Virus record (IMG/VR): IMGVR_UViG_3300033233_000131
Location: 1-30,233 of that record
Strand: one strand, 5' to 3'
Origin: a virus
Length of the DNA: 30,233 nucleotides
Positions 1-30,233 of this stretch are shown one piece after another (position 1 is the first letter of the stretch; every line of letters begins with the position of its first letter). The notes under the pieces are model-generated. The model was not told the origin of the DNA, made no database searches, and saw only the letters and a program-made list of their open reading frames with translations. Both the position numbers and the translations under genes were made by a program.

Positions 1-126
1 GATTTTGCCAGACGGCAATACCCAAGCTTTGTAAATTCTATTTCCAACCCGCCAAGTTTCCAGCAGAACCTTGCGATTGGTTCTTTTCGCCTTTTCCCAT
101 TTTTCTTTAAAATTTGCTTCCTTCAT
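1..126 (-). CDS. Left-copy 5' part of the 52-aa joint-spanning protein
   Basis: This is the duplicated beginning (first 42 codons) of the gene found whole at 30074-30232. It is useful because only here is the upstream region visible: the ATG at 126 is preceded by an AAAGGAG ribosome binding site (about 134-140) and by the TTGACA promoter at 150-178. It is not a separate gene. Confidence 0.85.
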   Translation of the reverse strand, partial: MKEANFKEKWEKAKRTNRKVLLETWRVGNRIYKAWVLPSGKI

Positions 127-127
127 C
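1..127. repeat. End duplication, left copy (circular contig overlap)
   Basis: These 127 bases are identical to 30107-30233 and run exactly to both ends of the window. The length of 127 equals a k-mer size commonly used by metagenome assemblers, so the simplest reading is that the contig is a closed circle with one overlap counted twice. A true short direct terminal repeat is possible but would coincide exactly with the k-mer size. Confidence 0.95.
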
Positions 128-149
128 TTTCTTTCTCCTTTCACTATTT

Positions 150-178
150 AAGATATAATATATCATAGCCTATGTCAA
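150..178 (-). promoter_or_regulatory. Early promoter reading leftward across the genome joint
   Basis: On the minus strand a perfect -35 box TTGACA (173-178) is followed after 17 bases by TATCTT (150-155), or after 16 by ATATCT, within a very AT-rich stretch. A strong ribosome binding site and the ATG at 126 follow. Two small odd-centre palindromes overlap it: CATAGCCTATG (164-174) and GATATAATATATC (152-164). They could be operators. It is the only strong promoter-like site ahead of the first genes, so it is probably the main early promoter. Confidence 0.65.
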
Positions 179-302
179 GATATTTTTTAATTTTTTTAAA
201 ATTTTATCTTATTTATTATCAATAACTTACGAAAAAAGTTAGAAAAATATGGCTGTTTGAAGGGAATTTTAGCTAAATCTTACTGAAATGGTAGGATTTA
301 TT
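179..302. other. AT-rich gap between the end of the late genes and the early promoter
   Basis: No gene is visible. On the minus strand, just past the tail fibre stop, two weak hairpins occur: a 6+3 bp stem with one mismatch (274-300) and TAACTT/AAGTTA with a 7-base loop (223-241). Neither is followed at once by a long U tract, although poly-A/T runs lie at 182-206. This may be the end of the late transcript, but no convincing intrinsic terminator is seen. Confidence 0.4.
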
Positions 303-1265
303 TTAATAGCTGAAAAATGCGGCAGGAAAATTGCTCTGATAATTCCAAGTCACGCCTGCCAGCGAGCCTGGTAAGCCATATGAAGCTGCGTCATAGTAAT
401 AGCAACCGGTAAACGTGCCCGTCGTTCCAGACAGATAAACCAACCCCATTGCCTGAGAAATAGCACGCAGTGTCGGGGCGCCACTTCCCTGAACCGCAAG
501 CCAATAAACTGTGCCGGCTTGTAATTGCCAGGACTGGTTTGGATAAGTTTTAACGCCTGTTGAGGCGGTATCTAAATCGCTTGTAGTATAAAGCAGGGGG
601 GCCGGCGCATTATCAGACCCGTTCGAATATATGCCGACCTGAGCAAGCGTTCCCGCTGCCCCTGCCGTCGTCACTTGAATTGCTATTGTGGTTATTGTAA
701 GATTTTTCCCCAGAATAAACGGCGCAACATAAATTCTGTTTGCCGTTAAAGCCTGCGTCGTGACAGCGGTAAAATCGAACGGGCAGAAATAAACATTAGA
801 AATCAGCTTCGGTGGAAACATATAAGATACGCCAGAACTTCCACCTGCAGGCGGAACCGCCCAAGTGCCATCACCTCGCAAAAATTTTGTCGTATCGTTT
901 GGAGCTTTCGGACAGAAGCCGTGCCGTGATGTGCTAACATCTCCAGTCGTCACATCAGAAAGAGATAAATCGCCTTCAGTATGCGCGTGAGCGAAATCAG
1001 TTATCTGTGATTTGGTATGAGTGTGGCTTGCTTGAGCGAAAGCAGAGGCGTCATATCCATCAACCTTATCGACGTTAAGCTGGCTTTCTGTTTTTCCACC
1101 AAGCTTTTCGGCGTTATCAACAATGCCATTATTGTTCTGGTCATAAACAGACTTCAACATATCACCCGAACCAGAACCGCCACCGCTTGTCGGCATTTGT
1201 AAAATTAGCTCTTTTTTTAGCTTTTTCAGAAAACCAATAACATCTTTTTCAGAAGCGTATTTCAT
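303..1265 (-). CDS. Tail fibre / receptor-binding protein
   Basis: A 320-aa adhesin that ends the late operon. Residues 8-23 are helical and may attach to the tail. Residues 42-53 form a perfect EF-hand or dockerin-type calcium loop (D-x-N-x-N-G-x-x-D-x-x-E), a motif often met in phage fibres. The HTH (81-83) and HAH (93-95) motifs resemble the metal-binding HxH motifs of fibre shafts. Residues 115-135 carry the common fibre signature ending in FLRGDGTW. The remaining 175 or so residues form an unrecognised beta-rich C-terminal head, likely the part that touches the host. Its ATG overlaps the preceding stop (ATGA) and follows a GGAAGGA site. Confidence 0.82.
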   Translation of the reverse strand: MKYASEKDVIGFLKKLKKELILQMPTSGGGSGSGDMLKSVYDQNNNGIVDNAEKLGGKTESQLNVDKVDGYDASAFAQASHTHTKSQITDFAHAHTEGDLSLSDVTTGDVSTSRHGFCPKAPNDTTKFLRGDGTWAVPPAGGSSGVSYMFPPKLISNVYFCPFDFTAVTTQALTANRIYVAPFILGKNLTITTIAIQVTTAGAAGTLAQVGIYSNGSDNAPAPLLYTTSDLDTASTGVKTYPNQSWQLQAGTVYWLAVQGSGAPTLRAISQAMGLVYLSGTTGTFTGCYYYDAASYGLPGSLAGVTWNYQSNFPAAFFSY

Positions 1266-3433
1266 TGCTTCCTTCCCGTTATCATGGATTTGTTTTCAAT
1301 AAGATTATTTTCTATTTTCTCAATCATCATATCACCGGACGGCGTTGTAATAATTTCAAGCGGTTCAAGTGTAATCATCAGAAAGGGGAGTTCAAGCTCG
1401 ACCGCTGTTTTCTGAGCATAATTTGAGATTGTATTTGCCAGAGAGTCCGCCCCCGCTTCAGAGCCGTAAATTGAGAGTTCGATTTTTTCTCCGATCGCTG
1501 ACGTTGAGCCAAAAACATAAATCTTTTTCTGCTCTTCGGGTATATCGCTATTCAGAGCATAACCAACTTTTACTTGGTAGATTTGGTCTTCTGATTTTAT
1601 CTCCGTTTTTAGTTTCGAATACTCATCTGCCGAAATAGATATTCCCGTGCTTTTTGTCTGCCAATATTTGATCCTTGCCTTATCGCCCGCTGTATAGACG
1701 CCCGCCTGCGTTGAAGAGAGCAGGCGCTTGATAACCTCAATATAGGTTTCGGTATAGTCTATCGAAAAAGAAATTTGACCCGCATTTCGCTTATAATCCA
1801 CGAGGTAAGGAATATCAAAAAGACTGATATTATTTCCGAGTAAATCAATGATAATATCTGCTGGCGAATTTATTAATTCCAGCGCCCCGTTTCTTTTCCC
1901 TGCTACATAAGCCGTGATAATATCCTTATCTGTCAGCGTGACTGAAGAGCCAAAAACAATAGCGCCATCCTGAAGGTTTACTTTCCAGTTATCGGTTATC
2001 TGATTAACTCCATTTATCTGAACAGCGGTTATGTCTTTTACGGCGTGGTCAACAAATTTGATTTTTTTCTTTGAGGCATCTACCACATAGCCCGTGATCC
2101 AATTATAGCCATATAGGACCGGGATATATTCATCATTAGCGTTTTTATTTAGCGTTATATTAGAATCCAAGCAAGAGAATGGGTCAAGGAAAGAGAATTG
2201 AATTATATCCTGCTCAATTTTTATTTCACTTATCAAGCCGCCCGAGAAAGTGAAGAAATCATCTATTGATGAAAAGCTTCTATCTCCAAAGACCAGCCGA
2301 CATTTAGCACCGAGAAAATTAACCGAGTTTAAAAGCGAGTCAAAGACCCCGGTCTTGCCATCTTTCATATTGAAGATAGAAACTTCGCCTGTAATTCCAA
2401 CGAGCCCTGGCTTATAGAAAGGCTGAATAACTTTCTGATAAGAAAAATTATCCGCCTTAAGCGTCCCGTGATAACAGGTATAAGAGTCAAAAGCTGAGTG
2501 AGCTTCAGAAGTCCAACAATAAGTCATTGAGCCCGTCTCAATAATGAAGGCAAAGACGAGCTGAAGCTTCGAGTTTCTGGCGAGATAATCAAGCTTCTTT
2601 TCTGAATACCAATCTGCCGTCGTGGTGTTTATCGTTATAGCAGAAGATGAGCCCGCTCCGTTATAAGCCTTGACCTTAAATGTGTAGCTGGTATTTGAAT
2701 TGAGGCCAGACAAATAAGCCGATGTAATTTTGCTTGGCACTCTTACGATTTCTGTATCAGAAGAATCAAGGATAATATAGCCATCAACAACCGCCCCGCT
2801 GGTCGGAGCTTGCCAGCCGATAATCACGCTATCAGAGAAAGCTTTAAGTTGGACGCCGTTGCTCGGTGCGTTTGGAGCTCCGTATTGAGTGACAATCAGC
2901 TCTGAAGAATAATCAGAATAATAGGATCCCGATTTAACACGTAATTTATATTTATATTGCTGTGCCGCCGTCGCCGTCGTGTCTCGATAGAATTCCTGAT
3001 TAAGCCAGGTCGTTGAAAGTAGAGAATAGCCAGCCCCGGCGTCTCGCCAGATTTCAATATAATCGCCAGAAAGCGATATTGAATTCCAGGTCAGGTCAAT
3101 ACAATTTCCATGAGGGAATCCTTGAAGCGATTGCGGCGGTGATAAAACAGGATAAGTCGTTGCTGAAACAGGCCCGATAAGCGAACTTTCCGTCAGGTCA
3201 AAATAAACAACTGAAATTTTAAAATCATAAGCCGTGCTTGCTTGAAGATTTCCAACCGAATAATTAGTCTCCGAGCCGTCAATTGATGTAAGATAGTTTA
3301 CTCCCTGCCCAGATAAGCCGTAGTAGATTTTTATTTGATAGTAATCGCCATTATTCTGCCAATTCAGGCGGACAGAATATGGGCTTGTCGGTGTGGCGGT
3401 AAGATTAGAAGGCGGAATTTTGCTTTGAGCCAT
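1262..3433 (-). CDS. Tail hub/baseplate-type protein with three N-terminal fibronectin III domains
   Basis: 723 aa. Residues about 6-95, 97-185 and 186-275 read as three successive fibronectin type III domains (each begins with a P-x-x-L-like strand, has a conserved W in strand B and a Y-x-F/Y-K pattern near the end). The rest (about 276-723) has no motif I can name. Its beta-rich character and its place between the distal tail gene and the fibre suggest a hub or tip protein. FN3 domains on virions are thought to bind surface sugars weakly. The ribosome binding site is poor (GAGAT), and the gene starts 5 bases after the preceding stop. Confidence 0.7.
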   Translation of the reverse strand: MAQSKIPPSNLTATPTSPYSVRLNWQNNGDYYQIKIYYGLSGQGVNYLTSIDGSETNYSVGNLQASTAYDFKISVVYFDLTESSLIGPVSATTYPVLSPPQSLQGFPHGNCIDLTWNSISLSGDYIEIWRDAGAGYSLLSTTWLNQEFYRDTTATAAQQYKYKLRVKSGSYYSDYSSELIVTQYGAPNAPSNGVQLKAFSDSVIIGWQAPTSGAVVDGYIILDSSDTEIVRVPSKITSAYLSGLNSNTSYTFKVKAYNGAGSSSAITINTTTADWYSEKKLDYLARNSKLQLVFAFIIETGSMTYCWTSEAHSAFDSYTCYHGTLKADNFSYQKVIQPFYKPGLVGITGEVSIFNMKDGKTGVFDSLLNSVNFLGAKCRLVFGDRSFSSIDDFFTFSGGLISEIKIEQDIIQFSFLDPFSCLDSNITLNKNANDEYIPVLYGYNWITGYVVDASKKKIKFVDHAVKDITAVQINGVNQITDNWKVNLQDGAIVFGSSVTLTDKDIITAYVAGKRNGALELINSPADIIIDLLGNNISLFDIPYLVDYKRNAGQISFSIDYTETYIEVIKRLLSSTQAGVYTAGDKARIKYWQTKSTGISISADEYSKLKTEIKSEDQIYQVKVGYALNSDIPEEQKKIYVFGSTSAIGEKIELSIYGSEAGADSLANTISNYAQKTAVELELPFLMITLEPLEIITTPSGDMMIEKIENNLIENKSMITGRKQ

Positions 3434-3438
3434 TATTT

Positions 3439-5115
3439 TTATCTCGTTTCAATTAAATCTGCTGAAGCCGTCCAATAATTGACGTAAACATAATTAATCT
3501 CTGGTGTTTCTGAGAATCTCGTAAAGGTCGTTATCGGGTGTCCAACAATCTGGCTATCGTCGTTACTTTCAATGTAGAAAGGCACAGAGGTTGTGTTCTC
3601 AGTAATAATTTTCTGAAGCATTGTAACATCATCAGAACTTGTAATCCGTGCTGTTAAGCTCCAATTCCGCAAAGAAGGCCTTGAGAGAAAGAAGCCAACA
3701 ATGTTATAGCTCTCGTCATATATATCTTTGATATTCACCTTTTCAGAAAATTGGGTCGGTTGAAGCTCTAAATCTTTTCCCGCCAACCAGATTATTCCGA
3801 TTTCAAGATAGCTTGCTGGGTTTCCTGTGTCGGCAATAGCAATTTTCGCATAGCGGTTTGTGTAATTCGCTCCGAGGCTATACATCTTATCTTTAACCTG
3901 ACTTCCCGTCAGGCTAATTTGAGTAGCTCCAGAAAAATCCGAGTTATCTGATAGATAAAGCGTAATTTGAGCGTTATCGGTCAGATTAGAGCCGTAAATA
4001 CCGACTGCCGAAATGCTATCACCAAGAGAAAATGCTGAGCCGATGGTCGGGCTGAATTGATTATACCAGCCTGCAGAGATAAAATCGCAGTGTGCGTCGG
4101 TGTCGCCAGCAAATATATGGGCGTCGTCAAAGTAGAGAGAAGAAGAGGCAGCGGAGTTCCTGCGCAAATATAACCTAAGGTCTGTCGCCCCCGACGGCAA
4201 ATTTCCAGAATATCTGATAGAAAATAATTGGAAATTCGTGGGAAAATTAATTGTAATATCAGCCCAATCCGTTTGCCAAGAATTAGTTGAAAAATTATAA
4301 TAATAATCCGTTCCCCCCGCCAGAGAACGTAATTGAACATAAATTGTTTTTGAAGAAATAGATGCCTTTGCCATAAAGGCAATTATATATTTTTTGCTGA
4401 CTAAAAAATTATTAAATACATTCTGATTGATGCGAGCCTCTCCATTGCTACCATCTACATCAAACCTAACCGCATAATTCCCCCTTGTCTTCTGCGTGCT
4501 TTCCTGATTTATTGTAGACGACCCTCCCACCCCTTCCGTCCAATTCGTCAAATCCGTGCTGGAATTCCATTGCTCAAAATCGCCGTCGGTCAGGATATCT
4601 GGATTGACTGAAGCATTTGAAACATTAGAAGCCGAGCTATTTCCAAAAACTATATAAATTGTTTTTCCTGATTGAGAAATGCTCGGCAGAAGAACCCAGA
4701 ATTCACCGCTTGCCTTTCCAGAAGAAACAGAGAAAGTAAGTCTGTATTGAGAAAGCTCCGTTCCGCTATCATCACAAAATCGCACATCATAGCCATCAGC
4801 TCGGCAAATCGCTCCGATGTCAGCATCATTAGAAAATCTGACCATTACAGGTACATTAGTAAGCCCGCCAGCAGGGACATAAGTTCCGGGAATTGTAATC
4901 GGCTTCGCTTTTTTCCAGCCGTTGAAATTCGGGAATAGAGAAGACAAACCTAAATCGAGGCTGATATATTCAGAAGCCTTTCCCGTCGTTCGCCATTTCT
5001 GCGTCGGTGAGGTAGAAATCGCATTTATGGCTGGATAATTTACAGTCTGGCTGGAATAACCAAGCACAGACGCACCGCTTTTAAACGCTCTGTTTCGCCA
5101 TATGTTAATCTTCAT
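3439..5115 (-). CDS. Distal-tail-like protein with nested DUF2341 and carbohydrate-binding-like insertion
   Basis: 558 aa. Residues 1-57 and about 367-558 together resemble a known type of phage tail protein: a beta-sandwich (discoidin-like) core with a 'DLG' strand near residue 55 and an 'AVGIYGSNL' strand near 370. Between them lies a foreign-looking insert of about 305 aa. First comes a DUF2341-like jelly roll (about 67-165, starting near 'WKKAKPI' and including 'GYDVRF' and 'IYIVFGN'). Then comes a CBM4/9-like module (about 173-342, starting near 'DGDFEQW' and ending 'LYFDDAHIF'). The insert probably adds sugar binding to the tail tip. AAGGAG precedes the ATG. Confidence 0.72.
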   Translation of the reverse strand: MKINIWRNRAFKSGASVLGYSSQTVNYPAINAISTSPTQKWRTTGKASEYISLDLGLSSLFPNFNGWKKAKPITIPGTYVPAGGLTNVPVMVRFSNDADIGAICRADGYDVRFCDDSGTELSQYRLTFSVSSGKASGEFWVLLPSISQSGKTIYIVFGNSSASNVSNASVNPDILTDGDFEQWNSSTDLTNWTEGVGGSSTINQESTQKTRGNYAVRFDVDGSNGEARINQNVFNNFLVSKKYIIAFMAKASISSKTIYVQLRSLAGGTDYYYNFSTNSWQTDWADITINFPTNFQLFSIRYSGNLPSGATDLRLYLRRNSAASSSLYFDDAHIFAGDTDAHCDFISAGWYNQFSPTIGSAFSLGDSISAVGIYGSNLTDNAQITLYLSDNSDFSGATQISLTGSQVKDKMYSLGANYTNRYAKIAIADTGNPASYLEIGIIWLAGKDLELQPTQFSEKVNIKDIYDESYNIVGFFLSRPSLRNWSLTARITSSDDVTMLQKIITENTTSVPFYIESNDDSQIVGHPITTFTRFSETPEINYVYVNYWTASADLIETR

Positions 5116-5127
5116 TTTTATCTCTCC

Positions 5128-7239
5128 TTATACCGCCGCCCTTACCACATCAAGCCTTATCTCACCCGTCTTGCCAGCAAGTTTTACCTTTTGAACAATT
5201 TCTTTCATTAGCGTTGTATTTCCGATTTCAAGCTTTATCGGGACAGCAATATTAATTTCTTTCTCGTGGCCGATTTCCTGTCTGATAATTTCTCTTATCT
5301 TTTTCTCTGAACCGAGAATTTCAGGCCCCGCTTCGCCAGCAAGATAAGCCTGTCCCGTTTCAGTAAAAAATCGTGTCGGTTTTTCAAACACCGCACCCTG
5401 AGCCAAGGGGATCGGCTGTCTGGCAATCAAAGCTATCTGGACCGCTCCTAACGCCCCCACAATTCCAGCGATAACGGCGGATAATGGAAACATATAATCT
5501 TTGAACGCCCGGGCAACGCCAGAAGCCGTGTTCACTATCGCTTCCATCAGGGCTACTGCCTTTGCCTCTTTCGCCCCTTTTCGTTGAGCTTCGGTTCTCT
5601 TTATCTGATATTCGGCCTCAAGAGTTTGAATAGCTTTTTGCTTTTCTTCTTCACTCATCCTTGATTTTTGAATTGCCTCCAGCCGCCTCTTGTATTCATT
5701 TTCAATTCGGATTTCTTCATTTTTATGAACTTGCTGAAAAACGCCATCAAGAGCCGAAAACACCGTGCGGGCAATTTGAGCATACTGCTCAATTTTATCT
5801 GCCGCTTTTTTCAGCTCATTATCGATATCTTGAAATGTCTTTTTATATGCCTTGTCTATTTGAGGGGCAAAAGCCAAAACTCCTCTAAAAGATTTTTCCC
5901 ATTTTTTTAATGATTGCTCAGTGACAACAGCCAGCTCTTGAGTACCAATCGTGACTTTTTCAAGCTCTTTTTCAAGGGCCGACATACCTTTTTGATATGT
6001 CCCAATATCAATTAAGCCAGCCCGATAAGCCTGATTGAGCTTTTGCTGGGAATTAAGAATCTCTCTTATTTTTGCCTCAAGCGGGAATAAATTTTTAAGA
6101 ATATCGTCTACGGCTTTCTTTAAATCTTCTTTTGCCTTCTTTGCTTTTTCATCCTCTTCTGTGGCTTTCTTAACGGCATTACCCGTCTCGTTAATGGCAA
6201 CCTTCTCTTTTTGCACCGCTTCTATATTTTGCTTTATCTGACCATATCTTATATGACCAGCCGCAATCGCTCTCTGCTGAGCGGCTGATAATTTGGCAAA
6301 AGATTCGGCATATTCATCATTAACTATCTTTGCATCTCTACCATCGGCAATCCCTTCTCCTATAAACTTTCCAAATTTAGCCAGCATGTCGACGGCCCAC
6401 ATCGTGGCCCGGGCCACCGCCCCTATTTCCTCAGCAATAGCCGACAGCCAGAGTTTAAAATCTTTATCTTTTGATAGGGCCTCTGCTTTCTTTTTGAAAT
6501 CATCAAGCAGTTTTATCACATCTTGATTTTTGATTATGACATCACCGATTGCCTCTTTTATTTCACCGATATAATTCTTGAGCTGAGCGATTTTGCCGGC
6601 ATAGGTATTAGTTTCTGCTGTTGCCCTGCCATAAAGCGTGTTTAATCTTTCCAGAATAGTGGCCCGCTTCTCTTCAAGACTTAAATTCTCATCAACACGG
6701 ATACCATATCTGGCCAGGATAGCCGTATTTCCTTCCATGGCCTTAGCAACCAACAGGGTAGCGGATTGTAAATCCATTTTCAGCGTGGAGGCCAGACCCA
6801 TTGCCCCTTTCACTGCCTTATCCATCCCTTGCTGATTAAGGCTCGTCATCTGGAGCAATAAGGCTTGAGCGGCCTCTATTTCTTCATCAGCATATTTGGT
6901 GACAGCCATTTGAGCTGCAGCAAATTGCTTATAATGTTCAATATTGCCCTGAATAGTTCGCCCCGTCGTGAGAAGTGCGGCTTCAAGAGCTTTCTCTGCT
7001 TCTTCTTGTTTGACGGCCTCATTAATTGAAGAAGTAACAACATCTTTCAGCGTCTGCATCGCCTTCATCGCCGCTTGAGCCGCTATCTGTCCGATAGCAA
7101 CCTGCTTCCACATTGAAGAAAAAGCAGACCCGCCCTTTTCTGCGGTTTTAGCGGTCTCATCTATTTCTTGTCTGACTATCTGAGAGCCCTTCACTACGCC
7201 GCTTGCGTCTACATCGATAATAAGTCTGATATCAGCCAT
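5128..7239 (-). CDS. Tail tape measure protein
   Basis: 703 aa, the longest tail gene, placed after the frameshifted chaperones as in lambda-like phages. Its length sets tail length and it is ejected with the DNA. Helical and coiled-coil sequence rich in A, K, E and Q spans most of the protein. A hydrophobic, small-residue segment near 580-610 is a likely membrane-inserting region. The motif 'GEAGPEILG' near the C terminus is typical of tape measure proteins. No lysozyme or peptidase domain is seen. A GGAGAT site precedes the ATG, which overlaps the chaperone stop. Confidence 0.9.
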   Translation of the reverse strand: MADIRLIIDVDASGVVKGSQIVRQEIDETAKTAEKGGSAFSSMWKQVAIGQIAAQAAMKAMQTLKDVVTSSINEAVKQEEAEKALEAALLTTGRTIQGNIEHYKQFAAAQMAVTKYADEEIEAAQALLLQMTSLNQQGMDKAVKGAMGLASTLKMDLQSATLLVAKAMEGNTAILARYGIRVDENLSLEEKRATILERLNTLYGRATAETNTYAGKIAQLKNYIGEIKEAIGDVIIKNQDVIKLLDDFKKKAEALSKDKDFKLWLSAIAEEIGAVARATMWAVDMLAKFGKFIGEGIADGRDAKIVNDEYAESFAKLSAAQQRAIAAGHIRYGQIKQNIEAVQKEKVAINETGNAVKKATEEDEKAKKAKEDLKKAVDDILKNLFPLEAKIREILNSQQKLNQAYRAGLIDIGTYQKGMSALEKELEKVTIGTQELAVVTEQSLKKWEKSFRGVLAFAPQIDKAYKKTFQDIDNELKKAADKIEQYAQIARTVFSALDGVFQQVHKNEEIRIENEYKRRLEAIQKSRMSEEEKQKAIQTLEAEYQIKRTEAQRKGAKEAKAVALMEAIVNTASGVARAFKDYMFPLSAVIAGIVGALGAVQIALIARQPIPLAQGAVFEKPTRFFTETGQAYLAGEAGPEILGSEKKIREIIRQEIGHEKEINIAVPIKLEIGNTTLMKEIVQKVKLAGKTGEIRLDVVRAAV

Positions 7240-7582
7240 TTTTTATCTCCGCCATTTTTTCGGCCGTTATTTTTTCTCTCGTCTCGTGAATTAGCGACAC
7301 GATAGCCGCCCCGATTCTTCTATCCTGCTCACTTTCAAAAGGCAATCGTTTCCACTCCTCTGCGGTAATGCCAGAGTTGACCAGATAATCAGAAGAAAAA
7401 GCCGAATACCAATTTAACATCTCGGTTTCAAACTCCGTTAACTGCTGAATAATCCTATCAAGCTGGCAATTTATGCAAATGTCTCTTTCCTCATTTGTCA
7501 AATGTTGAGGATGTTCTTCCGCCGGCAAAACCGCCCTCCAGAAATTCGCCTCAAACTCGCACAGCCTCTTTATTCCCCGAAA
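7232..7582 (-). CDS. Tail assembly chaperone extension (GT-type), made by -1 frameshift
   Basis: The frame is open from the slippery site to the stop at 7232. It has no good ATG; the only nearby start is a TTG at 7528 with no proper spacing signal. A -1 slip at 7582-7588 would join residues 1-108 of the upstream gene to 116 residues here, giving a 224-aa product. This mirrors lambda gpG/gpGT, in which the T part contacts tail tube subunits while G coats the tape measure. The segment contains 'GITAEEWKRLPF', a helix pattern usual in such small chaperones. It overlaps the tape measure start. Confidence 0.78.
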   Translation of the reverse strand, partial: FRGIKRLCEFEANFWRAVLPAEEHPQHLTNEERDICINCQLDRIIQQLTEFETEMLNWYSAFSSDYLVNSGITAEEWKRLPFESEQDRRIGAAIVSLIHETREKITAEKMAEIKNG

Positions 7583-7905
7583 AAATTTTTTGAATCACCG
7601 CAAAAACTCAAAAGCCCCGTCCCGATTGAGGTGCCGTCAACGCAAATAATATCAAACAGGGTTGGCAAATATTTTTTCTTGTTTTCCTCATCACAGGGAA
7701 TTTTCTGGCCGTCAAGTTCGAGATTCCAATCTACCACGGCGTCCATCAGCAAGCTAACAAGCCTGTCGGTATCTGATTGGTCTTTATACTCTGCCACCTT
7801 GAATTGAGGCAGGGGCCGGACTTTGAAGATAAGCTTCTCCGTTCCGGCCCTCGTTTCAACTTCAGCAGTAAATTCAGCGGTTGCTGAAAATTTTCTAATG
7901 TCCAT
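7570..7905 (-). CDS. Tail assembly chaperone (gpG-like)
   Basis: 111 aa, encoded between the tail tube and the tape measure, the invariable place of this gene in siphoviruses. The N-terminal half has a beta-sheet pattern ('FKVRPLPQFKVAEY'), the rest is helical. It is expected to bind the tape measure during tail assembly and not to remain in the virion. The last codons hold the slippery heptamer, so a minority of ribosomes make the longer GT-type protein. GAGGGGG lies 6 bases before the ATG. Confidence 0.75.
   Translation of the reverse strand: MDIRKFSATAEFTAEVETRAGTEKLIFKVRPLPQFKVAEYKDQSDTDRLVSLLMDAVVDWNLELDGQKIPCDEENKKKYLPTLFDIICVDGTSIGTGLLSFCGDSKNFFGE
7582..7588 (-). promoter_or_regulatory. 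-1 ribosomal frameshift site A-AAT-TTT
   Basis: In the frame of the upstream gene the codons read TCA AAA AAT TTT TTC GGG GAA TAA. The heptamer A AAT TTT fits the X-XXY-YYZ rule in the correct phase. After the slip the new frame runs open into the downstream chaperone gene, and the zero-frame stop lies only three codons further on. The run is six A followed by six T. No clear downstream pseudoknot was found. Confidence 0.85.
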
Positions 7906-7917
7906 TATTCCCCCTCA

Positions 7918-8952
7918 TCAAGTAAGATAAGAAGTCTGAACCGTGTTGATAATGTTACAATAGATCGGAGCGGTCATCCCGGTCATTCCGGTGGGTGCGG
8001 TATCAGCAACCAAACCTCTCAACACGACCTTCGCCGGGATAATTTTGCTGTCGGCATATTCTACATCCTCAATCACGAGTCGTGGAAAGTAAAGTGTGGT
8101 AGTATAGTAGTAAGTGCTGGCAATCAGCGAGCCCTGAAAAGTTAAATCCATTTTCTTTTCATTCCCCGCCGTCCAGTCCTGGAGATAAGCTGCGTTTGTG
8201 GTATCCATCCTCGGAAATTCCAACGTGACCTTGACCTGAGGTTTGTCATTTTCTTTCGGTTCAAGGATATAAGTTCCACCGATAGCCAGCTCAGAGTCCA
8301 TTTTGCGGTCAAATTCAATAGAGATATTCTTCAACGTCACGGCATCTGAATCCTGTAAAGCGCTACCCGATTGAGCATTAATTCGGCATTTGCCCTTAAA
8401 GAAGGCCGCCTTTTCTTTCAAATTCCCGGTCTCGGTCACGGCAGAGAGAGAAGTAATTATAGCAGAGTTATCAATCAGGTGGCTTCCCCTGCAACCCAGA
8501 GAAAGCTTTAAAAGCCCGCCGTCAACAGAGAATGTGGCCTTCGTGACCTTCGCACTTGGCACAACGTGGATTTTGCTGCCTTTTTCTGTCGCATAAGTAA
8601 AAAACAGCCCGGAAACGTCAGGAATCGGAGCTAAGGCGTGCTGATATGCGCTTGTTGCCCCTTGCTGTGTCACGGTATCAGAACCAAACAACAGGGCCAG
8701 AAGCAGATTTTCATTTCCATCGTAGTGATATTGAAAATCCAAATTAAAATCTGTTGCCTCATAAGGTCCGGCTTTTAAATATTGCTCCCACGCTCCCTTG
8801 ACCTCATCCTGAAGCATCAGCACTTTTGCTTGAGGTGCGCCCGGGTTCTGGGGTCTAATGCCAGCGCCAGCCACGTTAACATTAACCTCGGTTCCCCAGG
8901 TCGTCCCTTTTTTCACAGCCGAAATATTTAGTCTTTGTAGAATGCTTCCCAT
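7918..8952 (-). CDS. Major tail tube protein
   Basis: 344 aa, placed just before the tail chaperones. Beta-rich with few Cys, and the features of the phage tail tube family: an N-terminal strand with 'KKGTTWGT', a 'DFNLDFQYHYDG' stretch, a middle 'KVTKATFSVDGG' strand and a second half repeating the same kind of sheet. At 344 aa it is longer than minimal tube proteins (about 150-200 aa), suggesting a two-domain version. Hexameric rings would stack around the tape measure. GGGGGT precedes the ATG. Confidence 0.75.
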   Translation of the reverse strand: MGSILQRLNISAVKKGTTWGTEVNVNVAGAGIRPQNPGAPQAKVLMLQDEVKGAWEQYLKAGPYEATDFNLDFQYHYDGNENLLLALLFGSDTVTQQGATSAYQHALAPIPDVSGLFFTYATEKGSKIHVVPSAKVTKATFSVDGGLLKLSLGCRGSHLIDNSAIITSLSAVTETGNLKEKAAFFKGKCRINAQSGSALQDSDAVTLKNISIEFDRKMDSELAIGGTYILEPKENDKPQVKVTLEFPRMDTTNAAYLQDWTAGNEKKMDLTFQGSLIASTYYYTTTLYFPRLVIEDVEYADSKIIPAKVVLRGLVADTAPTGMTGMTAPIYCNIINTVQTSYLT

Positions 8953-8963
8953 GTTTTACCCCC

Positions 8964-9137
8964 TTATTTCTCTTTCTTTTCTTTTCGGTCTTCTCTGACT
9001 TCTTCAATCACGCCATCTTTAAGCCAGATTTTAACCACTTCATCAGGGATGTGGTATTCTTTTGTCTCAATCACATCATCCTGATTGAACACGCCGTACT
9101 GAGTAGCGTGCGTTCCAGAAATCCATTTAATTTTCAT
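8964..9137 (-). CDS. Small virion-region protein of unknown function (57 aa)
   Basis: Hidden small gene filling the gap between tail terminator and tail tube. ATG at 9137 follows a strong AGGAGG site, and TAA is at 8964-8966. The protein begins MKIKWISG, has a beta-type core ('YGVFNQDDVIETKEYHIP'), then a helix and a very charged Lys/Glu tail. I do not recognise the family. Its place and size suggest a small assembly or tube-associated factor. Confidence 0.75.
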   Translation of the reverse strand: MKIKWISGTHATQYGVFNQDDVIETKEYHIPDEVVKIWLKDGVIEEVREDRKEKKEK

Positions 9138-9149
9138 CGCTTAACCTCC

Positions 9150-9623
9150 TTATAGGTAATCTATGATTGAAACTTTCACCCGAAGGTCGAAAAATCCGAA
9201 GCCCTCGAGTGAAAGATAACCATCGTCCGTAGTAGGTGGCTCATCAAATTCAAGATTAACAGCCAAATTACCGAGCGAGCCAGAAGCCCTCGACCTGAAA
9301 TCCGCATAAATTGCCTTCTTAATATCAGCAATACATTTCTCCATCATTGAAACCGTGTCCGTGTCATCTTTCACGTAGCCCTTAATTGAAACCTCGAATG
9401 TCTCTGTGTGCTCAACATAAGGCACAGCCTGAGCTGTCGCCTCAATCGCTCCGCCAGAGCCAGAAAAAACCATATAGGCCGGATAAGCCGGCGCTTCAGA
9501 CCAGTGAACAAATCTTTTTGAAACTGAGCCTGGAGTATAGAAATAATCCGTGCCTGCTTGAATTGACTGAAGCACAGAGACAATTCTCTCGATTACCTGC
9601 AATCGTTTTGGAGAGTCCGCCAT
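9150..9623 (-). CDS. Tail terminator / tail completion protein
   Basis: 157 aa between the gp10-like protein and the tail tube gene. The pattern of an N-terminal helix ('RLQVIERIVSVLQSIQ'), a central sheet with 'YPAYMVF' and 'TETFEVSIKGYVK', a middle helix with repeated 'M.EKCIADIKKAIY', and C-terminal strands ending 'GFFDLRVKVSI' matches the lambda gpU-type alpha/beta fold that caps the tail tube and joins it to the head. A GGAGGT site lies upstream. Assignment is by fold pattern and position. Confidence 0.65.
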   Translation of the reverse strand: MADSPKRLQVIERIVSVLQSIQAGTDYFYTPGSVSKRFVHWSEAPAYPAYMVFSGSGGAIEATAQAVPYVEHTETFEVSIKGYVKDDTDTVSMMEKCIADIKKAIYADFRSRASGSLGNLAVNLEFDEPPTTDDGYLSLEGFGFFDLRVKVSIIDYL

Positions 9624-10195
9624 TATTTACCTCCAACCATTTTTAAGGCCTCAGAAAAAATATTCTCTGGCTTAAGCATATCTTTCAAAATCGGTTCTCT
9701 TTTTTCCATCACAGAGCTAAACCAGAGCGTCGCCGGGATATTAACTTCATCTTTCAAAAGGAAAAGAGGTTTCAATTGTTTCCCATCTCGGTAACAATAT
9801 AGAACATTTCCTTTTTTGCTTTTCACAAAAAACCCGTCAGGGAAATTAGCAATCGTTCCTTTTGTATCTCCGAGCGGGATGGTCAGCATTTTATTTTTCT
9901 TTCTTATCGTTCCGCCCTTATCCTGAATGTAAGCATAGACAACATTTTTTGCCCTACCAACGCCAGTGCCGACCTCGCCGTGATAGCCCTCCTCATCTTC
10001 TATAATCTTAAAATCAATGTTTCTGGCGAGCTGACTGGATTTAACCCCTTTTTTACTTTTAGACGTCTTTTTGAGAGATAGGGCCGATTGCTTTAGCTCT
10101 TTCACGGAATCAGAAAGCCAGGTCGTCATAATTTTCTTTACAGCCTTTTTGAATTGATAAATCGCATCAACCTTCTTTGAAACTTCAATCTTCAT
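9623..10195 (-). CDS. HK97 gp10-like neck/tail completion protein
   Basis: 190 aa. It has a basic helical N terminus followed by a core with 'ARNIDFKIIEDEEG', 'GEVGTGVGRAKNVVYAYIQDKGGTI' and 'LTIPLGD', a layout of the phage virion morphogenesis/gp10 group, where 'Y..iqe.Ggti' is characteristic. It joins the connector to the tail terminator. Its start overlaps the end of the connector gene and its stop overlaps the next start by one base. A GGAGG site lies 9 bases before the ATG. Confidence 0.65.
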   Translation of the reverse strand: MKIEVSKKVDAIYQFKKAVKKIMTTWLSDSVKELKQSALSLKKTSKSKKGVKSSQLARNIDFKIIEDEEGYHGEVGTGVGRAKNVVYAYIQDKGGTIRKKNKMLTIPLGDTKGTIANFPDGFFVKSKKGNVLYCYRDGKQLKPLFLLKDEVNIPATLWFSSVMEKREPILKDMLKPENIFSEALKMVGGK

Positions 10196-10737
10196 AGGAC
10201 CGGCCTCCGGTAATGGTTCAGGATTGCCTGCTGATAAGGGTTCAATTGAAACTCTTCTCGCTTCGTAATTGAGCCGTCAGGGAAACTCCGGCTTGACTCG
10301 CCCCAACCCTTGTCTTTATAAGGCTTCAATGCGGTAGCGATTAGCTCAAGATTGACCTGCTTTAAATCAGCGATATCTGACGCATTCCAGCCTGCCGTAT
10401 AGGTCAAATAATAAGTTTTATCTGGACTCCACAACCCGCATAAATTTCTGATAAAGTAATCATGAATAATAAAATCATCGCCCTCAACATAGCTATTTCC
10501 ATCAGAGTCGGTCAGGTCCCAAACAGAAACAATCGGATAATTTCTCGGAGTAAGCACACCTGAATAAGTAATCGGCTTTATCGCTTCTGCTGCGTAATCA
10601 GCTTGAAGAATATCGCAGTCTAATTCCCGTTGAAGAAATTTAAAAGTAGCGTCGTTAAGATAAGTCAGCACCGAATCCCATTGCGCCGAGGTCTCACCCA
10701 AATAGCTTTTGATATCAGTTAGCGTTAATATCGCCAT
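10192..10737 (-). CDS. Head-tail connector protein (gp6-like)
   Basis: 181 aa. It starts with 'LTLTDIKSYLG', the standard opening of gp6/gp15-type head-tail connectors, followed by helices ('YLNDATFKFLQRELDCD') and a beta insertion with 'YYLTYTAGWN' and 'ADLKQVNLELIATALK', both diagnostic of this family. It forms the ring under the portal. AGGAG lies upstream of the ATG, inside the preceding small gene. Confidence 0.82.
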   Translation of the reverse strand: MAILTLTDIKSYLGETSAQWDSVLTYLNDATFKFLQRELDCDILQADYAAEAIKPITYSGVLTPRNYPIVSVWDLTDSDGNSYVEGDDFIIHDYFIRNLCGLWSPDKTYYLTYTAGWNASDIADLKQVNLELIATALKPYKDKGWGESSRSFPDGSITKREEFQLNPYQQAILNHYRRPVL

Positions 10738-10898
10738 GCTTTTCTCCTCTGAGGCTCAAGCATTTTATGTTCATAAGCCCAGCCCATCTTCAAAAAGAAC
10801 ATGGCAAGCGGAGCGGGGAGAGCCCGACGCTCCCCCCGCTTATAGACTTGCCCTCGGTATTCCACATCAAGCAGAAATACCACGTTAATTCTTCTCAT
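10725..10898 (-). CDS. Small conserved-type head gene of unknown function (57 aa)
   Basis: Hidden gene between capsid and connector. The ATG (10896-10898) overlaps the capsid stop as ATGA and the TAA (10725-10727) lies 13 bp inside the connector gene, so it is translationally coupled on both sides. The protein reads 'VVFLLDVEYRGQVYKRGERRALP' in two short runs followed by 'LAMFFLKMGWAYE'. Short proteins of this pattern sit next to capsid genes in many siphoviruses. Their role is not known to me. Confidence 0.75.
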   Translation of the reverse strand: MRRINVVFLLDVEYRGQVYKRGERRALPAPLAMFFLKMGWAYEHKMLEPQRRKAWRY

Positions 10899-12016
10899 GA
10901 ATGAATCGTTAATTTAACCAGAGCTTCACCACGCACAACCTTGCCGCCAGACCGCTTGAAGGCAAAGAATCCGATCAGGTCATTAGCGGCATAAAGCTGG
11001 TCGGCAACGAGAATTTCCATGTCCTGTCTGTCAACAATCCAGAACCCGGACTTCCAGTCACCAAATGCGGCTACCACTTTTGTGGCTGCAATATCATCGA
11101 AGTCGGGACACTCAATCACTGGACGGCCCAGAATAGTTCCCGGGGTAGCTCCAGTCACGTCGGGCATAAACAGATACCGGTTCTGACTGTCCTTCATCAA
11201 CCTGATAGCCAGCAGAGTATTTCTGTTCATTGCCCAAGTGCCGACAGAAGCATAAGCCTGCGGCACAGAATGATAACACTTAATCACGTCGTCAGCAGCC
11301 AAAGTTCCGGCAGTCGCAGTCGTGTAGGTCGTCACGGCCGAGCTAACCGTTACGCCTTCAGGTTCACCAGTGCCAGTGCCTTTAATAAACTTCGTGCCTT
11401 CCAGCTTGCCGAAAAGCTCACCGAAAATCTCAGCCAGCAAGCCATCCAGATTGAACGCATTATCTCTCAAAAGCTCACGAGAAATCTGGACAGCTCTGGT
11501 CATTTTATAGGGCACAATTTCAACCTGGGCGAAAGTCATATCGGCCGGAGTAATTGAGCCAGCTTCAGCCGTGATGGAGGCGTCATTGTAAGTAGTAATT
11601 CTCGGCACAAGCAAAGACCGCAGTGAGGTCGTCACAACCCGGGCAACAGACCTAATCGGGCTAAACAGGATTAAATTCCTGTCAACTTCAGACGCCCAAT
11701 CCTTGGGAGCTAAATAACCGCCCGCAGAATCAGTTCCAACAACCAGGGCCTTCTTCTCTTCAGGCTCAAGAGCAACACCCCGGATATACTTTTTAAACGC
11801 CTTGGTCTTAATCTCTTCAGCGTTATCAATAACCTGGACACCGGGCTTTTTAGTTTCAGCCAGGGCCTTCTCAAGCTCAACAATTCTCTTGTCAAGCTTT
11901 TCAACCCGTTCCTGAAAATCGGCCTCGTTTAGACGGCCAGCCTTCAGGTCTTCAAACTTTTTGCTGATCTCTCTCTCAAGTTCAGCAATCTTTTCTTTAA
12001 TCTCTAAATTTTCCAT
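10895..12016 (-). CDS. HK97-fold major capsid protein
   Basis: 373 aa. Residues 1-70 are a coiled-coil scaffold-like delta domain ('IAELEREISKKFEDLK', 'LDKRIVELEKALAE'). The shell domain then begins near 'GTDSAGGYLAP', the usual start of the N-arm in this family. 'FSPIRSVARVV' and 'YKMTRAVQISRELL' match the E-loop and spine helix, and 'GKVVRGEALVKL' is the typical end. The delta domain is expected to be removed by the upstream protease. A hairpin and a GAGGT site precede the start. Confidence 0.93.
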   Translation of the reverse strand: MENLEIKEKIAELEREISKKFEDLKAGRLNEADFQERVEKLDKRIVELEKALAETKKPGVQVIDNAEEIKTKAFKKYIRGVALEPEEKKALVVGTDSAGGYLAPKDWASEVDRNLILFSPIRSVARVVTTSLRSLLVPRITTYNDASITAEAGSITPADMTFAQVEIVPYKMTRAVQISRELLRDNAFNLDGLLAEIFGELFGKLEGTKFIKGTGTGEPEGVTVSSAVTTYTTATAGTLAADDVIKCYHSVPQAYASVGTWAMNRNTLLAIRLMKDSQNRYLFMPDVTGATPGTILGRPVIECPDFDDIAATKVVAAFGDWKSGFWIVDRQDMEILVADQLYAANDLIGFFAFKRSGGKVVRGEALVKLTIHS

Positions 12017-12115
12017 ATCTTTTACCTCACTTTTACTTTGGCGGCTTCCCTCTGCGGTGGATTAACCGGCCGCAGTAGAAAGTGCCAATTTATTTATGCT
12101 CTGAATAATTTTTAT
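12017..12115 (-). promoter_or_regulatory. Leader of the capsid gene with a perfect 6-bp hairpin
   Basis: This is the longest gap between head genes. CTGCGG (12052-12057) and CCGCAG (12070-12075) form a stem with a 12-base loop about 35 bases ahead of the capsid start. No U run follows on the transcribed strand, so it is not a normal terminator. It may stabilise or process the mRNA for the most abundant protein. Confidence 0.45.
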
Positions 12116-12985
12116 TCAAAGCTTTTTAATTTTTTCTATTACCCTATCAATCGATTCGATAATTTCCGCAGCCTTCTGCTCTTCTTCGAGCTGCTTTTTA
12201 TGCTTATTGAGATGAGCCTCAGCTTTTGACCTCAGTTCATCAGTAGAGATTGAATCCGTCACGGGCTTAATCTGGTTCATCCTGGCCAGGGCGTTTCTGA
12301 AGTGCGGCATATCGAGAGAAGATTTTTCATCGGGGTCCTTCACATTCTCGTTATGATGTGGCAGATGGCGGGCCCGCTTATCTTCAGTCTCGCCTCGCTT
12401 ATATCCCGGCTCAATTACCGCAAACGCCGCATCCGGAAGCGAATTGATAAAAGAAACCGTCCACTCCCTCTTAATCACATCCATTTTACTTAAATCAATA
12501 TCAAACTCCGTCAAACAATAATCCGTCCAGTCATCCCAGCTCTTAACTACCTGGACCTGTGCCAGCTCATTCGCCGGGAATAAAACCAGACTGACCTCGT
12601 ATAACTTTCCCTCAGTAATAACATTTGTCCCGTCTTTCAACCTCTCCTGATTAATCACATCAAAGCCGATGGACAGCCCCTTTATCGCCCCCTGTAACAT
12701 TAACGCCCTCTTTTCCCTTCCCTCCTGGACCTCAAGGTTTAACTCCCCCTCACACAATAACCCGTAATCATCCTCACTCAAATTAACAATCCCGATCGGA
12801 TTCCTGATATCATGCGACCAGCACAGCGGGAAGGGATTCCTCTCTTTAATGCTTTTCAGAAACGCCCCCTTCCGTATAATATCTCCTTGAAGATCCTTTA
12901 CGTTGTAAACCGAAGCATAACCGATAAACCTCCCCGCCTCATCTGGTAATTGCTTAACCTTAAAAGAAAAACTTTTTAAAATCAT
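12116..12985 (-). CDS. Prohead protease (HK97 family) with a C-terminal extension
   Basis: 289 aa from the ATG at 12985, chosen for its GGGGGGAAAG site; a longer frame starts at 13033. Residues 1-150 are a U35-type serine protease: H58 in 'CWSHDIRNPIG', S105 in 'IKGLSIGFDV', and the 'YEVSLVLFPAN' strand. Residues about 168-262 form a second module with 'LPDAAFA', 'RHLPHH' and 'HFRNALARMNQI', and a charged helix follows. The protease cuts the capsid delta domain during maturation. The extension may act as a scaffold. Confidence 0.88.
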   Translation of the reverse strand: MILKSFSFKVKQLPDEAGRFIGYASVYNVKDLQGDIIRKGAFLKSIKERNPFPLCWSHDIRNPIGIVNLSEDDYGLLCEGELNLEVQEGREKRALMLQGAIKGLSIGFDVINQERLKDGTNVITEGKLYEVSLVLFPANELAQVQVVKSWDDWTDYCLTEFDIDLSKMDVIKREWTVSFINSLPDAAFAVIEPGYKRGETEDKRARHLPHHNENVKDPDEKSSLDMPHFRNALARMNQIKPVTDSISTDELRSKAEAHLNKHKKQLEEEQKAAEIIESIDRVIEKIKKL

Positions 12986-12996
12986 CTTTCCCCCCT

Positions 12997-15060
12997 TTAT
13001 TTCAACACGGCAGGGAAGATCGAGCATAAGCAATTAATTACGTTGCCCGGACTTCCCGCGGGGTCGCCCGGATATTCCAACTCCTCCCCGCCAACAATAA
13101 ATTTCTCATCAAGCCTTATCGGATTATCTTCATAGCGGTTAGCCGCCTCTATATGCTCATCTCGTGAAGTCTTAAGACGAGCCGACAGCCAGCCCTTACC
13201 ATCCACAAACTCGGTTTCCTTATAGCCTTCAAGCTGCGCCCAATTTTCAATCTTTGCCGACTCGGTTCTGGCAATCATCCTTGCCCGCCATGGCGCAAAT
13301 ATTCCCTCACTTTCCCAGATAGACTGCGTTAACTGCTCAACCGTCCAGTTTTCCTGGTCTGCCCTGATTATCTTTTCTTTTATCCTCTCCAGGGTCGTCT
13401 GACTGATTTTAGTTCCGCTATCAAAAATCAAATGCGCCAGCTCTTCAGCCTCTTCATCCGTCATATCATCCAGCACGCCTTTCTCTTGATACTCATATAG
13501 CAGGCCCTTTGTTGCTGAAATTCCCGCCTTAAATCCGTGAGCAAAATGCTTGAGATAAATCTCTTCGGTCAGCTTATGATATTTCTTTGCCTCGTCTTTC
13601 ACATCAAGCAATTCTGGGGCTCTCGCCGCCATGCGCACCGTGCCGAGCTCTTTTATTCTCTCTATCGCCCGCCGTGTCTGGCTTTCAAGATAATTTTCAA
13701 GCAAGGGGATAAAGCCCTTTTCCTTTGCCTTCACCCGCTCATAAATCGAATACCAAAGAGCATCCCTCTCTTCTTTTTTCCGCCAGCGGGAAATGTCATA
13801 GCTAATTATTGCCGGAGCTGGCTTAACCGGTGTTAACTGCGCTTCTTTTCTTATCATCTGCTTTGTAGCTGGTTTTTCTTCAACGCTCATTGTCGGCACA
13901 TAAGACGCCGGGATTAGCAATTGATTGCCATCTGGCACGGGTGAATAACCAATCGCTTCTCGCTTCTCGTTGACAGAAAGCCACCAAGCTGTATTGAGAT
14001 AGCTATATTGCTCAGCCCTGTTTTCCTGGAGAGCCTCAATGCTGTCTCTATCAAAATCAATAATCAAATCATCGCCCCATTCTGAAGCCAGACCCTTACT
14101 CAGACCGGCAAATAGCAATTGAGCAAAGGGAATAACCGTCTCTTCATAAAACGCCTTTCTCGCCTCTTTATAATTGCTATAGGTCTTTTGCTCACTATCT
14201 CCTAACAGCTCCGGCGGCACGCCAAACACAGAACAGATTTCCCTTCGGTTCAGCTTGATAGCATTAACCCAGTCCATATCCTTCGGTGAGATTGATATCT
14301 GCTTCCAGTCCATTCCCGCTTGGAGTATCATCGCCTTACCCGCATTTAACGCCCCCTCGTAATTCTCAAGCTTCTTCTGTAAGGCCTCTAATTGCTGCTC
14401 TGTTAATTTCTGGTCAACCTTAAACACGCCCTCGAGCCGCATGTTGTTTTTGAGAAGCTTTGAGTTCCAATCATGAGCCTCATTGTCAATCTCAATACCC
14501 AGCTCGGCAACCCGAAGTCTTGATAAGCCAAGGAAGGGATTGAGTGGATTATATTCACGGATATGGATTATATCTTCAGGCTGATATTTAATCTTGTTGT
14601 TGTATTCATAATAATCAATCTGGTTAGACCAATAAACCTTGACCAAGTCCGGCCGGAGTAGCGTTAATGAAACAGGCTTGCCATTCTGCCCGGCCCGGAG
14701 CTTTAGAATATACGCATTGCCAGAAAGCAAAAGATTAATCGCTACGGCTTCTAAAAAATTAGCCCCAGATACAAAATCGCTTCCGGGATTTTTAAGCAGA
14801 TTTAAAAGCTCGTGATTTTCAATCTCTTCAACGCCATTTTTACCCTGTCTATATAACAAAATCTCAAGCCCGGCCACGGCGGAAGCAATCGCCCGGACGC
14901 ACGCATAAACCGTCATGTTTTTAGCATAGCCATCTTGAGCCAGCTGCCTGAAATCTCTCGCCGCCGCCTGACCCGCCTGCATCGGAACATAAACAGAAAG
15001 CCCAGACGGGAAAAACTGAACCACGCCCTTTTTGCGCTTTATGAAATCAAATATTGCCAT
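12997..15060 (-). CDS. Portal protein fused to a MuF-like head morphogenesis domain
   Basis: 687 aa from the ATG at 15060, chosen for the GGGGGAG site (an upstream in-frame start lies at 15087). Residues 1-400 are an HK97-type portal: 'VYACVRAIASAVAGLEI', 'LLSGNAYI', 'EICSVFGVPPELLGD'. Residues about 430-687 are Mu gpF-like: 'RARMIARTESAKIENWAQ', 'GWLSAR', 'R.EHIEA', and a C-terminal 'NVINCLCSIFP'. These two proteins are usually separate neighbours; here they are one chain. The portal carries DNA in and out of the head, and the MuF part is a minor head protein ejected or used in assembly. Confidence 0.88.
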   Translation of the reverse strand: MAIFDFIKRKKGVVQFFPSGLSVYVPMQAGQAAARDFRQLAQDGYAKNMTVYACVRAIASAVAGLEILLYRQGKNGVEEIENHELLNLLKNPGSDFVSGANFLEAVAINLLLSGNAYILKLRAGQNGKPVSLTLLRPDLVKVYWSNQIDYYEYNNKIKYQPEDIIHIREYNPLNPFLGLSRLRVAELGIEIDNEAHDWNSKLLKNNMRLEGVFKVDQKLTEQQLEALQKKLENYEGALNAGKAMILQAGMDWKQISISPKDMDWVNAIKLNRREICSVFGVPPELLGDSEQKTYSNYKEARKAFYEETVIPFAQLLFAGLSKGLASEWGDDLIIDFDRDSIEALQENRAEQYSYLNTAWWLSVNEKREAIGYSPVPDGNQLLIPASYVPTMSVEEKPATKQMIRKEAQLTPVKPAPAIISYDISRWRKKEERDALWYSIYERVKAKEKGFIPLLENYLESQTRRAIERIKELGTVRMAARAPELLDVKDEAKKYHKLTEEIYLKHFAHGFKAGISATKGLLYEYQEKGVLDDMTDEEAEELAHLIFDSGTKISQTTLERIKEKIIRADQENWTVEQLTQSIWESEGIFAPWRARMIARTESAKIENWAQLEGYKETEFVDGKGWLSARLKTSRDEHIEAANRYEDNPIRLDEKFIVGGEELEYPGDPAGSPGNVINCLCSIFPAVLK

Positions 15061-15070
15061 TATCTCCCCC

Positions 15071-16267
15071 TTATATAAAAGCCACATCAGGGATATTATC
15101 AGCTCGGCAATGCGTCGTTATCGCATATCGGACAGCCGAAATTAAATGGTCATTGAATTGAACCGGCTCGTTTAACGGATTGCCTGATTTGTCTTTTCGC
15201 CAGACATAGCTTGAAACTTCTTTCTGAAGATTGACTGAGCCAGAAACGATATGAATTTTCTTTGCCCGCAGAAAATCAATCCCTGCCCTCACGCTATCAG
15301 GCCCTTTTTCGCTTGGTCTGGCGTCAATTCCCATCAGACAAAGCTCCTGAATTGATTTTGGCTCTGCCGCATCAAAATAAATCGGTTCCCTACAACCCAT
15401 CTCAATCAACGCCTGCCCTAATTGCTGATTAGTTAAGCCTGTTTGATAAAGCTTCTCTTCAACCCAGAATTCATCCGCCCGTCGGTAGACCTTAACCACG
15501 GCCGCCGGGTCAACTGAATAGCCAAAATCTCCGCCCCAGAATACCTCGTCAAAGCCTATTTCCGGCAACTCTGCCACATCCCAGCTAAATATCTGGCCTG
15601 CCAGATGAGCCCATTGACCGAGTCGGTAAATTTTCCAAAGGGCCTCATCAATGAGTTTCAATTTCTCAAGCTGCTCTCTGTAGGCTTCCCTTACTTGCCT
15701 AATCGGATTATCATCTATAGTCGAAACATGGACCGTGGCGTCCTTCCTCTTTTCGTCAAAAAACATCTGCTTAATCCACGCCGCCCGTGCTTCGTCAGGG
15801 TTAAAAGTTAATATCGTCTGATGATAACCCGGCCCCGGTTCACGCAGGCATAAATCGGCCACTAAAAAGTCATCCCTGTTAAACTCCGTTGCTTCCTCAA
15901 TCCATATGCCCGTTATGCCCTTGATTGACTTAATCTTTTCCGGGTCGTCAAGCCCTTCAAAAAGCAATTCATTACGCTTCCCGTCTGGAGATAGAAAAAC
16001 TATCTTTCTATCAGAAGAAAAATACTCATATGCCACTTTATTTTCAGCCAGCAAGGTTTCAAAAATCCTTATCACGCTTTCTTTAAGCGTCCTTCTGATT
16101 TTACGCATTACCAGAAATCTATGTTCGCCCTCTTTCATCGCCCTATAGAACAACTTTCTGGCCGCAAATTCAGACTTACCCGAGCCACGCCCGCCACACA
16201 GCACGAGATACCTATGCGAGTCGTCAAGTAAAGGCTGAAAGGATTTTGATATTATCAATTCCATCAT
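15071..16267 (-). CDS. Terminase large subunit
   Basis: 398 aa DNA-packaging motor of the Terminase_3 (PBSX-like) group. Walker A GGRGSGKS is at 25-32. Walker B is 'IWIEEATEF' at 121-129. 'LTFNP' at 153-157 follows. The C-terminal RNase H-like nuclease has D247 ('GGDFGY'), D299 ('YFDAAEP') and D373 ('FNDHLISAVRYA'). It cuts the concatemer and pumps DNA through the portal. Start codons ATG ATG overlap the small subunit stop, with AAGGA just upstream. Confidence 0.95.
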   Translation of the reverse strand: MMELIISKSFQPLLDDSHRYLVLCGGRGSGKSEFAARKLFYRAMKEGEHRFLVMRKIRRTLKESVIRIFETLLAENKVAYEYFSSDRKIVFLSPDGKRNELLFEGLDDPEKIKSIKGITGIWIEEATEFNRDDFLVADLCLREPGPGYHQTILTFNPDEARAAWIKQMFFDEKRKDATVHVSTIDDNPIRQVREAYREQLEKLKLIDEALWKIYRLGQWAHLAGQIFSWDVAELPEIGFDEVFWGGDFGYSVDPAAVVKVYRRADEFWVEEKLYQTGLTNQQLGQALIEMGCREPIYFDAAEPKSIQELCLMGIDARPSEKGPDSVRAGIDFLRAKKIHIVSGSVNLQKEVSSYVWRKDKSGNPLNEPVQFNDHLISAVRYAITTHCRADNIPDVAFI

Positions 16268-16584
16268 TCCTTCGTTTCTACAACTTTGATTACAAGCTGA
16301 TTATCTGGCAAGCCTACCTGTCCAGAAAGTTCAACGCCCTGTGTTAAGAGCTTCGGATAAACTTCTGTATAAAACCGCTCTAATGCCCTGAGATGTGTTC
16401 TCAAAAACTTAACATGCCCTTCTACGCCGCCAAGGTTTTCATAGACGGCGGCTATATTATCCTTAGCCAGACGGCTAAGCTTATTCTTAACGCCCTTTGG
16501 TCGCCCCCTTCTAACAGGAACGGCCGCCCCACTGCGAGGCGATACAATCATTTTTCCTATTTCTTTCCTATTTTTTTCATCCAT
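16264..16584 (-). CDS. Terminase small subunit (putative)
   Basis: 106 aa. A basic 'RRGRPKGVKNK' hook is followed by a helical segment ('AKDNIAAVYENLGG') and a second helical part ('HLRALERFYTEVYPKLL'), a layout usual in small terminase subunits that recognise the packaging site. Directly upstream of, and overlapping, the large subunit. GGAGGTG lies before the ATG. The assignment rests on the basic start and position; the DNA it binds is not known. Confidence 0.75.
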   Translation of the reverse strand: MDEKNRKEIGKMIVSPRSGAAVPVRRGRPKGVKNKLSRLAKDNIAAVYENLGGVEGHVKFLRTHLRALERFYTEVYPKLLTQGVELSGQVGLPDNQLVIKVVETKE

Positions 16585-16780
16585 CTTTCACCTCCACAAA
16601 GCCAACGGCTATTTGTCTATCTGCCCTGTGGAGCTCGTTAATGCCAGAAATTAGCTCATCAGACGGGCTATCAACCTCTAAGACAATCCGCATTGCCTTA
16701 TCTCCAGAAACCAGGCTTTTAATCCGCACTTCTTTTATCAATGCTTCAAAAGAAACCTGCTTTAAGCCAGCCCGCTTCAT
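16577..16780 (-). CDS. Small unknown protein upstream of terminase (67 aa)
   Basis: A short alpha/beta protein with strands 'EVRIKSLVSGDKAMRIVLEVD' split by a turn, then a helix 'DELISGINELHRADRQ' and a final strand 'IAVGFVEVKDG'. I do not recognise a named family. Overlaps both neighbours by 4-8 bases, so it is part of the lysis-terminase transcription unit. Confidence 0.65.
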   Translation of the reverse strand: MKRAGLKQVSFEALIKEVRIKSLVSGDKAMRIVLEVDSPSDELISGINELHRADRQIAVGFVEVKDG

Positions 16781-17058
16781 TTTCCACCGTTCATCTTCGC
16801 CTCAACCCGGGTTAATCTTTCCCGGATTGAGTCAAGGCAATCAAAAATCTGTTTATGCTCTTGTCTGTTCTCTTTCCTAAATCCATCCATGCCCTCTTCA
16901 AGCTGCTTAATTTTCGTCTCGTGAATAGCACATCTTTCAGGGTTTGGCTTAAGCCCGTGATTTTTTGTTAGCTTGCTCTCTTTAATTTTTTCCCATGCTA
17001 AAAACGCTGATATAATAATTATTGCCGCCCCGTATATGATTTGAGCCAGCTCACCCAT
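16777..17058 (-). CDS. Membrane-anchored coiled-coil protein (XhlA-like)
   Basis: 93 aa from the ATG at 17058 (a GTG one codon earlier is also possible). One membrane helix ('IIYGAAIIIISAFLAW', about 6-22) is followed by a Lys-rich stretch and a C-terminal coiled coil ('KQLEEGMDGFRKEN', 'DSIRERLTRVEAKM'). Haemolysin XhlA-like proteins in phage lysis cassettes have a coiled coil and one membrane helix, usually with the helix at the C terminus. The reverse order here makes the match uncertain. Confidence 0.6.
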   Translation of the reverse strand: MGELAQIIYGAAIIIISAFLAWEKIKESKLTKNHGLKPNPERCAIHETKIKQLEEGMDGFRKENRQEHKQIFDCLDSIRERLTRVEAKMNGGK

Positions 17059-17061
17059 CAC

Positions 17062-17115
17062 CCGCCCCCTTTTGCCAAGTCTACTCTAAAGCAGACTTAT
17101 CTAAATCAGACTTAT
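17062..17115 (-). repeat. Tandem 15-bp repeats and alternative hairpins in a lysis-gene gap
   Basis: CTAAAGCAGACTTAT (17086-17100) is followed directly by CTAAATCAGACTTAT (17101-17115), differing by one base. The segment AAGTCT at 17077-17082 can pair with AGACTT in either repeat (17093-17098 or 17108-17113), giving two mutually exclusive stems in the transcript just after the stop of the spanin-like gene and before the next start. Confidence 0.6.
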
Positions 17116-17813
17116 TTGCTAACCAAAGCATGAATTCCAAACCCCGCCGCCAGACCTAAAAGCAGTGTCCAGATTTTCTGCCTTTTCTGGCTATTGATTT
17201 GCTTTTGATAATTATTTAGCAGGGAATTCAAGCTTGTTTTCTCTTCAAGCCATAAGGTATTTTTCTGTCGCCAGAGTCGGTCTGTTTCTTTCCACAGAAA
17301 AACCTGGTTCTGGAGGTTTAATATTTCTTTCTCTTGAACCTGGCTTTTTTCTTCTAACGCTGGAATTTTTGCCAGACTAAATTCTTCCCATTGAAGCAGG
17401 ATTGATGTGTTTTTCTTAAACGCCGCCAGACTAAACCTCGCCCCAGCGTCAATCTTTTCAACGCCATTGTCTTTTAAAATCCGCCTCGTGGTCTGAACCA
17501 TCTCGTCTGGCGTCATCGCCTCAACCTGGCCCTGAATTTCAGCCAGACGCTTTTCACTCTCTCTGAGCTTTGCTAACAGCTCAGCTTTTTCTTTCTCGAG
17601 TCCTTGAAATTTTGCCTCAAGGTTCTTATTCAACTCGGCGATTGTCTTTATCTGGCCGTCAAGCGTCTTTGCCTGCTTTTCCAGCTCGGCTATTTTCTCT
17701 TTTTCTGCCTTCGCCTCAGCCTTCAGCCTTGAAACTCGCCCCTGCTCATAGAAAAACAGGCCCGCAAATAAAATCAACCCGATCAGGATTGTGACAACCA
17801 TTTCCTTTTTCAT
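17112..17813 (-). CDS. Coiled-coil membrane protein, spanin-like candidate
   Basis: 233 aa with a membrane helix at each end: residues 5-23 ('MVVTILIGLILFAGLFF') and about 214-231 ('IWTLLLGLAAGFGIHAL'). The middle is coiled coil at 30-105 and 150-205, with a short non-coiled part containing 'MVQTTRRILKDNG' between. A long periplasmic coiled coil next to lysozyme and holin-like genes suggests a role in disrupting the outer envelope, but it lacks the lipobox of an o-spanin. No ribosome binding site: the start overlaps the upstream stop (ATGA). Confidence 0.55.
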   Translation of the reverse strand: MKKEMVVTILIGLILFAGLFFYEQGRVSRLKAEAKAEKEKIAELEKQAKTLDGQIKTIAELNKNLEAKFQGLEKEKAELLAKLRESEKRLAEIQGQVEAMTPDEMVQTTRRILKDNGVEKIDAGARFSLAAFKKNTSILLQWEEFSLAKIPALEEKSQVQEKEILNLQNQVFLWKETDRLWRQKNTLWLEEKTSLNSLLNNYQKQINSQKRQKIWTLLLGLAAGFGIHALVSK

Positions 17814-18088
17814 TGAGATTTCGGAGTGTGATAAATATCATAAATCCCAGACGCCATAACCCAGAGCGGTATTCCATACAGAACCAAATCTGGCCAAATC
17901 TGGTTTTCTGTAAGGCACAAATAAAGCCCCGTCACAGCAAAAGAAACTATAACCGACAGCACATAACCAAGCAGTTTTTTATCCTTAACAAAACCAAACG
18001 GCTTTTTCAGGTATTCGGTTATAACCTGAACCAAACCGACACCGCCGAGCCAGGCCATTAACGAGTCAAAAATCTCTTTCTTAAACAT
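17810..18088 (-). CDS. Candidate holin (92 aa, multi-pass)
   Basis: Two clear hydrophobic segments ('LLGYVLSVIVSFAVTGLYL' and 'LVLYGIPLWVMASGIY') and a weaker first one near 'SLMAWLGGVGLVQVI' are separated by the basic run 'YLKKPFGFVKDKK'. Size, topology and location in the lysis cassette fit a holin that lets lysozyme reach the wall at a set time. GAGGC lies upstream. No direct family recognition, so this is inference from layout. Confidence 0.5.
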   Translation of the reverse strand: MFKKEIFDSLMAWLGGVGLVQVITEYLKKPFGFVKDKKLLGYVLSVIVSFAVTGLYLCLTENQIWPDLVLYGIPLWVMASGIYDIYHTPKSQ

Positions 18089-18089
18089 C

Positions 18090-18284
18090 TTAAAGCCTCT
18101 TTATCCCATCCCGCTTGGCCCCGAATATAATCCTGAAATTCTCAATCGCTTCAATAAAGCAGCCGAATAAGATAATCAACGCATCTCTTAACAGCCCGCT
18201 GCCCATAAATTCATGCTCTACCCAGAAGCGGGAAATGTTATAGCCAAAATACCCTAATGCTAAAATAAAAATAAACCAGCTCAT
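18090..18284 (-). CDS. Small membrane protein in the lysis cassette (64 aa)
   Basis: One or two membrane helices ('FIFILALGYFGYNISRFW' and 'LIILFGCFIEAIENF') with a basic C-terminal end. It may act with, or instead of, the neighbouring holin candidate. It shares one base with the upstream stop (TAATG) and has a GGGGGG ribosome binding site. Family unknown. Confidence 0.55.
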   Translation of the reverse strand: MSWFIFILALGYFGYNISRFWVEHEFMGSGLLRDALIILFGCFIEAIENFRIIFGAKRDGIKRL

Positions 18285-18676
18285 TATTTCCCCCCTTCAA
18301 TTTTTTCTATCGTTTTTAAATTCCTGATTACCACATAAGCCCGAGCCGCTGTTGTGATAATCAGAAAGACCCAACCCGCAATCTTATTTGCTTTATATAT
18401 CTCTCTTTGAGCGAAAATAATACCCAAATCAACCCCGAACGTCACCGCCAAACTAACGCCGTTGTTCTTTCCGTAAAATCTGGCAATCGGATTTGTCTCT
18501 TTATATCTGCCCGTGCTTAATGCCCAGCTTGTCATCATAAAATCTGTATAAGTCATAACAGAGCCGGAGGTTTGAATAGCGGTGAATAGGGCTGGTGGAT
18601 TGTTTTTCTTAATATCAGCAAAGGCAGAATAATAGCATATCGCCAGCAAGATGATTAACGCCGCCGCCTTCTTCAT
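18284..18676 (-). CDS. Exported or membrane protein, DUF5658-like (130 aa)
   Basis: Residues 1-20 look like a signal peptide ('AAALIILLAICYYSAFA') with a likely cleavage site before 'DIKK'. Two further hydrophobic segments occur near 75-90 and 97-115. 'KETNPIARF' is a motif of DUF5658-type small membrane proteins, whose role is not known. It lies within the lysis cassette, with its ATG overlapping the stop of the zinc ribbon gene. Confidence 0.55.
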   Translation of the reverse strand: MKKAAALIILLAICYYSAFADIKKNNPPALFTAIQTSGSVMTYTDFMMTSWALSTGRYKETNPIARFYGKNNGVSLAVTFGVDLGIIFAQREIYKANKIAGWVFLIITTAARAYVVIRNLKTIEKIEGGK

Positions 18677-18837
18677 TGCTTTTTATCCCATTTTAAGACA
18701 AAGTTTGTTCTGGTAACCTGCCGCTCGAAGGTTCTTTTTTTACATTTCGGGCAGATAAGAACTCGTTCAAGCGGTTTAAGAGAGTATTTGTCTTTCTCTT
18801 CATAACCGCAGGACTTACACTTATAGTCATAAATCAT
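18673..18837 (-). CDS. Zinc ribbon protein (54 aa)
   Basis: Hidden gene linking lysozyme to the next membrane gene: ATG at 18837 overlaps the lysozyme stop (ATGA), and its TGA overlaps the next ATG. Cys pairs C7-x-x-C10 and C29-x-x-C32 make a zinc ribbon like that of FmdB or small regulatory proteins. The end is basic ('KKRTFERQV'). It may bind nucleic acid; placing it among lysis genes is unusual. Confidence 0.78.
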   Translation of the reverse strand: MIYDYKCKSCGYEEKDKYSLKPLERVLICPKCKKRTFERQVTRTNFVLKWDKKQ

Positions 18838-19310
18838 TGTTCTTTCCCGCCAGAGAGGAAAAGCTCCACCTCGGCTTTCCTTCTCTCAAGTAAACCGGGC
18901 AAATATTTACCGTTACTATAAACCCATCTCATCATCTCATTAGCAATTTCGCTCAACTTCGCCCCGGCCAGAATTTTTTGCCTGACCGTGCTTTCCTGAA
19001 AAGCCGTCCGCCCGATATTAAAAACAAAGCTCACGAGGGCAGCAAACTGGTCTTCATTTAGCTCGTCAAACTTCTCCTGAAGGGAAATTTTTAAAAAGCC
19101 TAAAATTAACTTGATATCCTGATTGAGGATTGCCTCGGCCTCTTCTTCTGAAATCTCCCCCCATCCCTCATCTGGTTCAATCCTGTGACCATAGCCAATC
19201 GTGAGATAACCGCCAGGGCAACGATAAGGTTTTGAAGAAAAGCCCTCAAAATGAATAATAAGAGCTTTTGCTATATCTTGAGCAAGCCGGAGCTTTTCTT
19301 CTATATTCAT
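18834..19310 (-). CDS. Endolysin, phage lysozyme (GH24)
   Basis: 158 aa muramidase that cuts the glycan strands of peptidoglycan at lysis. Catalytic E22 ('HFEGF'), C31 and T37 ('TIGYGH') follow the E-8aa-(D/C)-5aa-T rule, with Cys in place of the Asp of T4 lysozyme. 'AALVSFVFNIG' is the usual second motif. There is no signal or SAR helix, so a holin should be needed. The start has no ribosome binding site; a 66-bp inverted-repeat structure ends just 5 bases upstream, hinting at control of translation. Confidence 0.93.
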   Translation of the reverse strand: MNIEEKLRLAQDIAKALIIHFEGFSSKPYRCPGGYLTIGYGHRIEPDEGWGEISEEEAEAILNQDIKLILGFLKISLQEKFDELNEDQFAALVSFVFNIGRTAFQESTVRQKILAGAKLSEIANEMMRWVYSNGKYLPGLLERRKAEVELFLSGGKEQ

Positions 19311-19314
19311 TTTT

Positions 19315-19380
19315 TCGGGCCCGCCCGGGATTAATTTTAATTTTACGAGCGCCCAACCCGGGACTTATCCCAGGGCCCGA
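19315..19380. repeat. 66-bp symmetrical GC-rich inverted repeat
   Basis: GGGCCC palindromes at 19317-19322 and 19373-19378 flank CCCGGG palindromes at 19324-19329 and 19357-19362. The outermost 8 bp pair perfectly and an extra small stem GGGA-4-TCCC lies at 19360-19371. On the transcribed strand the base of the stem is 5 bases from the lysozyme ATG, so a folded leader could hide the start. Confidence 0.8.
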
Positions 19381-19415
19381 GTATAATATAATCATTGTTT
19401 TTTTATTATTAGAAG
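19380..19415 (-). promoter_or_regulatory. Possible late promoter (-10 only)
   Basis: The minus strand has TATATT (19385-19390) and TATACT (19380-19385) in an AT-rich run directly ahead of the long inverted repeat. At the right distance upstream the bases are TCTAAT or similar, far from TTGACA. A late promoter that needs a phage activator, or is read through from the early unit, would look like this. Confidence 0.3.
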
Positions 19416-19504
19416 AAATGCGGTATTAGAGGCTGGAAAAGATGTCCCGGCTGGACGCAAAACCTGTCCATCAAGACGGCTTGACAGAATTTAAAAATAT
19501 GCTC

Positions 19505-19768
19505 TTAAAGACAAATCGTCTCGATTTTGTTATCTTCTTTCCTAAACCAAATTTCTTTTTCCCCTGGCTTCTCTGCTGTTTTTATAAGGCCGATTAATTC
19601 TTTGCTTGGTTTTTCCAAAGATATTGCTATATATCGAACCCTGTCCTTATAAATGGCGATAAGGTCAAATACATATTCATTTCTCGGGAAAATCACATCA
19701 TAACCGACCTGTGCCAGAATTTTTGCCACTCTTTTTTTAAGCCGATAGTGACGCTTTTTATAATTCAT
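19505..19768 (-). CDS. Restriction-endonuclease-fold-like protein, probably degenerate
   Basis: 87 aa from the ATG at 19768, preferred over an upstream GTG (19789) because GGAGG lies just before it. Pattern of the PD-(D/E)XK or VRR/Hjc-like fold: a helix ('KKRVAKILAQVGYDVIF'), 'FDLIAIYKDRVRYIAIS', then a helix and a strand 'EIWFRKED'. The usual E/Q-x-K is replaced by AIS, so catalysis is doubtful. It may bind DNA only. Last gene before the structured gap. Confidence 0.6.
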   Translation of the reverse strand: MNYKKRHYRLKKRVAKILAQVGYDVIFPRNEYVFDLIAIYKDRVRYIAISLEKPSKELIGLIKTAEKPGEKEIWFRKEDNKIETICL

Positions 19769-20024
19769 TTTGCCCCTCCTCCCCCTCACCGGCCATTTTT
19801 TTTACAAACTGCGGGCATTCCCATACCGGAGTAACTAAATGGCAAAATCTGTCAATCGCAAATAACATCTCCGCAACCGGGCAATTCATCTCTTTATCAT
19901 CCGGGAAAAACCTCCCGCACCGGTTACAAAGGCAGTATTCCCGATGTCTCCCTTTTAAATCCCCCCTCACCGCAACCAGCTCATTAAAATGCTTATACCA
20001 AACTATTTGTTCCTTTTCTTTCAT
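19758..20024 (-). CDS. Conserved Cys-rich phage protein (88 aa)
   Basis: Six Cys at 31, 33, 36, 48, 61 and 70 in the order 'CLCNRCGRFF...NCPVA...FCHLVTPVWECPQF'. Short proteins of this layout recur in phages and mobile elements of varied bacteria and probably bind zinc or an Fe-S cluster. The role is unknown. A GGGGGG site lies upstream, and the 3' end overlaps the next gene by 11 bases. Confidence 0.72.
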   Translation of the reverse strand: MKEKEQIVWYKHFNELVAVRGDLKGRHREYCLCNRCGRFFPDDKEMNCPVAEMLFAIDRFCHLVTPVWECPQFVKKMAGEGEEGQNEL

Positions 20025-20038
20025 TTTAACGCCCCCCC

Positions 20039-21073
20039 TTAATAATCTCTTTCTTTCATTTTGTAAAAGGGTATGTATTCATATTCAACCAGGGCCAGAT
20101 TATTTTTTCTACCCTCATCGTTAAGCCCCAGCGTGAGGATATAGCCCCCGATTTCGGGAAATAAGTTACTCCGTCGCTCAAAAGGCGTCTGAGATTGAAA
20201 GCACGGCATTTGAATAGCAAAGACATTTCGGTAATGGGGCAGAATGCAATTCGTGTGATAATGGCCAAGGAAAAGAAAATCTGGCTTGGCTTCTGGTGTA
20301 AAGCCCTCAACCATTTTCTGGAGCTTGTAACTCCGGGCATAAGGGCCAATGCCACCCAGCCCAGACCGGCCATGCGCAAGATAAATTTTCAGCCCGGCTA
20401 TTTCAGGATAAGCCCCATATGCCCCCACATAGACTATATCCTCCCTCTGCTTGGCAATAATATCCAAGGGGTCTGCCCCGGCCTTCTTCATGAAGCTATA
20501 ATCATGATTGCCCGCTATCACATAGGTCTTTATCCCCTCGACTTTTGGATAATTATCAACGGCATAAGAAACTTGAGCGTCAAGACCATGTTGAAATATT
20601 TCATACTCCTGGCCCGGGTAGACGTCGATTCCATCAATCATATCTCCGCTGTGGAGGATGTGATGGACGCCAGATTTGCTACAGATTTGATAGAATTCCC
20701 ACAGCCATGTCAATTGCTGATATTTCGACCCGAGGTGTGTATCAGATACAACGCCGATTTTTATTTCCCGCTCAATTTTTGCGGTAATTATAAACCGGCG
20801 GTCCATCTTATCATCCGTCATTTTCTCTACAACATAACCTTTTGCCGACAGGATTGCCGCCAGCTTTTGCTCATCCTCAAGGATATCTGCCCGGATAACC
20901 CCTGCCTCTTTTTCTTTCTCTTTCGCTTTTTGCTCTGAATTATAAACCTTGATTTTTCCCCAGACCGAGTCCCAGCTCCTCCCCAGCTCATTGGCAATCT
21001 CTTCAACCTTTTTCCCGGCCCGATAGTCTTGAATTAGCTTTTTGATTTCCTCTTCAGTCCAGGGCCGCTTCAT
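20039..21073 (-). CDS. Metallophosphoesterase with N-terminal SANT/HTH-like domain
   Basis: 344 aa. Residues 1-45 form a DNA-binding-like helix bundle ('WTEEEIKKLIQDYRAG', 'IANELGRSWDSV'). Residues about 104-335 are a calcineurin-type two-metal phosphoesterase: D111-x-H113 ('SDTHLG'), D144 ('SGDMID'), N189-H190-D191 ('AGNHDY'), H234 ('AHGR') and H271-x-H273 ('GHYHT'). All metal ligands are present. It may act on DNA ends, nucleotides or RNA; the target cannot be told. GGGAGG precedes the ATG; it overlaps the DUF4406 gene by 20 bases. Confidence 0.88.
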   Translation of the reverse strand: MKRPWTEEEIKKLIQDYRAGKKVEEIANELGRSWDSVWGKIKVYNSEQKAKEKEKEAGVIRADILEDEQKLAAILSAKGYVVEKMTDDKMDRRFIITAKIEREIKIGVVSDTHLGSKYQQLTWLWEFYQICSKSGVHHILHSGDMIDGIDVYPGQEYEIFQHGLDAQVSYAVDNYPKVEGIKTYVIAGNHDYSFMKKAGADPLDIIAKQREDIVYVGAYGAYPEIAGLKIYLAHGRSGLGGIGPYARSYKLQKMVEGFTPEAKPDFLFLGHYHTNCILPHYRNVFAIQMPCFQSQTPFERRSNLFPEIGGYILTLGLNDEGRKNNLALVEYEYIPFYKMKERDY

Positions 21074-21443
21074 TTTTTCCCTCCCTCTCTTTTTCCGCCG
21101 CCAAATATAACTTCAGGCTTTCTATATCATAAAAAACCGGTATCCCCCGCTTTTGAGCAAACTCAATCTCTTTCTTTACCCCCGGCGAGATATCAATTAC
21201 CAACATCGCATCGCACCGGCTTAACAGCTCAAAGCTATTTTCTTTTAATTTCTTTTCGTCGGTTATGTTGCCCGTTAACGGCAATAAGATATCAAGCCCC
21301 GGAATTACAACAGCGCTTTTTAAATAATCGATAACCAGACCTCCAAAATAAAGCATCTGCCTCACGTTCTCAAGATACTCCATATGTGCCAATGATTTTG
21401 GCCCTCTCGCTCCTAACGGCCCTGCCAAATAAACAAGCTTCAT
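21054..21443 (-). CDS. DUF4406 / nucleoside 2-deoxyribosyltransferase-like protein
   Basis: 129 aa Rossmann-like fold: 'VYLAGPLG' at the first strand, a helix with 'YLENVRQMLYFG', 'LLSRCDAMLVIDIS' and 'GVKKEIEFAQKRGIPVFYD'. This is the standard layout of the deoxyribosyltransferase/DUF4406 group, which handles nucleosides or nucleotides at the glycosidic bond. Catalytic identity is uncertain. Could help nucleotide salvage or remove a nucleotide signal. AAGGAGGT lies upstream. Confidence 0.75.
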   Translation of the reverse strand: MKLVYLAGPLGARGPKSLAHMEYLENVRQMLYFGGLVIDYLKSAVVIPGLDILLPLTGNITDEKKLKENSFELLSRCDAMLVIDISPGVKKEIEFAQKRGIPVFYDIESLKLYLAAEKEREGKNEAALD

Positions 21444-21452
21444 TTTACCTCC

Positions 21453-21665
21453 TTAATCACTAAAATTTTTCAAAGCGTATTCCCTTTTCCAAAAATAATT
21501 ACGGGAATAAATCGCCTCAAAATCTTCAATTGAAATTTCTTCAAAAATAAATTCGATATATTTATCACCACCAGAAACCCATTCTCGTCTTTTAATAGCA
21601 GTTTTAAAATTTTCCATAAACCATTTTTCTTCATTTGCCGGAACCAGCACCCTTATAATTATCAT
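21453..21665 (-). CDS. Unknown small protein (70 aa)
   Basis: A mixed alpha/beta protein starting 'MIIIRVLVPANEEKW' and ending with an aromatic-rich stretch ('YSRNYFWKREYALKNF'). No Cys and no known motif. AGGAGG precedes the ATG. It lies in an operon of early accessory genes. Confidence 0.65.
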   Translation of the reverse strand: MIIIRVLVPANEEKWFMENFKTAIKRREWVSGGDKYIEFIFEEISIEDFEAIYSRNYFWKREYALKNFSD

Positions 21666-21673
21666 TTTGCCTC

Positions 21674-22036
21674 CTAATCCCCATCCATTTCTTTTTCAGT
21701 TTTCAATGTGGAATACATAATCATTAGAATGCTAATTGCATTTGAAATATGATATTGACTATAATCGAAAGAATCATATTTTATTGCGTTGCGTAGCTCA
21801 TTAATATGGTATTTTAAAAATTTATGATATAATCTATCTCGCAATAAATCTAACTGTCGAAATTCTGGATCACCATATTGTAAAAAAATATTTTTAAATT
21901 CATTTTCAATGCGTTCATCTTCAGAACCCTCAAAAGCAAATTCTAATAAATATTCCAAATCCTCTAATATCTCGGGAAACGCAGCTTTACATTTCTCAAG
22001 ATACAATTTCATTATTTCTTGTTCTTCTTTATCCAT
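21674..22036 (-). CDS. Unknown acidic helical protein (120 aa)
   Basis: Almost all helix, very acidic in the first half ('PEILEDLEYLLEFAFEGSEDE') and rich in Tyr and Ser later. A weak hydrophobic run 'NAISILMIMYSTL' sits near the end. Acidic helical proteins of this size can mimic DNA or bind host enzymes, but nothing here proves it. AAGGAGA lies upstream. Confidence 0.65.
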   Translation of the reverse strand: MDKEEQEIMKLYLEKCKAAFPEILEDLEYLLEFAFEGSEDERIENEFKNIFLQYGDPEFRQLDLLRDRLYHKFLKYHINELRNAIKYDSFDYSQYHISNAISILMIMYSTLKTEKEMDGD

Positions 22037-22403
22037 CTTTTTCTCCTTTTCCCCAAATTAAACCTCGGCCATCATAATGGCCTATTTTAAACTCCCACCG
22101 CCCCTTTTCTTTTTTTGCTTGCCATAACTCAACAGAAACCAGGGGCAAAGGGAAGGGATATTTTTTCCACTCTTCAACTCGTTTTTTTATTCCCGTGTCC
22201 GCCGTGACCTGAATAAATCTCGGCAGGCTATCTTTTTTAATGGCTATCAAGTCACAACCGAAAACGTCTTGCTTATTTGAATAAAAGATTAATTTGCCAT
22301 TAATTTTTTTTGCTTTCGTATTTTGTTGAACCCGATAAACACAATAACCTTCCGCCTCAAGCATCCGTTGAGCGAGTTGTTCTAAATACTGACCCTTTTT
22401 CAT
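22029..22403 (-). CDS. PD-(D/E)XK-like nuclease-fold protein
   Basis: 124 aa. Helix with E8 ('YLEQLAQRMLEAEGY'), then 'FGCDLIAIKKD' with D51, and 'RFIQVTAD' with Q65. This matches the E...D...(E/Q)-x-(K/T) order of restriction-endonuclease-fold proteins such as Hjc or VRR-type enzymes. The K of the usual QxK is replaced by T, so activity is unsure. Similar in layout to the 87-aa protein at 19505-19768. Weak ribosome binding site; coupled to the gene before it. Confidence 0.62.
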   Translation of the reverse strand: MKKGQYLEQLAQRMLEAEGYCVYRVQQNTKAKKINGKLIFYSNKQDVFGCDLIAIKKDSLPRFIQVTADTGIKKRVEEWKKYPFPLPLVSVELWQAKKEKGRWEFKIGHYDGRGLIWGKGEKDG

Positions 22404-22639
22404 TCCCGGTCGCCCTTTTTGAGTCTGTAATCATCGCCATCTGGCTCTATCTTTTTTAGCAGGACCTTCCGCTTTTCTTCTGGTAATTCAATCCAATCAA
22501 GACCATAAGTTAAAGTAAAAATCAATTCTTCTGCTTTCTTCTCATTAAACCTAAACCGATATCGCCAGCGTTGGATTTTTTCGCCTAAAAATTCCTCTTC
22601 GTAATATTCTCTTACATAATTCCATTTTTTCTTTTTCAT
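22400..22639 (-). CDS. Unknown basic protein (79 aa)
   Basis: Strongly charged, with 'YEEEFLGEKIQRWRYRFRFN' followed by 'LIFTLTYGLDWIEL'. No recognisable domain. AAGGG precedes the ATG, which overlaps the stop of the membrane gene upstream. It might partner the nuclease-like protein that follows, because the two overlap by 4 bases. Confidence 0.62.
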   Translation of the reverse strand: MKKKKWNYVREYYEEEFLGEKIQRWRYRFRFNEKKAEELIFTLTYGLDWIELPEEKRKVLLKKIEPDGDDYRLKKGDRE

Positions 22640-22833
22640 TTTCCCTTCTCCATTTCAACCGCCGCCCGCTCGGCGTTATGCTCAAGATGACAGACAGCGG
22701 TAATAAAAAAACTTAAAAGAAACACGATGAAGCAAATAATAAAAGCCAGGATTGTTTTTGGCAGATTTTTTAGATTTTTAGTATATTGCCCGCTATCAAA
22801 ATTGCCTGTCCGGTAACAATCTTGCTTTGCCAT
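22636..22833 (-). CDS. Single-pass membrane protein (65 aa)
   Basis: The ATG at 22833 follows the YopX stop by one base and is preferred to an in-frame TTG at 22866. One strong membrane helix ('ILAFIICFIVFLLSFFITAV') separates a polar N-terminal 26 residues from a short acidic tail. No ribosome binding site, so probably coupled to YopX translation. Function unknown. Confidence 0.62.
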   Translation of the reverse strand: MAKQDCYRTGNFDSGQYTKNLKNLPKTILAFIICFIVFLLSFFITAVCHLEHNAERAAVEMEKGK

Positions 22834-22834
22834 A

Positions 22835-23194
22835 TTAAAACCCGTTCGCAATTTCCAGATCCTCAAAAATATTCCCTATAACCTCAATTTTGTCATCCTC
22901 AATCTCTGCCCTCAACAACCCCCACCCCATCTCGTCCTCTTTATTCGCAATAACCCTCATCGCAAAATCATAATCATATACAATATCGCCTTCATAAATC
23001 GCCCGGCCGTACATATCCTTAAAACCGGTATATTCCATTAAAACCACGTTCTTTAAATCCCGCCAGTAGTTTCCCCATCTCCCGTCTGGAAAAACCTTTA
23101 TCAGATTAACCGTCTCGTCCCTAAAATCAATCCCGATAACCTCTCTCATCGCCTTCTCCACTTTATCCCAGGCCCGAAATTTTATCTCACGCAT
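22835..23194 (-). CDS. yopX: YopX family phage protein
   Basis: 119 aa. It opens with 'MREIKFRAWDKVEKAM', the hallmark of the YopX family, and has the matching 'YTGFKDMYGRAIYEGDIVY' core and 'IEVIGNIFED' end. The family is common in phages of many bacteria and forms an SH3-like beta fold. Its role is still unknown. A GGAGGG site precedes the ATG. Confidence 0.9.
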   Translation of the reverse strand: MREIKFRAWDKVEKAMREVIGIDFRDETVNLIKVFPDGRWGNYWRDLKNVVLMEYTGFKDMYGRAIYEGDIVYDYDFAMRVIANKEDEMGWGLLRAEIEDDKIEVIGNIFEDLEIANGF

Positions 23195-23195
23195 T

Positions 23196-23351
23196 TTATC
23201 CCTCCTTCATTAAACTCATAATTTTTTCTGCCATTTCTCTCGAGATGTGCTTCTCGACGGTCTTTTTTAATTTCCTCTTATAACTTAATATCCCCAGCAC
23301 ATACGCAATTCCTATCACAACGCCAGCCAGCCATGCCAAAAGGTCATACAT
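23196..23351 (-). CDS. Single-pass membrane protein (51 aa), hidden small gene
   Basis: The ATG at 23351 follows an AGGAG site; stop at 23196-23198, one base before the YopX start. One membrane helix ('LLAWLAGVVIGIAYVLGIL') is followed by a basic amphipathic tail ('YKRKLKKTVEKH'). Fills a 161-bp gap. Unknown role; topology fits an inner-membrane protein with its tail in the cytoplasm. Confidence 0.72.
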   Translation of the reverse strand: MYDLLAWLAGVVIGIAYVLGILSYKRKLKKTVEKHISREMAEKIMSLMKEG

Positions 23352-23355
23352 TTTT

Positions 23356-23568
23356 TTACTCCTCTTTTTTATTTATTTCTTCTAAATGCTTTGCCACCAG
23401 GCAAAGATGTTTATAAGCGTTTCCCGGCGTGCTTCCCCATCCGCAATAGGCCGCCCGACCTAACGTCGGAACAGAACACTCCCAACCGCCACCATCTTCT
23501 TCTGCTATTTTTTCATAACAGACCGGATATTTTTTGCCATTTATCTTGATATGCCAAAAAAGTCTCAT
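23356..23568 (-). CDS. HicB-like small protein without visible HicA
   Basis: 70 aa. The run 'KIAEEDGGGWECSVPTLG', then 'GSTPGNAYKHLCLVAKHLEE', matches the partial RNase H-like fold of HicB antitoxins (E-x-DGGG-x-x-x-x-x-P-x-L-G ... T-x-x-E/N-A). There is no C-terminal DNA-binding domain and no HicA-like double-stranded RNA-binding toxin beside it. It may neutralise a host HicA or have another job. GAGGT precedes the ATG. Confidence 0.6.
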   Translation of the reverse strand: MRLFWHIKINGKKYPVCYEKIAEEDGGGWECSVPTLGRAAYCGWGSTPGNAYKHLCLVAKHLEEINKKEE

Positions 23569-23964
23569 TTAATACCTCGGTTTTATAAATTTGCGTCTTT
23601 TGATTCGCCGAATTAGCTTAATTTTTCTTACCATTACAGTTCCCTTTGGCCACTTTTCATCAGAAGGCACAAACATCTTGTCTGCTAAAAAACTCGTGTC
23701 CAGCCGAGGCGGCAATCCTTCCTTAACATCAATCCCATCTGCCTCCCATAATTCAAATCTTTCATCAGAAAAAACTAACATATTCCTAAAAAAGTTTTCG
23801 GCGTCTTTTAGCCGAACAAAGGCTGTCAGGAAATAACCCCGCTTAGCCAACCAGGCGGGAGCCTCAACATATTTTTCTTTGCTATAATTTACCGTCGCTG
23901 CCCCGTTTGTGAAAGCGCTCAGCGGATTGCCCCGCACTACCTCCACAACTTTATATATCTTCAT
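23569..23964 (-). CDS. Unknown early protein, paralogue of the 29456-29836 product
   Basis: 131 aa. Shares with the 126-aa protein at 29456-29836 the order: MK-x-YKV, 'G-x-ATV-x-Y', 'EAP-x-WL-x(3)-GY', an A-x-x-F helix, 'ELWE', 'LPP-x-x-D', and near the end 'GT-(I/V)-M-x-R-x-(I/V)-KLIR'. The two clearly stem from one ancestor. This copy has a basic 'KRRKFIKPRY' tail. I cannot name the family. GAGAGG precedes the ATG. Confidence 0.75.
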   Translation of the reverse strand: MKIYKVVEVVRGNPLSAFTNGAATVNYSKEKYVEAPAWLAKRGYFLTAFVRLKDAENFFRNMLVFSDERFELWEADGIDVKEGLPPRLDTSFLADKMFVPSDEKWPKGTVMVRKIKLIRRIKRRKFIKPRY

Positions 23965-23965
23965 T

Positions 23966-24241
23966 TTAATCCTCTCCCCATAACCTTGCTTTTGCCAATT
24001 CTTCTTCTTCTCTTTTCAAAAATTCATATTCACAACCATCGCAATCCGGGAAGGCCGGCGGTTCGGCCAAATATTCAGGATAAGGCTCATCAGGATAATT
24101 CTTCTTAAACGCATCCCGTTCAGTTTCCCAATCGGCAAGAATCTCTTCATATTTTTCTTCAAGTTCCGCCAGCCGAGGGCAATCCTCTGGACATCCAAAC
24201 TCAATATCTCTGACGTTATAAGCAAGATGGTTTTCTTTCAT
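23966..24241 (-). CDS. Small acidic Cys-rich protein (91 aa)
   Basis: Two Cys pairs, C17-x3-C21 and C67-x2-C70, bracket an acidic helix ('LEEKYEEILADWETERDAF') and a Pro-rich turn. A zinc site is likely. No family recognised. GGGGAG precedes the ATG, and its start overlaps the previous gene by 26 bases. Confidence 0.65.
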   Translation of the reverse strand: MKENHLAYNVRDIEFGCPEDCPRLAELEEKYEEILADWETERDAFKKNYPDEPYPEYLAEPPAFPDCDGCEYEFLKREEEELAKARLWGED

Positions 24242-24425
24242 TTTTAATCTCCCCTTCTTTATCTCGGATAAAATCCATCAGGCTCTTTGCCCAATCATCA
24301 CGCAGGCATTCTGCTTTACCAAAGGCTTCCTGGTAAATTTCGCATTCATCCTGAAACGGGCAACTATCGCAAGCTCTATCGTAATAATCCGCTATCCTTT
24401 CTTTTTGCCGATTAACTTCTAACAT
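24216..24425 (-). CDS. Small Cys-rich protein (69 aa)
   Basis: Four Cys at 19, 22, 28 and 40 ('CDSCPFQDECEIYQEAF...C') within a helical acidic protein, a layout fitting zinc or an Fe-S cluster. The C-terminal part holds 'WAKSLMDFIRDKEGE'. Long overlap (26 bases) with the next gene. Function unknown; GGAGCGGG lies upstream. Confidence 0.62.
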   Translation of the reverse strand: MLEVNRQKERIADYYDRACDSCPFQDECEIYQEAFGKAECLRDDWAKSLMDFIRDKEGEIKNERKPSCL

Positions 24426-24621
24426 TTTCCCGCTCCTGATAAAATTTGAGCCATTTTTTCAAAGACTCATTAGCCTTCCTTTCAGACTCTAATGCTTGAT
24501 TAAGAGCCTGATTTTTCTGCTTAAGCCAGGTATTACTTTTTTGCCCTTGCCACAATCCCCAGATAGCACCGCACCCGGCAGAGATTATCACTGAAATGAG
24601 ATAAATAATACCGTCAACCAT
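24412..24621 (-). CDS. Membrane-anchored coiled-coil protein (69 aa)
   Basis: An N-terminal membrane helix ('IIYLISVIISAGCGAIWGLW') is followed by a coiled coil ('LKQKNQALNQALESERKANE'). The layout recalls spanin or Rz-like inner membrane partners, but it lies far from lysis genes among early accessory genes. AGGAGGG lies upstream. Confidence 0.62.
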   Translation of the reverse strand: MVDGIIYLISVIISAGCGAIWGLWQGQKSNTWLKQKNQALNQALESERKANESLKKWLKFYQERENVRS

Positions 24622-24814
24622 TTTTACCCTCCTTTTTTGATATTTTTGTCTTTAATTGCTTCAATTCCGCATTCAATCGCCTTATTTCTTCTTTTTGTGA
24701 TACAACCTTTTCATTAAGTTCATCAACCAATTCTTGATAATCGCTTAACACATCCTCGAAACACCTCGCCCTATTTAAAGCCATTTCTAACATTTTTGAT
24801 AAAACGACTCTCAT
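24614..24814 (-). CDS. Coiled-coil protein (66 aa)
   Basis: Residues 20-60 form a heptad-rich helix ('LVDELNEKVVSQKEEI', 'LNAELKQLKTKISKK'). It overlaps the next membrane-anchored coiled-coil gene, so the two may pair. AGGAGG lies inside the end of the gene before it. No family recognised. Confidence 0.62.
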   Translation of the reverse strand: MRVVLSKMLEMALNRARCFEDVLSDYQELVDELNEKVVSQKEEIRRLNAELKQLKTKISKKEGKNG

Positions 24815-24966
24815 TTAATCCTCCTTTTTTGATTTTTATTAAATTTTTTTAAACTCTGTTTCCAATCCATCTCGCAAACAAAATATCCAGCCAGAAATCC
24901 CATAAAACATGCCAGAAATAACCAAAAGAAAAAATGCCAAAGCTCAAGATGAATTATTTGATTCAT
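24811..24966 (-). CDS. Single-pass membrane protein (51 aa), hidden small gene
   Basis: The ATG at 24966 follows AAGGAG; the TGA overlaps the next ATG. One membrane helix ('FFFWLFLACFMGFLAGYFV') is followed by a basic tail ('WKQSLKKFNKNQKRR'). It fills a 154-bp gap. Similar in size and layout to the 51-aa protein at 23196-23351. Confidence 0.7.
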   Translation of the reverse strand: MNQIIHLELWHFFFWLFLACFMGFLAGYFVCEMDWKQSLKKFNKNQKRRIK

Positions 24967-24968
24967 TT

Positions 24969-25271
24969 TTACTCCTTCGAATAAATTATTTCCCAGCCAT
25001 TTTCAAGCAAATTTCCTAAAAAATTAAGCCCGTCAACCTCCTCGTTAAAAGAGTAAGGTATAAGATCTTTTGAACCCAGATATCTATAATCTGGGAAAAT
25101 ATTCAAAAATATTTTTACATAGCCACAATTAACCATATTCAGATTATCTTTATTAATTTCTCCTTCTATAAATGCTATGTCCTTATGAGCAAAAAAGTCT
25201 ATACAACCCTTATACCGGCCACCCCTATGATATACAATAATCTTTTCGCTAAATTTTCTATGGCATTTCAT
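24969..25271 (-). CDS. Unknown protein, tandem duplicate of its neighbour (100 aa)
   Basis: Aligns along its length with the 101-aa product of 25274-25579: a K-x-I-x-(F/Y)-H-x-GG opening, 'AHK-x-I', 'C-x-YV-x-x-FL-x-x-FPDY-x-YLGS-x-D', and a 'L-x-x-GW' near the end. The genes are adjacent, so a local duplication is likely, now strongly diverged. Function unknown. GGAGGAG precedes the ATG. Confidence 0.75.
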   Translation of the reverse strand: MKCHRKFSEKIIVYHRGGRYKGCIDFFAHKDIAFIEGEINKDNLNMVNCGYVKIFLNIFPDYRYLGSKDLIPYSFNEEVDGLNFLGNLLENGWEIIYSKE

Positions 25272-25273
25272 TT

Positions 25274-25579
25274 TTACTCCTCCACATCAATTTTTTGCCA
25301 ACCGAGTTTATAAATCAGCTCGGCCAGATAATCGAATATAGCGACATTCATCCAATAGCTATGTCCAAAATCTTCTGAACCCAGGTAAACATAATCTGGA
25401 AATTTTTTCAAAAAGTTATCAACATACTCACAATAATAAACATTATAAATATCATTTCCGGCCTCATCTCTGGCAAGCGGCTCGATGCTTTTATGGGCAA
25501 GTAAGTCAAAAGAAATCCAATCTCCGCCGCCTTTATGGAATAAAATCACTTTTTGCCCTGGATTATCAAGATTTTTCAT
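25274..25579 (-). CDS. Unknown protein, tandem duplicate of its neighbour (101 aa)
   Basis: Upstream partner of the pair. It keeps 'ILFHKGGGDWISFDLLAHKSI', split here after the GGG turn, and 'KFPDYVYLGSEDF'. The mix of strands and one C-terminal helix suggests a compact alpha/beta fold. Could be a pair of subunits or a case of gene dosage. AGGAGGT lies upstream. Confidence 0.75.
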   Translation of the reverse strand: MKNLDNPGQKVILFHKGGGDWISFDLLAHKSIEPLARDEAGNDIYNVYYCEYVDNFLKKFPDYVYLGSEDFGHSYWMNVAIFDYLAELIYKLGWQKIDVEE

Positions 25580-25799
25580 TTTTTACCTCCTCTGAGAATT
25601 CAGGATATTTTAAATTCCCCTCAAGCCTCTCAAGCTTAATTTTCATTTTCATTTCCCGGCCAATGTGTTCCATAAGTAATTCGTGGAAACCCCAGAAAAC
25701 TTTTTGGAAATAGCGTTCCCATTGCCAGTCCCAAAAAATCACGCCGACCCCAAAGCCAAGCAAAAACCCGGAAATAACCAAAAGAATTTCTTTAAACAT
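25566..25799 (-). CDS. Membrane protein (77 aa)
   Basis: An N-terminal Gly-rich membrane helix ('ILLVISGFLLGFGVGVIFW') is followed by an amphipathic, charged cytoplasmic part ('MKIKLERLEGNLKYPEF'). Follows the replication gene with an 8-base overlap. AAGGAG precedes the ATG. Function unknown. Confidence 0.62.
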   Translation of the reverse strand: MFKEILLVISGFLLGFGVGVIFWDWQWERYFQKVFWGFHELLMEHIGREMKMKIKLERLEGNLKYPEFSEEVKNEKS

Positions 25800-26865
25800 T
25801 TTTTTCTCCTTGAAAGAAATTAGGAAAATATTTTTTTAGTTCGTTGGTTAAGGCCTCGCCAGTAAAACCTGCGGTACGCAACTCTTTTGCCTTTTCCCAA
25901 TAGCCTTCTGGATATTCGCTTTTTTCTTTTTGTCCCCCATCATCATCCTCAAGCCCAAGCTTTTTATAATATTCGGGAAACAATTTTTTTAATTCATTAG
26001 TTAATTCTTTCCCAGATAATCCGGCGGACATCAGTTCTCTAAACTTTTCCCAATAACCCGGCGGATAATCATATTTTTCTTTATGTTCCCCTACCCTGGA
26101 GGCTGTCATCTGCTTACCTCCCCTTGAACCGCCCCTCTCTTGAGCCCGGGAAAGCCAATTTGTGATAAACCGCCGGTAATTTTTCTTTTTCCGGTCAGGG
26201 TTACTTAAAAGCCAATCTGCCATCTTGCTTAATTCCTGTGTGATATCAACTGCCGGATAAGCTTTCTCCCAGATAAAGATATCCTCGTCGGTGATATTTT
26301 CCCAGGCTCTTAAACTGAAATCAAAATTAATTTTAACTTTTTCGGGTCTTTTCATTGGCTCTGAATTTGATGCGTCAGCATCGTTCAGAGCTAATGTATT
26401 TATATTCTTTATATTCTCTTTCTTTTCTATATCTCCTTCTCCTTCTCTTTCTCCTTCTCCTTCTACCTTGTTACCTTTCTGGTAATAATCATTATAACGT
26501 TGTTTGTAACTTTGCCTGTAACTTTTCTGGCGATTATATTCAGATTGATATTTACTCCAATTAATAATTTTTATAGCGTAACCGCTTGATAATTCAATAA
26601 TTTCAATCCGTGGTTCAGGCCCATCCGATAAACTTTTTTTAGCCGTCTGCCACTCTTTTTTTGTGACTTTTATTATTCCGGCAAGGACCTCATCAGTGAA
26701 GCCAACGTTCTCTGCGAGCTTAATAATTCCCTCATTTCCATATGCAGAATCGCCCGCCATTGCGATTAAATCAACGAAAATTGCCCGAATAAAGGCCGGT
26801 TCTTGCCGGATTGAACCCCTTAACCACTTATCACAGTGAATTTTTATCCAGCTCCTTCTTGTCAT
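25792..26865 (-). CDS. Replication initiator / replisome organiser
   Basis: 357 aa from the ATG at 26865; the longer frame at 26910 would begin at the promoter -35 box, so it is rejected. Residues 1-110 are a winged-helix replisome-organiser-like domain ('WIKIHCDKWLRGSIR', 'NEGIIKLAENVGFTDEVL'). Residues 112-145 are a low-complexity linker of Y-x-x-Q repeats and an acid/Gly tract. Residues 180-245 end with 'KNYRRFITNWLSRAQERGG', typical of phage replication proteins. A C-terminal 36-aa motif is duplicated (267-302, 318-352). Probably binds the origin in its own gene and recruits the host helicase. Confidence 0.8.
   Translation of the reverse strand: MTRRSWIKIHCDKWLRGSIRQEPAFIRAIFVDLIAMAGDSAYGNEGIIKLAENVGFTDEVLAGIIKVTKKEWQTAKKSLSDGPEPRIEIIELSSGYAIKIINWSKYQSEYNRQKSYRQSYKQRYNDYYQKGNKVEGEGEREGEGDIEKKENIKNINTLALNDADASNSEPMKRPEKVKINFDFSLRAWENITDEDIFIWEKAYPAVDITQELSKMADWLLSNPDRKKKNYRRFITNWLSRAQERGGSRGGKQMTASRVGEHKEKYDYPPGYWEKFRELMSAGLSGKELTNELKKLFPEYYKKLGLEDDDGGQKEKSEYPEGYWEKAKELRTAGFTGEALTNELKKYFPNFFQGEKNV
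26395..26528. other. Candidate replication origin inside the initiator gene
   Basis: Starting at 26469, 26493, 26505 and 26517, copies of TGTAACTTT-like sequence recur at a 12-bp pitch (best copies TGTAACTTTGCC and TGTAACTTTTCT; TGTTACCTTTCT at 26469; a poor one at 26481). Beside them is a (CTTCTC)-type homopurine/homopyrimidine tract (26433-26464) and an AT-rich run (26395-26430). Iterons with an AT-rich element inside the initiator gene are the layout of lambda and several Gram-positive phage origins. Confidence 0.5.
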
Positions 26866-26887
26866 TTTTTTTATTCCCTTTCTATTT

Positions 26888-26915
26888 AATTTAAGCCCTG
26901 AATAATTCATGTCAA
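26888..26915 (-). promoter_or_regulatory. Promoter of the replication gene
   Basis: Perfect TTGACA (26910-26915), then 16 bases and TAAATT (26888-26893), followed by AAAGGGA and the ATG at 26865. The nine bases GCTTAAATT around the -10 box match the promoter at 29423-29450. Its place between two genes shows that the upstream frame start at 26910 cannot be the real start. Confidence 0.6.
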
Positions 26916-26923
26916 GTAATTTT

Positions 26924-27880
26924 TTATAATTTTTGAATATTTAAGACCCAGGCTTCCTTTTGCACAACATATTGCTTTTTTATATCCTGCGGGACCTGAT
27001 ATTCTGTTCTAATCTGCTTTTTGCTTTCAACCACCCATTTAGAACCAATTATCGCCGATTTTCCCTGGAATTTTTCTTTTAGCTCGCTCCAGATAGCGTC
27101 ATATTCTTCTTTGCTATCCCGCAGCTCTTCAAGCCGGTCAAGCTTTTCTAATAACTCGTTATCATCAAGGATATCTGCCCCATCTCCAAAATCTAATCCA
27201 GGAAAGCAGGCTGTTCTTTCGAAGGGACAGCCAGCACAGGCGTCAATCCGCTCAACAGGGGGCTCTTCGCCTTTCTTAATCATCTCATTAACCCGCTCAA
27301 GCTTCTTCAGGATGGACTCGCCATATTCCAGAACCTCCGGGTCGTTTAAACTAATATTTAGCTGCTTCCTTTTCCCAGAAACTTTTTCCTTAAACCACAA
27401 GATTCCCTCTTCATAATTTCCCATCAACATATAGAGGATTATCTGAGCGGGATATTTTTGAAGCCAATGCTGCCGAGCGTGAATTAAATCCAGGGCCTCT
27501 GATTTCTGAATTAACCTAAAAACATTCGGAGAGCAAGACTTAATTTCCAACGGATATCGTTTCCCATCCTCTCCAACGATGATTGCATCGATGTGGCCAG
27601 AAAGCTCTTTTTCTTTCCATTCAAAAGCTCGTTGTTGTTCAATTATCTTAAAGCCAGCGTCCTGAAGAATGCGGAGCTCCGCCGCCTCGTGGATATTTCC
27701 TTCTTCAAATATCGCCTGAAGGTCGACATCTGGAAGGGACTTTAGTTCATTTTTTGTTCTGGAAAGAACCAAATACCGCAAGCAGGGATGGCCAGCTTCG
27801 GATGCCCGGTTTAACGGATGAGGCGATAAATAAATTTTTCTTTGAAAATATTCTTTGATTTTTTCTTCAAGGTTTATCAT
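26924..27880 (-). CDS. Cas4-like Fe-S exonuclease (PD-(D/E)XK)
   Basis: 318 aa from the ATG at 27880 (AAGGAG site; an in-frame start at 27934 is less likely). RecB-type nuclease core: H64, D98 ('GHIDA'), E112-x-K114 ('LEIKS'), Q146 ('QIILY'). C33 at the N side and C215, C218 and C225 at the C side would hold a 4Fe-4S cluster as in Cas4 and AddB. Probably a 5'-3' resecting enzyme feeding single strands to the annealing protein. No cas1, cas2 or CRISPR is present. Confidence 0.85.
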   Translation of the reverse strand: MINLEEKIKEYFQRKIYLSPHPLNRASEAGHPCLRYLVLSRTKNELKSLPDVDLQAIFEEGNIHEAAELRILQDAGFKIIEQQRAFEWKEKELSGHIDAIIVGEDGKRYPLEIKSCSPNVFRLIQKSEALDLIHARQHWLQKYPAQIILYMLMGNYEEGILWFKEKVSGKRKQLNISLNDPEVLEYGESILKKLERVNEMIKKGEEPPVERIDACAGCPFERTACFPGLDFGDGADILDDNELLEKLDRLEELRDSKEEYDAIWSELKEKFQGKSAIIGSKWVVESKKQIRTEYQVPQDIKKQYVVQKEAWVLNIQKL

Positions 27881-28097
27881 AGCTAAGTCTCCTTTTCCAA
27901 TCAACCCGCCCAAGTTCCCTGCGATAACACCCACAGCTTTTAGTGTTACCGCTCAACAACCGGTCTGAACTAATATTTACCTCGTTCCCGCAATCGCACC
28001 GGCACCTCCAGACATTGTGCCCGTACTTATCTTTGGAAACTATCTCCAGGGCCACTAACCGCCCGAACCTCTGACCCGTTAAATCTTTATTTCTCAT
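27867..28097 (-). CDS. AP2/zinc-knuckle-type small DNA-binding protein
   Basis: 76 aa from the ATG at 28097 (GAGG 8 bases upstream; a longer frame begins at 28145). Core 'DLTGQRFGRLVALEIV', C32-x-C34-x-C36 and 'SGNTKSCGC' (C55, C57). This domain is widespread in phages and is often fused to HNH homing endonucleases; here it stands alone. It overlaps both neighbours by 11-14 bases, so it is built into the recombination operon. Confidence 0.75.
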   Translation of the reverse strand: MRNKDLTGQRFGRLVALEIVSKDKYGHNVWRCRCDCGNEVNISSDRLLSGNTKSCGCYRRELGRVDWKRRLSYDKP

Positions 28098-28917
28098 CTT
28101 CACCCTCGCTTCCCAAGTTTTTCCAAGCCTGATATTCTTTTTCAACCTTCGGCAATAGCTTTTTTGCCCAGGCCTCCGATAATTCTGCTACTGAGCTAAC
28201 AGAATACTTTTGCCCGTTCTTTTCAAATTCAGACAGGCTTCTCAACATTGATTTTGCCGCTTCTTTATCACCGCCGGCCATCTCTAATATCATCGCTCCG
28301 ATTTTCTGCGCTTCGGGAGATAAGGGTTTCTTTTCCTTGAATTCTACTTTTGCTGCTGGCTTAATTCCGGCTTTTTCCAAGTCATCCCAGCTTACACCCA
28401 TTAGGCCGACTACCCGCTTAATCAGCCGGCCATAGAGGTTAGCGACCGCCTTTTTTATCACATTAGCAAAATCTACATCCTCAATTGGCTTAAGCTCGCC
28501 GCTATCCATAGCAAAAAACCTGTCCCTCTGCGAGCAGATGCCAACATCTTCAATATAGCTGGCCAGCTTTTTAGAAAACGCCTTGCCCCGGGCCACAACA
28601 ATTTGATACCGGCCCTTGGCATCCTCTTGCCATTGAGTCTCGACCTTTACGTCAAAAATAGCGACACCGAACGCTTTCGCAATCTTCTGCGCCCCAGATT
28701 CCAGCAGATAGGGCTGCTTGCCGATTTGAACCCAGTCTTCTGGACCGGTAAGCTTCAGGGCCACAAGCTTAATCTTGTTATAAGCCTGAACGCCCTTCTC
28801 GAGGTCGCTAACGATTTGGTCAATAGACCTCTCATCAGCGACCAGCTCCTGCTCTTGGATTATGTTCTCTAATTCCAAGGGCAAAAGATTTTCCTGCTTT
28901 TTAATTTCGTCAGTCAT
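28087..28917 (-). CDS. Putative single-strand annealing / recombination protein
   Basis: 276 aa. 'LESGAQKIAKAFGVAIFDV', then 'RGKAFSKKLASYIEDVGICSQRD', and 'DVDFANVIKKAVANLYGRLIKRVVGL' are motifs I have met in phage proteins of the Rad52/ERF-like annealing superfamily or close to it. The last 80 residues are helical and charged ('KLLPKVEKEYQAWKNL'). Position two genes upstream of an exonuclease is typical of a SynExo pair. The exact family is unsure. AAAGGAG precedes the ATG. Confidence 0.6.
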   Translation of the reverse strand: MTDEIKKQENLLPLELENIIQEQELVADERSIDQIVSDLEKGVQAYNKIKLVALKLTGPEDWVQIGKQPYLLESGAQKIAKAFGVAIFDVKVETQWQEDAKGRYQIVVARGKAFSKKLASYIEDVGICSQRDRFFAMDSGELKPIEDVDFANVIKKAVANLYGRLIKRVVGLMGVSWDDLEKAGIKPAAKVEFKEKKPLSPEAQKIGAMILEMAGGDKEAAKSMLRSLSEFEKNGQKYSVSSVAELSEAWAKKLLPKVEKEYQAWKNLGSEGEDEK

Positions 28918-28978
28918 TTTATGCTCCTTTCAAAAATTTAATTTCAAAAGTCCGTGACTTTCATAGATTGCCCGTAGA
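28918..28978 (-). other. Short gap with a 6-bp hairpin
   Basis: AAAGTC (28947-28952), a three-base loop and GACTTT (28956-28961) form a small stem followed on the transcribed strand by an AT-rich run. A weak attenuator or terminator is possible. The ribosome binding site AAAGGAG of the next gene lies beyond it. Confidence 0.35.
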
Positions 28979-29203
28979 TTACCCTTTTTCTTCGCCTGAA
29001 TAGTTTGAAAATTGCGTTTTTTTAGCCGAACCCGACTGGGTAGCTACCACCCTACATGCCCGAATTGGTCTTTTACCAAAACGATAAGGAAATAAAGGGC
29101 AATCAGAAATTTCACACAAGCTAACTTCTTTAGAAATTCCCCCGCAACAATCCAAGCATTTTGCCCGGATTGCCTTTAAGGGTCTTAAAACTTTAGTCTC
29201 CAT
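28979..29203 (-). CDS. Conserved Cys-rich phage protein (74 aa)
   Basis: C16, C19, C20, C30, C35 and C50 in the order 'KCLDCCGG...VSLCEISDCPLFPYRFGKRP'. Short proteins with this 'C-x-x-C ... C-x-x-x-x-C-P-L-x-P-Y-R-x-G' signature are spread across many phages and probably bind zinc. Role not known. AAAGGAG precedes the ATG; it overlaps the XRE gene by 11 bases. Confidence 0.72.
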   Translation of the reverse strand: METKVLRPLKAIRAKCLDCCGGISKEVSLCEISDCPLFPYRFGKRPIRACRVVATQSGSAKKTQFSNYSGEEKG

Positions 29204-29405
29204 TTTTCGCTCCTTTCGTGCTTTCCAGGAGCTCTTGAATTTTTCCCACCGCCAACCTACTCGGCAAATTTTTCCCGTGAAGCCACCGCTGGATTGTTAA
29301 GCTGTGCGTACCCAGCAGGTGGCCAAGGTCTTCAAGGGTCAACTCGTTTGCTTCCTTGAAGCGTCTGAGCTTTTCAATCAATTGTTTTTTTTCTGTGCTT
29401 TTCAT
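29193..29405 (-). CDS. XRE/Cro-type helix-turn-helix regulator
   Basis: 70 aa, one HTH domain: 'LTLEDLGHLLGTHSLTIQRWLHGKNLPSR' (shown as the two runs LTLEDLGHLLGTHS and LTIQRWLHGK) is a classic Cro/C1-type helix-turn-helix with Q and R in the recognition helix. No oligomerisation domain beyond a short tail. It follows a TTGACA promoter carrying two direct CTTTCAATT copies, so autoregulation is likely. AGGAGG precedes the ATG. Confidence 0.82.
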   Translation of the reverse strand: MKSTEKKQLIEKLRRFKEANELTLEDLGHLLGTHSLTIQRWLHGKNLPSRLAVGKIQELLESTKGAKNGD

Positions 29406-29417
29406 TGAAACCTCCTA

Positions 29418-29450
29418 CTTTCAATTTAAGCTTTCAATTAGATTTGTCAA
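29418..29450 (-). promoter_or_regulatory. Promoter with operator-like repeats ahead of the XRE gene
   Basis: Perfect TTGACA (29445-29450), 16 bases, TAAATT (29423-29428). Two direct copies of CTTTCAATT (29418-29426, 29431-29439), 13 bp apart, overlap the -10 and spacer. A regulator bound there would block RNA polymerase. The likely binder is the XRE protein whose gene starts at 29405. Confidence 0.6.
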
Positions 29451-29455
29451 GTATT

Positions 29456-29836
29456 TTATAGAATTTGGCGAATAAGCTTTACTCTTCTGGCCATGATCGT
29501 TCCCTCCGCCCAACCATCCTCAACAGCAGTTTGGAATTTTTTGCTTTCAAGGGCGATTAGATCCATCGCCGGCGGAAGTTCTTTTTTAATTTCTTCTACT
29601 TCTACTTCCCATAACTCACTATAATTATAGGGAACTGAATTGAAATAATCTTTTGCTTTTTCTTCTGTTTCAAAACAGCAAAGACCATAGCCTTCTTTCC
29701 ATAACCAGTCTGGGGCTTCAGACCACTGCCCCCGGGCATAATAAACCGTCGCCTCGCCACGGGCGCAGACACTCATTAAAACAGGCCCGCACCTCCAGCC
29801 CCGTCGACCAACCAGAAATACTTTATATGCTTTCAT
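29456..29836 (-). CDS. Unknown early protein, paralogue of the 23569-23964 product
   Basis: 126 aa. It shares a string of motifs with the 131-aa protein at 23569-23964 ('GEATVYYARG', 'SEAPDWLWKEGY', 'SELWE', 'LPPAMD', 'GTIMARRVKLIRQI'). It has extra Cys in the middle ('VCARG', 'LCCF'). Overlaps the end of the previous gene by 4 bases. GGGAGGG lies upstream. One of the first proteins made if the promoter at 150-178 is the early one. Confidence 0.72.
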   Translation of the reverse strand: MKAYKVFLVGRRGWRCGPVLMSVCARGEATVYYARGQWSEAPDWLWKEGYGLCCFETEEKAKDYFNSVPYNYSELWEVEVEEIKKELPPAMDLIALESKKFQTAVEDGWAEGTIMARRVKLIRQIL

Positions 29837-30072
29837 TTTTCCCTCCCATTTAATTTGTTTATCCAGTAAGCCCTTTGGCTCGACGTCAAATAATGAGCCA
29901 ACTCCAAGGGGCTCGCCGGATGAAAGCCCTCTCCTGGCGAATAAAAGGGCTCATCTCCGATAAAAACAAGATTAAAAGTTTTCCCCAGGGCCCCGACCCT
30001 GCGCGGCTTTAACGTCCACAAGGCCTGGCCCGCTCTTTTTGTTTCCTCATAAAAATCATAAAAATTTCTCAT
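29833..30072 (-). CDS. Unknown early protein (79 aa)
   Basis: The ATG at 30072 follows AAAGGAGG by 6 bases and is chosen over the in-frame ATG at 30153, which lies inside the 52-aa gene and has no such site. N-terminal helix ('FYEETKRAGQALW'), a strand 'TFNLVFIGDEPFY' and a helix 'LELAHYLTSSQRAYWINKLNG'. No known family. Confidence 0.7.
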   Translation of the reverse strand: MRNFYDFYEETKRAGQALWTLKPRRVGALGKTFNLVFIGDEPFYSPGEGFHPASPLELAHYLTSSQRAYWINKLNGREK

Positions 30073-30073
30073 A

Positions 30074-30232
30074 TTAAGCCTCCTTTGTTTCGATATACAT
30101 GCCCAGGATTTTGCCAGACGGCAATACCCAAGCTTTGTAAATTCTATTTCCAACCCGCCAAGTTTCCAGCAGAACCTTGCGATTGGTTCTTTTCGCCTTT
30201 TCCCATTTTTCTTTAAAATTTGCTTCCTTCAT
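30074..30232 (-). CDS. Leader gene of the early operon (52 aa), spans the circle joint
   Basis: Begins MKEANFKEKWEKAKR, then 'NRKVLLETWRVGNRIYKAWV', and ends 'GMYIETKEA'. ATG at 30230-30232; its ribosome binding site and promoter are seen only in the left copy (134-178). The stop lies one base before the next ATG. First gene after the early promoter. A basic helix followed by strands; function unknown. Confidence 0.72.
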   Translation of the reverse strand: MKEANFKEKWEKAKRTNRKVLLETWRVGNRIYKAWVLPSGKILGMYIETKEA

Positions 30233-30233
30233 C
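30107..30233. repeat. End duplication, right copy
   Basis: Identical to 1-127. Joining the two copies gives a 30,106-bp circle and restores the 52-aa gene with its promoter. See the left copy. Confidence 0.95.

Follow-up and report, generated by a model that had tools for sequence, protein, structure and literature searches.

A gene-free spacer ahead of the lysozyme gene in an uncultured phage genome as a candidate late-operon control region

What is a gene-free stretch of DNA directly ahead of the lysozyme gene of a phage likely to do? We addressed this question in an uncultured phage, using the IMG/VR virus record IMGVR_UViG_3300033233_000131 at its full length of 30,233 nucleotides (hereafter the window). 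An earlier note, made from the sequence alone, had described the stretch as a highly structured non-coding region that controls the early/late boundary, and had proposed a new late control RNA, an antitermination site in the RNA itself, a packaging site or an origin as its identity. In our analysis, the chance that the spacer is the ordinary late-operon control region of a tailed phage is slightly better than even, and nothing in our results marks it as an RNA or DNA element of a new kind.

Genome organisation around the spacer

The genome is a circle of 30,106 bp, with an exact 127-bp terminal repeat on the contig at position 1; a repeat of this sort usually indicates that the assembler closed a circle on a k-mer. 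All genes in the curated list are carried by the minus strand. Only two gaps in this list are longer than 100 bp, 19311–19504 and 127–302, and one lies ahead of each of two gene blocks (positions 1–126 are coding across the circular junction, so 127–302 is the second-longest gap). The two gaps split the circle into a putative early block, extending from 126 through the junction to 19505, and a putative late block, extending from 19310 to 303. The 127–302 gap contains the sigma-70 promoter of the early block. The late block begins with lysozyme, followed by holin-like and spanin-like genes and then by terminase, portal, capsid and tail genes, while the early block includes replisome organiser and Cas4-type exonuclease genes. 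The families identified were lysozyme, the terminase large subunit, portal, capsid, tail tube, an Rz-like spanin and a holin-like protein, together with a metallophosphoesterase, a replisome organiser, a Cas4-type exonuclease and a helix-turn-helix protein. Gene content and gene order fit an early/late boundary between the blocks, and the boundary proposed in the earlier note agrees with this order.

The spacer measures exactly 194 bp from the stop of the 87-aa ORF (19505–19768) to the lysozyme ATG, and no other gap between listed genes is longer, which bears out the claim that 194 bp are kept free of genes (Table 1). Three short ORFs that overlap it, at 19246–19395 (minus strand), 19268–19429 (plus strand) and 19442–19597 (plus strand), were considered as hidden genes and rejected: all lacked a PHROG match, and in the sole minus-strand candidate, 19246–19395, the ATG is not preceded by a ribosome site. 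The spacer contains no tRNA or tmRNA. Within the late block, a 99-bp gap on the minus strand ahead of the capsid gene (12017–12115) contains a CTGCGG...CCGCAG stem and is possibly a second control point.

Table 1. Features of the spacer, its flanking genes and the start of the early block
Feature	Position	Strand	Basis or remark
First early gene	ATG 126, crosses circular junction	-	ORF list
Sigma-70 promoter TTGACA-17-TATCTT ahead of early block	150..178	-	matches 10/12
Phage lysozyme (endolysin), first late-block gene	18834..19310	-	PF00959 E 4.8e-34; phrog_7
Gene-free spacer between putative early and late blocks	19311..19504	-	ORF list, gap table
GC-rich core, two GGGCCC + two CCCGGG, 8-nt inverted-repeat ends; predicted three-way junction, -29 kcal/mol	19315..19380	-	z only -1.27
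AT-rich block, TATACT/TATATT -10-like hexamers, no -35; candidate late promoter	19383..19412	-	best sigma-70 match 8/12
Weak stem GTCC-AGCCG-GGAC, then T-rich stretch; possible weak terminator	19440..19462	-	-5.1 kcal/mol; under terminator-scan threshold
Weak stem CTGTCAAG-CCGT-CTTGATGG, then ACAGGTTTTG; possible weak early-unit terminator	19465..19488	-	read from sequence; shortened piece -4.1 kcal/mol
87-aa protein, function unassigned, last early-block gene	19505..19768	-	no Pfam/PHROG match; ATG 19768 with strong SD

Palindromes, predicted folding and relatives

Next to the lysozyme start lies a 66-bp GC-rich core with a perfect 8-nt inverted repeat at its two ends (TCGGGCCC/GGGCCCGA), two copies of GGGCCC (19317, 19373) and two of CCCGGG (19324, 19357). 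The whole window has four copies of GGGCCC and 12 of CCCGGG, and two of each fall within 62 bp in the core. Four such sites in 62 bp were reached in none of 500 dinucleotide shuffles of the genome, a test in which the palindromes were picked after seeing the sequence; when any of the eight all-GC palindromic hexamers was counted, four in 66 bp were reached in 41 of 300 shuffles. Thus, the symmetrical 66-bp array that the earlier note described is real as a cluster with inverted-repeat ends, and its symmetry is rough only.

RNA folding was predicted for the whole spacer and for the core. The whole-spacer fold (206 nt) was little better than shuffles (z −0.99). For the 71-nt core, the minus-strand fold had z −1.27, its energy being matched by 19 of 200 shuffles, and the plus-strand fold had z −1.83. 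By energy, the core ranks 11th of 3017 among 70-nt windows, mainly because of its GC content, and 6 of 383 GC-matched windows were as stable, some of them possibly overlapping the core itself. The core has a predicted outer stem of 7 bp with pair probabilities of 0.75 to 1.0. A search for long inverted repeats across the whole spacer gave a local score under the shuffle mean, and comparison with Rfam 15 gave no match at the gathering score, all weak matches being far under threshold. The description of the spacer as highly structured is therefore not supported, since both folds lie near shuffle level and Rfam returned no match. The two further stems that it was said to contain are both present but weak, at about −4 to −5 kcal/mol.

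Another part of the window has the strongest local structure. On the minus strand at 10784–10853, a very stable hairpin (GCGGGGGGAGC-GTCGG-GCTCTCCCCGC) lies inside a 57-aa ORF (10725–10898) just downstream of the capsid gene, and the 131-nt stretch around it has z −4.49, far stronger than the spacer core.

None of the collections searched yielded a homologous spacer. A blastn search with the spacer against phages and plasmids returned only chance matches of 22–27 bp, two exact spacer patterns gave zero matches in viral_contigs, and relatives sought through the 87-aa gene, the replisome organiser and the 18284–18676 gene yielded none. A terminase (TerL) scan identified 39 loci, and the close TerL relatives (L002–L005, 90–98%) stop before the spacer, with matches that end at 17471 (L002 and L004) and 18335 (L003). 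The one relative found in the lysozyme scan, L041 (56%), has a metallophosphoesterase ORF that overlaps the lysozyme start and has no spacer. In L016, where a metallophosphoesterase gene is ahead of terminase, no stretch of at least 60 bp between the two is free of plus-strand ORFs. Because L041 and L016 both lack such a gap, the spacer is, as far as these loci indicate, no general feature of the wider relative group at this place.

L002 and L004 come from a single sample, and each starts at the equivalent of window position 17471, inside the spanin-like gene; this shared start is perhaps a strain break in the assembly. In L003 (1561–3302), coordinates place ~1.3 kb of DNA that is extra relative to the window between the part matching window position 16776 and the terminase gene. 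The spacer ahead of the metallophosphoesterase gene in L041 (363–470) is a degenerate AGCAAAGCAGAGCGAAGC array. In the genome collection, the terminase has a single relative above 50% identity; it matches at 54% and sits on a Candidatus Aminicenantes MAG contig, a weak hint that Aminicenantes may be the host; a search of the literature on phages of this group found nothing directly useful.

The spacer could be mostly passive: weak terminators would close the early unit, the rest would be leftover sequence, and the palindromes in it would owe their origin to chance or drift. A fold near shuffle level, the 41 of 300 shuffles with an all-GC palindrome cluster of this size, the lack of any trace in other records and the spacer-free lysozyme start of L041 are all consistent with this. 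Against it, the GGGCCC/CCCGGG cluster is tighter than in any of the 500 shuffles and 194 bp have been retained although non-coding DNA is scarce in this genome. We consider a passive spacer unlikely; together with the processing site discussed below, it is one of the two main rivals to the late-operon reading.

Candidate transcription signals and the lysozyme start

A promoter scan found nothing above threshold on the minus strand of the spacer. The best candidate is the AT-rich block at 19383–19412, which adjoins the GC-rich leader, and its resemblance to the early promoter (ATGATNATATTATA) was equalled by 275 of 1000 shuffles. The two weak stems close to where the early block ends, each followed by a short T run, did not pass the terminator scan, as they are too weak or too T-poor. 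In its layout, the spacer is like the activator-dependent late-operon promoter regions of tailed phages, with a gap before a lysis and structural operon and a −10-like box without a −35. Compared with such promoters, the match here is weak (8/12), and neither an activator nor a binding site for one was identified.

As an ordinary late-operon control region, the spacer, which immediately precedes the late block and shares its strand, would act at several steps. Early transcription would start at the sigma-70 promoter (178–150) and cover the early genes as far as 19505, and part of it would stop at the weak hairpins just inside the spacer (19488–19440). A late promoter in the AT-rich block would start the lysis, packaging and structural operon, and it would probably need a phage activator because the −10-like box has no −35. 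The late transcript would then open with the GC-rich 19315–19380 leader, which is predicted to fold over the weak lysozyme ribosome-binding site and may hold translation down. Control of the early/late boundary, as claimed in the earlier note, is thus retained in part: the gene order is best read as pointing to a control region, but the new elements proposed for it gained no positive support.

Alternatively, the core might be a processing site, at which RNase III or a similar enzyme would cut the folded RNA in a continuous early–late transcript and separate the lysozyme mRNA from the early mRNA. Phage T7 has intergenic RNase III sites. The position of the core exactly between the gene blocks, its high-probability outer stem and the lack of a strong terminator or promoter in the spacer would suit such a role. 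However, typical RNase III substrates are longer than the 6–7 bp stems of the core, which are interrupted by the junction, and the core fold has a z of only −1.27. Processing seems to us distinctly improbable.

The late-operon reading includes a leader that folds over the lysozyme start. The lysozyme ribosome-binding site (GGGCGGG) is weak and lies within the predicted core stem; its anti-SD pairing of −6.3 kcal/mol is the 10th weakest of 47. The predicted cost to open the lysozyme start region is 15.2 kcal/mol, the second costliest of 46 genes (mean 7.3, sd 3.8). When the transcript start was varied, the predicted cost was 10.4 kcal/mol for a read-through transcript, 9.8 and 9.3 for AT-loop starts at 19330 and 19326, respectively, and 15.9 for an RNA that starts just after the AT block. 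The lysozyme AUG itself is open in the predicted fold. A steady low rate of lysozyme translation on the late transcript is possible.

In phage T4, RNA structure in the leader of gene e (lysozyme) blocks lysozyme translation on early read-through transcripts, and a late promoter (TATAAATA) within the upstream arm yields transcripts without the block (PMC3014915). The spacer is loosely similar: a leader whose predicted fold is near shuffle level would cover the lysozyme ribosome-binding site at the putative early/late boundary, and an AT-rich stretch lies within or close to its upstream arm. In contrast to gene e, the upstream arm here has no promoter match, the AUG is predicted to be open, and the predicted opening cost barely differs between the read-through RNA and the RNA shortened from the AT loop. 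A switch of the T4 type would call for a large gap between the two costs; since they are nearly equal (10.4 versus 9.8 kcal/mol), a simple T4-type switch is not supported.

A stronger proposal is that, in a lineage of uncultured phages, perhaps of Aminicenantes, the 66-nt core acts in cis as a new leader RNA and sets the timing of lysozyme production by covering the start of that gene with its fold. We hold this to be slightly less probable again than processing. The new late control RNA suggested in the earlier note received no positive support, given a fold near shuffles, no Rfam match and no homologous spacer in the collections searched.

Origin, packaging and antitermination

The inverted repeats adjoin an AT-rich run, which might suggest that the spacer is a replication origin or a packaging site. 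Such sites commonly lie near replisome organiser or terminase genes, but here the replisome organiser gene is at 25.8–26.9 kb and the terminase genes are at 15.1–16.6 kb, 3 kb away, and the 127-bp terminal repeat of the contig is at position 1 rather than in the spacer. The GC skew does not turn at 19.3 kb, where the earlier note had suggested looking for a change point, and the spacer holds only one two-copy 12-nt direct repeat, so there is no iteron array. We found no positive evidence for either function, and both are very unlikely.

Least credible is a put-like RNA that would bind RNA polymerase as it is made and allow read-through of terminators in the long late operon: the core resembles HK022 putL/putR in being ~70 nt long and close to a possible promoter (putL is ~70 nt, with two stem-loops, just downstream of PL), but HK022 put consists of two adjacent stem-loops that suppress termination in early transcription by way of the beta' zinc-binding domain (PMC9378689), whereas the core has a closed three-way junction as its predicted minimum-energy fold rather than two side-by-side stem-loops, has no Rfam match and lies ahead of late genes for which downstream terminators are putative, leaving this antitermination proposal with no positive evidence.

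The spacer as a probable late-operon control region is mostly of value for annotation: a complete genome of an uncultured phage can be divided into two putative transcription blocks, and the place to seek late control is marked. If the leader times lysozyme translation, it would be a T4-independent case of the same safeguard against early lysis.
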